From positions 62,001 to 126,000 of the forward strand of contig CAIJFI010000004.1 of assembly GCA_903819975.1 (NCBI GenBank): 64,000 nucleotides of DNA, in the 5' to 3' direction. The DNA comes from an uncultured Bacteroidota bacterium (lineage in GTDB: Bacteria > Bacteroidota > Bacteroidia > Chitinophagales > Chitinophagaceae). The stretch's first letter is position 1. Each line of letters opens with the position of its first letter. A program made the position numbers and the translations under genes. Below are positions 1-64,000 of the stretch, piece after piece. The notes beneath the pieces are model-generated. The model saw only the letters and a program-made list of their open reading frames with translations, was not told the origin of the DNA and did not search any database.

Positions 1-270
1 CTCTTGTGCTTTCCAATACAATCTCAAAAAGTCCGAAGTACCTTCGTCAATTCCTTGGATATCCCCGTTACCTGCAGGACCATTATTTCCAGTTAATGCA
101 AAACTTGCATAAACTTTTGCAAAGGCTTGCTTATAACCTGTTGCGTCTTTATAAACCATAGTAGAGGTAACATCATTAGTTGGCAACAAGTCTAATTGCT
201 TAGCACATGAAGCCAGGATGAACACCATAAACACTGTGGCTATTACTATTTTAAAATTATTATGTTTCAT
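1..270 (-). CDS. SusD/RagB-family nutrient-binding lipoprotein, N-terminal part (cut by window edge)
   Basis: The reverse strand from 270 reads in frame for 90 codons to the window edge. The start encodes a hydrophobic signal segment ending in the lipobox LASC, with Cys22 as the likely lipidated residue, followed by KQLDLLPTN, typical of the start of a mature SusD protein (L-D-x-x-P). It begins 27 bp downstream of a SusC gene on the same strand, the standard susC-susD order. SusD proteins sit on the outer surface and form the lid of the SusC transporter, binding glycans. Family assignment rests on the lipobox, the N-terminal motif and the neighbour; substrate cannot be read from this fragment. 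Confidence 0.88.
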   Translation of the reverse strand, partial: MKHNNFKIVIATVFMVFILASCAKQLDLLPTNDVTSTMVYKDATGYKQAFAKVYASFALTGNNGPAGNGDIQGIDEGTSDFLRLYWKAQE

Positions 271-297
271 TTTCTTTTATTTATACGAATGAATGAA

Positions 298-3285
298 TTA
301 GAAATTAAGATTTAAGCCCAATACAAATGTTCTTGGACGAGGATAAAAATTGTTATCTATACCTCCATTAACTTCTGGATCTAAACCTTTGTATTTTGTA
401 ATGATAAATGCATTTTGAACATTAGCATTAATTTTCAAGTTTGCTTTATCATGAAATACCTTTCCAACATTATATCCGATATTAATATTGTCAACACGTA
501 AGAAAGACGCATTTTGAACATAATAATCAGATAGATAATAATTAGAACCGTTTCCGCTAAATCCTGATGTTAAGTAATCTCTAGATCCATTATTGATATA
601 ACCAATTGGATTTAAAATGTTTCTTAAAGTACCACTGCTTGAAGCAACGTTATTATACATATAGTTTCCAACATTTGCTCTTAACACAAATCCTGCATTC
701 CATTTTTTATATGTAAGGTTTGAGCTTGCACCAAAGAATAATTGTGGATCATTTCCTTTGTATTGATATAAATCCTTTTCATTGATGATACCATCTCTGT
801 TTAAATCTGCAAATAATCCATCGATTGGTTTTCCAGCAGCATCATATACTTGTTTGTAAACAAAGTAAGAACCTCTGTTGTATCCAACTGATTGAATTAA
901 AATTGTATTACCAGTACCACCGCTTATGCCACCGTATCTTGCACCAGCATAATTAGGATCGTCTGATATTGTTAATTTTGTGATTTTGTTTTTGTTATAA
1001 GTTGCATTGAATGATAAATCCCAAGTAGTTGTTTTAGTTTTAACCGGTTGTAAGTTTAAAGTAACTTCCACACCTTTGTTCTCCATGCTACCTACGTTAG
1101 CAACAATTTTATTACTAAAGTTAGTTCCTGCTGGTTGGTTAATTTCATTTAACAAGTCCGTAGTAGTTCTGTTATAAGCTTCTACAGTACCGCTAATTCT
1201 ATTATCAAATAATCCAAAGTCTAACGCTACGTTTGTTGTAGCTGTTTGCTCCCATTTTCTATTATAGTAGTATCCGTTTGGACGATAGATAGAATAAAAA
1301 CTATTTCCAAATTGATATTGTGCAGTGCTAGATCCTAAATTATAATAAGAGATATAATCATAGTATCCAATTCCGTCTTGTTGACCAGTTACACCATAAC
1401 TTCCTCTTAATTTTAAATCAGAAATCACTTCAGAAGTTTTCAAGAAATTTTCTTCTTTCAATTTCCAAGCAATTGCAGCAGATGGGAATAAAGCGTATCT
1501 GTTATCTGGATTAAATTTAGAAGAACCGTCCTGACGAACCGATGCTGTTAAAACATACTTATTAAGAATGTTCAAATTTGCTCTACCTAAATAAGAAATA
1601 AGTCTGTATTCAGGAACACTTGATGCATAGTTAGGAGTTGTAACAACAGTTTTGTCATAAGTTAAATCACTAAAGTTGTAGTTAGTTGATTTATAATCTT
1701 GATATTCATAACCTGCTACTAATTCTAATCTTGATTTAATTGCTTTAATGTCTTTAGCATAATTTAAATACGCATTTAAATAACTATTGCTTCTTGTTTG
1801 ACGATATTGATTGTTAGAACCTCCGTGGAATTTGTTTGCAGCGTCTTTGTATCTATTATAACTAGATGCAGCACTATCATTAATTACAGTTGTTCCTTTA
1901 CCTTCAGCAATATCTAAACCTGTGTTTACAATTACATGTAAGTCAGGTAAGAAATGAACTTTATAGTCTACCAATGCACTTGCAATTTGTCTTGTAACAT
2001 TGCTGTTGTCTTGCTTTTGCATTAATAATCCTAATGGGTTTTTAGGAGATAATGATTTTAATCCTGTTGTTGAATTTGGATCAAACCACTCCCAGAAACC
2101 ACCAAAACGCTTAGTAGCACCATAAACACCTTGAGTAGGATCAAATGATGTTGCTGCACCAATTGCACCTTGATCTGCGAATCGGCTACTACTACTAGAT
2201 AACTTATAATTTAAGTTAATAGTTAAGTGATTGTCTAATAATGTTGGGTTTAAGTTTACACCTACTGTTGTTCTTTTTAACTCATCTGTTTTTAAAACAC
2301 CAGTTTGATCTAAATTTCCTAAAGATAATCTGTAAGGCATATTTTTTGCAGCTCCAGAAATACTAATGTTATTATCATTGCTTAAAGCTGTTTGATAAAT
2401 TTGATCCTGCCAGTCTGTTCTAAAACCACCTAATAAACTTTGATATGTTGAGTTACCATTTGATCTTACAATATTTCTAATTTCATCTGCATTAAATACA
2501 TCAGCTTTTTTAGAAACATTCGCTAAGCTAAATTGAGTAGAGAAATCAACTTTCATTGCTCCCTTTTTTCCTTTCTTAGTTGTAATCAAGATTACACCAT
2601 TTGATGCACGAGCACCATAAATAGCAGATGCAGACGCGTCTTTTAATACTGAGAAAGACTCAATGTCATTTGGGTTAATTAATGCTAAGGCATTTGCTTG
2701 ACCAGAAATGCCACCACCATCAATTGGCATACCGTCAATTACGATAAGTGGATCATTACTTGCATTTAATGAAGCACCACCTCTAATACGAATAGTACTT
2801 CCAGAACCTGGCGCACCATTGTTACTAGTTATTGACACACCCGCAACCTTACCAGCAATTAACTGCTCGGGAGTTGAAATGGCACCAGAGTTAAAGTCCT
2901 TTGATGACACATTTACTACCGAACCTGTTAAGTCCTTTTTACGAGCTGTACCATATCCAATTACAACAACATCGTTTAATTGATCTGTTGATTGAGATAA
3001 AGATACATTTACAACGCTCTTAGCATCAATAGCAGCTTCCTTAGATACATAGTTTAATGATGCAATCACTAAAGTTGTTGTACCATTGGAAACCTTAATG
3101 CTAAATGTTCCATCAGCAGCTGTTGTGGTTCCTTTTTTAGTTCCCTTTATTGTAACCGATGCGGCTACTAAAGGAGCTCCGTCTTTTGCGTCAGTCACTT
3201 TCCCAGTAACTGTGCGATCCTGGGCATATACCGAAATGCTAATTATAGCAAACAGCATAGCCGCAAGTGTTTTTTTCATGTTCAT
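298..3285 (-). CDS. SusC/RagA-family TonB-linked outer membrane transporter
   Basis: A 995-residue protein with a signal peptide (residues 1-21, ending VYAQ), a carboxypeptidase-D-like regulatory domain (about 25-105), a TonB plug domain (about 115-230) with the SusC signatures VVVIGYGTARKKDLTGSV, IRIRGGASL and ASAIYGARASNGVILITTKK, and a beta-barrel ending in an aromatic residue (LNLNF). It has no N-terminal STN domain, so unlike the second SusC here it is not expected to signal to an anti-sigma factor. SusC proteins import oligosaccharides across the outer membrane using TonB energy, paired with the SusD encoded 27 bp downstream. It lies 29 bp after the GH13 gene, so the two are probably co-transcribed. 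The amylase upstream suggests a maltooligosaccharide substrate; this is inference. Confidence 0.95.
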   Translation of the reverse strand: MNMKKTLAAMLFAIISISVYAQDRTVTGKVTDAKDGAPLVAASVTIKGTKKGTTTAADGTFSIKVSNGTTTLVIASLNYVSKEAAIDAKSVVNVSLSQSTDQLNDVVVIGYGTARKKDLTGSVVNVSSKDFNSGAISTPEQLIAGKVAGVSITSNNGAPGSGSTIRIRGGASLNASNDPLIVIDGMPIDGGGISGQANALALINPNDIESFSVLKDASASAIYGARASNGVILITTKKGKKGAMKVDFSTQFSLANVSKKADVFNADEIRNIVRSNGNSTYQSLLGGFRTDWQDQIYQTALSNDNNISISGAAKNMPYRLSLGNLDQTGVLKTDELKRTTVGVNLNPTLLDNHLTINLNYKLSSSSSRFADQGAIGAATSFDPTQGVYGATKRFGGFWEWFDPNSTTGLKSLSPKNPLGLLMQKQDNSNVTRQIASALVDYKVHFLPDLHVIVNTGLDIAEGKGTTVINDSAASSYNRYKDAANKFHGGSNNQYRQTRSNSYLNAYLNYAKDIKAIKSRLELVAGYEYQDYKSTNYNFSDLTYDKTVVTTPNYASSVPEYRLISYLGRANLNILNKYVLTASVRQDGSSKFNPDNRYALFPSAAIAWKLKEENFLKTSEVISDLKLRGSYGVTGQQDGIGYYDYISYYNLGSSTAQYQFGNSFYSIYRPNGYYYNRKWEQTATTNVALDFGLFDNRISGTVEAYNRTTTDLLNEINQPAGTNFSNKIVANVGSMENKGVEVTLNLQPVKTKTTTWDLSFNATYNKNKITKLTISDDPNYAGARYGGISGGTGNTILIQSVGYNRGSYFVYKQVYDAAGKPIDGLFADLNRDGIINEKDLYQYKGNDPQLFFGASSNLTYKKWNAGFVLRANVGNYMYNNVASSSGTLRNILNPIGYINNGSRDYLTSGFSGNGSNYYLSDYYVQNASFLRVDNINIGYNVGKVFHDKANLKINANVQNAFIITKYKGLDPEVNGGIDNNFYPRPRTFVLGLNLNF

Positions 3286-3314
3286 AGATTTACAATTTCA
3301 AGTATTAATAATTG

Positions 3315-6182
3315 TTAGTTTGTAATTAAAATTTTCTGGATTTTTTGTTTTTGATTTAATTGTATTGATAATAAATATATTCCTGAGTTATTCATTAAGC
3401 TATTTTTATGTATTGATAATTTTTGAAATCCTTTGTTTTGATATCCTGAATATAAAACACCCAAATCCTCGCCTTGCATATTATAAGCATGCACCGACAA
3501 CATGCCAGATTCTGGTAAACTATATTCAAGTGTACCAGTACTACCCATCGGATTAGGATAAAAATTAGATTTCATATCTAAAGCGGGCATTTGTAAATCT
3601 AAAATGTCTGTAATTACTTGCGTTGAAATATTTTTGTTTGCGTATACTATGTATTCGCCTGGTTGTAATGTAATGGATGCTGATCCATTTAATACTCCTT
3701 GGTATTTATTGGTGTAAACGCTATACCAAATTCCATCGGAAGGAAATGATACTGTACTTGTTAATGGGCTTACATCAAAGTTTCCAATGACAACTAATTT
3801 AATAGAGTCGCCATTAATCTGAACCGCCTTAAATAAACCATCTGAACTAACCGAATACTTATTAGAAATAAAATCGTTTGTATAATTTGATTGTGTTCTT
3901 AGCTTTAAAAATTTAGCATACGCATCAAACAATCCTTTACGATTGGTATTGTTATAATACTCCCATCTTAGTGGTTTATCTGAAAGTCTACAATTGTTAT
4001 TAATAGATAAGTCGGTACAAGTGTTGATTGAATAATTATATCCTAACTCACCAAACTGCCACATAGACTTAGGGCCTGGAACCAAAGCCCAAAAGGCTGC
4101 AGCCATTTCGTTTCGCTTTAAGGCAGTTGCAGTATCTCTTATTGTATATCCGCCATTTGAGTTTCCATAATTAATATTTCTAAACATTAATCTTTCCTCG
4201 TCATGACTTTCCATGTAGGTCACTAAATTTTGTTTTGACCAACCTCTGCCATTTGCAAATGCATTGCTAATACCAGCGTCAGTTGAAAAGCCCATTGTAG
4301 CTTGATTAAAATTATAATTGGCATTGCCCCATAATAACATGCCATAATTAGAAAGCTCTATCTCTTCTGCATTGTCTGCAAAATGTTCAAGTATACAATA
4401 ACTATTTGATGATGCTTTTTGCATTGTATCATAAATGTTTTTCCAAATTGCAATTCTAGATGCATCATAAGCTCCCCATGCAGCAACATTTGTAGGATTA
4501 TTTTTTTGTGTAAACCCTTTTGACAAATCCCATCTAAAACCGTCGATATGGTAATCGGATAACCAATGTTTTACTATGCGCGAAACTAATAATTTTGTTG
4601 CTGGTGATTCATGATTAAAGTCATTGCCAACATTATACGGATGTGTTGCCACCGGATTTAACCATGGATTGTTTGCTGCAGGTATTCCATTTGTCGCATC
4701 CCAATACATTTGAGCCAATGGTGATGAATTAAATACATGATTCATTACTATATCTAAAACAACCGCAATTCCTTTTGCATGTGCCGAATCTACAAACTCT
4801 TTAAAAGCAGCTTCAGTTCCATAATATTTATCTAATGCGAAATTGAAACTTGTATTGTATCCCCAACTATCGTTGCCTTCAAATTCTGCAACTGGCATTA
4901 ATTGTATTGTGTTAATACCTAATTTTTTTAAATAATTAAGACTATCACGTAGCGTGTTAAAATTTTGATTTTTTGTGAAGTCACGAACTAGTAATTCGTA
5001 TATAATTAAATTACTTTTATTGGGGCGAACAAAATTGGTAGTCTTCCAATTATATTTTTGTTTCGCAGTTTGCAACACACTTACTATGCCCGAAGTTTTT
5101 CCAGTAGGATACGCTTTTAAATTTGGATAAGTTGTTGCGGGAATATAACTGTCATTATTAGGATCTAATATTTTTTCTGAATTGTAATCGGCTACTTTTA
5201 AGTTGCCATCTATAATATATTGATATGCATATTCTGTTCCCGGAGTTAAGCCATTTAGTTGAATCCAAAAACGACTACTATCTTTTGTCATTTTCATTGC
5301 ATTAGATAATCCAACTGTCCAATTGTTAAAATCACCAATCACATTGATGCTTTTTTTATTGGGTGCTTGTAATACCAATACAACCGATGTGTCGCCTGAT
5401 AGATAATTGATGCCATCCACTATTCCAGTTGGAAGGTCTTCTAGCACCTGACTGCCATTTACATAAAACTGAACCGTATCGCTTACTGTAACTGAGTTTG
5501 CAGTACCACTTACTATAATTTTTTGATTACCTATCGTATTGACAACTTTGAATGCACCTACAACGTTTGCATTATTTGCGACGTTTAAAATTGTGTCATT
5601 ATATAAAACAGAAAGGTTTGCAGAAATATTAGATTTTGCATTTATAAATACGGTGTCTCCTAGTTTTTTTGTAATTGGTTCTAATGTTCTAACATACATT
5701 GCTTGTGTAAGCGGTGTATCTATTTTTACATGTAAATTATTGTCATATACATTCACATACATATCGGAGGCGTCACTATTTCTTAGTACTGTATTACCTG
5801 CACCGTCTCTAAATAAAATTGCAATTTTTAAAATCTTTTCATTGGCATTAGTAATTCCAAAATAAGATCTAAGATTATTATTAAAAGTAAAACTCCACTT
5901 ATTATTTCCCAATTCCACTGTCTTGAATCTTACATCGGTTGTGCCCCAAGTTGATAAAACATATTTCCAATCAGATGCACCCGTACTTAAATTAGTTATT
6001 ACACCTATATGAACATAAATATCATTTGTATTTCCAAGTAATGCTTTATTGCCTTTAGTTGCATCTGCAACAATTGTAGAACTTGTTGCTGTTTCTGTAA
6101 TAAAATTAGGGGAGCTCACTAACAATTGAGCGTTGACATGCAGCGACAATACAACCAATATTAATAGGTATACCTTCTTCAT
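3315..6182 (-). CDS. Secreted multidomain GH13 alpha-amylase-type hydrolase with T9SS sorting domain
   Basis: A 955-residue exported enzyme. Order: signal peptide (1-18), an N-terminal beta-rich region resembling the DUF4961-type domain (about 20-150), an Ig-like stretch (about 160-245), a CBM48/E-set-like domain (about 265-345, VIGDFNNW), the GH13 barrel (about 390-790), and a C-terminal T9SS type A sorting domain (about 875-955, starting near SNFYPNPM). All GH13 signature regions are visible: DIVMNH (477-482), GFRWD with nucleophile Asp552, ILEHF with acid Glu599, and SHDEE with Asp661. GH13 enzymes cut or rearrange alpha-glucosidic bonds. The sorting domain implies export by type IX secretion to the surface or medium. 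It precedes SusC by 29 bp. Exact specificity (amylase, neopullulanase, other) is not decidable by eye. Confidence 0.93.
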   Translation of the reverse strand: MKKVYLLILVVLSLHVNAQLLVSSPNFITETATSSTIVADATKGNKALLGNTNDIYVHIGVITNLSTGASDWKYVLSTWGTTDVRFKTVELGNNKWSFTFNNNLRSYFGITNANEKILKIAILFRDGAGNTVLRNSDASDMYVNVYDNNLHVKIDTPLTQAMYVRTLEPITKKLGDTVFINAKSNISANLSVLYNDTILNVANNANVVGAFKVVNTIGNQKIIVSGTANSVTVSDTVQFYVNGSQVLEDLPTGIVDGINYLSGDTSVVLVLQAPNKKSINVIGDFNNWTVGLSNAMKMTKDSSRFWIQLNGLTPGTEYAYQYIIDGNLKVADYNSEKILDPNNDSYIPATTYPNLKAYPTGKTSGIVSVLQTAKQKYNWKTTNFVRPNKSNLIIYELLVRDFTKNQNFNTLRDSLNYLKKLGINTIQLMPVAEFEGNDSWGYNTSFNFALDKYYGTEAAFKEFVDSAHAKGIAVVLDIVMNHVFNSSPLAQMYWDATNGIPAANNPWLNPVATHPYNVGNDFNHESPATKLLVSRIVKHWLSDYHIDGFRWDLSKGFTQKNNPTNVAAWGAYDASRIAIWKNIYDTMQKASSNSYCILEHFADNAEEIELSNYGMLLWGNANYNFNQATMGFSTDAGISNAFANGRGWSKQNLVTYMESHDEERLMFRNINYGNSNGGYTIRDTATALKRNEMAAAFWALVPGPKSMWQFGELGYNYSINTCTDLSINNNCRLSDKPLRWEYYNNTNRKGLFDAYAKFLKLRTQSNYTNDFISNKYSVSSDGLFKAVQINGDSIKLVVIGNFDVSPLTSTVSFPSDGIWYSVYTNKYQGVLNGSASITLQPGEYIVYANKNISTQVITDILDLQMPALDMKSNFYPNPMGSTGTLEYSLPESGMLSVHAYNMQGEDLGVLYSGYQNKGFQKLSIHKNSLMNNSGIYLLSIQLNQKQKIQKILITN

Positions 6183-6203
6183 TTAGCAAGCAATCTTTCG
6201 TAA

Positions 6204-6269
6204 TGTGTAAGTTTTACACACTACTAATATACTTATTATTTTTTGCTTGTATTGCGTAAATTTTACATA
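6204..6269. promoter_or_regulatory. Two similar 17-bp palindromes upstream of the GH13 gene
   Basis: At 6204-6220 the sequence is TGTGTAA-GTT-TTACACA, a perfect 7-bp inverted repeat. At 6253-6269 it is TGCGTAA-ATT-TTACATA, matching the first at 14 of 17 positions. The centres are 49 bp apart, and both lie in the 135-bp gap between the GH53 stop and the GH13 start (6182). Two copies of one palindrome in a promoter-sized gap look like a paired operator for a dimeric regulator of the GH13-susC-susD genes. The regulator is not identified. Confidence 0.55.
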
Positions 6270-6317
6270 TAATAAATTATCAATTATATGTTAATGTTTA
6301 TCAATAAGTTAAATACA

Positions 6318-7385
6318 TTATTTGTTAAGGAATGGGTCTAAGGCTATTGTAGGCCTTCCGGAGTTGTCAAAAGCACCTAAATTATAGGATTGCCAGTTAT
6401 TATAACTTTCGGGTTCCCAATAAAACACCCCTAAACCATTGTTCCCGGTTACCGCTTTTACCTTGGTTATTAGATCTTGAATAAACAATTTGGCTTCTGT
6501 TGGATTGTCCCAAGGCATCCCAATTTCAACAACCATTACAGGCGTATTGTATCTGGCCACCATATCATTCATATTACTAAAGCATTGATTATTAGTGACT
6601 TGCCAACCACCGCTTGCATAAGTTGGATATAAAGACATGCCAATAATATCCCATTTTGCTCCATTATTCTTTAATCCATCAAAAATCCATCTAAACAAGG
6701 TATTGTTCCATCCATTGGAAACGTGCACTATTACTTTTGAACCTGGGAAAACAGATTTACTGGCATCGTAACCTGTACTAATCAGTTGCGCAAAGTTGAC
6801 CATATTGATACTAGCCTTTCCGTCTGGCCATAAAATTCCATCATCCGTCTCATTACCTATTTGAACCCACTCGGGTGTAACACCAACATTTTTTAATTGT
6901 GTTAAAATATTAATCGTGTGGTTCTTTAAGGAATCTTTTAAAACTGAGATAGAAGCATTAGCCCATGCAGCTGGTTTAATTTGTTTACCAGGATCAGCCC
7001 AGTTATCACTGTAATGAAAATCAATTAATATTTTTAATCCTAAATTTTTCGCACGCAATGCTTTTTCAATAACATCTGCAGCTCCATTCCACCTTGTTGC
7101 AGGATTCACCCACACTCTAATACGGATTGCATTCATTCCAATTTCTTTCATTAATGCAAAGCATTCTGTTTGTGTACCGTTTTTATTATAAAACTTTATT
7201 CCATTAGATTCCATCTCTGTTACCCAGCCTATGTCAGCACCTTTTATAAACGTAGTGGTATCCGTTACAACTGGTGTTTGAATTACGGGGTCTACTATTT
7301 TAGTTTCTACATTTGGTTTACATGCCAATAGTAGGATAGAAGTAGCTAGCAAAGTATGGTTAAACCATTTGGAAATTTTATGCAT
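6318..7385 (-). CDS. GH53 arabinogalactan endo-beta-1,4-galactanase, lipoprotein
   Basis: A 355-residue protein with a lipoprotein signal (LLLAC, Cys22), a short linker, and a GH53 barrel from about residue 45. Family features include GADIGW, the MNAIRIRVWVNP strand, DFHYSDNWADPGKQ, the acid/base Glu179 in GNETD, and the nucleophile Glu287 in VVEIGMPW. GH53 enzymes cut the beta-1,4-galactan side chains of pectin (type I arabinogalactan). Lipidation fits a surface or periplasmic location. It is the first gene of the minus-strand glycan cluster, 132 bp upstream of the GH13 stop-to-start gap end, and divergent from a secreted esterase. The start at 7385 gives a complete lipoprotein signal. Confidence 0.94.
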   Translation of the reverse strand: MHKISKWFNHTLLATSILLLACKPNVETKIVDPVIQTPVVTDTTTFIKGADIGWVTEMESNGIKFYNKNGTQTECFALMKEIGMNAIRIRVWVNPATRWNGAADVIEKALRAKNLGLKILIDFHYSDNWADPGKQIKPAAWANASISVLKDSLKNHTINILTQLKNVGVTPEWVQIGNETDDGILWPDGKASINMVNFAQLISTGYDASKSVFPGSKVIVHVSNGWNNTLFRWIFDGLKNNGAKWDIIGMSLYPTYASGGWQVTNNQCFSNMNDMVARYNTPVMVVEIGMPWDNPTEAKLFIQDLITKVKAVTGNNGLGVFYWEPESYNNWQSYNLGAFDNSGRPTIALDPFLNK

Positions 7386-7403
7386 CTTTAAAGTGGTTAA
7401 TAA

Positions 7404-7469
7404 TTAAAGTTAAGTAGAAATAATTTTAAATTAACAAAACTTGTAACAAGCAAATTACTTTAACTTTAA
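7404..7469. promoter_or_regulatory. 10-bp inverted repeat in the divergent GH53/esterase promoter region
   Basis: TTAAAGTTAA at 7404-7413 is exactly complementary to TTAACTTTAA at 7460-7469, with 46 nt between. Both arms lie in the 100-bp gap between the divergent GH53 and esterase starts. It could be a spaced operator for coordinated control, but A/T-rich arms of this length also arise by chance. Confidence 0.3.
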
Positions 7470-7485
7470 AAAACAATAAGAATAC

Positions 7486-8415
7486 ATGAAATCTATTTTA
7501 GTCATCATTGCACTCATATTATCTTCTACTAATTTATTTTCACAACAAGTTCCTAAAGTAGAAAGTGGAAAAATTATTAGAATTGAAAAGCTGGCATCAA
7601 AATATATTGAAAGCCGAACAATTGATATATGGGTTCCAGAGGGTTATAATAAAAACAATAAGTATGCTGTATTGTATATGCAGGATGGACAAATGTTATA
7701 CGACTCAAATATTACTTGGAATAAAAAGTCTTGGGAAATAGATAAAAGGATTGGTCAACTAATAAAGGAACGTAAAATAAAAAATACAATTGTAGTAGGT
7801 ATTTGGAATGGAGATAAAAAAAGACATTCAGAATATTTTCCTCAAAAACCATTTGAAAATTTATCTGCTGCCGAAAAAGATACGATCAGAAACGCAGTTA
7901 GAAATAACTTCGCTTCTATTTTTAATGATTATCAAATTAACTCAGATAACTATTTAAAATTTATTGTAGAAGAACTTAAACCAATAATAGACAAACAGTT
8001 TTCTACAATAAACAATAAGGAAAATACTTTTATTGGAGGAAGTAGTATGGGCGGATTAATTTCCATGTATGCATTATGCGAATATCCTAAAGTGTTTGGT
8101 GGTGCTATTTGTATGTCAACACACTGGCCTGGAATATTTACAATGGAAAACAATCCTATTCCTAATGCATTTATTAATTATTTAGATTCAAATTTACCAA
8201 GTCCTAAAACACACAAAATGTACTTTGATTATGGCGATCAAACACTTGATGCCTTATATCCTGCTATTCAAATTAAAGTAGATGAGGTAATGAAAAAGAA
8301 AGGCTTTAATCAAACCAACTGGATAACGAAATATTTTAAAGGACAAAACCATAGCGAAAATGCATGGAGTAGTAGAGTTCAAATACCGCTATTATTTATG
8401 CTGTCTAAAAAATAG
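7486..8415 (+). CDS. Secreted alpha/beta-hydrolase, putative esterase (esterase D / enterochelin-esterase-like fold)
   Basis: A 309-residue protein with a signal peptide (1-20, ending LFSQQ) and a single alpha/beta-hydrolase domain. The nucleophile elbow is GGSSMGG with Ser187; likely acid and His partners lie in FDYGDQTLD and KGQNHSENAW near the C-terminus. The N-terminal RTIDIWVPEGYN and the YMQDGQML strand are typical of the putative esterase (CE1-like) group, which includes feruloyl and acetyl-xylan esterases and siderophore esterases. It is divergent from the GH53 galactanase, so removal of ester groups from plant polysaccharide is a reasonable guess. The substrate is not proven. Confidence 0.82.
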   Translation: MKSILVIIALILSSTNLFSQQVPKVESGKIIRIEKLASKYIESRTIDIWVPEGYNKNNKYAVLYMQDGQMLYDSNITWNKKSWEIDKRIGQLIKERKIKNTIVVGIWNGDKKRHSEYFPQKPFENLSAAEKDTIRNAVRNNFASIFNDYQINSDNYLKFIVEELKPIIDKQFSTINNKENTFIGGSSMGGLISMYALCEYPKVFGGAICMSTHWPGIFTMENNPIPNAFINYLDSNLPSPKTHKMYFDYGDQTLDALYPAIQIKVDEVMKKKGFNQTNWITKYFKGQNHSENAWSSRVQIPLLFMLSKK

Positions 8416-8421
8416 AATTAT

Positions 8422-9531
8422 TTAAATAACCTTAGCTCCGTCTTCGATGCTAACAAGATAATGTGTTAGTGCTTTGCCGGTTTGTTCTTGATAATGTCTT
8501 GAAATTGTTGCAATCAAATCTTGTACTGCATTATCATTTACGATATTAATAGTACAGCCGCCAAAACCTCCACCCATCATTCTAGCCCCAATTACATTTT
8601 GGTCATTTGAAACTGCAGTGATAAGTATATCTAGTTCCGGACAACTTACTTCATATAATTCCGATAAACCATTGTGGGTTGCAAACATTTTTTGTCCAAA
8701 GGCAAATAGTTGATTTGCTTTTAGATCTTCTGTTGCAGCTTGTGTTCTCTCTATTTCTTCTATTACGTATTTACATCTTTTGTAAACAACGGGATTAGCA
8801 GTTGCATCGATACATTCCTCTAACATATTAATGGTAGCATCTCTTAACGATACAATTTCTGGATATTTTACTTGCAACAATTTTACGCCTGCTTCACACT
8901 CATTGCGTCTTGTATTATATTCACTACTTGCTAATGCATGTTTAACCCCTGTATCAAATAATACAATTTGATGCCCTTTGATGTTTAATGGAAAATATTG
9001 ATGTTCCATGGTTTTGCAATCCAATAAAACCACTTGATCCTTGAGCCCAAATATACTTGCAAACTGATCCATGATACCACATTGTACACCAGCAAAATCA
9101 TGTTCGGCTTTTTGCGCCATAAAAGCTAAGTCCATTTTATTAATACCAAAACCAAATAATTCATTTAAACCATAAGCAACAGCACATTCAATAGCAGCCG
9201 AACTTGAAAGCCCAGCTCCAATAGGTACATCACTTTTAATTTCTAAATTAAACCCTGTTTGAAATTTATGTTTTTTTGCAATTTGCACTATCACTCCAAT
9301 AATATAATTAGCCCATTGCTTTTCGCTTTTTTGTAAACTAGCTAAAGAATCAAGCATGAGCTCCTCGTTTAAATCGAGTGCTTTAAAATGCATTTGGTCG
9401 TCGGCTCTTTTGCTGATAGTTACTACTGCAGCATTTTGGATAGCTGCTGGTAAAACAAATCCATTGTTATAATCTGTGTGTTCACCAATTAAGTTGATTC
9501 TTCCAGGAGCCTTTACTGTAATGGATTGCAT
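8422..9531 (-). CDS. galK: Galactokinase
   Basis: A 369-residue cytoplasmic GHMP kinase that phosphorylates alpha-D-galactose to galactose-1-phosphate, the first committed step of the Leloir pathway. The galactokinase signature GRINLIGEHTDYNNGFVLP is at 10-28, the GHMP ATP-binding motif PIGAGLSSSAAIE at 103-115, the catalytic Asp155 in GIMDQ, and the C-terminal GGGFGGCTI motif near 315-325. Length is normal for the family. It starts 14 bp after the TolC-like gene, so it is probably the last gene of a pyrH-tolC-galK transcript. The galactanase 1 kb away offers a source of galactose. The rest of the Leloir pathway is not in the window. Confidence 0.96.
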   Translation of the reverse strand: MQSITVKAPGRINLIGEHTDYNNGFVLPAAIQNAAVVTISKRADDQMHFKALDLNEELMLDSLASLQKSEKQWANYIIGVIVQIAKKHKFQTGFNLEIKSDVPIGAGLSSSAAIECAVAYGLNELFGFGINKMDLAFMAQKAEHDFAGVQCGIMDQFASIFGLKDQVVLLDCKTMEHQYFPLNIKGHQIVLFDTGVKHALASSEYNTRRNECEAGVKLLQVKYPEIVSLRDATINMLEECIDATANPVVYKRCKYVIEEIERTQAATEDLKANQLFAFGQKMFATHNGLSELYEVSCPELDILITAVSNDQNVIGARMMGGGFGGCTINIVNDNAVQDLIATISRHYQEQTGKALTHYLVSIEDGAKVI

Positions 9532-9545
9532 GCGTTAAAACGATA

Positions 9546-10859
9546 TTAGAAACTCAACTGGTTTGACAAACGCTTTAATTCTACTTCTGCAATTTTTGCT
9601 GTGTATACCAAGCTTACTAATCTAAATCCCGCATTTTCAAAACTTTGCTGCGCTTGCTTTACATCAACAATTGTAGCTTGACCTAGCTGAAATTTTTGCA
9701 TTACCAATTTTAACAAGGATTGTGACATTTGATAGTTTTGCTCTTCGGTTGGTAATTGTTTTACACTTGTTTGGTAAGCTTGATATGTTTTAGAAGTGTT
9801 AGTTAACATATCTTCTAATAAACTATGATATTGCCAATTAGCAGATGCCGTATTTATTTTAGCATTTTTATAATTCTTTTTGGATGCGCCTCCTGCATAA
9901 AGTGGAATAGCCAAGTTGATACCAACATAAGGACCATAAGTTTCGTTCAATAAACTAAAGCCAGCCGCCGATTTGCTACTGCTAAAATTATACCCAGTAT
10001 TTGCTCTTAATGTTGGATACATTAAGGCGCGTGTTTCTTTTTCAATTAACTGGTTAATTTTTACTTGTTGATCTGCACTTTGCAAATCAGGATTTTGAAA
10101 ACACTTGTCCCTAATATCATCATATGCCAAAGTCTTATCAACAACCAAGCTAGTATCTGTTAATTCAATTTCTGCTAAGTGCGTTGGAACTGCCATTGTG
10201 TTTAATAAATCTTCCTTTGCTTGACTTATAACAAGCAATTGATTTTGTTTTGCTTGTACTAATGCGTTAAGATCTAAACTAGATTGCAAAAAGTCTGCTT
10301 CGTTAGCAACACCAACTTTTTGTTTAGCCACAATTATATCAAGTCTTTGTTGGCTTGCATCAATCGATTTTTGAATTGTATTTAAATAAACTTGTTGACG
10401 CACAATGTTATAATACTGTTGCATTATTGTTGCAGTTGTATTTTGAATTTGTGCTTTTAATATAGCGTTAGATTGATTTTCTATTGCTGCTAAACGTTCC
10501 TTAGTGGCTTGTATTCTATAGCCATTAAACAACACTACCGATGCGCTAAGGCCTGCTGTTACTGTAGTTCCGTCCACACCAGACTTTGTAGTATTACGAG
10601 TTGGGTCGGTATATTGTTGCTCTAAAGTGCTTGATGTTTTATTTTCATTCCCTGTTGCACTAATAGTTGGTAACGCACCAGCCACTCCATAATCATTATT
10701 GTTCTTTGCGATAGCTGCAGTATTCTCAACTATTCTAATATCATAATTATTTTTTAATGCAATTTCGATTGCATTTTTTAATGAAGTTTTTTGCGCACTT
10801 GCATTTAATCCTAAAATCAAAACAATCACTAACAATAAAGAAGAAAATATTTTTTGCAT
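9546..10859 (-). CDS. TolC-family outer membrane channel protein
   Basis: A 437-residue protein with a signal peptide (1-22, ending NASAQ) and two repeated long helical/coiled-coil halves typical of outer-membrane efflux proteins; ENTAAIAKNNNDYGVAGALPTISATG resembles the family core turn and the C-terminus carries KFQLGQATIVDVKQAQQSFENA. TolC-type trimers form the outer-membrane exit duct for efflux or type I secretion. No inner-membrane pump or adaptor lies beside it: the neighbours are pyrH (17 bp upstream) and galK (14 bp downstream). Its partner must therefore be encoded elsewhere. It is distinct from the second outer-membrane factor at 56688-58127. Confidence 0.88.
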   Translation of the reverse strand: MQKIFSSLLLVIVLILGLNASAQKTSLKNAIEIALKNNYDIRIVENTAAIAKNNNDYGVAGALPTISATGNENKTSSTLEQQYTDPTRNTTKSGVDGTTVTAGLSASVVLFNGYRIQATKERLAAIENQSNAILKAQIQNTTATIMQQYYNIVRQQVYLNTIQKSIDASQQRLDIIVAKQKVGVANEADFLQSSLDLNALVQAKQNQLLVISQAKEDLLNTMAVPTHLAEIELTDTSLVVDKTLAYDDIRDKCFQNPDLQSADQQVKINQLIEKETRALMYPTLRANTGYNFSSSKSAAGFSLLNETYGPYVGINLAIPLYAGGASKKNYKNAKINTASANWQYHSLLEDMLTNTSKTYQAYQTSVKQLPTEEQNYQMSQSLLKLVMQKFQLGQATIVDVKQAQQSFENAGFRLVSLVYTAKIAEVELKRLSNQLSF

Positions 10860-10876
10860 ATTATTTTTTTAAAAGC

Positions 10877-11593
10877 CTATCCTACTAAAGTTCCTACAGC
10901 GTCGCCTTTTACCAACTTCATTAAATTACCTGGTTGGTTCATATCAAATACAATAATTGGAAGTTTGTTTTCCATACATAATGTAAATGCAGTCATATCC
11001 ATTACTTTCAAATTTTTAGAAATACAATCTTGGAAGCTTATGGTTTCAAATTTTTTCGCGTCTGGATTTTTTTCTGGATCAGCATCATACACGCCATCTA
11101 CTCTTGTGCCTTTTAAAATAACATCTGCTTTCATTTCAATTGCTCTTAACGAACCAGCTGTATCTGTTGTGAAATAAGGATTACCAGTTCCAGCACCAAA
11201 TATTACAACACGTCCTTTTTCTAAATGCCTTAATGCTTTACGACGAATATAAGGTTCAGCTACCTGTTCCATATTTATTGCTGATTGCAATCTTGTGTAC
11301 ACGCCAATTTTTTCTAACATTGCTTGTATTGCCATTGCATTAATAACAGTCGCAAGCATTCCCATATAATCTCCATGTGCTCTTTCAATGCCACTATCGG
11401 CTTCGTTCATTCCTCTGTAAATATTTCCACCGCCAATAACAATGGCAACCTGCACACCCAATGCAACTACTTCTTTTATCTCATTGGCATACTGCTCAAT
11501 AATTTTTGGATTAAACGGATCGCCTGTTCTTTCATTTCCTAATAAGGCTTCACCAGATAATTTTAATAAAACGCGTTTGTATTTGGGCTGCAT
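10877..11593 (-). CDS. pyrH: Uridylate kinase (UMP kinase)
   Basis: A 238-residue amino-acid-kinase-fold enzyme that converts UMP to UDP in pyrimidine nucleotide synthesis. Visible motifs are [10 protein letters not shown] at the N-terminus, [11 protein letters not shown] near residue 55, the [11 protein letters not shown] region, and [17 protein letters not shown], all typical of bacterial hexameric PyrH. Length matches the family. It lies downstream of tsf, a common bacterial neighbourhood, but a terminator-like hairpin separates it from tsf here. The TolC-like gene follows after 17 bp. A degraded promoter-like box (TATCTTGC on the minus strand, near 11613-11620) is upstream. Confidence 0.97.
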
Positions 11594-11680
11594 AATCGGC
11601 TAGATTTATACTTGCAAGATACAAATTTTGAATAAGGTTTTATTGGATTTATATGGACGGCGCCACCTTAATTTATCCTA

Positions 11681-11709
11681 AATAAAAAGGGGGCCTTTTG
11701 GACCCCCTT
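11681..11709 (-). terminator. Intrinsic terminator after tsf
   Basis: AAGGGGGCC and GGxCCCCCTT (11687-11709) form a G/C-rich hairpin with a TTTT loop and one bulged base. On the minus strand it is followed by TTTTTATTT. It lies 90 bp beyond the tsf stop, so it ends the rplM-rpsI-rpsB-tsf transcript. Confidence 0.85.
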
Positions 11710-11798
11710 CTCGGTATTTTGTACCCTAGGATTATTTATTAATGCCTAGGAATTTGTATCATCTGTATCTTTTGCACTAGGCATTGCCCACTTGCAAT

Positions 11799-12629
11799 TT
11801 ACCCCAATGCTACACGCTTAAACTCAGTTACTTTAATGTCAGCACCAACGCTCTTAACGTGGTCTCCAACAGTTTTAGAACCGTCTTTAACAAAAGACTG
11901 CGCTAATAAAGTTTGTTCTTTAAAGAATGCTGCAATTTTACCTTCGGCAATTTTTGCAATCATTTCTTCTGGCTTACCTGCCATTTTAGGATCTTCTTTC
12001 ATTGTATCAATAATGATAGCTCTTTCACGTGCAACAGTTTCAGCAGGAACTGAGTCAGCGTCTACCGCTACTGGGTTCATTGCTGCAATTTGCATCGCAA
12101 GGTCTTTACCTAAATCAGCTGCTTCAGTAGATAATCCTACTAATACACCCATTCTGTAAGAACCGTGAATATATGAAGACACAAATGGTGCATCTACTCT
12201 TTCTAATTTAACGCCAATTTTTTCACCGATAGATGCTAATTTATCATTAATCATATCAGCAACAGTAGTACCATTAATGCTTACTGCATTTAATTCGTCA
12301 ACTGTTTTTACATTGTTTGCAACTGCAGCGTCAGCAATGCTTTGCGCAAATGCAACGAACTCTGCATTCTTAGAAACGAAATCTGTTTCACAAGAAATAC
12401 AAACAACAAAACCAGTTTTATTGTCAGCAGAAGTTTGTGCAATAATTACACCTTCTTTTGCTTCACGATCACTACGCTTTGCAGCAACTTTTTGTCCTTG
12501 CTTACGTAACCAATCGATTGCTGCTTCAAAATCACCATTTGTTTCTGTCAATGCTTTACGGCAATCCATCATTCCGGCACCTGTTGCTTGACGTAACTTA
12601 TTAATATCTTGGGCTGTTATAGCACTCAT
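11799..12629 (-). CDS. tsf: Translation elongation factor Ts
   Basis: A 276-residue guanine nucleotide exchange factor for EF-Tu. The N-terminal UBA-like domain carries RQATGAGMMDCRKAL and the core carries CETDFVSKNAEF, both diagnostic for EF-Ts. An in-frame ATG lies 30 bp upstream (12659), but 12629 is preferred because the protein then begins MSAITAQDINKLR, the conserved family start; the extra residues are unlike the family. It follows rpsB after 95 bp, a gap holding a strong hairpin, and is the last gene of the ribosomal operon before the terminator at 11681-11709. Confidence 0.96.
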   Translation of the reverse strand: MSAITAQDINKLRQATGAGMMDCRKALTETNGDFEAAIDWLRKQGQKVAAKRSDREAKEGVIIAQTSADNKTGFVVCISCETDFVSKNAEFVAFAQSIADAAVANNVKTVDELNAVSINGTTVADMINDKLASIGEKIGVKLERVDAPFVSSYIHGSYRMGVLVGLSTEAADLGKDLAMQIAAMNPVAVDADSVPAETVARERAIIIDTMKEDPKMAGKPEEMIAKIAEGKIAAFFKEQTLLAQSFVKDGSKTVGDHVKSVGADIKVTEFKRVALG

Positions 12630-12666
12630 AAAATTATTTTTAAAATAGTTAAGATTCAAATAAATA

Positions 12667-12714
12667 CAATTGGGTCATTGGTGTCTACATAAATAGAAAC
12701 CAACAACCCAATTG
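12667..12714 (-). promoter_or_regulatory. 48-nt near-perfect hairpin in the rpsB-tsf spacer
   Basis: Outer arms 12667-12675 and 12706-12714 (CAATTGGGT / ACCCAATTG) pair perfectly. After a 2-nt internal loop, inner arms 12678-12687 and 12694-12703 pair at 9 of 10 positions around a 6-nt loop. On the minus strand it is followed by the T-rich TATTTATTTG. It could act as an attenuator lowering tsf relative to rpsB, or as a processing or stabilising structure. The structure is seen directly; the role is inference. Confidence 0.7.
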
Positions 12715-12724
12715 GGATATTATA

Positions 12725-13606
12725 TTATTTTCTTACTGGACCACGAGAGCCAGTAGTAGTACGACGCTTAGGAGCACCCGGAGCAGAAGGACCTGCACCA
12801 GCACCACGCTTAGCTCTTCCGCCTTCAGCATTTGCTTCAGCTTCCATACGCTTAGCTTTCGCTTCGTTTTCGTTGTTGCCTTCTTCTACTTCACTATCAT
12901 CTTCTTTAGAAGCTTGACGCTCAGCTAAACCTTCAGCAATTGCTGCAGTGATGTAGTTAGTAATAATTGCAATTGATTTTGTAGCATCGTCATTTGCAGG
13001 AATAGAGAAGTCTACTTTATTAGGATCACAGTTAGTATCTACCATACCAAAAGTTTGGATACCTAAACGCTTAGCTTCTGCTAATGCGATATGCTCATGT
13101 CCGATATCAACTAAGAATAAAGCTGCTGGTAAACGACCCAATTGAGCGATACCACCTAATACTTTTTCCATTTTATCTTTATCGCGACCTAAAGTTAAAC
13201 GCTCTTTTTTAGTTAAGCTTTCTGCACTACCGTCGTTCAACATTTTTTCAATGCTTTGCATTTTCTTAACGCTCTTACGAACAGTATTAAAGTTAGTCAA
13301 CATACCACCTAACCAACGCTCAGTTGCATAAGGCATGTTTACTTTCTTTGCACACTCACTTACAATTTCTTTTGCTTGCTTCTTAGTAGCAACAAACATA
13401 ATTTTCTTACCGCTCTTAGCAATTTGCTTTAAAGCAGCAGCAGTTTCTTGTAAATGATCTACAGTTTTATTTAAATCAATGATGTGGATACCTTTCTTCT
13501 CAGCGAAGATGTAAGGTAACATCTTTGGGTTCCACTTCTTTTTAAGGTGACCAAAGTGTACGCCAGCTTCCAAAAGTTGCTGTTGTAATGAAGTGTTATT
13601 TTCCAT
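12725..13606 (-). CDS. rpsB: 30S ribosomal protein S2
   Basis: A 293-residue protein of the small-subunit body. Diagnostic stretches are LLEAGVHFGHLKKKWNPKM at the N-terminus, RWLGGMLTNFNTV near 100, LFLVDIGHEHIALAEAKRLGI and the conserved FGMVDTNCDPN followed by FSIPANDDATKSI. From about residue 235 the protein continues into a low-complexity tail rich in Glu, Asn, Ala, Gly, Lys and Arg, so it is longer than a typical S2 of about 240-260 residues. It lies 36 bp downstream of rpsI in the L13-S9-S2-EF-Ts operon. Confidence 0.97.
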   Translation of the reverse strand: MENNTSLQQQLLEAGVHFGHLKKKWNPKMLPYIFAEKKGIHIIDLNKTVDHLQETAAALKQIAKSGKKIMFVATKKQAKEIVSECAKKVNMPYATERWLGGMLTNFNTVRKSVKKMQSIEKMLNDGSAESLTKKERLTLGRDKDKMEKVLGGIAQLGRLPAALFLVDIGHEHIALAEAKRLGIQTFGMVDTNCDPNKVDFSIPANDDATKSIAIITNYITAAIAEGLAERQASKEDDSEVEEGNNENEAKAKRMEAEANAEGGRAKRGAGAGPSAPGAPKRRTTTGSRGPVRK

Positions 13607-13642
13607 TTGTATAAGTTGTAATAATGAATTAATGTTATTGTA

Positions 13643-14032
13643 TTAACGTTTGCTAAATTGGAAGCTTCTACGTGCCTTCTTGTGACCGAACTTCTTACGT
13701 TCAACACTTCTTGGATCACGCTTCAATTGACCAGCCGCTTTTAACGTTGGACGAACTTCAGGATTCAATTCAACTAATACACGAGCAATACCTAATTTGG
13801 CTGCTTCTGCTTGGCCTTTCATACCACCACCAGTTGCGTTAATTACGATATCGTATTTACCTTCAACACCTGTAGCTTTTAAAGGAGCTTCAACTTGATT
13901 TTGTAAGTATACTAAAGGAAAGTACGCTTTGTAATCTTTATCGTTAACGGTAATTTTTCCAGTACCCTTGCTAACGAAGACACGTGTTACGGCTTCCTTA
14001 CGACGACCTACTGCATTTGTTTGCTTTTCCAT
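13643..14032 (-). CDS. rpsI: 30S ribosomal protein S9
   Basis: A 129-residue protein. The N-terminal AVGRRKEAVTRVFVSKGTG and the Gly-rich GGGMKGQAEAAKLGIARVL are characteristic of S9. The basic C-terminal tail ends in SKR, which in this family reaches the P site and contacts tRNA. Second gene of the operon, 20 bp after rplM. Confidence 0.97.
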   Translation of the reverse strand: MEKQTNAVGRRKEAVTRVFVSKGTGKITVNDKDYKAYFPLVYLQNQVEAPLKATGVEGKYDIVINATGGGMKGQAEAAKLGIARVLVELNPEVRPTLKAAGQLKRDPRSVERKKFGHKKARRSFQFSKR

Positions 14033-14052
14033 TTATATAGATTTGGAATTAA

Positions 14053-14496
14053 TTAAAATTTGAATTCTTTAGGTTGTTGTGCAGTGTGTGGGTGATTAGG
14101 ACCAGCGTACACAAATAACTTTTTGATCATCTTGCGGCCTAAACGATTTTTAGGTAACATACCTTTACAAGCTCTTTCCATAATTACTTCTGGACGACGC
14201 TTGATTAAATCTTCAGCAGCTTCTTCTTTCTTACCACCTGGGTAACCAGAGTAGTTTAAGTATTGTTTGTCATGGAATTTGTTTCCAGTCAATTTTACTT
14301 TTTCTGCGTTAATGATGATTACATAATCTCCACAGTCAACGTGAGGAGTGTAATAAGCTTTGTTCTTACCACGTAGAACAGCTGCGATTTTTGAAGCAAT
14401 ACGTCCTACGGTTTGATTAGTACCATCAACAATGTACCAGCCATGTTTAACGGTAGCCGCGTTGGCGTGCTTCGTGGTGAAATGTAGTTTACTCAT
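14053..14496 (-). CDS. rplM: 50S ribosomal protein L13
   Basis: A 147-residue protein that binds 23S rRNA early in large-subunit assembly. WYIVDGTNQTVGRIASKIA at the N-terminus, YYTPHVDCGDYVIIINAEK, and GMLPKNRLGRKM identify L13. First gene of the L13-S9-S2-EF-Ts operon. A canonical promoter box lies at 14565-14572, giving a leader of about 60 nt with a small imperfect hairpin (14515-14535, arms GGCT/AGCC). The leader may be a site of autogenous control, but I cannot assign it to a known leader family. Confidence 0.97.
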   Translation of the reverse strand: MSKLHFTTKHANAATVKHGWYIVDGTNQTVGRIASKIAAVLRGKNKAYYTPHVDCGDYVIIINAEKVKLTGNKFHDKQYLNYSGYPGGKKEEAAEDLIKRRPEVIMERACKGMLPKNRLGRKMIKKLFVYAGPNHPHTAQQPKEFKF

Positions 14497-14564
14497 AATT
14501 CTTTGTTTAAATGAGGCTGCGCTATCCCGCTAGCCAAAAATGATTCCCCGTTTTGAAGGGAGGG

Positions 14565-14572
14565 CAAAGGTA
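14565..14572 (-). promoter_or_regulatory. TAnnTTTG promoter box for the rplM operon
   Basis: TACCTTTG on the minus strand matches the Bacteroidota -7 consensus TAnnTTTG. It lies 68 bp upstream of rplM and predicts transcription start near 14560. No good -33 TTTG is seen. Confidence 0.6.
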
Positions 14573-14787
14573 CGCCTGGATTTTGTGTTTTTTGCTGTTT
14601 TTGGGGTCTATTTTACAGCCTTGCCTTGTAACTAATTGATTATCAATAATAATTTTGTATCATAATATTAATCATACTAAAAAGGTGCTGAAAATCAATG
14701 GGTTAGGAATTGGCTTGTTTTGGCTATTTGGGGTCTTTTAGCCTATAAATTGCTATTTCTGACCTATTTTTAGGGTCACTTATATAT
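14573..14787. other. 215-bp intergenic stretch with a repeated TTTGGGGTCT motif
   Basis: This lies between the rplM promoter and the divergent amidohydrolase. TTTGGGGTCTATTTTACAGCC (14600-14620) recurs in shorter form as TTTGGGGTCTTTTAGCC (14727-14743). A promoter-like TATTTTTA at 14765-14772 precedes the amidohydrolase. I see no ORF or RNA gene. Confidence 0.3.
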
Positions 14788-15954
14788 ATGTATCAAAAAT
14801 TTCAAGCTACCCAGCTTTTTACAGGCACAGAATTATCACAGGATCAGTTGGTTTTGATTACTACCAAAGACGGAACCATTGAAGGAATTGTGGGCATTGA
14901 AGATGCAGGTGAGGATATTCAAAGCTTTGATGGCATCCTAAGTCCAGGATTTGTGAATGCACACTGCCATTTGGAACTGTCTCATATGAAAGATATGATT
15001 CCAGCGCATACCGGGTTGCAAGAGTTTGTAAAACAAATAGTGTCTTTAAGAAAAGTAGATGAACATGTGATTGAAGAAGCAATTGTAAAAGCCGAAGATG
15101 AAATGTTTGCAAATGGTATAGTTGCTGTTGGAGATATTAGCAACACATTGGACACGCTTTCACAAAAAGAAAAAAACAGATTAGCCTATTATACATTTGT
15201 TGAGTTATATGATTTAGATCCTACGCGCGCGCAGGATAAATTAAATGCAGGTATAGAAAATCAAAAAGCATTTGAAGAAAAAAATTTACGTGCATCTTTA
15301 GTACCACACGCGCCTTATTCTGTGACTAATAATTTATGGGAATTGTTGTCAACACATTTTGGTGCACATACTATTAGCATGCATAATCAGGAAACACCAG
15401 ACGAAAATGATTTCTTTAAAACAAAGACCGGAAGTTTTTTAGGCATGTATGAAAGAACAAAAGTATCTCTTGACTTTTTTGAACCTACCGGCTTGTCTTC
15501 TTTACAATCGGTATTGCCTATTTTTAAAAATGCAGCAGCTAGTATTTTAGTGCACAATAGTTTTACCAACGCAGATGATATTGCTGTTGTAAAAAAACAA
15601 ATGCCAAATTCCTTTTGGTGTTTATGTCCGAATGCCAACCAATACATTGAACAAACCATGCCACCTATTGAGTTGCTAAGAACAGGTGGAGCTAATATTA
15701 TTGTGGGTACAGATAGCTATGCTAGTAACTGGACTTTAAATATTTTGGATGAATTAAAAACAATTCAAAAACACAATGCTCATATTCCACTGGAAGAAAT
15801 GTTGGGTTGGGCTACCATCAATGGCGCGCTCGCATTACAGATGAATAAATCATTGGGTAGTTTTGAACAAGGTAAGAAACCCGGTGTGGTACTAATTGAA
15901 AAAATTGCGGGTGAAACTAATTTAGCAAACGCAGTTTCAAGAAGGTTATTATAA
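14788..15954 (+). CDS. Amidohydrolase-superfamily protein, aminofutalosine/adenosine-deaminase-like subgroup
   Basis: A 388-residue cytoplasmic metal-dependent hydrolase. Metal-ligand motif GFVNAHCHLELSH follows the short N-terminal beta domain (about residue 50-62); later motifs are LVPHAPYSVT, ISMHNQE, LVHNSFTNADDI, and GTDSYASN with the catalytic Asp. HLELSHMK and GTDSxASN resemble the TrzA/AtzA and 6-amino-6-deoxyfutalosine deaminase group, in which an amino group on a purine or triazine is removed. A role in the futalosine menaquinone route is possible, but no other mqn gene is visible, so I give no symbol. Its stop lies 2 bp from the convergent GDPD stop. Confidence 0.78.
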   Translation: MYQKFQATQLFTGTELSQDQLVLITTKDGTIEGIVGIEDAGEDIQSFDGILSPGFVNAHCHLELSHMKDMIPAHTGLQEFVKQIVSLRKVDEHVIEEAIVKAEDEMFANGIVAVGDISNTLDTLSQKEKNRLAYYTFVELYDLDPTRAQDKLNAGIENQKAFEEKNLRASLVPHAPYSVTNNLWELLSTHFGAHTISMHNQETPDENDFFKTKTGSFLGMYERTKVSLDFFEPTGLSSLQSVLPIFKNAAASILVHNSFTNADDIAVVKKQMPNSFWCLCPNANQYIEQTMPPIELLRTGGANIIVGTDSYASNWTLNILDELKTIQKHNAHIPLEEMLGWATINGALALQMNKSLGSFEQGKKPGVVLIEKIAGETNLANAVSRRLL

Positions 15955-15956
15955 AT

Positions 15957-16859
15957 TTAATTGCCGATTAAATTCGGATAGTCTGTAATCAAGCCATCCA
16001 CGCCTAAAGCAATAAGAGCTTCAATTTCGGTTTTTGTATTCACGGTCCAAGGAATAATTTTCATGTGATGTGCATGACAATAATCAACTGTTTCTTTGGT
16101 TACATATTTAAATTCAGGGCTGTAAATAGTTGGGGTAAAACCAATTAAATCTAAATTGTTTTTTACATTACTTGTTGTTTTGCCTTCCACCAAATAAGCA
16201 GTTTGTACTTTTGGATATTTTTGATGCAACACTTTTAAAGGCCTAATGTCAAAGCTTTGAATAGAAGTTCTTGCCAGTACATTTTTTTGATTTATTAAAT
16301 TCACAACTAAGTCAACAAATTCCTCAGGTACTGGATGTTCAATTACATCCTTACCATCCACCGATTTAATTTCAATGTTATAAAACATTTTGCGCCCCAT
16401 AGTAGCACCCTTCGCTTCAACACTATCAATTAATTCACTTAATGTTGGAATGGAAGCTGCTACTTTTTTTTGTTGCGGAAAACCAGGATGTGGTTTTAAT
16501 CCAACATCAAACTTTTTAAGTTGTGCATACTCCATTTGGTAAATGATATTTTGATTCATCTCCGTGCCTTTTATAAATGTTCCGTCAGGCTTTGTGGTAA
16601 TAATGGGATTTAAAACAGGATCATGCGAAACAACCACTTGCTTATCCATGGTAATAGCTAGGTCCATTTCAAGAGTTGTGACTTTAGGATTTTCCATTAC
16701 TGCTAACATAGCAGGTATCGTATTTTCCGGCATTAAGCCACGGCCTCCTCGATGTGCTTGAAAATCGAAAGTATTTGATTTTGACATGGTAAATTTTGTG
16801 CTTATGCAACTTGCTAAAAAGCAAATTGTAATTATACCTATAATGTGATTGAATTTCAT
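15957..16859 (-). CDS. Glycerophosphodiester phosphodiesterase, lipoprotein
   Basis: A 300-residue GDPD-family enzyme that hydrolyses glycerophosphodiesters to glycerol-3-phosphate and an alcohol. A lipoprotein signal ends in FLASC (Cys18). The catalytic motif HRGGRGLMPENT (His36) is followed by EMD (Glu64, Asp66) and SHDP (His79), and the C-terminal WTVNT and GVDGLITDYP strands complete the TIM barrel. Export suggests phospholipid head-group scavenging in the envelope. It lies 57 bp downstream of recO and may be the last gene of the pheS-recO transcript. Confidence 0.94.
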   Translation of the reverse strand: MKFNHIIGIITICFLASCISTKFTMSKSNTFDFQAHRGGRGLMPENTIPAMLAVMENPKVTTLEMDLAITMDKQVVVSHDPVLNPIITTKPDGTFIKGTEMNQNIIYQMEYAQLKKFDVGLKPHPGFPQQKKVAASIPTLSELIDSVEAKGATMGRKMFYNIEIKSVDGKDVIEHPVPEEFVDLVVNLINQKNVLARTSIQSFDIRPLKVLHQKYPKVQTAYLVEGKTTSNVKNNLDLIGFTPTIYSPEFKYVTKETVDYCHAHHMKIIPWTVNTKTEIEALIALGVDGLITDYPNLIGN

Positions 16860-16916
16860 AAAAGTAAATTAGTATAAAAATTATAATAATATGCTTTTTA
16901 CTTTATTATCATTTTA

Positions 16917-17651
16917 TTAATGCAACACTTCCTGCAAAATAGCCAATGACTTGATTTCCTTAAAGCCTTTGTAGTGCCAACTTAAAGAAAGTTGGAATAA
17001 CTCTAATATTTTTTTTCTTTGATTTCCACTTAGCACAATACCTTCTAGGTCATTGTAAAATTGCACTTGTAAAAATGTAGATGCGGTTTGTGCTTCCTGT
17101 CCTTCTAAAAAATAAGGATGTAATGGTTTTTCTTTTACAAACTGTCCTTCCTTTACATCTAAAAATGAAGTTTCATTTGAGTAATTACCTTGTAATCCAA
17201 AACCTAAATTTTCACTCAAGTGAATTAAAAAATAAATAGAAAGATTGCTTGCTAGTGAAGCACCGCCTTTATCTAATTGCTTAAAAGTATCTTCGATTAA
17301 ATAAAATAGTTCGGGGTGGGGTTCCGGTTGTAAGGTTTGTTGTAAGACCTCTACAATATAAGTGGCTACTGCATTTCGGACTACATCGGAATATACATTT
17401 TGATAAATATAATCCCAGTTTACGTCCTTTACCATTTGCAATCCTTTCATAGGGCTATGGTAAACTTCCATTTGTAACATTGCTGCGGGCTGATAATACA
17501 CCGCTTTATTAGCACCTTTTTTGCTTGTAGTTCTTACTCCTTTTATAATGTATTGTTGTAAACCAAAAAGCTCGGTGTACGCCGTCATTATTAAACTAGT
17601 ATCTCCATACTTAGTTACGCGTAGTACAATGCCCTTGGTATTGTGTAGCAT
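16917..17651 (-). CDS. recO: DNA repair protein RecO
   Basis: A 244-residue protein. The N-terminal OB fold begins MLHNTKGIVLRVTKYGDTS and continues LFGLQQYIIKGVR, the standard RecO opening; the helical C-terminal domain follows. RecO binds ssDNA and RecR and loads RecA at SSB-coated gaps. The four-Cys zinc motif of many RecO proteins is absent here. It begins 9 bp after pheS, so they are almost certainly co-transcribed. Confidence 0.92.
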   Translation of the reverse strand: MLHNTKGIVLRVTKYGDTSLIMTAYTELFGLQQYIIKGVRTTSKKGANKAVYYQPAAMLQMEVYHSPMKGLQMVKDVNWDYIYQNVYSDVVRNAVATYIVEVLQQTLQPEPHPELFYLIEDTFKQLDKGGASLASNLSIYFLIHLSENLGFGLQGNYSNETSFLDVKEGQFVKEKPLHPYFLEGQEAQTASTFLQVQFYNDLEGIVLSGNQRKKILELFQLSLSWHYKGFKEIKSLAILQEVLH

Positions 17652-17660
17652 ATTATTTTA

Positions 17661-18701
17661 TCAAACGCTCTTAAACTGTTCTAAAAAACGTAAGTCGTTT
17701 TGTGAGTATAAACGTAAGTCGTTTACTTGGTATTTTAATTGTGCAATTCTTTCAACACCCATTCCAAACGCAAAGCCAGTATATTTTTCAGGATCTATAC
17801 CAAAATTCTCTAACACTTTTGGATGCACCATTCCTGATCCTAAAATTTCAACCCATCCTGTGTGTTTACAAATATTACATCCTTTACCCGAACATATTTG
17901 ACAACTAATATCCATCTCGGCACTTGGCTCGGTGAATGGAAAATAACTTGGACGGAATCTTACTTTTACATCTTTGCCAAACATCTCTTGTACAAAGAAA
18001 TACAAGGTTTGTTTTAAATCTGCAAAGCTTACATTCTCATCTATATACAATCCTTCCACTTGATGGAAAAAGCAATGCGCTCTTGCCGAAATAGTTTCAT
18101 TACGATATACTCGACCAGGACAAATTACACGGATAGGAGGTTTTTGTGTTTCCATCACACGCGCCTGTACGCTACTTGTATGTGTTCTTAATAACCAAGC
18201 TGATTCATTTTCTGTAGCTTCTTTAACATAAAAAGTATCCTGCATATCACGCGCTGGATGATCCTCTGGCAAATTCATCGCACCAAAATTATGCCAGTCA
18301 TCTTCTACCTCCGGGCCTTCGGCTACCGCAAATCCTAAGCGCTTAAATATGGATACCATTTGGTTACGCACCAAATTTAAAGGGTGTCTTGTGCCAACTG
18401 TTACTGGATCACCAGGTAAGGTGAAATCAAATTTCGCTCCTGCTTGCTCTCCGCTTTCTCCTAATGCTTCTTGCAATTGCTCCATTTTTTCTTCGGCTAC
18501 AATTTTAAAAGCATTCAATATTTGACCAAATTCCTTCTTCTGCTCATTAGGCACATTCTTCATCTCACCCATGATTTGTTTTACCAAACCCTTGGTTCCT
18601 AAGTATTTGATTCTGTATTGTTCTACCTGATCCGGGGTAGTTGCCACGGTGGCAGTTATCTCGGCCTTGATAGCTTCTATTTGTTGTAACAATTGCTCCA
18701 T
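17661..18701 (-). CDS. pheS: Phenylalanyl-tRNA synthetase alpha subunit
   Basis: A 346-residue class II synthetase subunit. The N-terminal coiled coil leads to RHPLNLVRNQMVSIFKRLGF, motif 2 around GRVYRNETISARAHCFFHQ, and motif 3 GFAFGMGVERIAQLKY. A Cys-rich insertion (CQICSGKGCNICKHTGW) is present near the C-terminus. A start 24 bp upstream (18725) is possible but 18701, giving MEQLLQQIEAIK, matches the family and leaves room for a promoter in the divergent gap. The beta subunit pheT is not in the window. Confidence 0.95.
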   Translation of the reverse strand: MEQLLQQIEAIKAEITATVATTPDQVEQYRIKYLGTKGLVKQIMGEMKNVPNEQKKEFGQILNAFKIVAEEKMEQLQEALGESGEQAGAKFDFTLPGDPVTVGTRHPLNLVRNQMVSIFKRLGFAVAEGPEVEDDWHNFGAMNLPEDHPARDMQDTFYVKEATENESAWLLRTHTSSVQARVMETQKPPIRVICPGRVYRNETISARAHCFFHQVEGLYIDENVSFADLKQTLYFFVQEMFGKDVKVRFRPSYFPFTEPSAEMDISCQICSGKGCNICKHTGWVEILGSGMVHPKVLENFGIDPEKYTGFAFGMGVERIAQLKYQVNDLRLYSQNDLRFLEQFKSV

Positions 18702-18768
18702 ATTGCGAATATACGCAAAAACCACACTTTGGTTTTAGATGCAGGAGAAAAATTAACCGCAAATCCCT

Positions 18769-18776
18769 TACATTTG
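18769..18776 (+). promoter_or_regulatory. TAnnTTTG promoter box for the DUF4290 gene
   Basis: TACATTTG matches the Bacteroidota -7 consensus and lies 20 bp before the ATG at 18797, in the divergent pheS/DUF4290 gap. Confidence 0.55.
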
Positions 18777-18796
18777 TTACTCGGAAGATTTAATAC

Positions 18797-19492
18797 ATGG
18801 AGTACAATACAGCAAGAAGCATAATGGGGATGAGAGAGTATGGCCGTCACGTTCAAAGGATGGTAGACCATCTTATGACCATAGAGGACAAGACCAAGCG
18901 TCAAGAACAAGCACAGGTTGTGATTGAATTGATGGGTTTCCTAAATCCCTCCCTTAAGAACATCGAAGACTACAAGCATAAATTATGGGATCACCTGTTT
19001 TTTATGAGCAATTTTAAATTGGATGTGGAAAGCCCATACCCAATTCCTACTAAAGAAACTTACAAGCAAAAGCCCGATCCTTTACCTTATCCTAAACGCA
19101 AAATAAAATATGCGCACTTAGGTAAGAATTTAGAATTGGTTATTGATAAAGCAATGGCCGAAACTGACGAAGAGAAAAAAGCAGGTTTCGCAAACAGCAT
19201 TGCACACTATATGAAGTTGGCATACAGCAACTGGCATAAAGAATTGGTTCAGGATGATGCTATCCGTAGCGAGTTAAACTCTATTACTGGCGGTGGTCTT
19301 GAATTTAGCAACACACCATATATTAAGCATCGCAATCAAAACTTTGAGCGTGATGAATATCGCCCTGCGGGAAGATGGCAAAACAACAATCGCAATAATC
19401 GCGGTGGAAGCGGTGGTGGTCGTGGACCAGGAAGCGGAAGTAGTGCAGGCGGACGAAACAATAACAACCGCAATTTTAAAAAGAGATACTAA
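18797..19492 (+). CDS. DUF4290-family protein with Arg/Gly/Asn-rich tail
   Basis: A 231-residue protein without signal peptide or membrane segment. The first 175 residues are a predicted helical domain with the family start MEYNTARSIMGMREYGRHVQ and the KLWDHLFFMSNF stretch, which I recognise as DUF4290, a Bacteroidota family of unknown function. The last 40 residues (about 190-231) are low-complexity Asn, Gly, Arg and Ser, resembling an RGG-type nucleic-acid-binding tail, and end in NNRNFKKRY. It is monocistronic: own promoter box upstream, strong terminator downstream. A role with RNA is suggested only by tail composition. Confidence 0.85.
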   Translation: MEYNTARSIMGMREYGRHVQRMVDHLMTIEDKTKRQEQAQVVIELMGFLNPSLKNIEDYKHKLWDHLFFMSNFKLDVESPYPIPTKETYKQKPDPLPYPKRKIKYAHLGKNLELVIDKAMAETDEEKKAGFANSIAHYMKLAYSNWHKELVQDDAIRSELNSITGGGLEFSNTPYIKHRNQNFERDEYRPAGRWQNNNRNNRGGSGGGRGPGSGSSAGGRNNNNRNFKKRY

Positions 19493-19511
19493 TTTAATTA
19501 AGAGTTTATAT

Positions 19512-19550
19512 AAAAAAATCCCATCAGTGTTACTTGATGGGATTTTTTAT
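19512..19550 (+). terminator. Intrinsic terminator after the DUF4290 gene
   Basis: ATCCCATCA and TGATGGGAT pair around an 8-nt loop (19518-19543), flanked by A-rich and T-rich runs that extend the stem. It lies 20 bp beyond the stop. Confidence 0.9.
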
Positions 19551-19560
19551 TAGTAGAAAT

Positions 19561-19676
19561 TTTTAGATCGTATTATTTTATTAACGGTCTAAACAAACAA
19601 GAGGCCCGTTTATGGGGCCTCTTGAAAAAATCATTATCGAAAGTTTTAGATCGTTAAATTTTATTAACGGTCTAAA
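19561..19676. repeat. Duplicated 33-bp imperfect palindrome flanking a hairpin
   Basis: Copies at 19561-19593 and 19644-19676 match at 30 of 33 positions, both starting TTTTAGATCG and ending TTAACGGTCTAAA. Each is an imperfect palindrome: in copy 2 TTTTAGATCGTTAA pairs with TTAACGGTCTAAAA except for one G-T position. Copy 2 overlaps the stop of the S10 peptidase gene. The copies bracket the 19598-19624 hairpin. Confidence 0.75.
19591..19624 (-). terminator. Terminator-like hairpin after the S10 peptidase gene
   Basis: CAAGAGGCCC (19598-19607) and GGGCCTCTTG (19615-19624) pair perfectly. On the minus strand TTTGTTTAG follows, a moderate T-tract, which suits termination of the peptidase transcript. 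Confidence 0.65.
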
Positions 19677-21207
19677 ACTTTGCAGGTGTGCCAAATTTTG
19701 GAATTGATTTCTTTATAAACGCTCTTAAATGATCATTACTTGTTTCTAAATCTTCTTTACGCAAGTACATCATGTGACCACTGCGGTATCCTTCCCAAAA
19801 CATTCTGTCTTGAATTTTACCAGCAGGATCCATTTGCCACATATTAAACTTAGCATTAAAATAATCACATGCGCCATCATAATAACCAGACTGCACCAAT
19901 AAATGTAGGTATGGGTTTTGCATCATTGCCTGACGTAAGTCCTCTCCTGTATGGTTATTAGCATTGTCCCAAGGGAAGGTAGGACCAAAAATATAATAAT
20001 TAAGATCGGTCTTATATCCTAACACATCTCTCAAATAAATATTAATAGCCGGTGTGAATGAATGTTCCCAACTTGTTAATTCTGCATTGTAGTCAGGGCC
20101 TACTCCAGCATCTTTTTTATCGATACCAATATATCTTGAATCTAGTCGACCAATTGTTTTTCCTTGATCTCTTAATAATTCTTTCCAGAAATAATCAAAT
20201 GGGACTTCTAAATTTTGTTGAGCAACAACCGTTTCACTAAGTCCAATATATTTTGCTAGTTTTTTAGTTACTTCTTTTTTCTTATCTGCATTTAACGCGC
20301 CACCTTGTGCAATAGCTGGCAATAGTTCATTTACTGTAAATGCTTCCACTTCTGGTAAATAAGCAGTTAGGTCTTTGCTTTGTAAATCGGTAGCTAATTT
20401 TTTATGATACCATGCAGTCGCTGCCATATAAGGTACACGTAATGCAGCACTAGTAGGACCTTCACGCTTTATACCTAAATCGGTAGGTGATACTAAAATC
20501 ACACCATTCAAATACATCCAATGTCTGTTTTGTAGTTCTAATGACAAACCTGATACACGTGTTGTACCATAACTTTCTCCAATTAAGAATTTAGGAGATG
20601 CCCATCTTTTATTTCTTCCTACAAATGTATTAATCCAATCAGCTAAATATTTTACATCTGCGTTTACTCCAAAAAATTTAGAAGTTGGTACCGACTTATC
20701 TAAGATACGTGAGAAGCCTGTGTTTACAGGATCGATATAAACAATATCTGCTGCATCTATTATTGAATTAGGATTATCTTCTACTCCATATGGTTGCACA
20801 GGATATCCCTCATCGTCTATTCTTAATTTTTTTGGACTTGTATAACCCAAGTGCATCCATACACTTGCAGTGCCAGGTCCACCGTTAAACGATATCACCA
20901 ACGGACGCTCGTCCTTATTAGTTACATCGGTACGCTCATAATATACATAAAACAATCCCGCAATTGCTTTTCCATCTTCATCCCAAACTGGCATGGTGCC
21001 TGATACTACTTTATAGGGTACTTTTTGTCCTTTAATAGTAGCTTCTCCTTTTGCTTCGGTTTTGGCTTCTAATGAAAGTTCTCTTTTAAAGCTTGGATTT
21101 TTATCTTCCTGCTTTGGACTTGCTTTTACGCCTTCTTCACCTGGTTTTTGCGCCTGAGCAAATAAACTTGTAACCATTAAAAGGGCTACCAATAATTGTT
21201 TTTGCAT
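19672..21207 (-). CDS. Secreted S10-family serine carboxypeptidase-like protein
   Basis: A 511-residue alpha/beta-hydrolase with signal peptide (1-20, ending FAQAQ). Family features are the oxyanion stretch SFNGGPG (106-112), the nucleophile Ser212 in GESYG, the acid region SGYYDGACDYF, and the His in SGHMMYLR near the C-terminus. S10 enzymes remove C-terminal amino acids at acidic pH in eukaryotes; bacterial members are less studied and are exported. It is monocistronic and its stop lies inside one copy of a duplicated palindromic element. All three catalytic regions are present, so it is probably active. Confidence 0.9.
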   Translation of the reverse strand: MQKQLLVALLMVTSLFAQAQKPGEEGVKASPKQEDKNPSFKRELSLEAKTEAKGEATIKGQKVPYKVVSGTMPVWDEDGKAIAGLFYVYYERTDVTNKDERPLVISFNGGPGTASVWMHLGYTSPKKLRIDDEGYPVQPYGVEDNPNSIIDAADIVYIDPVNTGFSRILDKSVPTSKFFGVNADVKYLADWINTFVGRNKRWASPKFLIGESYGTTRVSGLSLELQNRHWMYLNGVILVSPTDLGIKREGPTSAALRVPYMAATAWYHKKLATDLQSKDLTAYLPEVEAFTVNELLPAIAQGGALNADKKKEVTKKLAKYIGLSETVVAQQNLEVPFDYFWKELLRDQGKTIGRLDSRYIGIDKKDAGVGPDYNAELTSWEHSFTPAINIYLRDVLGYKTDLNYYIFGPTFPWDNANNHTGEDLRQAMMQNPYLHLLVQSGYYDGACDYFNAKFNMWQMDPAGKIQDRMFWEGYRSGHMMYLRKEDLETSNDHLRAFIKKSIPKFGTPAKF

Positions 21208-21264
21208 ATTTATATTTTTAGAGTCTTATGTAATGTGATAGTTAAATATACGGCATAATTTAAT

Positions 21265-21272
21265 TAAATTTG
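21265..21272 (+). promoter_or_regulatory. TAnnTTTG promoter box 3 nt before gmk
   Basis: TAAATTTG matches the Bacteroidota -7 consensus and ends only 3 nt before the gmk ATG (21276). If used, the mRNA starts at or next to the start codon. Confidence 0.5.
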
Positions 21273-21275
21273 AGC

Positions 21276-21863
21276 ATGTCAGATAGTTTGAAAAAAGTAA
21301 TCATTTTAGCAGCGCCATCGGGTGCAGGAAAATCTACAATTACCAAATATTTATTGGAAAGATTTCCGCGTTTAGCCTTTTCTATTTCTGCTACAACACG
21401 TGCTCCTAGAGGGGTGGAACAAGATGGTGTTGAATATCATTTTTTAAGTCTTGCTAAATTTGAAGGGCTTATTTATCAAAATGAATTTCTTGAATACGAG
21501 CAAGTATATCAAGGCGTTTATTATGGCACATTAAAATCCGAATTGGAGCGCATCTGGGCACAGGGCAAAGTACCTGTATTAGATATTGACGTAAAGGGCG
21601 CTATTCATGTACAAAAACAATTAGGTGACAAAAGCCTTTCTATTTTTATCATGCCCCCGTCGGTGGAAGCATTAAAAGAGCGTTTGCTTAACAGGCAAAC
21701 CGAAACACCGGAAAGTATTCAAACCAGAATTGATAAAGCCGAATATGAAATTAGTTTTAGCAATCAATTTAATACGATTGTTAAAAACGATGTTTTAGAG
21801 ACTGCTTGCACAGAAACAGCTAACTTACTAATACAATTTTTGGGTCCAGATTTTACGAAATAA
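21276..21863 (+). CDS. gmk: Guanylate kinase
   Basis: A 195-residue P-loop kinase converting GMP to GDP. The P-loop APSGAGKST is near the N-terminus, followed by the GMP-binding region (ISATTRAPRGVEQDGVEYHF and FLEYEQVYQGVYYGT) and DIDVKGAIHVQKQ. An in-frame TTG lies 6 bp upstream (21270) but overlaps the promoter box, so the ATG at 21276 is chosen. It heads a run of three same-strand genes with an SDR enzyme (24 bp) and an M20 peptidase (29 bp). Confidence 0.96.
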   Translation: MSDSLKKVIILAAPSGAGKSTITKYLLERFPRLAFSISATTRAPRGVEQDGVEYHFLSLAKFEGLIYQNEFLEYEQVYQGVYYGTLKSELERIWAQGKVPVLDIDVKGAIHVQKQLGDKSLSIFIMPPSVEALKERLLNRQTETPESIQTRIDKAEYEISFSNQFNTIVKNDVLETACTETANLLIQFLGPDFTK

Positions 21864-21887
21864 TTTAATTACTTAAAACATACAATT

Positions 21888-22706
21888 ATGTCTTTGCAAG
21901 GAAAAACAGTGTTTATAACCGGAGGAAGCAGAGGCATAGGAAAGGCCATTGCTTTAAAGTTGGCTGGAGCAGGTGCTAATATTGTGATTGCTGCAAAATC
22001 GGTGGAAGAAGATCCGCGATTAGGAGGGACCATATTTTCTGCCGCAGCCGAAGTAGAAGCACTTGGTGTAAAAGCATTAGCGGTGCAAGTGGATATAAGA
22101 GACGAGGCACAAATTGCATCCGCAATTCAACAAGCGGTTGATAAATTTGGCGGTATAGATATTGTGATTAACAATGCATCTGCCATTCAATTAACTGATA
22201 CCGAAAATACCCCAAGTAAACGTTTTGATTTAATGCATAGCATTAATGTACGTGGTACCTTTTTAGTAGTGCAACATGCTTTGCCTTATTTAAAAAAATC
22301 TACACACGCACATATTCTTACTTTATCTCCTCCAATTAATTTAAATCCAAAATGGATTGGTCCTCATATTGCATATACGCTTACCAAATATGACATGAGT
22401 ATGATGGCAATTGGTTGGGCACATGAATTAAAAGACGATGGCATTGCCTCAAACGCTTTGTGGCCGCGCACTACCATTGATACCGCTGCTGTAAGAAATT
22501 TATTAGGCGGTGAGATGTTAGCTAAAATGAGCCGTACACCTGCAATTCTTGCAGATGCAGCATTTTATATTTTATCAAAAGAGAAATTAGCATATACTGG
22601 AAAAACATTTATTGACGAAGAGGTAATGGCCGCCGAAGGTATTACCGATTTATCTTCATACTCGGTTGTTCCAGGAGCTACATTATACACCGACTTATTT
22701 TTATAA
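21888..22706 (+). CDS. Short-chain dehydrogenase/reductase, HSDL2-like
   Basis: A 272-residue NAD(P)-dependent oxidoreductase. The Rossmann motif TGGSRGIGKA is at 11-20, the VINNASA motif replaces the usual NNAG, and the catalytic YTLTK (Tyr-x-x-x-Lys) lies near residue 165 after LTLSPP. The N-terminal AAKSVEEDPRLGGTIFSAAAEVEALG stretch resembles the dehydrogenase domain of human HSDL2 and bacterial homologues. Substrate is unknown. It sits between gmk and an exported M20 hydrolase with short gaps, so it is probably co-transcribed, though no shared pathway is obvious. Confidence 0.87.
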   Translation: MSLQGKTVFITGGSRGIGKAIALKLAGAGANIVIAAKSVEEDPRLGGTIFSAAAEVEALGVKALAVQVDIRDEAQIASAIQQAVDKFGGIDIVINNASAIQLTDTENTPSKRFDLMHSINVRGTFLVVQHALPYLKKSTHAHILTLSPPINLNPKWIGPHIAYTLTKYDMSMMAIGWAHELKDDGIASNALWPRTTIDTAAVRNLLGGEMLAKMSRTPAILADAAFYILSKEKLAYTGKTFIDEEVMAAEGITDLSSYSVVPGATLYTDLFL

Positions 22707-22735
22707 ATTTTTAATCATCAACTAAATTATTCTGA

Positions 22736-24199
22736 ATGAAACATTTTTTGATTTGTGGTTTTATGCTGGTTGCTTTAAGTAGCATCGCTCAAAAGAAAAA
22801 TAAATTAGATCCTGCCGCGGCGGCAGTGAATGCAAATAAAGAAGCTGCATTAAAATCATTAACCACTAATTATGATGCGGATAAAAAAACGGCTTTACAA
22901 ATTTGGGACTTTGCCGAAGTTGGTTACAAAGAAAATAAAAGTGCTGCATTGCATGTGCAACATTTAAAAGATGCTGGCTTTACTGTAGAAACAGGTGTGG
23001 CAGGCATTCCTACTGCATTTGTAGCTACTTATGGTTCGGGCTCACCTGCCATTGGTATTTTAGCAGAGTATGACGCTTTGCCTGGATTAGCACAAAATGC
23101 CGTTCCTGAAAAATCAATTATCGCTGGTAAAAATGCGGGGCATGGTTGTGGTCACCATTTATTTGGTACAGCTAGTGTTTCTGCAGGTATTGCCATTAAA
23201 GAATTAATTGCAGCTGGTAAATTAAAAGGAACTATTAAAGTATATGGTTGCCCAGCAGAAGAAGGTGGAAGCGGAAAAGTATTTTTAGTACGCGCTGGTT
23301 TATTTAACGATTTAGATGCTGTGATTCACTGGCATCCTGATGATGTAAATGGAGTAACAACAACAAGTGCATTGGCTAATAAGTCGGCTAAGTTTAAATT
23401 TTATGGTATCTCGGCGCACGCTGCAGCTCAACCAGAGCAAGGTCGATCGGCTTTAGATGCTGTAGAAGCTATGGACAATATGGTTAACATGATGCGTGAA
23501 CATATTCCGCAAGAAACAAGAATACACTATGTAATTACGAATGGTGGTAAAGCCCCAAATGTTGTTCCTGATTTTGCAGAAGTATATTACTATGTACGTC
23601 ATCCAAAACGTAAAGACGTTGTTGAAATTTTTGATAGAGTAGTGAAAGCTGCAGAAGGTGCTGCTATGGGTACTGGTACAACTATGAAGTATGATATTAT
23701 TGGTGGTACGCACGACTTATTAATTAACAAGACACTTGCCGAAGTCATGCAAGCTAATTTAGAAAAAGTAGGTGGCGTTAATTACACAGAAGCAGAAAAA
23801 GCATTTGCTAAAAAAATTCAACCCACATTTATTGGCGCCCCTGTAGCTGTAGAATCTGCTGCAACTGTAAAAGCACTTAGCTATGTAGTTGAAGGTAATA
23901 ATGGTTCTACAGATGTAGGTGATGTAAGCTATGCGAAGCCAACTGTTGGCTTAAGAGCTGCAACATGGGTACCAGGCACCCCTGCACATAGCTGGCAAGC
24001 AGTGGCAAGTGGTGGTACCGAAATTGGTACTAAAGGAATGTTGGTTGCGAGTAAGACAATGGCATTAACTGCAATTGATTTAATGAGTAACCCTACATTA
24101 ATACAAAAAGCGAACGAAGAGTTTAAGGCAGGTATTGGTGATTATAAATACAAGGCTTTATTGGGTGACATAAAACCAGCATTAAATTATAGAGACTAA
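22736..24199 (+). CDS. Exported M20-family amidohydrolase (AbgB-like)
   Basis: A 487-residue protein with signal peptide (1-19, ending SSIAQ). Metal-ligand motif GHGCGHH (135-141) and the PAEEGGSGK stretch identify an M20D-type hydrolase; HWHPDD and the dimerisation domain with SAHAAAQPEQGRSALDAV follow. The closest recognisable group is aminobenzoyl-glutamate hydrolase subunit B, which cuts amide bonds of acylated amino acids. The signal peptide implies a periplasmic or surface role. Last gene of the gmk-SDR-M20 run, ended by a strong shared terminator. Confidence 0.87.
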   Translation: MKHFLICGFMLVALSSIAQKKNKLDPAAAAVNANKEAALKSLTTNYDADKKTALQIWDFAEVGYKENKSAALHVQHLKDAGFTVETGVAGIPTAFVATYGSGSPAIGILAEYDALPGLAQNAVPEKSIIAGKNAGHGCGHHLFGTASVSAGIAIKELIAAGKLKGTIKVYGCPAEEGGSGKVFLVRAGLFNDLDAVIHWHPDDVNGVTTTSALANKSAKFKFYGISAHAAAQPEQGRSALDAVEAMDNMVNMMREHIPQETRIHYVITNGGKAPNVVPDFAEVYYYVRHPKRKDVVEIFDRVVKAAEGAAMGTGTTMKYDIIGGTHDLLINKTLAEVMQANLEKVGGVNYTEAEKAFAKKIQPTFIGAPVAVESAATVKALSYVVEGNNGSTDVGDVSYAKPTVGLRAATWVPGTPAHSWQAVASGGTEIGTKGMLVASKTMALTAIDLMSNPTLIQKANEEFKAGIGDYKYKALLGDIKPALNYRD

Positions 24200-24266
24200 T
24201 TAAAAAAATATAACTAGTCTCTATAAATCCTTTAAAAGATTTTAGATTACTTCTTAAGTTTCCAAC

Positions 24267-24297
24267 AAAAAGGCCACTCAAATGAGTGGCCTTTTAA
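24267..24297. terminator. Bidirectional terminator between the M20 gene and lysS
   Basis: A 13-bp perfect stem (AAAAGGCCACTCA / TGAGTGGCCTTTT) with a 2-nt spacer sits between convergent genes. A-tract and T-tract on both sides allow use from either strand. Confidence 0.92.
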
Positions 24298-24329
24298 TTA
24301 TCTAAATGTATTAAGGTTTCCTTTTATGA

Positions 24330-25856
24330 CTAGTCCTTAACGAAGTTCTCGGGTCTCATTTGCGGGAAGAACAATACGTCTTGTATAGATGGTTGATTTA
24401 ACATCATCATACATAAACGATCTATTCCAATACCAATACCAGATGTAGGTGGCATGCCATATTCCAATGCTCTTAAAAAGTCATGGTCAATAAACATTGC
24501 TTCGTCGTCTCCTCTTTCCATTAAAGCTAGTTGATCTTCAAAACGCTTGCGTTGATCTATTGGATCGTTTAATTCAGAATAGGCATTCGCTAATTCTTTT
24601 CCATTTACCATTAATTCAAAACGCTCAACCAATCCTTCCTTGGTTCTGTGTTTTTTAGTTAATGGGCTCATTTCTACTGGATAGTCAATAATGAAAGTAG
24701 GTTGCGTATAAGTATGCTCGCTAGTTGCTCCAAATATTTCATCTATTAATTTTCCTTTCCCAATTGTTGGCGCTACATCTATCTTTAAAGTCTTACATAC
24801 TTCTCTTAATCCCGCCTCATCCATTGCGCTAATATCTATGCCCGTATTTTCTTGAATGGCTTCCATGATGCTTACACGACGATAGGGTGCTTTAAAATCT
24901 ATTGTTTTATCGCCAACAGTTAATACAGTTGTGCCGTGTAATGTCATTGCAATTTTTTCAAACAACTGCTCGGTAATTTCCATCATCCAGAAATAATCTT
25001 TGTAAGCAGTATACCACTCTAAAACAGTGAACTCTGGATTATGTGTTCTGTCCATTCCTTCGTTTCGGAAGTTGCGGCTAAATTCATATACCCAATCAAA
25101 TCCACCTACAATCAAACGCTTTAAATACAATTCATTTGCAATACGCAAATAGAAGGGTACATCTAAGGCATTATGATGTGTAATAAAGGGTCTTGCAGCG
25201 GCTCCACCAGGAATGGCTTGTAATACGGGTGTATCTACTTCTAATGCACCACGTGTGTTTAAAAACTCACGAATGGTATTCATTAAAACAGTACGCTTCG
25301 CAAAAGTTTCTTTTACTTCTGGATTAATAATTAAATCGGCATAACGTTGACGGTATCTAAATTCAGGATCGGTTACTGCGTCAAATGTGTTTCCCTCTTC
25401 GTCTCTCTTAACAACCGGCAATGGCTTTAAAGACTTAGCTAATAATGTAACCGTGCTAGCGTGTAAAGATGTTTCTCCAGTCTTTGTAATAAATACATAA
25501 CCTGTAGCACCAATAATATCACCTAAGTCCATGCCGTTTTTGGTAAGGTTATCCCAATAAGACTTATCCTCGTCCGGACAAATTTCATCTCTCTTTATAT
25601 ATAGTTGAAAAATGCCGTCGTTATCCTGAATTTTCACAAATAACACTTTACCCTTGTCATTTACACTCATAATTCTACCCGCCACACATACCGAAGTATA
25701 GTTGTCTTTGGTCTCCTCGCTAAAATTTTTCTTGATTTCTGCTGAATAGTGAGAAACTGGATATAATGGAGCTGGATACGGGTTGATGCCTGCCGCCTCT
25801 AAATTTTGTAGTTTTTCGCGTCTAATAATCTCTTGTTCTGATAAGTCTTGACTCAT
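24330..25856 (-). CDS. lysS: Lysyl-tRNA synthetase, class II
   Basis: A 508-residue synthetase charging tRNA-Lys. It has an N-terminal anticodon-binding OB domain (VAGRIMSVNDKGKVLFVKIQD), motif 2 around IANELYLKRLIVGG and YEFSRNFRNEGMDRTHNPEF, and motif 3 GIGIGIDRLCMMM. Length matches bacterial LysRS. A promoter box lies upstream at 25876-25883; the RluE-like gene is 42 bp further upstream on the same strand, so read-through is possible too. Confidence 0.97.
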   Translation of the reverse strand: MSQDLSEQEIIRREKLQNLEAAGINPYPAPLYPVSHYSAEIKKNFSEETKDNYTSVCVAGRIMSVNDKGKVLFVKIQDNDGIFQLYIKRDEICPDEDKSYWDNLTKNGMDLGDIIGATGYVFITKTGETSLHASTVTLLAKSLKPLPVVKRDEEGNTFDAVTDPEFRYRQRYADLIINPEVKETFAKRTVLMNTIREFLNTRGALEVDTPVLQAIPGGAAARPFITHHNALDVPFYLRIANELYLKRLIVGGFDWVYEFSRNFRNEGMDRTHNPEFTVLEWYTAYKDYFWMMEITEQLFEKIAMTLHGTTVLTVGDKTIDFKAPYRRVSIMEAIQENTGIDISAMDEAGLREVCKTLKIDVAPTIGKGKLIDEIFGATSEHTYTQPTFIIDYPVEMSPLTKKHRTKEGLVERFELMVNGKELANAYSELNDPIDQRKRFEDQLALMERGDDEAMFIDHDFLRALEYGMPPTSGIGIGIDRLCMMMLNQPSIQDVLFFPQMRPENFVKD

Positions 25857-25875
25857 TTATATAGTATTAATACCG

Positions 25876-25883
25876 CAAAAGTA
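25876..25883 (-). promoter_or_regulatory. TAnnTTTG promoter box for lysS
   Basis: TACTTTTG on the minus strand, 19 nt upstream of the lysS ATG, in the 42-bp gap after the RluE-like gene. Confidence 0.55.
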
Positions 25884-25898
25884 AAACTTAACGAGCAA

Positions 25899-26480
25899 TT
25901 AGCGAAAGAAGCCTGCTTGAACTTCTTGTTCGGTTAAAGATATCAGGTCGCCGGGTTGCATTTTGTCAATTGTGTATTTTCCAATTTGTGCCCTTATTAA
26001 TCTTAGTACCGGGAATCCTACAGATGCAAACATTTTACGGACCTGTCTATTTTTCCCTTCGGTTAATTGTATAGATGCCCAACTTGTAGGAATTGATTTT
26101 CGATATCTAATTGGTGGGTTTCGATCAGGAACTTGAATAGTATCTGGTAAAATAGAAACAATTGCTGTTTTAGTCTTGTATTGTTTGCCATCAATATTTA
26201 TAGCAACCCCTTTTGTTAATGCATTTACAGCATCCTGCGTTATAGCGCCATCTACTTGTACCCAATAAGTGCGCTTATGTTCAAAGCTTGGATGAAGTAA
26301 CTGATGGTTGATACTTGCATCATTCGTTAATAATAACAATCCTTCACTATCATAATCTAATCTTCCTACTGGATACACATCTCTTTCTACTTCTAAAATG
26401 TCTTTCAAACAAGTTTTTCCGCCTTCAGATGTGAATTGCGAAAGCACTTGAAATGGTTTATATAATATGTAGTATTGCAT
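25899..26480 (-). CDS. RsuA/RluE-type ribosomal large subunit pseudouridine synthase
   Basis: A 193-residue pseudouridine synthase. The catalytic Asp42 lies in GRLDYDSEGLLLLTND, followed by HKRTYWVQVDG and the LTEGKNRQVRKMFASVGFPVLRL motif. There is no N-terminal S4 domain: the protein opens directly with YYILYKPFQVLSQF, which matches the RluE subgroup, the enzyme that modifies one uridine of 23S rRNA. Assignment to RluE rather than another RsuA-family enzyme is by similarity, so no symbol is given. A terminator-like hairpin lies 14 bp upstream of its start. Confidence 0.9.
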   Translation of the reverse strand: MQYYILYKPFQVLSQFTSEGGKTCLKDILEVERDVYPVGRLDYDSEGLLLLTNDASINHQLLHPSFEHKRTYWVQVDGAITQDAVNALTKGVAINIDGKQYKTKTAIVSILPDTIQVPDRNPPIRYRKSIPTSWASIQLTEGKNRQVRKMFASVGFPVLRLIRAQIGKYTIDKMQPGDLISLTEQEVQAGFFR

Positions 26481-26493
26481 TAAGAAGGTGGTC

Positions 26494-26523
26494 TAAAAAA
26501 ACAAAGTCCCACTGTTGTGGGAC
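26494..26523 (-). terminator. Orphan terminator-like hairpin upstream of the RluE-like gene
   Basis: GTCCCAC (26506-26512) and GTGGGAC (26517-26523) pair perfectly around TGTT. On the minus strand TTTGTTTTTTT follows at once. It lies 14 nt before the RluE-like start and is not behind any annotated minus-strand gene. It may end a small unannotated transcript or act as a leader attenuator. Confidence 0.6.
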
Positions 26524-26911
26524 CTCGTATATAGATGGGTTAGTAAGTACGGGAATTGAATTCCCATCACAATATTAATTATACTTTATTCTAATTCAAA
26601 AAATTTTTTAAACAAATTTTTTGGGGTTATCCACAAAACGTAGTATTGGAGTGCTTAGTAATGATAAATTTTTTAAAGTATTTAATAACAATTACGATTT
26701 TAAAAATGATTTTATAATTTTTTGTGAATTGCTGAAACATTTATGGATAAAGGGTTATAAAAGAATGCATTTTTTGTATTTGCATTTTGTAATTGCATTT
26801 GAAACAAAGATTTATGCAACTATACTTGAACTATTTTAAAAGGAAAATAGACGAAAAGATTTTTTTACAAAAAACCCTCGTTACCTTTGATTTAGGCCAA
26901 AAAACACAATT
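26524..26911. other. AT-rich intergenic region with DnaA-box-like sites
   Basis: This 388-bp stretch has no credible gene. It holds a perfect TTATCCACA (26627-26635), a one-mismatch copy TTATCCATA on the minus strand (26742-26750), three copies of AAATTTTTT (26601, 26614, 26666) beside the first box, and a palindrome GGGAATT-G-AATTCCC (26551-26565). An origin-like or regulatory role is possible but unproven. Confidence 0.4.
26882..26889 (+). promoter_or_regulatory. TAnnTTTG promoter box for the lpxD-like gene
   Basis: TACCTTTG lies 22 nt before the ATG at 26912. An A/T-rich tract rather than a clear -33 TTTG precedes it. Confidence 0.6.
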
Positions 26912-27862
26912 ATGAAGCTAATCGCACCCGTTTCCATTAAATGGTTATCTGATTTAATAGGAGCAGAAATTGTTGGAAATGATCAATTAGAAATTGCTGG
27001 AGTGAATGAAATTCATCAGGTAGAAAAGGGTGATGTGGTGTTTGTTGATCATCCTAAATACTATGATACTTGTCTAAATAGTGCAGCTAGTTGTATCATT
27101 ATCAATAATAAAGATGTTGAGATACCTAAGGGCAAAGCTTTATTGTTTTGTAATGATCCTTTTGAAGCATATTTGACAATTGTAAAGCATTTTAAACCAT
27201 TGCATGTAAGTGAAAAAGCAATAAGTGAGGATTTAATTGTTGGTGAAGGCACTATTATTATGCCTAATGTTTTTATTGGCAATAATGTGCGTATTGGAAA
27301 CAATTGTACTATTTATCCTGGGGTTACTATTTTAGCAGATACGCTTATTGGAGACGAGGTAATTATACAAGCTAATACCGTAATTGGTGGAGATGCCTTT
27401 TATTATAATACAAAGAAAAACAGACCAGCTTGGTATAAAAAAATGTTGAGTTGTGGAAGAGTGGTACTAGAGGATAAGGTTGAAATTGGAGCGGGTTGCA
27501 CCATTGATAGAGGTGTGAGTGGCGATACTAAAATTGGCATGGGTACTAAGATTGACAATATGGTTCATATTGGTCATGATACGCAAACTGACGAAAACTG
27601 CTTGATTGCTGCACAGGTGGGCATTGCAGGTGGTGTTAAACTAGAAGCTGGTGTTACGCTTTGGGGTCAGGTGGGCGTTGGTAAAACGCTTACTATTGGT
27701 GAAAACGCCGTAGTGTTAGCGCAAGCTGGTGTTCCTAGCTCTATTAAGGGCAATAAAGTATATATGGGTTTCCCAGCCGAAGACGCTAGTGTTAAACGTA
27801 GAGAATATGTTTGGATTAAACGTATCCCTGAACTTTGGAAAAAAGTGATGGAGGATAAATAA
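26912..27862 (+). CDS. UDP-3-O-acylglucosamine N-acyltransferase (LpxD) family protein
   Basis: A 316-residue left-handed beta-helix acyltransferase. The N-terminal domain (about 1-100) has the LpxD-type VNEIHQVEKGDVVFVDHPKY; from about 105 it runs in hexapeptide repeats (IGNNVRIGNNCTIYPGV and onwards), with the catalytic His region NMVHIGHD. LpxD adds the second acyl chain in lipid A synthesis. At 316 residues it is slightly shorter than typical LpxD (about 340), and Bacteroidota often carry an LpxD paralogue, so this may be the paralogue rather than the main enzyme. Monocistronic with its own promoter box. Confidence 0.85.
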   Translation: MKLIAPVSIKWLSDLIGAEIVGNDQLEIAGVNEIHQVEKGDVVFVDHPKYYDTCLNSAASCIIINNKDVEIPKGKALLFCNDPFEAYLTIVKHFKPLHVSEKAISEDLIVGEGTIIMPNVFIGNNVRIGNNCTIYPGVTILADTLIGDEVIIQANTVIGGDAFYYNTKKNRPAWYKKMLSCGRVVLEDKVEIGAGCTIDRGVSGDTKIGMGTKIDNMVHIGHDTQTDENCLIAAQVGIAGGVKLEAGVTLWGQVGVGKTLTIGENAVVLAQAGVPSSIKGNKVYMGFPAEDASVKRREYVWIKRIPELWKKVMEDK

Positions 27863-27898
27863 CTTGTAAAGAAGGTCTAATTGCTAAATTTAATTGGC

Positions 27899-28876
27899 CT
27901 AAACTAGCTGATGCATTTCTTTTAATTCAGCACAGGTCCTATTAATAGTATCCTCAATGCTGCGATACTTAAATTCAGGAAATGCTTTTAAGAACTTTGT
28001 ATTATCAAAATGCACCACTGCCTGAGCTGTTGCAGCTGTCTCCTTGGTTAATAGGGGCGCTTTGCCTGTAATCATCCCTTTAATAGCTTCTAAGCGCCAA
28101 ACTATGGCTGCTAATAATGGGGTTACTTTTTTGAAAGGAGGACGTTTATTAAATGCATTTGCAATGCGGGTAAATATTTCTTGATATGGAACATTGGCAC
28201 CACTAATAATATATCGTTGACTCTGTACATTGCTATTCATTAATAATTGCATTGCATCTATTACATCCATTACATCAACAAATCCACTCACCCCTTTTGT
28301 GTACCAAGGAAACTGGTCGTAAGCCGATTTAAAAATTTCAGAAGAACCTTTATTCCAATCACCTGCTCCTAAAATAATGACCGGATTTACTATAGCAACA
28401 TTTAAGCCTTCTCCCATACCTCTCCACACTTCCATCTCGGCTAAATATTTTGATTGTCCATAAACACTATTACTTGTTTCTGGAGTCCAATTCATTGTTT
28501 CATCAACTGCAACATCCTGCCTTATTCTTCCTAATGCAGCAACCGAACTTACGTAAACTAATTTTTGAATTTTATGACTGATACATGCGTTCACTACATT
28601 CGCAGTACCTTCTATATTGGCATGTAACATAGCAGCAGCTTGCTTTGGCGTGAATGCAACAATCGCTGCACAATGATAAACATGTGTTACTCCTTGCATG
28701 GCTTCATCCAAAGAAGAGACATCTAAAATATCTCCCTTTACCCAATTTACTTTTTCCGATCCTTTAAAAACCGGGATATGATTTCGATATAATGCGCGCA
28801 CTTGCAACCCCTTTTCTAATAAAGATTGGATTAAATGCGAACCCACTAAACCACTAGCACCTGTTACAAAAATCAT
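27899..28876 (-). CDS. NAD-dependent epimerase/dehydratase-family protein
   Basis: A 325-residue extended SDR. The Rossmann motif TGASGLVGSHL is at 5-15, followed by VKGDILD, the HCAAIVAF strand, VYVSSVAALG and the catalytic YGQSK (Tyr-x-x-x-Lys). The NPVIILG and the C-terminal region resemble dihydroflavonol-4-reductase-like and 3-beta-hydroxysteroid-like dehydrogenases more than sugar-nucleotide epimerases. Substrate unknown. It begins 6 bp after the SCO gene and is probably co-transcribed with it; its stop is convergent with the lpxD-like gene. Confidence 0.85.
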   Translation of the reverse strand: MIFVTGASGLVGSHLIQSLLEKGLQVRALYRNHIPVFKGSEKVNWVKGDILDVSSLDEAMQGVTHVYHCAAIVAFTPKQAAAMLHANIEGTANVVNACISHKIQKLVYVSSVAALGRIRQDVAVDETMNWTPETSNSVYGQSKYLAEMEVWRGMGEGLNVAIVNPVIILGAGDWNKGSSEIFKSAYDQFPWYTKGVSGFVDVMDVIDAMQLLMNSNVQSQRYIISGANVPYQEIFTRIANAFNKRPPFKKVTPLLAAIVWRLEAIKGMITGKAPLLTKETAATAQAVVHFDNTKFLKAFPEFKYRSIEDTINRTCAELKEMHQLV

Positions 28877-28882
28877 GTAGTA

Positions 28883-29494
28883 TTATTTATCTTTTAAGAG
28901 CTTAGCAATATCTCTTTTTAGTTGTTGTACTTCCAATGTTTTTAAACCATCATATATTTTACCACGTATTTTTCCTTTACGATCTACGAGTGCAAAAAAC
29001 TGTGTATGGATAAATTGATCTTCTATTTTCTCTACATTATTTTTTGGATCATCTAACAAATAAGAGCTTCTTGCCATTTGATATAAACTGTCCTTACGGC
29101 CTGTTAAAAAGATCCATTTTTTAGTATCTACTTTTAAAGAATCTGCATAGTGCTTTAACACAGGTACCGAATCAGTTCCTGGATTACAGGTATGTGAAAA
29201 TATTTGAAAATCGGGCTCGTCCTTAAACTCCACATACAGTTCCTTCATATTGGTATTTAGCTTTGGGCAGATTCCCTTACAAGTTGTAAAAAAGTATTCA
29301 ACCACGGTGATCTTACCTAAAACGTCGTTATCTGTAACGGGCTGTCCATCCTGATTGGTAAAATGAAAGGGCTTCACATAGCTTAATGTTGGCATTTTCA
29401 CTTTCCAATTGTCCGTCCCTCTAAATAAGAAATAATAAAAAGCACCTAACAATACTGTGAAAAATACAAGGTAAAATGCAAGCTTCTTAGACAT
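28883..29494 (-). CDS. SCO1/SenC-family copper protein
   Basis: A 203-residue membrane-anchored thioredoxin-fold protein: one N-terminal membrane segment (about 6-24), then the redox/copper motif CKGIC (Cys72, Cys76) and the third ligand His163 in FIHTQFF. SCO proteins deliver copper to the CuA site of cytochrome c oxidase. A longer start at 29533 is open, but the ATG at 29494 (MSKKLAFYL) places the membrane segment at the N-terminus as usual. No oxidase gene is in the window. Divergent from the MerC-like gene. Confidence 0.92.
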   Translation of the reverse strand: MSKKLAFYLVFFTVLLGAFYYFLFRGTDNWKVKMPTLSYVKPFHFTNQDGQPVTDNDVLGKITVVEYFFTTCKGICPKLNTNMKELYVEFKDEPDFQIFSHTCNPGTDSVPVLKHYADSLKVDTKKWIFLTGRKDSLYQMARSSYLLDDPKNNVEKIEDQFIHTQFFALVDRKGKIRGKIYDGLKTLEVQQLKRDIAKLLKDK

Positions 29495-29558
29495 ATTTAT
29501 GATTTTTAACTGGAAACACCGTTTTCGTGTCATAAAGGTAATATTATTTTAGTTGCAG

Positions 29559-29566
29559 TATCTTTG
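29559..29566 (+). promoter_or_regulatory. TAnnTTTG promoter box 4 nt before the MerC-like gene
   Basis: TATCTTTG, a perfect consensus -7 box, ends 4 nt before the ATG at 29571. It predicts a leaderless or near-leaderless mRNA. Confidence 0.6.
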
Positions 29567-29570
29567 TGTC

Positions 29571-29963
29571 ATGTTTAAAAATTGGAATTGGGATGCTGTT
29601 GGAATTGGCGCTTCTTTAGCTTGTGCTATTCATTGCGCTTTATTGCCATTATTTTTTAGTTCACTGCCGTTATTAGGTATTAATATCTTACACAATTTCC
29701 AATTTGAATTTGGAATGATTGTGCTTTCTTTTGCCATTGGCGCTTATTCCCTTTACCATGGATACAAAAAACATCATCACTCTTACAAGCCTATCATTTT
29801 ATTTAGCATTGGCATTGCTTTAATGTTTTGTAGAATGGCTTTTAGATCGGTTGAATTATATTTATTATTTCCTGCCGCGTTTTTTATAATCATCGCACAC
29901 GTTAATAACCACATGCGTTGCAGAGTACACAATCATGCACATGCCGACGATTGTGATCACTAA
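29571..29963 (+). CDS. MerC-domain integral membrane protein
   Basis: A 130-residue protein with about four hydrophobic segments. The family motif is ACAIHCALLPL (Cys and His in the first membrane segment). The tail is rich in His, Cys and Asp (RCRVHNHAHADDCDH), suggesting metal binding. MerC proteins were named for mercury uptake, but chromosomal Bacteroidota members have no shown function. A TTG start 18 bp upstream (29553) would overlap the promoter box, so 29571 is chosen. It is divergent from the copper protein SCO, so a metal-related role is plausible. Confidence 0.85.
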   Translation: MFKNWNWDAVGIGASLACAIHCALLPLFFSSLPLLGINILHNFQFEFGMIVLSFAIGAYSLYHGYKKHHHSYKPIILFSIGIALMFCRMAFRSVELYLLFPAAFFIIIAHVNNHMRCRVHNHAHADDCDH

Positions 29964-29987
29964 TTAATTTTATTTAAAAAGAAGAAA

Positions 29988-31493
29988 CTAGGCAAAGGTA
30001 TAACTCATAGAGCCATCCTTCTCATCCTTTAATTGGATGCCCATGTCAGTCAATTGATTTCTAATTTTATCACTGGTCGCAAAATCTTTTCTAGCTTTTG
30101 CATCCTTACGGATTTCAATTAATAAATCAATGACGCCATTTAATTGTTCGCGATTCGCACCCGCTTCAATCTTAATGCCCATAATATTTTCAATAAACAA
30201 TGTCATTTGATTTTGCACAAATAACCAGGTGTCGCCACTTACCGCATCTGCTGTAATATGTTTATCTTTTAATGAATTAATGCTCGGTAATATTTCAAAC
30301 AAATTAGCAACTACTTTAGCGGTATTCATATCATCATCCATGAATATTTCTAATTCAGTAGCCCAAGTTTTTAGTTGTGCGTCTAGTGCAGCATCTGTAG
30401 CAATTGAGCCAGCAGTAAAGCTTTGCGCCTTTAACCACTCATATCCTTCCATCAAGCGTTTTAAAGCTTTTTCAGAAGCTTGAAGTGCTTCATTGCTAAA
30501 ATCTAAAGTGCCGCGATACTGAGATTGTAAGATAAAAAAGCGAACCGTCATAGGTGCATAAGCCTGTGTTAATTCCTGGTGATTGCCCGTAAACAATTCA
30601 CTTAACTTAATCACATTGTTATAGCTCTTACCCATCTTACGACCGTTAATGGTGATCATATTATTATGCATCCAATAACGCGCAGGTATCTCATGATTAC
30701 AAACATTACTTTGTGCTATTTCACATTCATGGTGTGGAAATTGTAAATCCATTCCTCCTCCATGTATATCAAACTGTTTGCCTAAATATTTTGTTGCCAT
30801 TGCAGAACACTCAATATGCCATCCTGGGAAACCCTCTCCCCATGGGCTTTGCCAACGCATGATATGTTCAATTGGGGCTTTTTTCCATAAGGCAAAATCT
30901 ACCTTATTTCGTTTCTCTTCCTGATTCTCTAACTCACGTGTTGTTTCTAATTGCTCTTCTAAATTTCTGCCACTTAAAATTCCATAAGGCTGATTTTTTT
31001 TAGAATAATCGTCATTGTATTTTACTACATCAAAATAAACCGAACCATTGCTTTCATAAGCATAGCCGTCTTTAATAATGGTTTTAATCATTTCTATTTG
31101 CTCCACAATATGTCCCGTTGCAGTAGGTTCAATACTTGGTGGCATATTGTTAAACTGCTCCATTGCCCAATGATACAAGTGTGTATACTTTTGAACCAAT
31201 TCCATTGGCTCTAACTTTTCTAAGATGGCTTTTGAAGCAATTTTGTCTTCTGCTTGTTTTCCTTCTTCCTCAAAGTGTCCTGCATCGGTAATATTACGAA
31301 CGTAACGCACTTTATAGCCCTTGTGTAATAAATAACGATATACTACATCAAAAGTGATAAAGGGGCGCGCATGGCCTAAATGACTTTCTCCACTTACAGT
31401 AGGTCCACAAACATACATGCCCACATAAGGAGCGTTAATAGGTTCGAAAACTTCTTTTTGACGAGTAAGTGAATTGTATATTTTTAGTGCCAT
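29988..31493 (-). CDS. cysS: Cysteinyl-tRNA synthetase
   Basis: A 501-residue class I synthetase. Signature motifs are [20 protein letters not shown] (HLGH as the HIGH variant, Cys as zinc ligand), WHIECSAM and HHECEIAQS (further zinc ligands), and [10 protein letters not shown] as the KMSKS loop. The C-terminal anticodon-binding domain ends with IELIRKDARxxKDF-like and [15 protein letters not shown]. Length is normal. It has its own promoter box in the 20-bp gap after the EEP gene. Confidence 0.97.
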
Positions 31494-31503
31494 AATGTAG
31501 GCA

Positions 31504-31511
31504 CAAAGATA
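31504..31511 (-). promoter_or_regulatory. TAnnTTTG promoter box for cysS
   Basis: TATCTTTG on the minus strand, 10 nt upstream of the cysS ATG, in the gap after the EEP gene. It predicts a leader of only a few nucleotides. Confidence 0.6.
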
Positions 31512-31513
31512 TT

Positions 31514-32602
31514 TTATTTTTTCAATAAAAGATCGGCCATAAGCATATGGTGATCACTTAGATTTTCATCAATCTGTTCCCAAGCTTTTACATCCCAGGA
31601 TTGATTGGCTAATATATAGTCAATGCGTAATGTTGGAGAGAGCCCTAAAAAAGTTACACCCACACCAAAGCCCTTTTCTAAAAATGCGTCTTTCCAGCCA
31701 GTTGCGATTTTTCGATAGGTATAAGAACTAGGTACATCATTAAAATCTCCAGTTATAATTGCAGGATAAGTACTTTTACTTATTTGATTTTCTACAATTT
31801 CGGCCTGTACCGATCTTTCTTCAAAAGCATGTTTCATTTTTTGAAAAACACCCCATTTGTTTTTAGTTGCATCATCTATCGCTTCAAAATCGTTTTGTTT
31901 AAATCTATAAGACGCCAAATGTGTTGTATAAACCTGAATGGTATCATCTCCTTTTAAAATAGTTGCAGCAATAATACTTTCCTTGTTTGTAAAAGGAATA
32001 CGTTCTGCATGAATAATTTTGTACTTGGAATAAATAATACAGCCAGAATAATATGCAGCTTGTATGGTTTGATAATCCTTAGAGAAAAAAGAATATGGAT
32101 AATTTTTTTCAAAATATTGGGCATGATTAGCAATATCACCTTTTCGCTCATTGGTATTATATTCTTGCATACAAATGATATCTGGATTCCATTTTTGAAT
32201 GGAATAGGCAATATCCTGTGTACGCAACTTCATGGTACGATTAGGCTGTATACCATTAAAACCTCTTACATTCCAATTGATAATTCTTAAATTATTTTCT
32301 TTCTTGATTTTTGGGAAAGCAATACCTGGATGCCATCCTATTATTGCAAATAATACCTTCCATCCAACTACTAAAGTAATAGCCGAAGGCAATGCCATAA
32401 AGGGTTTTGCTATGATCCAAAAAAATAAAAATAAAATTTCAAGTGCTAATAAATAGGGCATTGCTAATCCTAAAAATCCATTGACCCAAATAATCGTAGC
32501 TGGTGAAAAAAATAATGGATATAAGATTAAAGCTGAAATAATCAGGTTTAAAAAAACAAGTGTTTTTTTTCCAACAATTCTTATGCGTGATTTTTTAGGC
32601 AT
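31514..32602 (-). CDS. Membrane-anchored endonuclease/exonuclease/phosphatase-family protein
   Basis: A 362-residue protein with about three N-terminal hydrophobic segments (residues 12-85) followed by an EEP domain (about 105-360). Core motifs are [18 protein letters not shown] (metal-binding Glu), [18 protein letters not shown] and [10 protein letters not shown] (catalytic His). The fold includes nucleases and phospho- or sphingolipid hydrolases; membrane anchoring favours a lipid or envelope substrate, but this is open. Its start overlaps the stop of the pseudo-rhomboid gene by one base (TAATG), so the two are translationally linked. Confidence 0.85.
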
Positions 32603-33288
32603 TAACTTTTAGGAGCTAAACTATTATTTAACAAATGTAATAGTTGATGCATCCATTTTCCTAAATCTTTACCTCTTTTTAATAACATTATATAAATACC
32701 GCCAGTAGCTCCGCCTACCAGTGTTGCAACATCTACGGCAACAGGTTCGTCTAATAAAAAATAGCCTTGTAAAAGCAAATAAATAATTCCTAAAATCCAA
32801 AGAGAAATACCTCCCGCAATATTGGTTAAAAACTTATGATTGGGTATCAATGCCATTGCGGCAATTACAATTGCAGTAATACTTACCCCAGCGCCCATTA
32901 ATGGTTGATTTGATCCTACTATTAAAAAGCTAATTGCTCCCAAAATTCCAGCATAAAAATAGATAGGGAATAAATGTTTGTTGGCTCCTTTCACTTGCAT
33001 GGTATAACTAAACACGCTCATCCAAATCATATTTCCAAATAATACCCAAAAACCATCATGCACCCAATTATAAGACAATAAGGACCATGGATGTGTCATC
33101 CATTTGTTGTCAATAGTTAAGGGTTGAAATATTTGAGCATAAAATTGTTCAAGTGGCAAGCTCTCTAAATAATAAACCACTTTAATCAATCCCAGTATTA
33201 CATAACCCACCAAATTAATGGCCAATAAGGCAACTAAAGTATTGTTATCGGCTCCTAATAATGGTTTTTGATCTACTTCTGATTGCAT
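32602..33288 (-). CDS. Catalytically dead rhomboid-like membrane protein
   Basis: A 228-residue multi-pass protein aligned by eye with the rhomboid encoded just upstream. It keeps the WVHDGFWVLFGNM segment (rhomboid loop 1 and TM2 with Asn86) but where the active enzyme has GASG it has GAGVS (132-136), placing Gly134 at the Ser position, and where the active enzyme has HVGG it has LVGG (190-193). Both catalytic residues are therefore missing. Ser136 two residues later is unlikely to substitute. It sits between the active rhomboid (11 bp upstream) and the EEP gene (1-bp overlap). It may regulate or present substrates, as eukaryotic pseudo-rhomboids do; this is inference. Confidence 0.8.
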   Translation of the reverse strand: MQSEVDQKPLLGADNNTLVALLAINLVGYVILGLIKVVYYLESLPLEQFYAQIFQPLTIDNKWMTHPWSLLSYNWVHDGFWVLFGNMIWMSVFSYTMQVKGANKHLFPIYFYAGILGAISFLIVGSNQPLMGAGVSITAIVIAAMALIPNHKFLTNIAGGISLWILGIIYLLLQGYFLLDEPVAVDVATLVGGATGGIYIMLLKRGKDLGKWMHQLLHLLNNSLAPKS

Positions 33289-33299
33289 TTAATTTAAGT

Positions 33300-34022
33300 T
33301 TAGTAACGTCTAGTGTTATTGCGTTTCCATATGTATACCAATACAAAGCCTACTAATGCACCTCCCACATGAGCCCATCTTGCAACATTGTCTCCTGCCG
33401 AATTTCTTAACGCAAAAAACAATTCATACGAGAAATATAAAATACCTAACCACTTTGCTTTCATTGGAATAAAGAAGTAGATGTAGATATAGGTATTAGG
33501 AAATAAATAAACAAAGGCAATTAAAATACCAAACACAGCGCCACTAGCTCCAAGTGTTGCAACGTCTACCCTTGCTTTATACCTTAACATAAATTCAGCA
33601 GCGTCTGCAGTTTGAGATGCACCTGACACTATTAATTGATGATAATATTTTGTTGCATCCATTAATTCATAGGACAAAATTCCTAAGTGAATCATAGCTG
33701 CCCCAACTCCACATGAAAAATAAAATAATAAGAATTGTTTTGGTCCCCAAATGTTTTCTAGTATCGCACCAAACATCCATAATGCTAACATGTTTCCAAA
33801 AATATGACCTAGGTCGCCATGCAAAAACATATGCGTTATTAATTGCCATGGTCTAAAAAGTTCACTTTGAAATGCATGCAATGCTAAAACATCTTCAAAA
33901 GAAAAACTACTCATTGGACCACCAATTGATTTTTGTGCTAAAAAAAACAAACCGTTAATGATAAGTAAGTTTTTTATTACAACAGGCAAAACATTAAATC
34001 CAGTGGGTCTAAACTGCGTCAT
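33300..34022 (-). CDS. Rhomboid-family intramembrane serine protease
   Basis: A 240-residue protein with about six membrane segments. Conserved features are HMFLHGDLGHIFGNM (64-78, with oxyanion Asn77), the catalytic Ser160 in GASGAVFG, and the catalytic His218 in AHVGGALVGF. Rhomboids cut membrane helices of substrate proteins within the inner membrane. It starts 11 bp after rlmD and is followed 11 bp later by a non-catalytic paralogue, so the run rlmD, rhomboid, pseudo-rhomboid, EEP is probably one transcript. Substrates are unknown. Confidence 0.93.
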   Translation of the reverse strand: MTQFRPTGFNVLPVVIKNLLIINGLFFLAQKSIGGPMSSFSFEDVLALHAFQSELFRPWQLITHMFLHGDLGHIFGNMLALWMFGAILENIWGPKQFLLFYFSCGVGAAMIHLGILSYELMDATKYYHQLIVSGASQTADAAEFMLRYKARVDVATLGASGAVFGILIAFVYLFPNTYIYIYFFIPMKAKWLGILYFSYELFFALRNSAGDNVARWAHVGGALVGFVLVYIWKRNNTRRY

Positions 34023-34033
34023 TATATTATTGT

Positions 34034-35455
34034 TTACTTTCTTTTTAATTGTACTACGTTTTCAATATGTAGTGTGTGTGGAAACATATCCACTGGTTGA
34101 ATCTTAGTTACTTTATATTTTTCATCTAACAAAGCAAGGTCTCTTGCTTGTGTGGCAGGATTACAGCTTACATAAACTATGGTTGGCGCTTCCATCTCTA
34201 ATAACTTGCGCACTAACTTTTCGTGCATGCCCGCGCGTGGTGGATCGGTAATAATTACATCTGGTTTTCCGTGGGTTTCAAAAAAGGCATCATCACAAAT
34301 ATCAATAACGTCACCTGCAAAAAACGCAGTGTCCGTTAAGTTATTCATGCTTGCATTTTCTTTTGCATCTTCAATTGCATCTGCAACAAACTCAACGCCA
34401 ACAATCTTCTTAGCTTGTTTACTACAAAATATGCCAATGCTTCCTGTTCCACAATACAAATCATATACCACTTCCTTTCCAGATAATTCTGCAAAGTCTC
34501 TTGTAACTTGATATAAACGCTCAGCTTGTTTTGAGTTGGTTTGGAAAAAAGATTTTGGACTTATTTTAAAAGCAAAGTCCTCTAACATTTCGGTGATATA
34601 TCCATTTCCAAAAAACACTTGTGGCACCAGGTCTTGCATACTATCATTACGCTTTGTATTAATAGTATATAACAAAGTGGTGATTTGAGGGAACTGCTTT
34701 AATAGTAAGTTAAGTAGGGCTTCTCTTTTTTCTTTATCCTCGTATCCTAAAATTAAATTAACCATCCATTGTCCATTCGTGGTGTTACGCACAAACATAT
34801 TTCGAACCCAACCCTGATGTTGTTTGATATTATAAAAAGGCATATCGTTGTCAATTGCAAATTGCGCAACTGCCTTTCTCATTAAATTTGTAGGTTCAAT
34901 TTGTAAATAACAAGTATCAATCTCTACCACTTTTTCAAAAAAGCCTCTTGCATGAAAACCACCTGCTCCAGGCGACTTAACCATTTCTTCTCCCGAAGCC
35001 TTCATGGCTTTGAACGCATCAAATGGAATAAATTTTTCGGTAGCAAATGTATATTCAACCTTGTTCCTATATCCTTCGGTTGCCGCTGCTCCTAAAATAG
35101 GTGCTATTTCGGGCAATTCTACTTTCGCAATTCTGGTTAAATTATCTACAACCTGCTTATGCTTATATTTTAATTGCTGATCGTAAGGAAGCATCTGCCA
35201 TTGACAACCACCACATACTCCAAAGTGACTACAAAAAGGCTTTACCCTTATATCGGAATAACTGTGAAACTGCTTTACGAAACCTTCCGCCCAGTCGGCT
35301 TTGTTTTTTTGTAATTGTACGTCCACTACATCACCTGGTACGGCACCTTCTACAAATATAACTTTGCCGTCTACTCTTGCTAGTGACTTACCTTCGGCTG
35401 CATAGTCCTCAATAAGGACCTTTTCTAAAATGGGTTTTTGCTTGAATTTTCTCAC
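34034..35455 (-). CDS. rlmD: 23S rRNA (uracil-5-)-methyltransferase, RlmD family
   Basis: A 473-residue methyltransferase with an N-terminal TRAM domain, a [4Fe-4S] cluster motif FCSHFGVCGGCQW with a further Cys in DTCYLQ, the SAM motif YDLYCGTGSIGIF, and the catalytic Cys in YVSCNPATQARDL. These are diagnostic of RlmD/RumA-type 5-methyluridine synthases; RlmC or another site specificity is possible. The reading frame is open to 35476, but the GTG at 35455 (encoding MRKFKQKP) is preferred because a perfect promoter box lies 5 nt upstream of it and the earlier codons overlap that box. Confidence 0.88.
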   Translation of the reverse strand: MRKFKQKPILEKVLIEDYAAEGKSLARVDGKVIFVEGAVPGDVVDVQLQKNKADWAEGFVKQFHSYSDIRVKPFCSHFGVCGGCQWQMLPYDQQLKYKHKQVVDNLTRIAKVELPEIAPILGAAATEGYRNKVEYTFATEKFIPFDAFKAMKASGEEMVKSPGAGGFHARGFFEKVVEIDTCYLQIEPTNLMRKAVAQFAIDNDMPFYNIKQHQGWVRNMFVRNTTNGQWMVNLILGYEDKEKREALLNLLLKQFPQITTLLYTINTKRNDSMQDLVPQVFFGNGYITEMLEDFAFKISPKSFFQTNSKQAERLYQVTRDFAELSGKEVVYDLYCGTGSIGIFCSKQAKKIVGVEFVADAIEDAKENASMNNLTDTAFFAGDVIDICDDAFFETHGKPDVIITDPPRAGMHEKLVRKLLEMEAPTIVYVSCNPATQARDLALLDEKYKVTKIQPVDMFPHTLHIENVVQLKRK

Positions 35456-35460
35456 GGTAA

Positions 35461-35468
35461 CAAAGGTA
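35461..35468 (-). promoter_or_regulatory. TAnnTTTG promoter box 5 nt before rlmD
   Basis: TACCTTTG on the minus strand, 5 nt upstream of the GTG at 35455. It rules against the longer reading frame and predicts a leaderless mRNA. Confidence 0.55.
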
Positions 35469-35540
35469 CTCAACACGGCGTATATTTATAGTAAATGGTG
35501 CTATAATTTAACTTGTCCATTTAATTTATATTTTTACAAA

Positions 35541-37004
35541 ATGAAACAGATATTATTCGCTTCAATATTCCTCCCGGTGTTATTAATGGCTCAATCAAAA
35601 AAGCCACTTAATTCAAATTCCAATGTTAGTGCTGGACATGCTATTCAAATTAGCTTAAAACCTTATCAAAATACAAAACTGTATATAGGTACCAATTATG
35701 GTAACAATAAAGTGCTTGCCGATTCTTGTATTTTAAACGACAAAAGCGAGGGCATTTTTCAATCCAAAGAAAAACTTACTCCGGGTATCTATTTTGTAGT
35801 TTCTCCAAAAATGAGCATCCTCTTTGATTTTTTAGTTGACGAAAAACAACAGTTTAAAATAACCGCTGACACTTTAGATTTAAAAAATATAACTATTACT
35901 GGATCTAAGGATAATGAACTTTTTCAAAACTATTCAAAAACAATCAACGATTTGTTCGTTCAGTTAAATCAAATAGAACAAAATTATAAGTCAGCAAAAA
36001 CTGCTACAGATTCTGCTAATTTAAAAGAAGCTTATTTAGTTAAGGACAAAGAGATTAAACAAAAAAGGAAATCATTTATAGACAATAACCCAAGTTCTAT
36101 GATGAGTTTTTTACTGCAGACAATGGAAATTCCAGAAGTGCCAAACATTCCAATAGTCAATGGTAAAGCGGATTCACTGTATCCTTATCACTTTGTAAAA
36201 TCACATTATTGGGACAATGTTGTATTTAATGATAATCGTTTATTAAGAACGCCTTTTTTTGAAAAGAAATTAGACGACTACTTTAAGAACTATGTTTCTC
36301 GTGAACCCGATTCTGTAATTGAAGAAGTGCAATACATGTTGACTGTTGCTAAAACAGGAAAAGAAATTTATCCTTTTTTGCTTTTTAAATTTACCAATAA
36401 ATACATCAGTCCCGAATTTATGGGACAGGATAAAGTGTTCTTGCATATTTATCAAAACTTTTTTGCAAAGGGTGATACCGTATTATTAAATGAAGCTTCT
36501 AAAAAATCCTTGCGTGATAGGGCTTATAGTTTAATGGCCAATCAATTAGGATTACCCGCGCCCATATTGGTTTTAAACGATTTGGAGGATAAGCGAATTG
36601 CATTACATAATATTAAAGCCCCATACACATTTATTGCTTTTTGGGATCCAACCTGTAGCCATTGTAAAGTTGAAATCCCAAAATTAGACTCCATGTATAA
36701 AGCCAATTGGAAAAACCTAAATGTAAAAGTGTTATCGGTAAATATTAATGCAAAAGAAATGACTGCATGGAAAACTTTTATAAAAGAGCATCAATTGCAA
36801 GGATGGATTAATGGTTATCAATCCGATGAAGATTTAAACAAAGAGATAAAAGAGGGCAGACCAACTACAATTAGACAATTATACGATGTTTATAAAACAC
36901 CTACATTTTATTTATTAGATAAGGATAAAAAGATCCTTGCAAAAAACTTAAGCATTGAACAGTTTAATGATTTCTTACAATCTACCATTAAGAAATCTAA
37001 CTAA
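35541..37004 (+). CDS. Exported TlpA-like thioredoxin-fold protein
   Basis: A 487-residue protein with signal peptide (ending LLMAQS), an N-terminal beta domain resembling DUF4369 (about 25-120), a helical linker resembling DUF5106 (about 120-320), and a C-terminal AhpC/TSA-Redoxin domain with the redox motif WDPTCSHCKVEIP. TlpA-type proteins reduce or isomerise disulphides in the periplasm, for example in cytochrome c maturation. The open frame begins at 35430, but those extra codons overlap divergent rlmD, and the ATG at 35541 begins a clean signal peptide. A variant box TATTTTTA lies just upstream. Confidence 0.87.
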   Translation: MKQILFASIFLPVLLMAQSKKPLNSNSNVSAGHAIQISLKPYQNTKLYIGTNYGNNKVLADSCILNDKSEGIFQSKEKLTPGIYFVVSPKMSILFDFLVDEKQQFKITADTLDLKNITITGSKDNELFQNYSKTINDLFVQLNQIEQNYKSAKTATDSANLKEAYLVKDKEIKQKRKSFIDNNPSSMMSFLLQTMEIPEVPNIPIVNGKADSLYPYHFVKSHYWDNVVFNDNRLLRTPFFEKKLDDYFKNYVSREPDSVIEEVQYMLTVAKTGKEIYPFLLFKFTNKYISPEFMGQDKVFLHIYQNFFAKGDTVLLNEASKKSLRDRAYSLMANQLGLPAPILVLNDLEDKRIALHNIKAPYTFIAFWDPTCSHCKVEIPKLDSMYKANWKNLNVKVLSVNINAKEMTAWKTFIKEHQLQGWINGYQSDEDLNKEIKEGRPTTIRQLYDVYKTPTFYLLDKDKKILAKNLSIEQFNDFLQSTIKKSN

Positions 37005-37024
37005 TTTCTGTTAAAAATATTGCA

Positions 37025-37057
37025 CAAAAAAGGGAGTCTAAATAGATTCCCTTTTTT
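37025..37057. terminator. Bidirectional terminator between the TlpA-like gene and metF
   Basis: AGGGAGTCT (37031-37039) and AGATTCCCT (37044-37052) pair with one G-T step, flanked by an A-run and a T-run. It lies between convergent genes. Confidence 0.88.
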
Positions 37058-37078
37058 TATTTTTTATTGTTGTTATTT

Positions 37079-38032
37079 CTAAAATACTGCAGCAACAACA
37101 TCCTTAATTACTTTTGGTTTACCTAATGTATAGTAGTGTAAAACCGGTACACCAGCGGCTTTTAGCTCCTTGCTTTGTTGAATTAACCACTCCGTTCCAA
37201 CCAGCTCACAAGCTTTGTCGGTCGTAGCTGCTTCCATTGCATTTCTTAAATCGGCAGGTATATCTACATAAAATATATTAGGTAAAATTGTTAACTGCTT
37301 TTTATTAGTAATTGGTTTTAATCCCGGAATAATTGGAACATTAATTCCCATACTTCTACACGCATCTACATATTCAAAATATTTTTTGTTGTCAAAAAAC
37401 ATTTGTGTCATAATGTATTGTGCACCTGCGTCTACTTTTTCTTTTGCTCTTTGTAAATCAAACTCCATACTTGGTGCTTCGAAATGTTTTTCTGGATAGC
37501 CCGCAACACCCATACAAAAATTTGTCTTGCTTCCGTTTACAATTTCTTTGTCTAAATATTCTCCGTTATTTAATCCAACTACTTGTTTTAATAAATCAAT
37601 AGCCTGTTGGTTACCATTTGGTTCTGGAACAAAAGTTTTTTGTCCTTTTTCTGCGTCTCCTCTTAACACTAATACATTGTCTATTCCTAAAAATTGTAAG
37701 TCAATTAAGGCGTCCTCGGTTTCTCTTTTTGAAAAGCCCCCACAAATAATATGTGGCACAGCATCCACATTGTAATGGTTCATAATTGCGGCACAAATAC
37801 CTACTGTTCCTGGGCGTTTTCTTACGTCTACTTTTTCTTCTACTCCTGCCTCGTTTTTACGAATAATAGTTTCACTGCGGTGGTAAGTCACATTAATCCA
37901 AGATGGCTTAAACTCCATTAATGGGTCTAAATGCTCATATATATAGGAAATAGTACGGCCTTTTAAGGGTGGCAATACCTCAAATGATACCAATGTTTCT
38001 TTTGCCTGCGCCAAATGTTCTGTTACCTGCAT
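37079..38032 (-). CDS. metF: Methylenetetrahydrofolate reductase
   Basis: A 317-residue flavoenzyme that reduces 5,10-methylene-THF to 5-methyl-THF for methionine synthesis. Family stretches are SFEVLPPLKGRTISYIYEHLDPL, PSWINVTYH, PHIICGGFSKRETEDALIDL, NVLVLRGDA, FCMGVAGYPEKH, and GAQYIMTQMFFDNKKYFEYV. Length is close to bacterial MetF. No SAM-responsive riboswitch is visible in the short gap to lptB, and no other methionine gene is nearby. Confidence 0.95.
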   Translation of the reverse strand: MQVTEHLAQAKETLVSFEVLPPLKGRTISYIYEHLDPLMEFKPSWINVTYHRSETIIRKNEAGVEEKVDVRKRPGTVGICAAIMNHYNVDAVPHIICGGFSKRETEDALIDLQFLGIDNVLVLRGDAEKGQKTFVPEPNGNQQAIDLLKQVVGLNNGEYLDKEIVNGSKTNFCMGVAGYPEKHFEAPSMEFDLQRAKEKVDAGAQYIMTQMFFDNKKYFEYVDACRSMGINVPIIPGLKPITNKKQLTILPNIFYVDIPADLRNAMEAATTDKACELVGTEWLIQQSKELKAAGVPVLHYYTLGKPKVIKDVVAAVF

Positions 38033-38119
38033 GTGCTTATTTTTCTCTTTACCAAATTAGATAGTTTGCAAAAATAGTTAATATTAGCAACCGATAGACG
38101 CAAAAGCTATATTTACCCT

Positions 38120-38127
38120 TATTTTTG
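38120..38127 (+). promoter_or_regulatory. TAnnTTTG promoter box for lptB
   Basis: TATTTTTG, a perfect consensus match, lies 14 nt before the GTG start at 38142 in the divergent metF/lptB gap. Confidence 0.6.
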
Positions 38128-38141
38128 TACAAATATTCAAA

Positions 38142-38915
38142 GTGATACTTACTATACATACCGATAAGCTCATTAAACAATACAAAAACCGCCGCGTAGT
38201 GGATCAGGTTAGTATTTCTGTGAAACAAGGTGAGATTGTAGGTTTATTAGGACCCAATGGTGCTGGTAAAACAACTACTTTTTATATGGTTGTAGGTTTG
38301 ATTGCTCCAGATGAAGGACGTGTGTTTTTAAATGACGAGGATATTACTAAACTGCCAATGTATAAAAGAGCTCAAATGGGCTTAGGTTATTTACCACAAG
38401 AAGCAAGTGTTTTTAGAAAGCTTTCAGTGGAAGATAATATCATGGCTGTTTTAGAAATGACTAAATTAACTAAGGGCGAAAGAGATCATAAATTAGAATC
38501 CCTTTTGGACGAATTTAATTTACACCATGTGCGTAACAACAATGGTGATAGTTTAAGTGGTGGAGAACGCCGACGTACCGAGATTGCACGTGCATTAGCC
38601 GTGGATCCTAAGTTTATATTATTGGACGAACCCTTTGCTGGCGTGGATCCTATCGCAGTAGAAGATATTCAGTCGGTTGTTGCAAGATTAAAATTAAAAG
38701 ACATTGGTATTTTAATTACGGATCATAACGTAAACGAAACCTTATCTATTTGTGACCGCGCTTACCTGCTAATTGAGGGTAAAATTTTTAAACATGGCAC
38801 TGCCGAAGAGCTTGCCGAAGACGAACAAGTAAGACGCTTATACCTTGGTACCAATTTTGAATTAAAACGCAAGGATTGGATCATTGAAATGGGTCAAAAA
38901 AGCCCGAATATTTAA
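38142..38915 (+). CDS. lptB: LPS export ABC transporter ATP-binding protein LptB
   Basis: A 257-residue ABC ATPase starting with GTG. Walker A is [10 protein letters not shown], the signature [15 protein letters not shown], and Walker [16 protein letters not shown]; the last is the LptB hallmark, as are [18 protein letters not shown] and [19 protein letters not shown]. LptB powers extraction of LPS from the inner membrane with LptF, LptG and LptC, none of which is encoded here. A GH3-family gene follows after 27 bp on the same strand. Confidence 0.94.
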
Positions 38916-38921
38916 GCGTAT

Positions 38922-38941
38922 GGCGTATATTGTGATACGCC
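38922..38941 (+). promoter_or_regulatory. Hairpin just before the GH3-family start codon
   Basis: GGCGTAT (38922-38928) and ATACGCC (38935-38941) pair perfectly around a 6-nt loop, ending 1 nt before the ATG at 38943. It could limit ribosome access or mark a processing site between lptB and the GH3-family gene. Confidence 0.4.
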
Positions 38942-38942
38942 T

Positions 38943-40460
38943 ATGAAGATTTTTAGTCCCGCACTTTCAAGACTGGCTCGACTTCGTTACTTTCGAATTG
39001 AGCACTGGGTAGATAGCCCAGAAGCTGCTCAGCGTGAGGTACTACAAGACCTAATAACGCATGGGCAATACACGCAGTTTGGTCGTAAATACCAATTTTC
39101 TGAAATATTCAACATTAGAAAGTTTAAAGAAACAGTTCCTATTCATGAATACGAAGACCTTAAACCATACATTGAACAAATTATGGCCGGCGAAGATTCG
39201 GTATTATGGAACACGCCTGTAGAGTGGTTTGCAAAAAGCAGTGGAACAACAAGCGATAAAAGTAAATTTATTCCACTCACCAAAGAGAGTATCGAAGACA
39301 ATCATTTTCAGGGATCTAAAGATGTATTAACTATTTATTATAACGCATTACCCGAAAGTGATTTGTTGACAGGTAAGGGTTTGGTAATTGGAGGAAGTCA
39401 TCAAGTACACCCTATTAAAGAAGATATACAATATGGTGATCTAAGTGCTGTTTTATTACAGAACTCTCCGTTTTGGTCTAGCTTAATTCGCACACCCGAA
39501 CTTTCCATTGCATTAATGGATGAGTGGGAAGAAAAAATTGAAAGCCTTGCACAAAGCACTATCAACGAGGATGTAAGCTCTATTGCAGGTGTACCAACAT
39601 GGACACTTGTGTTGTTAAAAAGAATTTTAGAAATATCGGGCAAACAAAATATAAAAGAAGTGTGGCCCAATTTTGAATTATATATTCATGGTGGTGTTTC
39701 TTTTACACCTTATAAAGAGCAATTTAAAAAAGTAATCGGACCTGATTGTAATTATGTTGAAATATATAATGCGAGTGAGGGTTTCTTTGCAGCACAAGAT
39801 AGGATTAACGAAGAAGGCATGTTATTGTTTTTACAACATGGAATTTTTTATGAGTTCATGCCTACTGAAGAATACGGTAAACCACAACCCAAAACTATTG
39901 GACTTAATAAGGTTGAGTTAGGAAAAAATTACGCCATAGTAATTAGCACCAATGGTGGATTATGGAGATACTTGGTTGGTGATACGATTCAGTTTACAAG
40001 CCTTAAACCTTTTAGAGTAAAAGTATCCGGAAGGTTAAAACAATATATTAATGCATTTGGGGAGGAAGTAATTGCAGACAACAGTGACAAAGCTATAAGC
40101 CAATCCTGTATTGAATTTGGTGTAACTATAAAAGAATACACTGCAGCCCCAATTTATATGTCAGATAAAGGATCTGGTGCGCACGAATGGTTGATTGAAT
40201 TTGATGAAAATCCAAAAGACTTGAAAGCATTTACCGCTTGTTTAGATAAAAATTTGCAAGCACTAAATAGTGATTATGAAGCCAAAAGACATAAAGATAT
40301 TGCATTAGGTATGCCACATGTCACTGCGGTTAAAAAAGGATGCTTTCATGAATGGTTAAAACAAAAAGGAAAGTTAGGCGGACAACATAAAGTGCCAAGA
40401 TTATCCAACGAAAGAATTTATGTGGATGAAATTAAAAATATCCATCAAGCACTTAATTAA
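38943..40460 (+). CDS. GH3 auxin-responsive-promoter family protein (adenylate-forming fold)
   Basis: A 505-residue protein. Motifs VPIHEYEDLKPYIEQIMAGE, WFAKSSGTTSDKSKFIPLT (phosphate-binding loop), the YNASEGFFAAQD adenylation motif and YLVGDTIQF identify the GH3 family. Plant GH3 enzymes join acyl acids such as auxin or jasmonate to amino acids by an acyl-adenylate. Bacterial homologues are widespread in Bacteroidota but uncharacterised. Here it follows lptB by 27 bp, so a role in acylating an envelope molecule is possible, but this is only positional. Confidence 0.88.
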   Translation: MKIFSPALSRLARLRYFRIEHWVDSPEAAQREVLQDLITHGQYTQFGRKYQFSEIFNIRKFKETVPIHEYEDLKPYIEQIMAGEDSVLWNTPVEWFAKSSGTTSDKSKFIPLTKESIEDNHFQGSKDVLTIYYNALPESDLLTGKGLVIGGSHQVHPIKEDIQYGDLSAVLLQNSPFWSSLIRTPELSIALMDEWEEKIESLAQSTINEDVSSIAGVPTWTLVLLKRILEISGKQNIKEVWPNFELYIHGGVSFTPYKEQFKKVIGPDCNYVEIYNASEGFFAAQDRINEEGMLLFLQHGIFYEFMPTEEYGKPQPKTIGLNKVELGKNYAIVISTNGGLWRYLVGDTIQFTSLKPFRVKVSGRLKQYINAFGEEVIADNSDKAISQSCIEFGVTIKEYTAAPIYMSDKGSGAHEWLIEFDENPKDLKAFTACLDKNLQALNSDYEAKRHKDIALGMPHVTAVKKGCFHEWLKQKGKLGGQHKVPRLSNERIYVDEIKNIHQALN

Positions 40461-40462
40461 TT

Positions 40463-40470
40463 TATCTTTG
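40463..40470 (+). promoter_or_regulatory. TAnnTTTG promoter box for fabG
   Basis: TATCTTTG, perfect consensus, 19 nt before the fabG ATG at 40490 in the 29-bp gap after the GH3-family gene. Confidence 0.6.
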
Positions 40471-40489
40471 TCAAAATAATAATTAGCAT

Positions 40490-41245
40490 ATGAAATTATT
40501 AGCTGGAAAAGTAGCTATCGTAACAGGCGCAGCAAGAGGGATTGGTGCAGCTATTGCATTAAAGTTGGCAGAACAAGGCGCTAACGTTGCATTCACATAT
40601 GTGAGTGATAGTAGTGCCGAAAAAGCAAGCCAATTGGTTGCAGAAATGGAAAAATTAGGTGTAAAAGCAAAAGCATACAAAGCAAATGCAGGTGATTTTG
40701 CTGCATGCGAAGTTTTTGTAAATGATGTTGTAAAAGAATTCGGTACTGTTGATATATGTGTAAACAATGCTGGTATTTCTAAAGATAATTTATTGTTACG
40801 CATGACGCCTGAACAATGGGATGATGTAATGGAGACCAATTTAAAAAGCGTGTTTAATATGACCAAGCAAGTAATTCGTCCAATGATGAAGGCTAGAACT
40901 GGTAGTATTATCAACATGAGCTCAATTATTGGAATCAGGGGTAATGCAGGCCAAAGTAGCTATGCAGCTAGCAAGGCTGGTATCATTGGGTTTACAAAAT
41001 CTATCGCAGCCGAAATTGGTAGTAGAAATATTCGTTGCAATGCTATTGCTCCTGGATTTATTGAAACCGATATGACGCATTATTTAAACGAAGGAGAGGC
41101 GGGAAAAGCATTCTTAGATAAAATCCCTTTGGGACGTTTTGGTAAAGCAGAAGAAATTGCAAATACTACATTGTTTTTAGCAAGTGATTTAAGTAGCTAT
41201 ATTACTGGTCAAGTAATCAGCGCTTGCGGTGGATTGAATATTTAA
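40490..41245 (+). CDS. fabG: 3-oxoacyl-ACP reductase
   Basis: A 251-residue short-chain dehydrogenase that reduces beta-ketoacyl-ACP with NADPH in fatty-acid synthesis. The cofactor motif is TGAARGIGAA (12-21), then NNAGIS (92-97), Asn117, the active-site Ser at 144/145 in INMSSI, and Tyr158/Lys162 in SYAASKAG; the NAIAPGFIETDM stretch after it is typical of FabG. Other FabG-like reductases share these motifs, but overall identity pattern is close to FabG. It has its own promoter and terminator. Confidence 0.92.
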   Translation: MKLLAGKVAIVTGAARGIGAAIALKLAEQGANVAFTYVSDSSAEKASQLVAEMEKLGVKAKAYKANAGDFAACEVFVNDVVKEFGTVDICVNNAGISKDNLLLRMTPEQWDDVMETNLKSVFNMTKQVIRPMMKARTGSIINMSSIIGIRGNAGQSSYAASKAGIIGFTKSIAAEIGSRNIRCNAIAPGFIETDMTHYLNEGEAGKAFLDKIPLGRFGKAEEIANTTLFLASDLSSYITGQVISACGGLNI

Positions 41246-41273
41246 ATTTTATTAGCGTTTAAAACGCATTGCA

Positions 41274-41310
41274 ATAAAAAAAGGATCAACGTTGTTGATC
41301 CTTTTTTTAT
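41274..41310. terminator. Bidirectional terminator between fabG and adk
   Basis: AAGGATCAAC (41281-41290) and GTTGATCCTT (41294-41303) form a perfect 10-bp stem with a 3-nt loop, flanked by A-run and T-run between convergent genes. Confidence 0.92.
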
Positions 41311-41335
41311 TTTATGTAGTCAAGAATTTTTTTAA

Positions 41336-41911
41336 TTAAATTCTTGCATCAATTTCTTTTTTCAAATCTGCATAAATACTTTCTACAGTTCCCTCACCTT
41401 TTACTGAAACCACTTTATTGAATTGTGCGTAATAAGTAGCTACAGCAGTAGTTTTATCGTGGTACTCTTTAATTCTAGCACGAATAATTGTTTCGTTTGT
41501 ATCATCACTGCGTCCCGATGTTGCACCACGACCTAATAATCTTTTTACCAATTCTTCTTCAGTAACTTCTAATGCAAGTACTACATTAATTTCATTTGAC
41601 TTTTCTTTTAACAACGCATCCAATGCAACACATTGTGCAGTTGTGCGAGGGAAACCATCAAATAAAAATCCTTTTGCTTCGGGATGTGCATTCATAAAAT
41701 TATCAACCATTCCAATTACTACATCGTCTGGAACCAACTGTCCTGCATCCATTAATGTTTTTGCCTTCAATCCTAACGGAGTTTGATCTGCAATTTCACT
41801 TCTTAATAAATTGCCTGTAGATAAGTGTTGCAAACCATATGCTGCAATAATGTTTTCACTTTGTGTTCCTTTACCGCTGCCTGGAGGGCCAAATAAGATT
41901 AAATTAAACAT
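41336..41911 (-). CDS. adk: Adenylate kinase
   Basis: A 191-residue nucleoside monophosphate kinase interconverting ATP, AMP and ADP. The P-loop FGPPGSGKGTQS is at 5-16, then LSTGNLLRSEI, the FDGFPRTTAQC motif and a short lid around GRGATSGRSDDTNE. The four-Cys zinc lid of longer adenylate kinases is absent, so this is the short form. A perfect promoter box lies 16 nt upstream. Confidence 0.96.
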   Translation of the reverse strand: MFNLILFGPPGSGKGTQSENIIAAYGLQHLSTGNLLRSEIADQTPLGLKAKTLMDAGQLVPDDVVIGMVDNFMNAHPEAKGFLFDGFPRTTAQCVALDALLKEKSNEINVVLALEVTEEELVKRLLGRGATSGRSDDTNETIIRARIKEYHDKTTAVATYYAQFNKVVSVKGEGTVESIYADLKKEIDARI

Positions 41912-41927
41912 GCTAAAGAGTTGTGTT

Positions 41928-41935
41928 CAAAGATA
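41928..41935 (-). promoter_or_regulatory. TAnnTTTG promoter box for adk
   Basis: TATCTTTG on the minus strand, 16 nt upstream of the adk ATG. Confidence 0.6.
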
Positions 41936-42029
41936 CTTAACTCGCGTAAATTATTTGTACTGCTGCCATTAAAAAACTAAACAAAAGTTTCAAATACTTG
42001 TTAGTATTTTTAAACCTGAAACAAACCTT

Positions 42030-42557
42030 ATGTATAAAATACTTTGCTTACTGACATTAATCAGTTTTACAGCCTGCGGTCAGGGTACTACAAAGGCAAG
42101 TTCAACAAAAATCAATAAAATGGAATCGTCAAAATCATCTCAAAACCCATACTATAATCCAAGTCAAAAAGAAGCAACTGTGGTGCCAGACAGCGTTTGG
42201 CAGCAAATTCTTTCACCCGAGGTATATCGAGTTGCAAGAGAAAAAGGAACCGAAAGACCTTTTACGAGTCCTTTTGAAGAAAGTAAGGAAGTGGGCACCT
42301 ATCATTGTATTGCTTGTGGCAACGCATTATTTAAAAGCAACGCAAAATTTAATAGCGGTTGTGGGTGGCCAAGCTTTTTTGAACCCATTACAAAGTCGGC
42401 TCTTATTTACACACCCGACAACACTCACGGCATGACCCGTACCGAGGTGCAATGCGGAAAGTGCAAATCTCATTTAGGGCATGTTTTTGAAGATGGTCCT
42501 CCTCCAACTGGATTAAGATATTGTATTAATGGAGTAGTACTAACAATTGAAAAGTAA
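42030..42557 (+). CDS. msrB: Peptide-methionine (R)-S-oxide reductase MsrB, lipoprotein
   Basis: A 175-residue protein with a lipoprotein signal (FTAC, Cys16) and an MsrB domain from about residue 55. Zinc ligands lie in CIACG and CGKCKSHLGH; the core CGWPSFFEPI and the catalytic Cys165 in RYCINGVVL are present. MsrB repairs methionine-R-sulphoxide in proteins. The signal implies repair of envelope proteins rather than cytoplasmic ones. It is convergent with the downstream SusD gene and shares a terminator with it. Confidence 0.93.
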   Translation: MYKILCLLTLISFTACGQGTTKASSTKINKMESSKSSQNPYYNPSQKEATVVPDSVWQQILSPEVYRVAREKGTERPFTSPFEESKEVGTYHCIACGNALFKSNAKFNSGCGWPSFFEPITKSALIYTPDNTHGMTRTEVQCGKCKSHLGHVFEDGPPPTGLRYCINGVVLTIEK

Positions 42558-42595
42558 AGCCTGGACAAATATAAAGGCAACCAAAGCTATGCTGA

Positions 42596-42630
42596 AATAA
42601 AAGAAGCCCCATCACTGGGGCTTCTTTGGT
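42596..42630. terminator. Terminator hairpin between msrB and susD
   Basis: AAGAAGCCCC (42601-42610) and GGGGCTTCTT (42617-42626) form a perfect 10-bp stem. The minus strand continues TTATTTC, the plus strand TTGG, so it is best suited to the minus-strand susCD transcript but may serve both. Confidence 0.8.
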
Positions 42631-42680
42631 TCTGCGACTGTCCTTTTATACATTAATAAACCAAAAACTGCGTATTATAA

Positions 42681-44213
42681 TTAGTAACCAGGATTCTGCG
42701 TTAAGTTTGGATTTGCATCTATTTCTAACTGAGGAATTGGCAATACTAAATGTTGTGATGTTACATGGCTATAATCCATTTTCATAGGACTACCAGGTAA
42801 GTTCACAACACATGAATACGTTTTTTCATCTAATCCTGTCATAGTTGAAACTGCAGCACCATTTCTAACTAAGTCATCCCAGCGTTGACCTTCAAATGCC
42901 AACTCTAACCTTCTTTCATTTAAGATTGCAGCTTTAGCAGCCGCTTGACTTAAGCCAGTTGAAACCGCCGCTAATCCAACTCTAGCACGTACTGTGTTTA
43001 GTGTAGCAATTGCGGTAGCGGTTGCGCCTGTTTCGTTTTGAGCTTCTGCTTTCAATAATATAATATCAGCTAAACGTAATAAATAATAATCGTCACCACT
43101 AGCCCAACCTCCAGCGTGTTTTTGTTTGTAGTTAAATGGAATACCTACAGCTGGATTTTGACATGGATTCCAGTTTTCGTCTGGCCAGCTAATTGGATCT
43201 CCATTAACATCTTTAGTCATGAAAAGAATGTTTGCGTTTTTACGCACATTGTCTCCTTGTGCATCATATGCTGCAACCAAATTTTTAGTTGGTACACAAT
43301 ATTTTTGCCATCCATCTTCTGGAGCTAAATACAATTGCACACCCCAACTTGAAGCAGACCAGTTGCCTTCTTCAAATGGAATTTCTAAAATAGATTCTGA
43401 ATTAAAATAATGAGAACCATCAAACAAATTAGCATAACTAGAAGATAAAGCATAACCGCCTGCTCCACCAATCACAGCATTGCAATAGGTTAAAACTTTA
43501 TTATAATCGCGATCACTTCTTTGTGCCCAAGCCTTTGCTAACATTGCGTTTGCAGCTCCTTTGGTTGCACGAACTTTATTAACAGAAGCAATAGATCCAT
43601 AATTGTCTGGCAAATTTGCAGCAGCTACTTCTAAGTCTTTAACGATTTGATCGTACACTTCTTTTTCTGTAGCTCTTGCCTTACGTGTTACAGCAGGATC
43701 TGCGGTATTAGAAGCTAATTCCAAAGGAACACCTCCATATGTTTTAACTAATTGATAATAGTTAAACGCACGTAAAAAACTTGCTTCACCAATAATTTGT
43801 TTTTTTCTGTCTGCAGTTAATGCAGGATCAGAAATTGCAGTCACTTTTTCTAACAATATATTTGTGCGCGCAATACCACGATATAATGCACCCCAGTTGG
43901 TGTAGTTGTGGTTATTACTTGCAGGTAATATATGTCGGTTATAATCAAAGAATGTTTCTTCGTTGTTTCCACCAGGATATGCATTATCTGATCCAACATC
44001 GCCTATCATTACATATTCCCATTGGTAGTAATCAGAGTTATAAAATATATTATAACACCCAGTTAAAGCCGCTTCGGCATCTCCTGCTGTTGAGTAAGAG
44101 TTACCAGTAGTCAAAGAGGTCTTAGGCTTATCATCTAAAAACTTTTGACATGAAAACGATACAATTGAAATTGAGAGTATCAAAAAACCTTTATATAAAA
44201 TATTGTGTTTCAT
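42681..44213 (-). CDS. SusD/RagB-family outer membrane lipoprotein
   Basis: A 510-residue lipoprotein (SFSC lipobox near residue 22). The mature start KFLDDKPKTSLTTGNSYST, the TPR-like helical core, the LRLADIILLKAEAQNE stretch and the C-terminal NERRLELAFEGQRWDDLVRNG are typical of SusD. It begins 18 bp after its SusC partner. SusD caps the SusC barrel and binds ligand at the surface. No glycan-degrading enzyme is adjacent, so the substrate could be a glycan, glycoprotein or other nutrient. Confidence 0.95.
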   Translation of the reverse strand: MKHNILYKGFLILSISIVSFSCQKFLDDKPKTSLTTGNSYSTAGDAEAALTGCYNIFYNSDYYQWEYVMIGDVGSDNAYPGGNNEETFFDYNRHILPASNNHNYTNWGALYRGIARTNILLEKVTAISDPALTADRKKQIIGEASFLRAFNYYQLVKTYGGVPLELASNTADPAVTRKARATEKEVYDQIVKDLEVAAANLPDNYGSIASVNKVRATKGAANAMLAKAWAQRSDRDYNKVLTYCNAVIGGAGGYALSSSYANLFDGSHYFNSESILEIPFEEGNWSASSWGVQLYLAPEDGWQKYCVPTKNLVAAYDAQGDNVRKNANILFMTKDVNGDPISWPDENWNPCQNPAVGIPFNYKQKHAGGWASGDDYYLLRLADIILLKAEAQNETGATATAIATLNTVRARVGLAAVSTGLSQAAAKAAILNERRLELAFEGQRWDDLVRNGAAVSTMTGLDEKTYSCVVNLPGSPMKMDYSHVTSQHLVLPIPQLEIDANPNLTQNPGY

Positions 44214-44231
44214 AGTTTGTCTATTTAAGAA

Positions 44232-47200
44232 TTAAAATGAAAGATTTAAACCTAAAATAAAGCTGCGTGATTGCGGATAAGTTCCATAATCAACACCAGG
44301 TGCTGTATTTTGATTTGTAGCAGAAGCGCTCTTTACGCTAAACGCACTAACTTCTGGATCAAATCCAGTGTAGTTTGTAAACGTAAATAAGTTTTGTGCT
44401 GTTAAATAGACCAAGCAACGACTTACTTTATATTTAGACAAAGAAGGAGATGTTAAATTGTAGCTTATTGTTAAAGCTTTTAATCTTACATAAGAACCGT
44501 CTTCAATAAATCTTGTTGAAGGCGTTGCGTTAGACCAATCATTTGGAGTTACTTTTGGCATATTTGTAATATCACCAGCATGCTTCCATCTATTTACAAC
44601 CGATGCAGACTGATTCATTACTAAGGCCATAGATTCTGTTAACACTCTTGTTGCATTAAAAATTTGGTTTCCTTGTACTCCTTGGAAGAACACATCTAAA
44701 GTCCAGTTTTTATATCTAACCGTATTGTTAAATCCAAAAACATATTTAGGATTTGCGTTTCCAATAATACCAACGCTGTCTTCACCCGAACCATCTTTCA
44801 TAAATTTAGCCATGCCTGTTGCAGCATCAACTCCTTGGAAAATTTTTCCGTAGAAAGATCCTAAAGGTTGCCCTTCCTGTACAATTGCAGTATTAAACGC
44901 ATCTCCAGCAGGATTAATTGCTCCCGTATGAATTGTGTTACCTACAATGTTTATTACCTTGTTCTTATTAAATGAAATATTGAAATCCGTATTCCATGTT
45001 AAATTAGAAGTAGCAATGTTTTTTGTACTCAACTGAAATTCTAAACCTTTATTTTCCATGCTTCCTGCATTTTGTAACGCAGAACCAAAACCGGTACTAG
45101 TTGGAGTAGGAACACTTAACAACATGTCATTTGTTTTCTTCTCATAATAGTCTGCAGTAAATAAAACTTTATTATTAAACAATCCGATATCTAACCCAAT
45201 ATCTAACTGAGCCGTTTTCTCCCATCTTAAAGACTTGTTTTCTAAAGTACTTGGAGTGTATGCCGTTAACATTTTGCCGCCCACTAAATATTTAGACATC
45301 GTATCAACTAATCCATACCATGCATAAGGCTGTGCGCGGTCGTTTCCAACCAATCCCCAACCAGCGCGTAATTTTAATTCGCTTAGGTTGGTTGCATCTT
45401 TAAATAATTCCTCCTTTGACAATCTCCATCCTCCAGAGAATGAAGGGAAGAAACCCCATTTGTTTTGATCAGAGAACTGACCAGAACCATCCGCTCTAAA
45501 ATTACTTGTTAAATAATATTTGTCATTATAGGTATAGTTAACTCTACCAATAAATGATTCATGAGATTTTTGAACAAAGTATGGAGTTGGAATAGATTTA
45601 GTTGCTCCATCATCTACATTAGTGCTTCCAGCTGGAGCTGCACTAAAGTCATGAGATGATTTATAAAGGTTATCTGTTTTTTCTCTAGAAATAATAAAAC
45701 CACCTAATACATTAATTGCATGTTCTTTAATTTTTGTATTATAAGTTGCTGTATTTTCTGAAGTCCAGTAATCATATTTATATGTGTTTTCAGAAGCCAA
45801 TCCAGCCATTGATTTACCGTATCTTGTTTGTACTGCATCTTGAAAAGAAGTAAACTTACCATTTGAATTTTCAAGACCCAACATGCTCTTAAATTTCAAA
45901 CCTTTAATAATATCTACTTCGGCATATACATTGCCGTGTAGTCTATTGTTAGTATTTAAGTGTTGTGGTTGATAAACAGTTGATACCGGATTTTCTAAGT
46001 CATTAATAAATGGACTTCTTGCATACATTACTGGATTTGTTGCATCTCTAATTCCTATGTTTGGAATAGTGGTATACAATCTAGTAATTACACCATTACG
46101 ATCGTTTTCTGGAACATCAATATCTTTCCAACTATCATAAGAAATACTTGTTCCCACTTTTAATGCTTTTAATAACTGGTGGTCAATATTTGCTTTTAGT
46201 GTTGTTCTTTGTAAACTATTATTTAAAACAATACCATTCTGATCGTTGAATGAACCCGATAAATAGTATGATGTTTTTTCATTTCCACCCGTTGCAGACA
46301 ATTGATGGTTTTGTGAAACTGCGTTTCTGAAAATCTCGTTCTGCCAATTGGTATTTGCTGTAGCTTTTGTCCAGTCAGTATTAGCACCCATATCGGTTGC
46401 CAAAGATTTAAATTGATCTGCATTTAACACATCCATTTTTTTCCATGCACTTGACATGGTCATTGTAGCTGTGTAGTTTAATTTTAACTTTTGATTTTTA
46501 CCTCGCTTAGTTGTAATAATCACAACACCATTCGCACCACTACTACCATAAATTGCAGCAGAAGATGCATCTTTTAATACGGTGATATTTTCGATATCCG
46601 CTGGATTAATTTCACTTGTATTATAGGTTTGAACTCCATCAACAATATACAAAGGATCACTACCCGATGTAATTGAGGAAGTACCTCTCACGCGAATAGA
46701 GAAACCAGATTGTGGCTGACCAGATGCTCTTATAACTTGAACACCCGCTGCTTTACCTTCAATGGCATATCCAAACTGATCGTTAGGACCGTTTTCTAAA
46801 TCTTTTGCAGAGATAGAAGAAACGGAACCCGTTAAATCTCTTTTCTTTTGAGTACCATAACCCACAACAACTACTTGGTTTAATTCGTTGTTTTGAATCT
46901 TAAGAGCAACTTTTAAATTGTCAGAAGTTCCAACACTTATTTCTTTTTTGTCATAGTTAACAAAAGAGACAACCAAAACTGCGCTGTTATCTGCAACCTT
47001 AATTGTAAAATTTCCCTTTGCGTCCGTTGTAGTACCTACGTTGGTTCCCTTTACCATCACCACTGCACCCACAAGTGGTTCACCCGACTCGGCAACTACC
47101 CTTCCGGATACCTGTCTTCCCTCTACTGCTATAGACTCTGTTGGCAACACTACAATTAACTTATTTTCCAATATTTTATAGTTCAGACCCGAGCCTGATA

Positions 47201-47507
47201 AAATATTGTCTAACAAATCAACCACAGATGCACCATTTGCATTCACATCTACCTTTTTTTGCAATGCAGGTAAATCGTAATTGTAAAGGAAGCGATAAGG
47301 ACTTTGTTTTTCAATAGCCTTAAACACTTTTGGCATCTCGGCCTGTTTCATTTGTAAGGATACAAATTGAGCATTGGCATCACCTGCAATAGCTTGCAGT
47401 GTGGTAAGTAAAATCAATGCGATCGTCATTTTCATAAACAAAAATGTTTTAAATAAAGAGCGATGTTGTGTAAGCGCAAGCTTAGCACTGAGTAAGGTTT
47501 TTTTCAT
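44232..47507 (-). CDS. SusC/RagA-family TonB-linked transporter with STN signalling domain
   Basis: A 1091-residue outer-membrane protein. After an N-terminal signal (about 1-47) comes an STN domain (about 50-118, AEMPKVFKAIEKQSPYRFLY), then a carboxypeptidase-D-like domain (about 130-210), the plug (about 215-330, VVVVGYGTQKKRDLTGSVSS, AAIYGSSGANGVVIITTK) and the barrel ending FILGLNLSF. The STN domain contacts a FecR anti-sigma protein when substrate binds; matching FecR and ECF sigma genes lie directly upstream. SusD follows 18 bp downstream. The start at 47507 gives a long signal region common in this protein group; Met25 is an alternative. Confidence 0.94.
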   Translation of the reverse strand: MKKTLLSAKLALTQHRSLFKTFLFMKMTIALILLTTLQAIAGDANAQFVSLQMKQAEMPKVFKAIEKQSPYRFLYNYDLPALQKKVDVNANGASVVDLLDNILSGSGLNYKILENKLIVVLPTESIAVEGRQVSGRVVAESGEPLVGAVVMVKGTNVGTTTDAKGNFTIKVADNSAVLVVSFVNYDKKEISVGTSDNLKVALKIQNNELNQVVVVGYGTQKKRDLTGSVSSISAKDLENGPNDQFGYAIEGKAAGVQVIRASGQPQSGFSIRVRGTSSITSGSDPLYIVDGVQTYNTSEINPADIENITVLKDASSAAIYGSSGANGVVIITTKRGKNQKLKLNYTATMTMSSAWKKMDVLNADQFKSLATDMGANTDWTKATANTNWQNEIFRNAVSQNHQLSATGGNEKTSYYLSGSFNDQNGIVLNNSLQRTTLKANIDHQLLKALKVGTSISYDSWKDIDVPENDRNGVITRLYTTIPNIGIRDATNPVMYARSPFINDLENPVSTVYQPQHLNTNNRLHGNVYAEVDIIKGLKFKSMLGLENSNGKFTSFQDAVQTRYGKSMAGLASENTYKYDYWTSENTATYNTKIKEHAINVLGGFIISREKTDNLYKSSHDFSAAPAGSTNVDDGATKSIPTPYFVQKSHESFIGRVNYTYNDKYYLTSNFRADGSGQFSDQNKWGFFPSFSGGWRLSKEELFKDATNLSELKLRAGWGLVGNDRAQPYAWYGLVDTMSKYLVGGKMLTAYTPSTLENKSLRWEKTAQLDIGLDIGLFNNKVLFTADYYEKKTNDMLLSVPTPTSTGFGSALQNAGSMENKGLEFQLSTKNIATSNLTWNTDFNISFNKNKVINIVGNTIHTGAINPAGDAFNTAIVQEGQPLGSFYGKIFQGVDAATGMAKFMKDGSGEDSVGIIGNANPKYVFGFNNTVRYKNWTLDVFFQGVQGNQIFNATRVLTESMALVMNQSASVVNRWKHAGDITNMPKVTPNDWSNATPSTRFIEDGSYVRLKALTISYNLTSPSLSKYKVSRCLVYLTAQNLFTFTNYTGFDPEVSAFSVKSASATNQNTAPGVDYGTYPQSRSFILGLNLSF

Positions 47508-47579
47508 ACCTTTGATTTTGGGTGATTTAATACGAAACTTTGGTGATTTTGCGATTGTCCTTGTTTCTTTTTACCTAGT

Positions 47580-47603
47580 CGGGGAATGTTAGCGCATTTC
47601 CCG
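47580..47603. other. Small hairpin in the FecR-susC spacer
   Basis: CGGGGAATG and CATTTCCCG pair with one mismatch in the 117-bp gap before SusC. In the same gap AAATCACCAAA and AAATCACCCAAA are a short direct repeat on the minus strand. Function unknown. Confidence 0.3.
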
Positions 47604-47624
47604 ATTTTTTATTTAGGATCTTTT

Positions 47625-48710
47625 TTATTTTTCAATAATAATTTCATTTTCGTTGATTGTATATTTAAACATAGCAATTAATTGAAGTGCCTTAAAAGCC
47701 TCGTCCACATTTTCATTTTCAAACACACCAGCGAATCTATAATTTGCTACAGTATTATTTTTTATTGTGATTTTTACATTATACCAGCGTTCCATTTTTT
47801 CGGCTAATGTTGTAAAACTATCTCCATCAAAAACAAGTCTACCATATACCCAAGAGGTTTCTTTTCTAGCGCTATCCGCAATATTTTTTGGTAAAGTACT
47901 AATTGAAATAAGCTGAGAAGTTGTAGGAATTGTACCTGTTGCAATTTCGGTTATAGCTCTTGGTTTATTATAGACCAATTTCTCGTTAGGGTGAAGAATA
48001 ATTTTAGATGCATTGGGCTCATTGTTTTTATGCACTTCTATCATACCTCGTACCAAAGTAGTTTCTATTGTTGGATCCTGCTGATAAGATTTAACATTAA
48101 ACGCTGTTCCCAATACGCGAATACTAATTGCAGAAGTTCTAACAATAAATGGATGTCTTTTATCCTTTACAACATCAAAATATGCTTCTCCGTCTAAGGT
48201 TACTTCTCTAATTGAATCACTAAAACTAGAACCATACGTAAGTTTACTTTCCGAGTTTAACCAAACCTGTGTCCCGTCTGGTAAAATTAGTTTTGACTTT
48301 GTACCACGTTTTGCAACAATTACATTGTTTTGAAAATTAGATCCAACAGTAGATTTAAATACGCCTAATTGAAATGTCGCTATTAGACCAATAAAAATAG
48401 CAGCGGCCGCAAAAAGCCATTTTTTGAGGGAAGGATTTTTTATAATTTTGGATGATTTACCACCAACATTCGCTTGTTCAATTATTTCGTCTGCTGTTGC
48501 CGTGGTTAATATCTGATTAAAGTGTTGATCTGAGTCCGACTGATACGCGTCTTTAACATGAGGTTTGTTGTTCCACCAATTTTCCATTAACTCGTGTAAA
48601 GCAGTTTCTCCTTCTGTTTTAAGTAATTGTTGATACTCTAACAGCTCTTCGGGAGTTGCTTCACCAGTAAGTTTTCTGGTAAATAATTCTATGACTCTGT
48701 TTCTATTCAT
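47625..48710 (-). CDS. FecR-family anti-sigma factor
   Basis: A 361-residue inner-membrane protein: cytoplasmic N-terminal domain (about 1-85, RVIELFTRKLTGEATPEEL), one membrane segment (about 91-112), a periplasmic FecR domain (AKRGTKSKLILPDGTQVWLNS, EAYFDV, TAFNVKSY) and a C-terminal DUF4974-like domain ending NENEIIIEK. It receives the signal from the STN domain of SusC and controls the sigma factor encoded 55 bp upstream. Order sigma-FecR-SusC-SusD on one strand is the standard transenvelope signalling set in Bacteroidota. Confidence 0.95.
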   Translation of the reverse strand: MNRNRVIELFTRKLTGEATPEELLEYQQLLKTEGETALHELMENWWNNKPHVKDAYQSDSDQHFNQILTTATADEIIEQANVGGKSSKIIKNPSLKKWLFAAAAIFIGLIATFQLGVFKSTVGSNFQNNVIVAKRGTKSKLILPDGTQVWLNSESKLTYGSSFSDSIREVTLDGEAYFDVVKDKRHPFIVRTSAISIRVLGTAFNVKSYQQDPTIETTLVRGMIEVHKNNEPNASKIILHPNEKLVYNKPRAITEIATGTIPTTSQLISISTLPKNIADSARKETSWVYGRLVFDGDSFTTLAEKMERWYNVKITIKNNTVANYRFAGVFENENVDEAFKALQLIAMFKYTINENEIIIEK

Positions 48711-48765
48711 TTGGCGCGCTTATCTATAAGACAAGAAAAGAGAGATTACACCCCAAGCCAAATGA

Positions 48766-49362
48766 CTATTTTTTTAAAAAAACTTTGTGCTGATTTGTTT
48801 CAAGGTCCTCTTTTATGATGGACTTGATTCTTGAAACCGCAATAACCATTTGATTATCAATGGTTTTGTGAGATAAATTTAAAATTTTGGCTACTTCATT
48901 ATATTTTAAGCCATCTTCTCTAACCAACTTAAATATGAGCTTACATCTTGGGGGTAGTGATTCTATTGCTTGCTTAATTTTTTTAAGCGTTTCCTTAGAT
49001 ATCATTAACTGCTCTGGAGAGTTATTATCCGCAATTTGAACCTCAAGATGATCATAGGGTTCAAGCTGAATTTGTTTCGCTCTTTTTGCTAAATAGTTTA
49101 AAGAGGCGTTTTTAGTAGCAGTATACAAATACACGCGCAAATCATCAATGTGCAATATGTTGTGGCGCTTGGTCCATAGCTGAACGAATATCTCGTCAAC
49201 TACTTCGGTAGCAGCTTCTTTAGATTGTACAAATGAAAATGAAAAGCCAGTAAGGTTTACAAATAATAAATCAAAGATTTGCCTAAATGCCTGCGTATCT
49301 CCTTCTGCAACTCTTTGCTGAAGCGATATAAAGCTAAAATCTTTATTTAATTTATTTGGCAT
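48766..49362 (-). CDS. ECF-type RNA polymerase sigma factor
   Basis: A 198-residue sigma-70-family protein. Region 2 runs about 12-85 (AFRQIFDLLFVNL, AATEVVDEIFVQLW) and region 4 about 128-180 (IESLPPRCKLIFKLVREDGLKYNEVAKILNLSHKTIDNQM). The frame is open to 49455, but the ATG at 49362 (MPNKLNKDFSFI) gives the usual length, and a promoter box lies 18 nt upstream of it. It likely directs transcription of the susCD pair once released by FecR. Confidence 0.94.
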   Translation of the reverse strand: MPNKLNKDFSFISLQQRVAEGDTQAFRQIFDLLFVNLTGFSFSFVQSKEAATEVVDEIFVQLWTKRHNILHIDDLRVYLYTATKNASLNYLAKRAKQIQLEPYDHLEVQIADNNSPEQLMISKETLKKIKQAIESLPPRCKLIFKLVREDGLKYNEVAKILNLSHKTIDNQMVIAVSRIKSIIKEDLETNQHKVFLKK

Positions 49363-49380
49363 TGCAATCGTATCTCTAAC

Positions 49381-49388
49381 CAAATATA
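49381..49388 (-). promoter_or_regulatory. TAnnTTTG promoter box for the ECF sigma gene
   Basis: TATATTTG on the minus strand, 18 nt upstream of the ATG at 49362; it lies inside the longer open frame and supports the shorter start. Confidence 0.5.
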
Positions 49389-49491
49389 AGGATTTGGCGT
49401 AAAAATAAATGTGATAATTAATAATTCTAAAAGATAGAAACCAATCAACAATCAATTGATAAGCATAATAAATTAGCTAATTTAGTGGCAG

Positions 49492-50604
49492 ATGAAACAA
49501 AAAGCGGTTTGTATTTCTCCTATTGACTGGGGCCTGGGACATGCGACAAGATGCATTACACTTATACGTGCATTAGAGTCGCTTGATTATAAAATATTCA
49601 TCGCGTCTGAAGGTAAGCACGAAACAATTTTAAAAGAAGCAATTCCAAGTGCTACTTTTTTATCATTAAGAGGATACCGAATTAGATACAGCAAAAAAAG
49701 GGCTTTACTCATTCCTGTAATTCTTTTACAGTTACCTAAAATAATTTACGCTATTGCGAATGAATATTTTTGGTTAAAGAAAATTGCTAAGCAATATGAT
49801 TTTGATTTAATTATTTCTGACAATCGTTTTGGATTTTTTCATAAAAATATTACAAGTGTTTTTATAACACATCAGCTAGAATTACAAACGCCATTTGCAT
49901 GGAGCACTCGTTTGAATCAAATTATTACTTATCAATTTTTAAATAACTATGCTGCTTGTTGGGTTGCCGATATGCAACCACCCAATAATTTATCGGGCGT
50001 ATTAGCCAATCCAGGTAAGCTTCCTGGCACTCCTTTGTGGTATATGAACTGTTTGTCTCGATTATTACATGAAATAAAAAATGAAAAAAGTCAACATGTT
50101 GTCAATGAGTCTAATGGTGATAAAATAAAATTTTTAGGAATTGTTTCTGGTCCTGAGCCACAAAGAACTTTACTTGAAAATATTTTATGGCAACAAGGAA
50201 ATGAACAAGATGCTTCTTTTGTAATAGCAGCGGGTCTTCCTAACGACAAGCTTTACAACAAAATAACTTCTAAAGGATATTTGTATCGCCACTTAAATGG
50301 AGCTGCGTTAACTGAACAAATTTTAAAAGCTGAATATATTATTTGTAGAGGCGGTTATACAACACTTATGGAGTTGATTCCTTTTCAAAAAAGATTAATA
50401 TTTATTCCAACACCAGGACAAACCGAACAAGAATATTTAGGAGTTTATTGGCAAGAAAAAAAATGGGCTATAAGCTTTAAGCAGTCTGAGTTTAATTTGC
50501 AAACCGCATTGCAATTAGCTTCTGAATTTGATTACCAAGCTCCTCCATTTATTGCATTTAACAAAGATGCATTAGTAACCGAGTTAAAGCGTTTATCTTT
50601 GTAG
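49492..50604 (+). CDS. GT-B-type glycosyltransferase-like protein (GT28/MurG-like fold)
   Basis: A 370-residue protein with N-terminal SPIDWGLGHATRCITLIRALES (the Gly/His loop of GT-B enzymes) and a C-terminal nucleotide-sugar-binding half with EYIICRGGYTTLMELIPFQKRLIFIPTPGQTEQEYLG, a pattern shared with MurG and related GT28 proteins. It has no signal peptide and no clear membrane segment. The acceptor is unknown. It is followed after 1 bp by mnmH, whose promoter box lies within the last codons of this gene. Confidence 0.8.
   Translation: MKQKAVCISPIDWGLGHATRCITLIRALESLDYKIFIASEGKHETILKEAIPSATFLSLRGYRIRYSKKRALLIPVILLQLPKIIYAIANEYFWLKKIAKQYDFDLIISDNRFGFFHKNITSVFITHQLELQTPFAWSTRLNQIITYQFLNNYAACWVADMQPPNNLSGVLANPGKLPGTPLWYMNCLSRLLHEIKNEKSQHVVNESNGDKIKFLGIVSGPEPQRTLLENILWQQGNEQDASFVIAAGLPNDKLYNKITSKGYLYRHLNGAALTEQILKAEYIICRGGYTTLMELIPFQKRLIFIPTPGQTEQEYLGVYWQEKKWAISFKQSEFNLQTALQLASEFDYQAPPFIAFNKDALVTELKRLSL
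50594..50601 (+). promoter_or_regulatory. TAnnTTTG promoter box 4 nt before mnmH
   Basis: TATCTTTG, perfect consensus, lies in the last codons of the glycosyltransferase gene and ends 4 nt before the mnmH ATG at 50606. Confidence 0.5.
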
Positions 50605-50605
50605 T

Positions 50606-51664
50606 ATGGCAATTCAAAAAATGAGCGTTGATGCGTATAATCAAAACAAGGAATATCAAATTATAATTGATGTACGCAGTCCTGCCGAATATGAACACGC
50701 GCATATTCCAGGTGCTTTTTCATTGCCGCTTTTTAACAACGAACAAAGAGCCATTGTTGGTACTACTTATAAAAAACAAAGCAGAGAAAACGCAATTAAA
50801 ATTGCATTGCCCATGTTTGGAGATAAGATGCTACAAATGGTAAATGAAGTAGAAAATTGGGTGAAAACATTTGCAGAAAAACACGATGGCAACAAGCCTA
50901 TAATAATTGTGCACTGTTGGAGAGGGGGTATGCGAAGCGCAGCCGTAGCTTGGCTTTTAGACTTATACGGTTTTAAGGTGGCACAACTTATTGGTGGATA
51001 TAAAGCATATAGAAACTGGATTATTTCCCATTTTGAAATCGAATATAAAATAAAAGTTGTTGGTGGTTATACTGGTTCGGGTAAAACCGAAATATTACAT
51101 GCCCTTAAATTAAATGGAGAATGTGTTATTGATTTAGAAAGATTAGCAAATCACAAGGGATCTTCATTTGGCGCTTTAGGACAAGCAAAACAACCTAGTC
51201 AAGAAATGTTTGAAAACATATTGGGGATTGCATTATCTAAAATAGATGCCAAATCAAACACAATTTGGGTGGAAGACGAGAGTCAAAGAATAGGTACTGT
51301 AATGATCCCTATTTCCTTTTTTAAACTTATAAGAAAAAGTCCTTGTTATTTTATTGAAATTCCTTTTGAAGAAAGACTCAATTTTATTGTTTCACAATAT
51401 GGAAGCTTTCCAAAAGAAGATTTAATTGCTGCTACAACTAGAATACAAAAAAGACTAGGCGGCCTAGAAACAAAAAACACTATTCAACATTTAGAGGAGG
51501 GCGAGGTATTATCTGCATTTCATATCTTATTAAAATATTACGATAAGTGGTATGATAAGTTTACAAAGCAAAGTGCTGAACCAACATTACAATTAATCAA
51601 ATTGACGGGTAAAGAGGTAAACGCAACCAATAATGCTCAAATCTTATTAGCTTTAAACAAGTAA
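50606..51664 (+). CDS. mnmH: tRNA 2-selenouridine/geranyl-2-thiouridine synthase MnmH
   Basis: A 352-residue protein with an N-terminal rhodanese domain (1-140, catalytic Cys104 in VHCWRGGMRS) fused to a P-loop domain (GYTGSGKT, 154-161, then LERLANHKGSSFG). This fusion and the CWRGGMRS motif are diagnostic of MnmH (SelU/YbbB), which replaces sulphur by selenium at the wobble uridine of some tRNAs through a geranylated intermediate. Selenium use would need SelD, which is not in the window. It starts 1 bp after the glycosyltransferase stop and is followed after 9 bp by an acyltransferase gene. Confidence 0.94.
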   Translation: MAIQKMSVDAYNQNKEYQIIIDVRSPAEYEHAHIPGAFSLPLFNNEQRAIVGTTYKKQSRENAIKIALPMFGDKMLQMVNEVENWVKTFAEKHDGNKPIIIVHCWRGGMRSAAVAWLLDLYGFKVAQLIGGYKAYRNWIISHFEIEYKIKVVGGYTGSGKTEILHALKLNGECVIDLERLANHKGSSFGALGQAKQPSQEMFENILGIALSKIDAKSNTIWVEDESQRIGTVMIPISFFKLIRKSPCYFIEIPFEERLNFIVSQYGSFPKEDLIAATTRIQKRLGGLETKNTIQHLEEGEVLSAFHILLKYYDKWYDKFTKQSAEPTLQLIKLTGKEVNATNNAQILLALNK

Positions 51665-51673
51665 ATCTAATTT

Positions 51674-52237
51674 ATGCAAGGAATATTAGCATGGTGGATA
51701 TTTGTCGTGAGGGGATGGAAAATAGAAGGAAAGGTGCCCCTAGAATTAAAGAAGTCCATATTTGTAGTGGCACCCCATACGCATGCTCTAGACTTTTTTC
51801 TTGGTTTAGCTATTAGAAAAAAGATGAATATGAAAAATGTGCACTTTTTGGGCAAAAAAGAGCTTTTTTGGGGCATTTTTGGGGTTATTTTACGCAATTT
51901 GGGTGGTTTTCCGGTGGAAAGAGGTAAAAACCTAAACCAGGTTGACGAGGTTATTAAGTTATATAATGAACATGAAAGCTTTCACATAGCCTTATCTCCC
52001 GAGGGTACTCGAAAAAAGGTAACACGCCTAAAAACCGGATTTTACCATATTGCTAAAAACGCAAATGTGCCGATTGTGTTAGTTGGTTTGGATTTTGGAA
52101 ACAAAAAGGTGGTCTTTGGTGAGCCATTTTACACCACCGACGACGAAAAAGCAGACAAGCAAAAAATAGTAAAATTCTTTAAGGGCATGTTGGGCTATGT
52201 ACCCGAATACAGCATCACCGAAGATATTGAGGGTTAA
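51674..52237 (+). CDS. 1-acyl-sn-glycerol-3-phosphate acyltransferase-like protein
   Basis: A 187-residue PlsC-fold acyltransferase. The HX4D motif is HTHALD, and the second motif is SPEGTRKKV, with FPVERG and IVLVGLDF around it. PlsC proteins acylate lysophosphatidate, but small members like this one also act on other lipids. It has one short hydrophobic N-terminal segment and no signal peptide. It follows mnmH by 9 bp, suggesting co-transcription without an obvious shared function. Confidence 0.86.
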   Translation: MQGILAWWIFVVRGWKIEGKVPLELKKSIFVVAPHTHALDFFLGLAIRKKMNMKNVHFLGKKELFWGIFGVILRNLGGFPVERGKNLNQVDEVIKLYNEHESFHIALSPEGTRKKVTRLKTGFYHIAKNANVPIVLVGLDFGNKKVVFGEPFYTTDDEKADKQKIVKFFKGMLGYVPEYSITEDIEG

Positions 52238-52262
52238 TCTGTTCTTAATTTTATCACATTTG

Positions 52263-52294
52263 TTTTGAAAGGCTGTTTGATATTTGTATTTTTG
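52263..52294 (+). promoter_or_regulatory. Complete -33/-7 promoter for the OmpA-family gene
   Basis: TTTTG at 52263-52267 and TATTTTTG at 52287-52294 are 19 bp apart, matching both halves of the Bacteroidota promoter. The ATG is 44 nt downstream. Confidence 0.7.
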
Positions 52295-52338
52295 TTTTAG
52301 CCGATGGCTACTTTTATTAAAATAAAAAAAGAAAGAGT

Positions 52339-53229
52339 ATGAAAAGTAAGATTTTTTTAGCGCTTGCAGTTGTAAGTATTGGTGCTTATTCTTGTGTAAG
52401 TCCTAAAAAATTACAAGAGAGTGAAGCAAAAGTTGCTCAATTGAACGGTGCGTATGCAGAATTACAAGGAAAGTTCCGTGATGCAGAAGATGCACTTAAC
52501 AAAAGTAAAGCGTCTGCAGAAAAAGCTAATGATAAGTCTAAATCATTACAATCAACGATTGATGATTTAAACAAGCAAGTTGATTACTTAAAGGCAAACA
52601 ACAATATTGTATTAAGCCAATTAAAAGATATGTCAGTAGTGACAGGTGCTCAAGCTGAGAGTATTAAAAAATCTTTAGAAAACATTGGTTCTAAAGATAA
52701 TTATATCCAAGGTTTACAAAGCTCTATCGCTCGTAAAGATTCTATCAACATGAACTTAGTGATGAACTTAAAAGGCGCAATTAGTGACTTAAGCGACGGT
52801 GATATCAATGTTAAAGTTGATAAAGGTGTTGTATATGTAGATATCTCTGACAAATTATTATTTAAGAGCGGAAGCTTTGAAGTAACTGCTAAAGCGAAAA
52901 CTGTTTTAGGTAAAGTTGCTAAAGTTTTAGCTGCGCAACCACAAATTGAATTTATGGTTGAAGGTCATACAGATTCTAAACAACTTCTTGGTTCAAATCC
53001 TGCAATGGAAGACAACTGGGATTTATCTGTTAAGCGTGCAACAACTGTGGTACGTATTTTACAAGAAACATATGGGTTAGATCCTAAGCGCATGACTGCA
53101 GCTGGTAGATCAGAATATGTTCCTTTGGTAGATAATAATTCTGCTGATAACAGAGCTAAAAACAGACGTACAAGAATCGTGATCTTACCTCAATTAGATC
53201 AATTCTTTAAATTATTAGAAAAGAAGTAG
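52339..53229 (+). CDS. OmpA-family lipoprotein with coiled coil
   Basis: A 296-residue protein: lipoprotein signal (GAYSC, Cys19), a coiled coil (about 22-95), a linker, and a C-terminal OmpA-like peptidoglycan-binding domain (about 165-290) with VEGHTDSKQLLGS, NWDLSVKRATTVV, and AAGRSEYVPLVDNNSADNRAKNRRTRIVI. It probably tethers the outer membrane to peptidoglycan. A complete promoter upstream and a strong terminator downstream make it a single-gene unit. Confidence 0.93.
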   Translation: MKSKIFLALAVVSIGAYSCVSPKKLQESEAKVAQLNGAYAELQGKFRDAEDALNKSKASAEKANDKSKSLQSTIDDLNKQVDYLKANNNIVLSQLKDMSVVTGAQAESIKKSLENIGSKDNYIQGLQSSIARKDSINMNLVMNLKGAISDLSDGDINVKVDKGVVYVDISDKLLFKSGSFEVTAKAKTVLGKVAKVLAAQPQIEFMVEGHTDSKQLLGSNPAMEDNWDLSVKRATTVVRILQETYGLDPKRMTAAGRSEYVPLVDNNSADNRAKNRRTRIVILPQLDQFFKLLEKK

Positions 53230-53280
53230 TTCCAATACCCGTTATTCATTGACGCGTTTTTAAACTATTTGTTTTTAAGA

Positions 53281-53310
53281 AAAAGCCCTTCAAATTTGAA
53301 GGGCTTTTTT
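53281..53310 (+). terminator. Intrinsic terminator after the OmpA-family gene
   Basis: AGCCCTTCAAA and TTTGAAGGGCT form an 11-bp perfect palindrome followed by a T-run, 54 bp beyond the stop. Confidence 0.93.
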
Positions 53311-53356
53311 GTGATTTTAGTTTTCCACCATTTCATAAAATGAAGCAACTTGTAAC

Positions 53357-53364
53357 TATCTTCG
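53357..53364 (+). promoter_or_regulatory. Variant -7 box 4 nt before the UvrD/PcrA gene
   Basis: TATCTTCG differs from TAnnTTTG at one position and ends 4 nt before the ATG at 53369. Confidence 0.35.
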
Positions 53365-53368
53365 CCCC

Positions 53369-55726
53369 ATGCAACAAGCGTATTTAAACGGACTCAACGA
53401 AAGACAAAAGGAAGCGGTTTTACATCTTAATGGACCCCTAATGATTATTGCCGGCGCAGGTAGCGGTAAAACCAAAGTATTAACTTCACGTATTGCACAT
53501 TTAATGTTTAGTGGTGTTGATTCATTTAATATTCTTGCATTAACATTTACAAACAAGGCTGCCGCCGAAATGAAAGAGCGTGTCGAAAAAGCGCTTGGAA
53601 ATACGGAAGCTAGAAACTTATATATTGGCACATTCCATAGCGTGTTTGCACGTATACTTCGTGCCGAGGCTGCTAAGATTGGATACCCTCAAAGCTTTAC
53701 TATCTATGATTCCGACGATTCTAAGTCGGTATTAAAGCAAGTAATCAATGACATGGGCTTGGACGACAAATTATACAAACCCAATATTGTATTGAATAGA
53801 ATATCTGGTGCCAAGAATGCATTAGTTGGACCAGCAGAATATGCAATGGATAATTTTTTAAAGCAGGAAGATGCTAGGTCAAACCGTCCACAGATTGCAG
53901 AAATTTATGCAAGCTATGTTGCACGTTGTTTTAAAAGTGGTGCAATGGATTTTGACGATTTACTTTACAAGATGCATGAGCTATTGCGTGACTTTCCTGA
54001 AGTTTTACATAAATACCAACACAAGTTTAAATACATATTAATTGATGAGTATCAGGATACCAATCCGGTACAGTATCAAATTGCAAAACTACTTGCAGCT
54101 GTTCACGAAAATTTGTGTGTAGTGGGTGACGATGCACAAAGTATTTATAGTTTCCGTGGTGCCACCATTGAAAATATTTTACAATTTCAAAAAGACTATG
54201 ACGATGTAAAGTTGGTAAAGTTGGAACAAAACTATCGTAGTAGTAAATCCATCATTGAAGTTGCTAATCATGTTATAAAAAATAATAAGGGACAAATTCC
54301 AAAAGAATTATGGACCGATAATGCCGAAGGTGATAAGATAAAATTGGTCCGCACTATGACCGACAACGAAGAAGGTAAATTTGTTGCAGACGCTATTCAA
54401 GAAAATAAATTAAGAAATCATTTTTACAACAAGGACTTCGCTATTTTATATCGTACCAATGCACAAAGTAGATCCTTTGAGGAAAGCCTAAGACGCATGG
54501 GTATAGCCTATAAGATATATGGTGGGCTTAGCTTCTATCAAAGAAAGGAGGTAAAAGATTTTATTGCATACCTGCGTTTAATTGCAAATCAAAAAGACGA
54601 AGAGGCTTTAAAAAGAATTATTAATTATCCTGTTAGGGGCATTGGAAAAACAACGGTTGAAAAATGTTTAGTGCTTGCTGGTGAAAATAATATTACCTTT
54701 TTTGAAGTATTAAAAAAAGCAAAGGGATTTGGATTTAAAGCGGGTACACTTACTGCTATCGAAGAGTTTGTTACCATGATTAAATATTTTCAAAATCAGT
54801 TGACAAAACATAACGCATCGGATGTTGCGGTACAAGTGGGTAAACATACAAATATTGTTAAGGAATTATTTAATGATAAAAGCACAGAGGGTTTAGCACG
54901 TTATGAAAACGTACAGGAATTATTAAACTCTATTAAAGAATGGACCGAAAGCCCTAGTAACGACGATGGTGAATTAGGAGATAAAAGTTTAGGCTCTTAC
55001 TTACAACAAATCACATTAATAACCGATGCAGATAATAGTACAGAAAACGAAGACACGGTAAAATTAATGACGGTACACGCTGCAAAAGGTTTGGAATTTG
55101 ATTGTGTATTTGTGGTAGGATTAGAGGAAACATTATTTCCTAGTGGAATGAGTATTAATACAAGGGAAGAATTAGAAGAAGAAAGAAGATTATTTTATGT
55201 AGCAGTAACAAGGGCAAAAAAGCATCTTTGGTTAAGCTATGCCAATTCAAGATATAGATTCGGGCAGTTGGTTCAAAACGATCCTAGTAGATTTATTGAC
55301 GAAATGCCGGAAGACCAGTTAGATAAGTCAAGTGCAGGTGGTGGCGCACGCAACCAAAGCAGTGGTTGGGGCAGTGCTTACGACCGCATGCATGGTGGAA
55401 ATAGTAAAGGTTGGCAGGATCAAAGACCTGGTAAACCAGCTGCATCTAAAACGAGCACAAGCAGTGCTGCACCAAGTAAGCCAAGCTATATGCCAGTAGT
55501 TCCACCTAGTACCTTAAATAAAAACCATATTCCTTCTGTAAACTTTGTTGCTGCAGACCCGTCGGCCCTTGAAGCGGGCATGAAAGTGGAGCATCAAAAG
55601 TTTGGATTTGGTGTTATTAAAGAAGTTGAGGGCTCGGCTCATAATCCAATAGCATTAATTCTGTTTGACACCAATGGTGAAAAGAAGATTATGCTTAATT
55701 ATGCCAAACTAAGCATCATTCCTTAG
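53369..55726 (+). CDS. UvrD/PcrA-type DNA helicase
   Basis: A 785-residue superfamily 1A helicase. Motifs in order: Q motif LNERQKEAV (9-17), Walker A AGAGSGKT (28-35), TFTNKAAAEMKER (Ia), DEYQDTNPVQ (II), VGDDAQSIYSFRGA (III), LEQNYRSS (IV), VKLMTVHAAKGLEFDCVFV (V) and EERRLFYVAVTRAKKHLWL (VI). UvrD/PcrA unwinds DNA 3'-5' in repair and in conflicts with transcription. After the core comes a Ser/Gly/Lys-rich linker (about 655-720) and a small C-terminal Tudor-like domain (VEHQKFGFGVIKEVEG), as in PcrA where it binds RNA polymerase. PcrA and UvrD cannot be told apart here. Confidence 0.94.
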   Translation: MQQAYLNGLNERQKEAVLHLNGPLMIIAGAGSGKTKVLTSRIAHLMFSGVDSFNILALTFTNKAAAEMKERVEKALGNTEARNLYIGTFHSVFARILRAEAAKIGYPQSFTIYDSDDSKSVLKQVINDMGLDDKLYKPNIVLNRISGAKNALVGPAEYAMDNFLKQEDARSNRPQIAEIYASYVARCFKSGAMDFDDLLYKMHELLRDFPEVLHKYQHKFKYILIDEYQDTNPVQYQIAKLLAAVHENLCVVGDDAQSIYSFRGATIENILQFQKDYDDVKLVKLEQNYRSSKSIIEVANHVIKNNKGQIPKELWTDNAEGDKIKLVRTMTDNEEGKFVADAIQENKLRNHFYNKDFAILYRTNAQSRSFEESLRRMGIAYKIYGGLSFYQRKEVKDFIAYLRLIANQKDEEALKRIINYPVRGIGKTTVEKCLVLAGENNITFFEVLKKAKGFGFKAGTLTAIEEFVTMIKYFQNQLTKHNASDVAVQVGKHTNIVKELFNDKSTEGLARYENVQELLNSIKEWTESPSNDDGELGDKSLGSYLQQITLITDADNSTENEDTVKLMTVHAAKGLEFDCVFVVGLEETLFPSGMSINTREELEEERRLFYVAVTRAKKHLWLSYANSRYRFGQLVQNDPSRFIDEMPEDQLDKSSAGGGARNQSSGWGSAYDRMHGGNSKGWQDQRPGKPAASKTSTSSAAPSKPSYMPVVPPSTLNKNHIPSVNFVAADPSALEAGMKVEHQKFGFGVIKEVEGSAHNPIALILFDTNGEKKIMLNYAKLSIIP

Positions 55727-55820
55727 TAAAAAGCGACGCTAAGCAACCTGTCCCTTTTTCGATATCGGAAAAATAAAGAGAACTTAAGCTGGCATAGCAA
55801 TAAGGCCTATCTATTTTGAT

Positions 55821-55828
55821 TATTTTTG
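55821..55828 (+). promoter_or_regulatory. TAnnTTTG promoter box for the NifU-family gene
   Basis: TATTTTTG, perfect consensus, 24 nt before the ATG at 55853; it overlaps the TTG of the longer frame and so supports the shorter start. Confidence 0.6.
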
Positions 55829-55852
55829 TACTCAAGTAATAAAAGCTATTTT

Positions 55853-56452
55853 ATGATCACAACAGGAAACACAATTGTAAGCATCTATACAGAAATGACT
55901 CCAAACCCAGAAACTATGAAGTTTGTTGCCAACAAACTTTTATATCCTGGAAAAAGTATTGATGTTGCCGAAGAAAGCTTAGCGGGTCCTTCTCCTTTAG
56001 CAAAAGAATTATTTAGTTTTCCTTTTATCAAAAGTGTTTTTATAGCAAGTAATTTTATTACACTTACTAAAAGCGCAGACACCGATGATTGGCAGGATGT
56101 AATTCCTACTATCAAAACATTCTTAAAAGAATATTTAGAAGCTGGTGGAATGGTAGTAAACGAAGAGGAAGTTGCTAAAATAAAACAAGAAGCAACCAAC
56201 ACCGTGCATGCAGATGATGATGATGTAGTAAAGCGTGTTAAAGAATTATTAGAGAACTATGTAAAGCCTGCTGTTGAAATGGATGGCGGTGCTATTCAAT
56301 TTAAAAGTTATAACGACGGTATTGTAAACCTTATGTTACAAGGATCTTGTAGCGGTTGCCCTTCAAGCATGGTGACTCTAAAAGCAGGAATCGAAGGTAT
56401 GATGAAGCGGATGATACCTGAGGTTAAAGAAGTTGTCGCAGAAGCGGAGTAG
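55853..56452 (+). CDS. NifU/Nfu-family iron-sulphur scaffold protein
   Basis: A 199-residue protein with an Nfu N-terminal domain (about 12-95, TEMTPNPETMKFVANKLLYPG) and a NifU-like C-terminal domain (about 120-195) with the cluster motif GSCSGCPSS. Such proteins hold and pass on [4Fe-4S] clusters. The frame is open from a TTG at 55826, but that codon lies in the promoter box, so the ATG at 55853 is chosen. Monocistronic. Confidence 0.92.
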   Translation: MITTGNTIVSIYTEMTPNPETMKFVANKLLYPGKSIDVAEESLAGPSPLAKELFSFPFIKSVFIASNFITLTKSADTDDWQDVIPTIKTFLKEYLEAGGMVVNEEEVAKIKQEATNTVHADDDDVVKRVKELLENYVKPAVEMDGGAIQFKSYNDGIVNLMLQGSCSGCPSSMVTLKAGIEGMMKRMIPEVKEVVAEAE

Positions 56453-56633
56453 GATTTATATATTTTCTTATTTTTTAAATAAAAGAAAATAATATAAAAT
56501 CCCTCTTATGATTTTTACTACTTAACCTTATCGTTCATAAATTTTTTCAAAATTTTGAACATCTATATTTACGAACTGCTTGCGCTAGTTTATTAAAATT
56601 CTATAAAGGATTAAAGATGGGATAGAAATACGT

Positions 56634-56665
56634 AAAAGGCCTCACAGTAATGCGAGGCCTTTTTA
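56634..56665. terminator. Bidirectional terminator before the RND operon end
   Basis: AAAAGGCCTC (56634-56643) and GAGGCCTTTT (56654-56663) pair perfectly around a 10-nt loop, between convergent genes. The rest of the 235-bp gap (56453-56687) holds only A/T-rich sequence and a short palindrome, TTCAAAATTTTGAA, at 56546-56559. Confidence 0.9.
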
Positions 56666-56687
56666 TTTAATATTTAAATTTAACTAA

Positions 56688-58127
56688 TTACCAACCTCCT
56701 CCTAAAGCCTTATAAATATTTGTAAGTGCTTGCAATTTTTGTTTTTTAACATCTATTAGTTCAAGCTGTGTATTTAAAGCTTCTTTTTGAGCGATCATCA
56801 CTTCTAGATAATTGGCTTTACCATATTTAAACAAATCATTGGAAACATCAACTGCTTCAGTTAAAGCAATTGCCTCTTTAAGTTTTAAATCATGTGCTTT
56901 GGTTAAATTTTCTAAATTAGAAAGTTGATTGCTCACATCTATAAAACCATTAAAAATGCTTCTCTGATAGGTATACATTGCCTCAATCTGTAATGCATTG
57001 ACGTTAGCGAAAGCAGCTTTTATTGCAGACTTGTTTACAATTGGACCCGTTATATCGCTAGCCATAGAGTACATTATTGACTCCGGTGTTCTAAGTAAAT
57101 ACGATGGTTTAAATGCACTAAATCCAAACGTTGATCCAATATTTAATGAAGGATAAAATTCAGCCCTTGCGGCTATGATATCAAAATTAGATGCTTGTAA
57201 TTCTAGTTCCGCTTGTTTTATATCAGGTCTATTTATTAATAATTGTGAGGGTACACCTGCTTTAATTATAGAGGGAGTTGTTTGCAAAATATTTTTGGTG
57301 TCTACTGTTATTTTTTGGGGATACCTTCCTAATAATAAATTTATTTTATTTTCCGTTTCTACAATATTTTGTAAAATATTAAATTCTAAATTCTGAGTAT
57401 TATATAACTGTGCTTCAAATTGTTTTACCGCCAAAGAGGTTACTACTCCCGCTTCTTTTTGCACTTTTACAATTTCTAATTCATTGCTTTGTAATTCAAT
57501 GGACTTTCTAACGATTTCTAATTGATTCGTTTGTGCCAATAATTCGTAATAGTTAAATGCTATTTCGGCAATCAAATTAGTAATCACTAAATTTTTTCCG
57601 GCTTCAGTGCTTAAGTATCTTAAATAGGCTGCCTGTTTTTCGTTTTTTAATTTACCCCATATATCTGCTTCCCAACTAGCTTGAAAGCCAAAATTAATGG
57701 AAGGAAGTAGTTCTGGTACTGTATTGCCTGGAGTAATATCAGCACTTGCATCTCCTGCTCCTTGTGATGTATATCTTCCTACTTTTTCTACCGCTAAATT
57801 AACTCCTCCATTTATAGTAGGAACAAATTTACCATTTGCAAGTTTTACTTTATTTTTTGCAATTTCAATTTCTTGTAATGTCGTTAAAACATCTAGGTTT
57901 TGTATTAATGCCGTGTCTATAAGTGCAATCAATTGTTGATCTGTAAAAAATTGATTCCATTTAATTTTTACAATATTCGCACTATCTACTATAGATAGAT
58001 TTTTATACCCATTTGGAATCGTTTTTAATTCTGGTGCTGGTAGCATGCTTGGTACTTTACAAGCATTAACACTAATAAATAATATAACAATTAAGAGATA
58101 TTTATAAATAGTAGTGTGCTTAATCAT
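56688..58127 (-). CDS. RND efflux outer membrane factor, NodT/OprM family
   Basis: A 479-residue lipoprotein (VNAC lipobox near residue 20, then KVPSMLPAPELK). The body has two TolC-type repeats with the RPDIKQAELELQASNFDIIAARAEFYPSLNI stretch that marks the NodT/OprM group. It forms the outer-membrane duct for the pump encoded just upstream. The frame is open to 58193, but the ATG at 58127 starts a proper lipoprotein signal and overlaps the pump stop by 8 bp (ATGATTAA), a typical coupled arrangement. Confidence 0.94.
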   Translation of the reverse strand: MIKHTTIYKYLLIVILFISVNACKVPSMLPAPELKTIPNGYKNLSIVDSANIVKIKWNQFFTDQQLIALIDTALIQNLDVLTTLQEIEIAKNKVKLANGKFVPTINGGVNLAVEKVGRYTSQGAGDASADITPGNTVPELLPSINFGFQASWEADIWGKLKNEKQAAYLRYLSTEAGKNLVITNLIAEIAFNYYELLAQTNQLEIVRKSIELQSNELEIVKVQKEAGVVTSLAVKQFEAQLYNTQNLEFNILQNIVETENKINLLLGRYPQKITVDTKNILQTTPSIIKAGVPSQLLINRPDIKQAELELQASNFDIIAARAEFYPSLNIGSTFGFSAFKPSYLLRTPESIMYSMASDITGPIVNKSAIKAAFANVNALQIEAMYTYQRSIFNGFIDVSNQLSNLENLTKAHDLKLKEAIALTEAVDVSNDLFKYGKANYLEVMIAQKEALNTQLELIDVKKQKLQALTNIYKALGGGW

Positions 58128-61100
58128 GTTCGGTGTCATAAATATTATTAATGTTATCCTTTGTATTCTTTTTTGGTGTTTTTGCAAATACATAATAAAG
58201 TCCTGGTACCACTATTACACCAAATAGGGTTCCAAATATCATTCCTCCCGCAGTAGCTGCTCCAATGGTTCTATTTCCCAAAGCCCCAGGTCCAGAAGCG
58301 ATCATTAGTGGAATTAAACCGGCAATAAACGCAAAGGATGTCATTAAAATTGGGCGCAACCTTGCTGCAGCACCTTCTTTAGCGGCATCTAATTTAGAAG
58401 CACCTGCTTTTTGTCTTTGTACGGCAAACTCGATAATCAAAACTGCATTTTTACCCAAAATACCAATTAACATCACCATAGCAATTTGAGCATAAATATT
58501 GTTTTCAAGTCCTAATATTTTTAATAAGAAAAAGGCGCCAAATATACCTGTTGGTAAAGATAGAATAACAGGAAGGGGTAAAATAAAACTATCATATTGT
58601 GCAGATAAAACCAAGTAAACGAATATCAAGGAAATAATAAAAATGTACAAGGTTTGATTTCCCTTGTCTACCTCGTCAATAGAAATTCCTGCCCAGTCAA
58701 TTCCGAATCCCTTAGGTAATTTGGTTTTTGCCACTTCTTTAATGGCATCAATTGCTTCACCACTACTATAACCTGTTGCTGGAGATCCACTTAATTCAGA
58801 AGAATTAAACATATTGTGTCTTGTAATCTCGTCTAAACCATAAACTTTTTCAATTTTCATGAATGCCGAAAACGGAACCATCTCATCTCTTACGTTTTTA
58901 ACATACAAATTAAGAATGTCTTCAGGTTTTGAACGATACTGAGGAGATGCCTGTACCATAACTTTATATTGTCTATCAAATTTTATAAAGTTGGTTGAAT
59001 AATTACTTCCAATTAATGTGGAAAGCGTATTCATGGCATTATCAATAGTTACTCCTTTTTGTTGCGCTTTTTCATTGTCCACATTTAAGATATACTGCGG
59101 AAAGCTTGCATTATAAAATCCAAATACAGAACTTAACTCAGGTCGCTTATTTAAATCATCAACAAATTGCTTGTTGACCTGTTCCATTTTTTTATAATCG
59201 CCAGAACCCGCCTTATCCAACAAACGCAATTCAAAACCTCCAGCAGCACCATAACCTGGAACGGCCGGTGGAGCAAAAAATTCAATAAGGGCTCCTTTAA
59301 TGTTTTTTGTTTTTTCTTCCATTTGCTGCATTACCTCAAACATGGAATGTTTTCTGTCTTTCCAGTCTTTTAAATTAATTAAAGCAGTTCCAGAATTGGC
59401 ACCTGTACCTTCTGTTAAAATTTCAAAACCAGCCGTAGTAGAAACAGATTGAACGTCTTCCATTTTATTGGCTACTTTTTGTATTTGTCCCAGCACTTCA
59501 TCGGTTCTTTCCAAAGTAGATCCAGCGGGTGTAGAGATCAAACAATAAAAAACACCTTGATCCTCATTGGGAATAAATCCAGTTGGAACACTACTACTCA
59601 ATGCCCAAGTACCAAAACAAAAGCCAATCAAAATAATAAAAGTGATTGCTCTTCTATTTACAATAAGGTCAATTAATTTTTTATACTTGCCCTGTGTATT
59701 TTTAAACCAATTATTGAATGAAACAATAATTTTATTAACTATGTTTTGTTTTTTCGGAACACTGTGCGTATTTTTTAATAAAAGCACACAAAGAGATGGT
59801 GTAAAAGTAAGGGCAACTACTCCTGATAAAATTATAGAAGTAGCCATGGTTACCGAAAACTGTCGATAGAAAATACCTACTGGTCCAGACATGAATGCAG
59901 CTGGAATAAATACCGCTGCCATTACAAGTGTGATAGCAATTATAGCACCACTAATTTCGCTCATAGCAAGGATAGTGGCCGCTTTAGGGTCTAAATTAAG
60001 TTCCTCCATTTTTGCATGCACGGCTTCAACGACAACAATGGCATCATCAACTACAATACCAATAGCTAAAACTAATGCAAATAAAGTAATTAGGTTTAAG
60101 GTAATACCAAAAAACTGCATAAATAAAAATGTACCTATTAAAGAAATGGGCACCGCTATGGCTGGAATAAGGGTAGATCTCCAATCGCCTAAAAATAAAA
60201 AAACTACAAAACCAACCAATATAAATGCTTCTATTAAAGTATGAATTACTTTTTCTATAGATGCATCTAAAAACTTTGATACATCATAGCTTAATTCATA
60301 ATCCATTCCTTTTGGAAATGAAGTTTGTTTAATCTCTTCTAATTTGGTTTTAATATTTTGGATTACTTCTCTTGCATTACTTCCATAAGATTGTTTAATC
60401 ATAATGGCCGCCGCCGGCTTGCCATTCATTTTTGAATACAAGTCATAATAAGAACTTCCAAACTCTACGTCTGCGACATCTTTAATTTTTATTACTTGTC
60501 CACTTGTATTTGATCTTAATATTATATTTTCATACCCCTCTTTGGAATTAAATCTACCTGGATATTTTAATACATATTGAAAAGTTTGTGCTTGTTTTCC
60601 CGAGCTTTCTCCTGTTTTACCTGGAGCTGCTTCCAAATTTTGTTCATCAATGGCTTGTAATACTTCATCTGCTGAAATCTTATAAGCAACCATCCTGTCT
60701 GGCTTTAACCAAACGCGCATTGCATATTCTCTGTTACCCAAAATATCTGCAAACCCAACTCCATCAATTTTTTTAATTTCAGAGAGTAAATTAATATCTG
60801 CATAATTATATAGGAAGTTAACATCTAAGTTGCTATCCTTACTTGTTAAGTTCACATACATTAACATATTTGACTCTTCTCTAGAAATTTTAATACCCTC
60901 TTTAATTACTTGAGGCGGTAGCTTATTGTTAACAGCTGCTACTCTGTTTTGTACATTTACAGATGCTATATTAGGATCAGTCCCCAATTTAAATACTACT
61001 GTTATGGAACAAGCTCCGTCGTTACCTGCATCTGAAGCAATATATTTTACTCCAGGTACACCATTTAATGCTCTTTCTAATGGAATTACAACAGCCTTAA

Positions 61101-61272
61101 TCATTAACTCAGCATTCGCACCTGGATACTCTGCTACTATATTTACTTTGGGCGGAGAAATAGATGGAAACTGGGTAACCGGTAATTGTATTAATGACAA
61201 AAGGCCCAATAAAACAATTACGATTGAAATTACAATTGAAAAAACGGGTCTACTAATTAATTTTTTAATCAT
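58120..61272 (-). CDS. RND efflux pump, AcrB/HAE1 family
   Basis: A 1050-residue inner-membrane transporter with 12 predicted membrane segments and two large periplasmic loops. Family features: N-terminal FISRPVFSIVISIVIVLLG-like helix, GVVVDDAIVVVEA in TM4 with the paired Asp residues used for proton relay, the ITRHNMFNSSELSGSPATGYSSGEA region, and GKNAVLIIEFA in TM10 with its Lys. HAE1 pumps export hydrophobic drugs, bile salts or dyes. It lies 10 bp after the adaptor gene. No regulator gene is adjacent. Confidence 0.95.
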   Translation of the reverse strand: MIKKLISRPVFSIVISIVIVLLGLLSLIQLPVTQFPSISPPKVNIVAEYPGANAELMIKAVVIPLERALNGVPGVKYIASDAGNDGACSITVVFKLGTDPNIASVNVQNRVAAVNNKLPPQVIKEGIKISREESNMLMYVNLTSKDSNLDVNFLYNYADINLLSEIKKIDGVGFADILGNREYAMRVWLKPDRMVAYKISADEVLQAIDEQNLEAAPGKTGESSGKQAQTFQYVLKYPGRFNSKEGYENIILRSNTSGQVIKIKDVADVEFGSSYYDLYSKMNGKPAAAIMIKQSYGSNAREVIQNIKTKLEEIKQTSFPKGMDYELSYDVSKFLDASIEKVIHTLIEAFILVGFVVFLFLGDWRSTLIPAIAVPISLIGTFLFMQFFGITLNLITLFALVLAIGIVVDDAIVVVEAVHAKMEELNLDPKAATILAMSEISGAIIAITLVMAAVFIPAAFMSGPVGIFYRQFSVTMATSIILSGVVALTFTPSLCVLLLKNTHSVPKKQNIVNKIIVSFNNWFKNTQGKYKKLIDLIVNRRAITFIILIGFCFGTWALSSSVPTGFIPNEDQGVFYCLISTPAGSTLERTDEVLGQIQKVANKMEDVQSVSTTAGFEILTEGTGANSGTALINLKDWKDRKHSMFEVMQQMEEKTKNIKGALIEFFAPPAVPGYGAAGGFELRLLDKAGSGDYKKMEQVNKQFVDDLNKRPELSSVFGFYNASFPQYILNVDNEKAQQKGVTIDNAMNTLSTLIGSNYSTNFIKFDRQYKVMVQASPQYRSKPEDILNLYVKNVRDEMVPFSAFMKIEKVYGLDEITRHNMFNSSELSGSPATGYSSGEAIDAIKEVAKTKLPKGFGIDWAGISIDEVDKGNQTLYIFIISLIFVYLVLSAQYDSFILPLPVILSLPTGIFGAFFLLKILGLENNIYAQIAMVMLIGILGKNAVLIIEFAVQRQKAGASKLDAAKEGAAARLRPILMTSFAFIAGLIPLMIASGPGALGNRTIGAATAGGMIFGTLFGVIVVPGLYYVFAKTPKKNTKDNINNIYDTEHD

Positions 61273-61282
61273 TATCTCTTGC

Positions 61283-62353
61283 TTATTTTATGGACACTGC
61301 AGTTTTTGCTGGTATCAATGTAGTTTCAACTTTATCTTCTTCTTTTAAACTTTGAATTCCTTCTACGATAAATACATCTTCTTCTGAAAGTCCAGACTCG
61401 ATTACAAATAGATTATTTAAACGTTGTTTGATTTTTATGTTCCTTAATTTAATAATATTGTTTTTATCAACTACATATACATATACTTTATCTTGAAGTT
61501 CAAATGTTGCTTTTTGTGGAATAATCATTGCATGTTTTAAATCAACATACATTTGTACTCTTCCGGTCTCGCCGTGTTTTAACAAAGCATCTGGATTAGG
61601 GAAAATTGCTCTAAACGCAATGCTACCAGTGTTTATATCAAATTCACCTTGAATGGTTTCAATTTTTCCTTTATACTTGTGCGCTTGGCCATTTGCCAAC
61701 AATAAAGAAACTATATTGTTTTTTTCTTTGCTATTTCTTGTTTTATAATCTAAATATTCACTTTCGGAAACATTAAAATACGCATACATTTTTTTATTAT
61801 TAGACAGAGTAGTTAACAAAGTACCTTCGTCAATTAAACTACCTTGTTTGAATTTTAATCTGTCAATCAAACCCTCAAAAGGTGCTGTTACTTTGGTATA
61901 AGAAACATACATTGCGGCAAGAGATTCATCTGCTTTTGTTTGTTCCAATTTTGCAAGTGATAAGGCAAGCTCTGATTTAGAAATAATATTTTTGTCTGAT
62001 AAATTTTTTGCATTTTGCGCATCTAACTCTGCTTTTTTAACCTCTGCCTTTGCCTTAATCAATTCTGCTTCATATTCTTTTGGACGAATAGTAAATAATA
62101 CCTGGCCTGATTTTACAAGTTGTCCTTCGTCTACATTGATAGACTCAATAAAACCTTTCACCTTTGCTCTAATTTCAATATTTTGTATAGACTGTATTTC
62201 CGCAACATATTCCTTCGTAAAAGCGGTATCAATAATTAAAGGGGATGTAGCTGTATATTTGCCAATCTCTTTTTTGGTCTCTTTTTTTGAATTACATGAC
62301 ATTCCCATTAGAGAAAACACGATTATCACAATAAAAAATTTTGTGCTCTTCAT
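61283..62353 (-). CDS. RND efflux periplasmic adaptor (membrane fusion protein)
   Basis: A 356-residue lipoprotein (MGMSC lipobox). It has the usual adaptor order: barrel-sandwich half (IRAKVKGFIESINVDEGQLVKSGQVLFTI), helical hairpin (about 95-150), second lipoyl half (SYTKVTAPFEGLIDRLKFKQGSLIDEG) and beta barrel. It links the AcrB-like pump to the outer-membrane factor. A TTG start 9 bp upstream (62362) is possible, but the ATG at 62353 is chosen. A promoter box lies 31 nt upstream, so this is the first gene of the three-gene operon. Confidence 0.94.
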   Translation of the reverse strand: MKSTKFFIVIIVFSLMGMSCNSKKETKKEIGKYTATSPLIIDTAFTKEYVAEIQSIQNIEIRAKVKGFIESINVDEGQLVKSGQVLFTIRPKEYEAELIKAKAEVKKAELDAQNAKNLSDKNIISKSELALSLAKLEQTKADESLAAMYVSYTKVTAPFEGLIDRLKFKQGSLIDEGTLLTTLSNNKKMYAYFNVSESEYLDYKTRNSKEKNNIVSLLLANGQAHKYKGKIETIQGEFDINTGSIAFRAIFPNPDALLKHGETGRVQMYVDLKHAMIIPQKATFELQDKVYVYVVDKNNIIKLRNIKIKQRLNNLFVIESGLSEEDVFIVEGIQSLKEEDKVETTLIPAKTAVSIK

Positions 62354-62384
62354 AACAATCAATAATTATATTAAATAGTAGGCG

Positions 62385-62392
62385 CAAATATA
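62385..62392 (-). promoter_or_regulatory. TAnnTTTG promoter box for the RND operon
   Basis: TATATTTG on the minus strand, 31 nt upstream of the adaptor ATG. No operator palindrome is obvious beside it. Confidence 0.5.
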
Positions 62393-62517
62393 GACTCAAG
62401 GCATCTATATAAAAGTTAAATTCCCTTAATTATAGCTTAAGAAATGTTAGGGAAAATGAATTTTCCTAATTAGTAAATACTAAAGCTTGCTGTAACTTTA
62501 AGTGTGTTTGGAAAAGC

Positions 62518-63591
62518 TTACAGCTTTCCGTAAAGCGCGCGTAATTTTTCACGCGTCATAATGCTTTCCCAATCTTTTCCTAATGCATTTTCCCACAACG
62601 GCTTCATACCTAATGATACATTTATCATTGCATCAAATTGCTCTTCGGTTAAACCAGCGCAAATACCAGTAGGAATTTCAATATTGTTTTTCTCTACCAT
62701 ATATTTAAACTCTTTCACGCCGGCTGGATAATATTCTTCTAGGTGATTCATTACTATACAATTTCCAATACCATGCTTAGTGCCTAACAAAAAGCTTAAA
62801 CCATAGCTTACTGCATGTGCAACACCCACCTGGCTATATGCAATACTCATGCCGCCTGCATAAGAAGCCATCATTAGTTGTTCGTCGCTTTCGTTATCCC
62901 ATTTTTCTTTCTCAACAAACACTTTTCGACACAAATCCAACGCTTTCTCACCATAGCTTCGGCTAAATTCGTTTAAGTACGTTCCTTCTAAGCTTTCGAT
63001 ACAATGTATATAGCAGTCCATACCCGTATAAAAACGCTGGTTGGCTGGTGCATTCTGTGTTAATTCCGGATCTAATATAATTTGTGTGAACGGGGTAAAG
63101 TCTGAATTCATACCTAGTTTACGCACTGGACCTGTTAATACTGTTGTACGACTCACTTCGGCACCCGTTCCACTTAATGTTGGTATACCTACTTTATACA
63201 CGCCCGCCTGTTTTACCAAATCCCATCCTTGATAATCAGCAGAAGAACCCGGATTGGTCATCATTAAGGAAACCGCTTTGGCAAGGTCCATTGCAGACCC
63301 ACCACCAATACCAATGACACCACTCACTTCACCAAACTCTGCTTTTAGCGCTGCAGCTAAAGCGTCTACCTGCTTTGTTTTAGGTTCGTGTGTAACATCA
63401 ACATATATAATTTTATCTTTTCCTCTTAATGGAATTCTTGATGCCAAAGGCTTTCCTACAAAATAATGATCTAAGAAAAATATCATTGGAAAATCTGCCT
63501 TCCTGCGAGGAGCCAATATTTCATCTAATTGATTAAACGCACCACGACCATATACAACATAGTCGACAAGTTTTAAGTTCTTAAACTGCAT
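62518..63591 (-). CDS. kdnB: Iron-containing alcohol dehydrogenase, KdnB-like (Kdo 8-oxidase candidate)
   Basis: A 357-residue group III metal-dependent alcohol dehydrogenase. The nucleotide motif is GIGGGSAMDLAKAVSLM (94-110); metal ligands fit Asp192, His196, His259 and His273 in YTGMDCYIHCIESLEG, VAHAVSYGL and TKHGIGN. The stretches TNPGSSADYQGWDL, GPVRKLGMNSDFTPF and GMDCYIHCIESLEGTYLNEFS closely resemble, from memory, KdnB of Shewanella, which oxidises Kdo at C8 as the first step to 8-amino-Kdo in LPS. The partner aminotransferase KdnA is not in the window, so function is a strong suggestion rather than proof. The upstream neighbour is a sugar-porter gene. Confidence 0.75.
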   Translation of the reverse strand: MQFKNLKLVDYVVYGRGAFNQLDEILAPRRKADFPMIFFLDHYFVGKPLASRIPLRGKDKIIYVDVTHEPKTKQVDALAAALKAEFGEVSGVIGIGGGSAMDLAKAVSLMMTNPGSSADYQGWDLVKQAGVYKVGIPTLSGTGAEVSRTTVLTGPVRKLGMNSDFTPFTQIILDPELTQNAPANQRFYTGMDCYIHCIESLEGTYLNEFSRSYGEKALDLCRKVFVEKEKWDNESDEQLMMASYAGGMSIAYSQVGVAHAVSYGLSFLLGTKHGIGNCIVMNHLEEYYPAGVKEFKYMVEKNNIEIPTGICAGLTEEQFDAMINVSLGMKPLWENALGKDWESIMTREKLRALYGKL

Positions 63592-63628
63592 AGTGATTTT
63601 TTTAATTGTAGGGATACTCTTAAAGGAA

Positions 63629-63663
63629 GAATCCGCTACAAAGATAAACTTTATAGCGGATTC
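63629..63663. promoter_or_regulatory. Promoter box inside a 10-bp palindrome upstream of the KdnB-like gene
   Basis: GAATCCGCTA (63629-63638) and TAGCGGATTC (63654-63663) are perfect inverted repeats 15 nt apart. The minus-strand promoter box TATCTTTG lies at 63639-63646, in the loop. The arrangement suggests an operator; it could instead be a weak terminator for the upstream MFS gene. Confidence 0.55.
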
Positions 63664-63696
63664 GATTACTTGTAACGACTAATTATTATGCCATTA

Positions 63697-64000
63697 CTAT
63701 TTAACTAGTTTCTTTTGTAGGTCTTCTAATGATACCCCTTTTGTTTCAGGCACTTTCACCAAAATCCAAACTAGCTGTAGGGTCATCATTACAGCAAAGA
63801 AGGCAAATATTGGCCAAGGGTTTTCCTTAAATATACCATGTTCACTATCTAAAAACACAGGCGTGATAAGCGTAATTAATGCTGCAAATATCCAATGTAT
63901 ACTTGCGCCAAAAGCCTGTCCCTTTGCGCGTATCTGCGTTGGAAATATTTCGGATATTAAAACCCAAATTACAGCACCTTGTCCAATTGCATGTGCCGCA
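63697..64000 (-). CDS. MFS sugar-porter-family transporter, C-terminal part (cut by window edge)
   Basis: Reading the minus strand from 64000 (after one partial-codon base) gives about 100 codons to a TAG at 63697-63699. The translation contains VLISEIFPTQIRAKGQAFG, the sugar-porter loop, two hydrophobic segments, and the C-terminal VPETKGVSLEDLQKKLVK, a family hallmark (PETKG). Such proteins carry sugars or polyols with protons. The N-terminal half lies beyond the window. The next gene downstream, 105 bp away, is the KdnB-like dehydrogenase. Confidence 0.9.
   Translation of the reverse strand, partial: AAHAIGQGAVIWVLISEIFPTQIRAKGQAFGASIHWIFAALITLITPVFLDSEHGIFKENPWPIFAFFAVMMTLQLVWILVKVPETKGVSLEDLQKKLVK

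Follow-up and report, generated by a model that had tools for sequence, protein, structure and literature searches.

A predicted rhomboid pseudoprotease beside an active rhomboid in an operon of Chitinophagaceae

In this paper we describe two adjacent rhomboid genes in a 64,000-nucleotide stretch of DNA (the window) from an uncultured freshwater member of the Chitinophagaceae. The first, rhomboid A, is a predicted active intramembrane protease, and the second, rhomboid B, keeps the rhomboid fold in its predicted structure but has no catalytic dyad. The repeated loss of this dyad among relatives, the purifying selection on the gene and its persistence in small genomes lead us to describe B as a predicted bacterial rhomboid pseudoprotease, which is retained and has evolved repeatedly. 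That the dead copy is kept and that the same loss recurs in relatives suggests that it has a useful job other than cutting. We give about even chances to the reading that B is a retained pseudoprotease beside an always-active A, which binds membrane clients or acts as a scaffold for A or FtsH.

The locus and its two rhomboids

The minus strand carries, in this order, the genes for a uracil methyltransferase, A, B, an EEP hydrolase and a cysteinyl-tRNA synthetase (cysS). They are tightly spaced, with 11 nt between the methyltransferase gene and A, 11 nt between A and B and 20 nt between EEP and cysS, and the EEP ATG and the B stop codon have one base in common. The A-B distance and the B/EEP overlap had both been read correctly from the sequence alone. 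The region of that sequence-only reading (31514-35455) extends into the methyltransferase gene, which is not part of the pair. The features are:

34034-35476, minus strand: uracil-5-methyltransferase gene of the RlmD/TrmA type (PF05958, 75.1 bits), operon context only
33300-34022, minus strand: rhomboid A, 240 aa (PF01694, 102.1 bits), predicted active intramembrane serine protease
33543-33545, minus strand: codon of Ser160 of A (motif GASGA), from sequence and alignment
33369-33371, minus strand: codon of His218 of A (motif AHVGG), from sequence and alignment
32602-33288, minus strand: rhomboid B, 228 aa (PF01694, 44.2 bits; GlpG fold, Z 18), without dyad and without C-terminal DUF6576, predicted pseudoprotease
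32887-32889, minus strand: codon of Gly134 of B, in the catalytic-Ser column, from sequence and alignment
32722-32724, minus strand: codon of Thr189 of B, in the catalytic-His column, from sequence and alignment
31514-32602, minus strand: EEP hydrolase, 362 aa, with a hydrophobic N-terminal part (PF03372, 80.2 bits)
29988-31493, minus strand: downstream gene whose translation we take to be cysteinyl-tRNA synthetase (cysS), operon context only

Promoter and terminator scans of the locus gave no excess over shuffles. The window genome comprises 2.3 Mb in 18 contigs. Its named relatives, both MAGs and isolates, bear the names Sediminibacterium, Chitinophagaceae or Bacteroidetes, so its genus is probably Sediminibacterium-like, within the Chitinophagaceae. 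The cysS neighbour is retained in relatives. The same genome has a third rhomboid on another contig (C2; L002:1384-2034), which is apparently intact, with GASGA and AHL motifs, and is adjoined by a 154-aa gene that presumably resembles RlmH.

Both A and B score above the curated cut-off of the Rhomboid family (PF01694, 22.6 bits), and they share 22% identity in a pairwise alignment. The Ser (TM4) and His (TM6) dyad of active rhomboid proteases (S54) is present in A and absent in B. In a joint alignment A has S160 and H218 together with the His150- and Asn154-type residues (GlpG numbering). In B the Ser column holds G134, the His column T189 and the His150 column V82, and H77 is kept at the His145 column and N86 at the Asn154 column. 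The sequence-only reading had already named Ser160 and His218 of A and Gly134 of B, and the alignment confirms them. It was also right that B has lost the catalytic His, but the residue it gave, Leu190, is not the one in that column; the conclusion is unchanged.

When solved structures were searched by sequence, A had no relative at E up to 0.01 and nothing credible came up for B at E up to 1; the fold of B was therefore assigned by fold search. The AlphaFold model of B, based on 48 aligned sequences, has a pLDDT of 86 and a six-helix, GlpG-like fold. Its best match with Foldseek and VIA-align is GlpG (Z 18.1, rmsd 3.0, 166 residues), with iRhom1 next (Z 16.0), followed by iRhom2 and the Derlins (Derlin-1, 13.2). 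The Derlin family profile does not match B, for which PF01694 is the sole Pfam match at E up to 1. G134 sits at the start of the helix 133-147 (TM4), and the model restores no Ser/His dyad. The earlier suggestion that B keeps the rhomboid fold thus agrees with both the Pfam score and the model. Since the modelled fold fits GlpG and the dyad columns hold G134 and T189, B is predicted to have retained the fold and lost the dyad, and most likely has no protease activity. The model of A has a pLDDT of 67, which is low confidence, and was left out of the analysis.

It is highly improbable that B is still a protease through another nucleophile or base. Ser136 lies two residues past Gly134, and 14 of the 31 B proteins of the same genus retain the His. 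In the window B, however, the TM6 column lacks a His, other members have Gly or Ala at residue 136, and this residue would face another side of the TM4 helix. In some dead B proteins (L065-L069, L114 and L125) the former Ser position is charged, being occupied by Glu, Lys or Asp.

Loss of the dyad and of the DUF6576 tail

Elsewhere in the order, in families other than Chitinophagaceae, the dyad of B is intact at all 16 loci. Among other genera of the family it is intact in 22 of 57 loci (18/47, and 4/10 further ones, L214-L222 and L253), a set found mostly with an EEP query and so biased to loci with EEP. None of the 31 same-genus loci has it, nor do any of 62 further distinct named relatives (80 minus 18 duplicates), which were found with a dead-B alignment and are therefore biased to dead B. 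A keeps all four of its residues in 87 of 88 rows, and the remaining row is a fragment with gaps at these positions. Against this constancy of A, the retention of the dyad by B in 0/31 and 0/62 cannot be put down to chance. The dead B is also found in a cultured species, Sediminibacterium goheungense DSM 28323 (L204), which carries the Gly variant.

Across the phylum, 40 loci of DUF6576-tailed rhomboids were compared. The one from Chitinophagaceae is dead, and 36 of the other 39 keep both Ser and His. Taken with the 16 intact loci found elsewhere in the order, this makes the ancestral B look like an active protease. The three dead B-type rhomboids outside Chitinophagaceae (L237, L250 and L254, in families f35, f48 and f22) are apparently separate losses.

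On a 68-row tree whose branches below 80 were collapsed, parsimony calls for no fewer than 8 changes of the dyad within the family, or for 17 losses if regain is disallowed. A 90-row tree (94 B loci minus 4 without sequence) gives 11 changes, or again 17 losses without regain. These counts assume the tree, and losses are inseparable from regains because Gly can become Ser by one base change. Three members with both Ser and His (L080, L081 and L083) are placed among dead B proteins on the trees.

The B proteins of relatives, for example at L053 and L070, carry a C-terminal DUF6576 tail. We assigned B to the same orthologous family as the DUF6576-tailed rhomboids of Bacteroidota by position and by a B profile. 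Those proteins likewise lie beside A, and often beside EEP, but they are mostly intact proteases with the tail present, whereas the window B is tailless. No DUF6576 match exists anywhere in the window genome, which is the sole exception among 118 near-complete Bacteroidota genomes sampled. The domain is found in 52 of 59 genomes of the order and in 36 of 61 genomes of the genus, and the 25 genus genomes without it are all at most 2.6 Mb. From this restriction to small genomes we conclude that a small-genome, Sediminibacterium-type clade lost both tail and dyad but kept the six-helix body.

Selection on B and conservation of the operon

Over 240 close pairs the median dN/dS is 0.055 for A (227 usable pairs), 0.126 for B and 0.068 for EEP (231 usable pairs), some genomes occurring twice. 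By this measure the rate of B is about twice that of A, and, set against two housekeeping genes, its distances are greater inside its own genus than outside it. This faster evolution also fits relaxed constraint. The dead B is nevertheless under purifying selection, freer than its neighbours yet clearly constrained. A B match is found in 54 of 60 relatives.

One explanation would be that B is a dying gene, kept only for its position in the middle of the operon, with its loss punished by polar effects on essential neighbours. The operon does include cysS and the methyltransferase gene, B overlaps EEP, B is the fastest evolving of A, B and EEP, and both its dyad and its tail have decayed. We nonetheless consider this explanation unlikely. 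A dN/dS of about 0.13 is far below 1, all 20 same-genus genomes that are at least 90% complete have a B match free of internal stops, and W68, W81, N103, P108, G132, P149, W212 and other residues are invariant in 48 rows. Furthermore, the A-B pair is kept at other loci of other genera with no cysS adjoining.

The constraint on B is distributed unevenly along the protein. Among the helix halves of dead B in the genus, conservation is lowest in the active-site half of TM6 (1.82 bits, compared with 2.99 for intact B and 3.49 for A). The active-site half of TM4 has 2.79 bits in dead B against 3.38. The N-terminal segment, TM3 and the C-tail of dead B stay well conserved. With the membrane halves defined by analogy to the GlpG topology, dead B showed no significant displacement of conservation towards the cytosolic half when compared with A (p 0.33), and a marginal one when compared with intact B (p 0.053).

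In the survey of Bacteroidota loci the pairing of A and B, on whose conservation the sequence-only reading depended, proves to be conserved and widespread. An A gene is found no more than 150 nt upstream of B in 29/30 loci of the genus, 55/57 of the family, 11/16 of the order and 20/23 of the phylum. An EEP gene follows B at no more than 200 nt in 29/30, 49/57, 10/16 and 11/23 of these, respectively. The order A-B-EEP is old in Bacteroidia. Twelve family genomes with EEP without adjoining rhomboids, or with no EEP match, were searched again; in nine of them rhomboid matches were clustered elsewhere, and all nine loci fetched show A followed by B. In the outgroup loci L042, L223 and L261 mutL lies upstream, so that the methyltransferase gene and cysS look like later neighbours.

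B might instead be a regulatory subunit of A, forming a heterodimer that limits or directs the cutting by A and not itself acting as a client receptor. That A is always intact while B decays, and that A is so often found immediately upstream of B, are in its favour. But there is no specific covariation of rates between A and B: over 59 loci it is 0.06 (p 0.23), and within subsets 0.34 and 0.43, with control pairs at similar levels and with sign and size varying with the subset. B also occurs without an adjoining A in four loci of the order (L039, L043, L048 and L051). We find this possibility doubtful, though less so than that of a dying gene.

The EEP hydrolase belongs to the EEP superfamily, with a PF03372 score well above the cut-off of 24.5 bits. 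N111, D286, N288, D328 and H351, which we take to be metal-binding or catalytic residues, are invariant in 202 aligned rows (duplicates included). Because this core is invariant, the protein is probably an ordinary active hydrolase that is translated with B. Any functional link to B beyond co-expression is a guess. So is the role in lipid hydrolysis that the sequence-only reading proposed, as the Pfam placement stops at Exo_endo_phos. Tandem EEP pairs after B are common in relatives (L070, L075, L078, L079, L206 and L211), and the window has a single EEP gene.

Could B serve the EEP hydrolase, by anchoring, maturation or stabilisation, with A beside it incidentally? The overlap of the two genes and the frequent EEP downstream of B would fit, the family count coming mostly from the EEP-query set, as would a B-EEP rate covariation of 0.49 after controlling for two housekeeping genes. 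But a control pair is as strong, EEP covarying with the methyltransferase at 0.53 given CysS. In addition, EEP is not seen beside many DUF6576 rhomboids outside the class, and EEP homologues are also found without the A-B pair. We judge such a service to be about as improbable as the dying gene.

A proposed role for B and its relation to known systems

The history of B can be read as follows. An old Bacteroidia operon comprises two rhomboids, A and a DUF6576-tailed B, with an EEP hydrolase behind them. In Chitinophagaceae the dyad of B was lost several times separately, with fold and reading frame under purifying selection, and in the small-genome Sediminibacterium-type clade the tail was lost as well. 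The ancestral B may have had both cutting and holding roles, and in Chitinophagaceae its cutting may have become dispensable, with A always there to cut. The dyad-less B might thin the membrane and hold transmembrane clients, and it might hand these clients to A, to FtsH or to both, or tune A by direct contact. The client-binding or scaffold step is suggested by analogy with Derlins, iRhoms and YqgP. The earlier interpretation is partly supported: an active and an inactive rhomboid do stand next to each other in a conserved pairing, and the dead paralogue may, as that reading proposed, regulate the active protease or present substrates. The ancestral activity of B and its many inactivations were beyond what the sequence alone could reveal.

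Rhomboid pseudoproteases are known mostly from eukaryotes, where they are ancient, and a non-proteolytic role has already been described for a bacterial rhomboid. Like iRhoms, B has a rhomboid fold without the dyad. iRhoms differ in being animal proteins with ADAM17 as partner and with a large domain inserted in the rhomboid core, the iRhom homology domain (also named in the part available of PMC12615303); the first loop of the B model spans only about 38 residues (42-79). Derlins, Dfm1 and Der1 are dyad-less rhomboid folds that move membrane proteins, but they work with eukaryotic ERAD partners and B has no match to their Pfam family.

A bacterial parallel is YqgP (GluP) of Bacillus subtilis, which presents a membrane protein to FtsH independently of proteolysis; according to the text available to us, the inactive S288A variant still presents MgtE (PMC7231995). 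As described there, YqgP is itself an intact protease whose N-terminal domain senses metal, whereas B is a separate, naturally dead paralogue beside an active rhomboid. In Shigella sonnei, GlpG and Rhom7 are likewise two rhomboids of one bacterium and act in membrane-protein quality control, but both are active, and the available part of that paper describes no one-operon pairing (PMC7232013). The accessible sections of two papers on actinobacterial rhomboids describe no such pair either (PMC4467639, PMC2989971). Our search of the literature on inactive bacterial rhomboids and Bacteroidota, which left subscription journals mostly outside, found no report of such a pair. Within that literature, a natural bacterial lineage of dead rhomboids that arose repeatedly beside an intact partner appears to be new.

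More tentatively, Chitinophagaceae may have evolved, many times from one operon, a bacterial counterpart of Derlins and iRhoms, a dedicated dead receptor beside a live protease. If this is true, the family offers a natural series of intact, half-dead and fully dead stages in which the passage from protease to pseudoprotease can be watched. The change is repeated, and recent enough to compare intact and dead B in sister genera, beside an intact A. It bears on the question why rhomboid pseudoproteases are so common, a prevalence that the part available of a review ascribes to membrane thinning and client recognition (PMC12615303). With this operon the role of the rhomboid fold without catalysis can be tested directly, and at least one species with a dead B, S. 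goheungense, is in culture.

Two segments of the pair stand out within the genus. Between core helices 3 and 4, A carries a long and highly variable insert (approximately residues 117-155). The N-terminal LLGADNN of B (residues 10-18; window 33235-33261) is near-invariant and is a possible partner-binding segment; residues 1-14 of the model are of low confidence.
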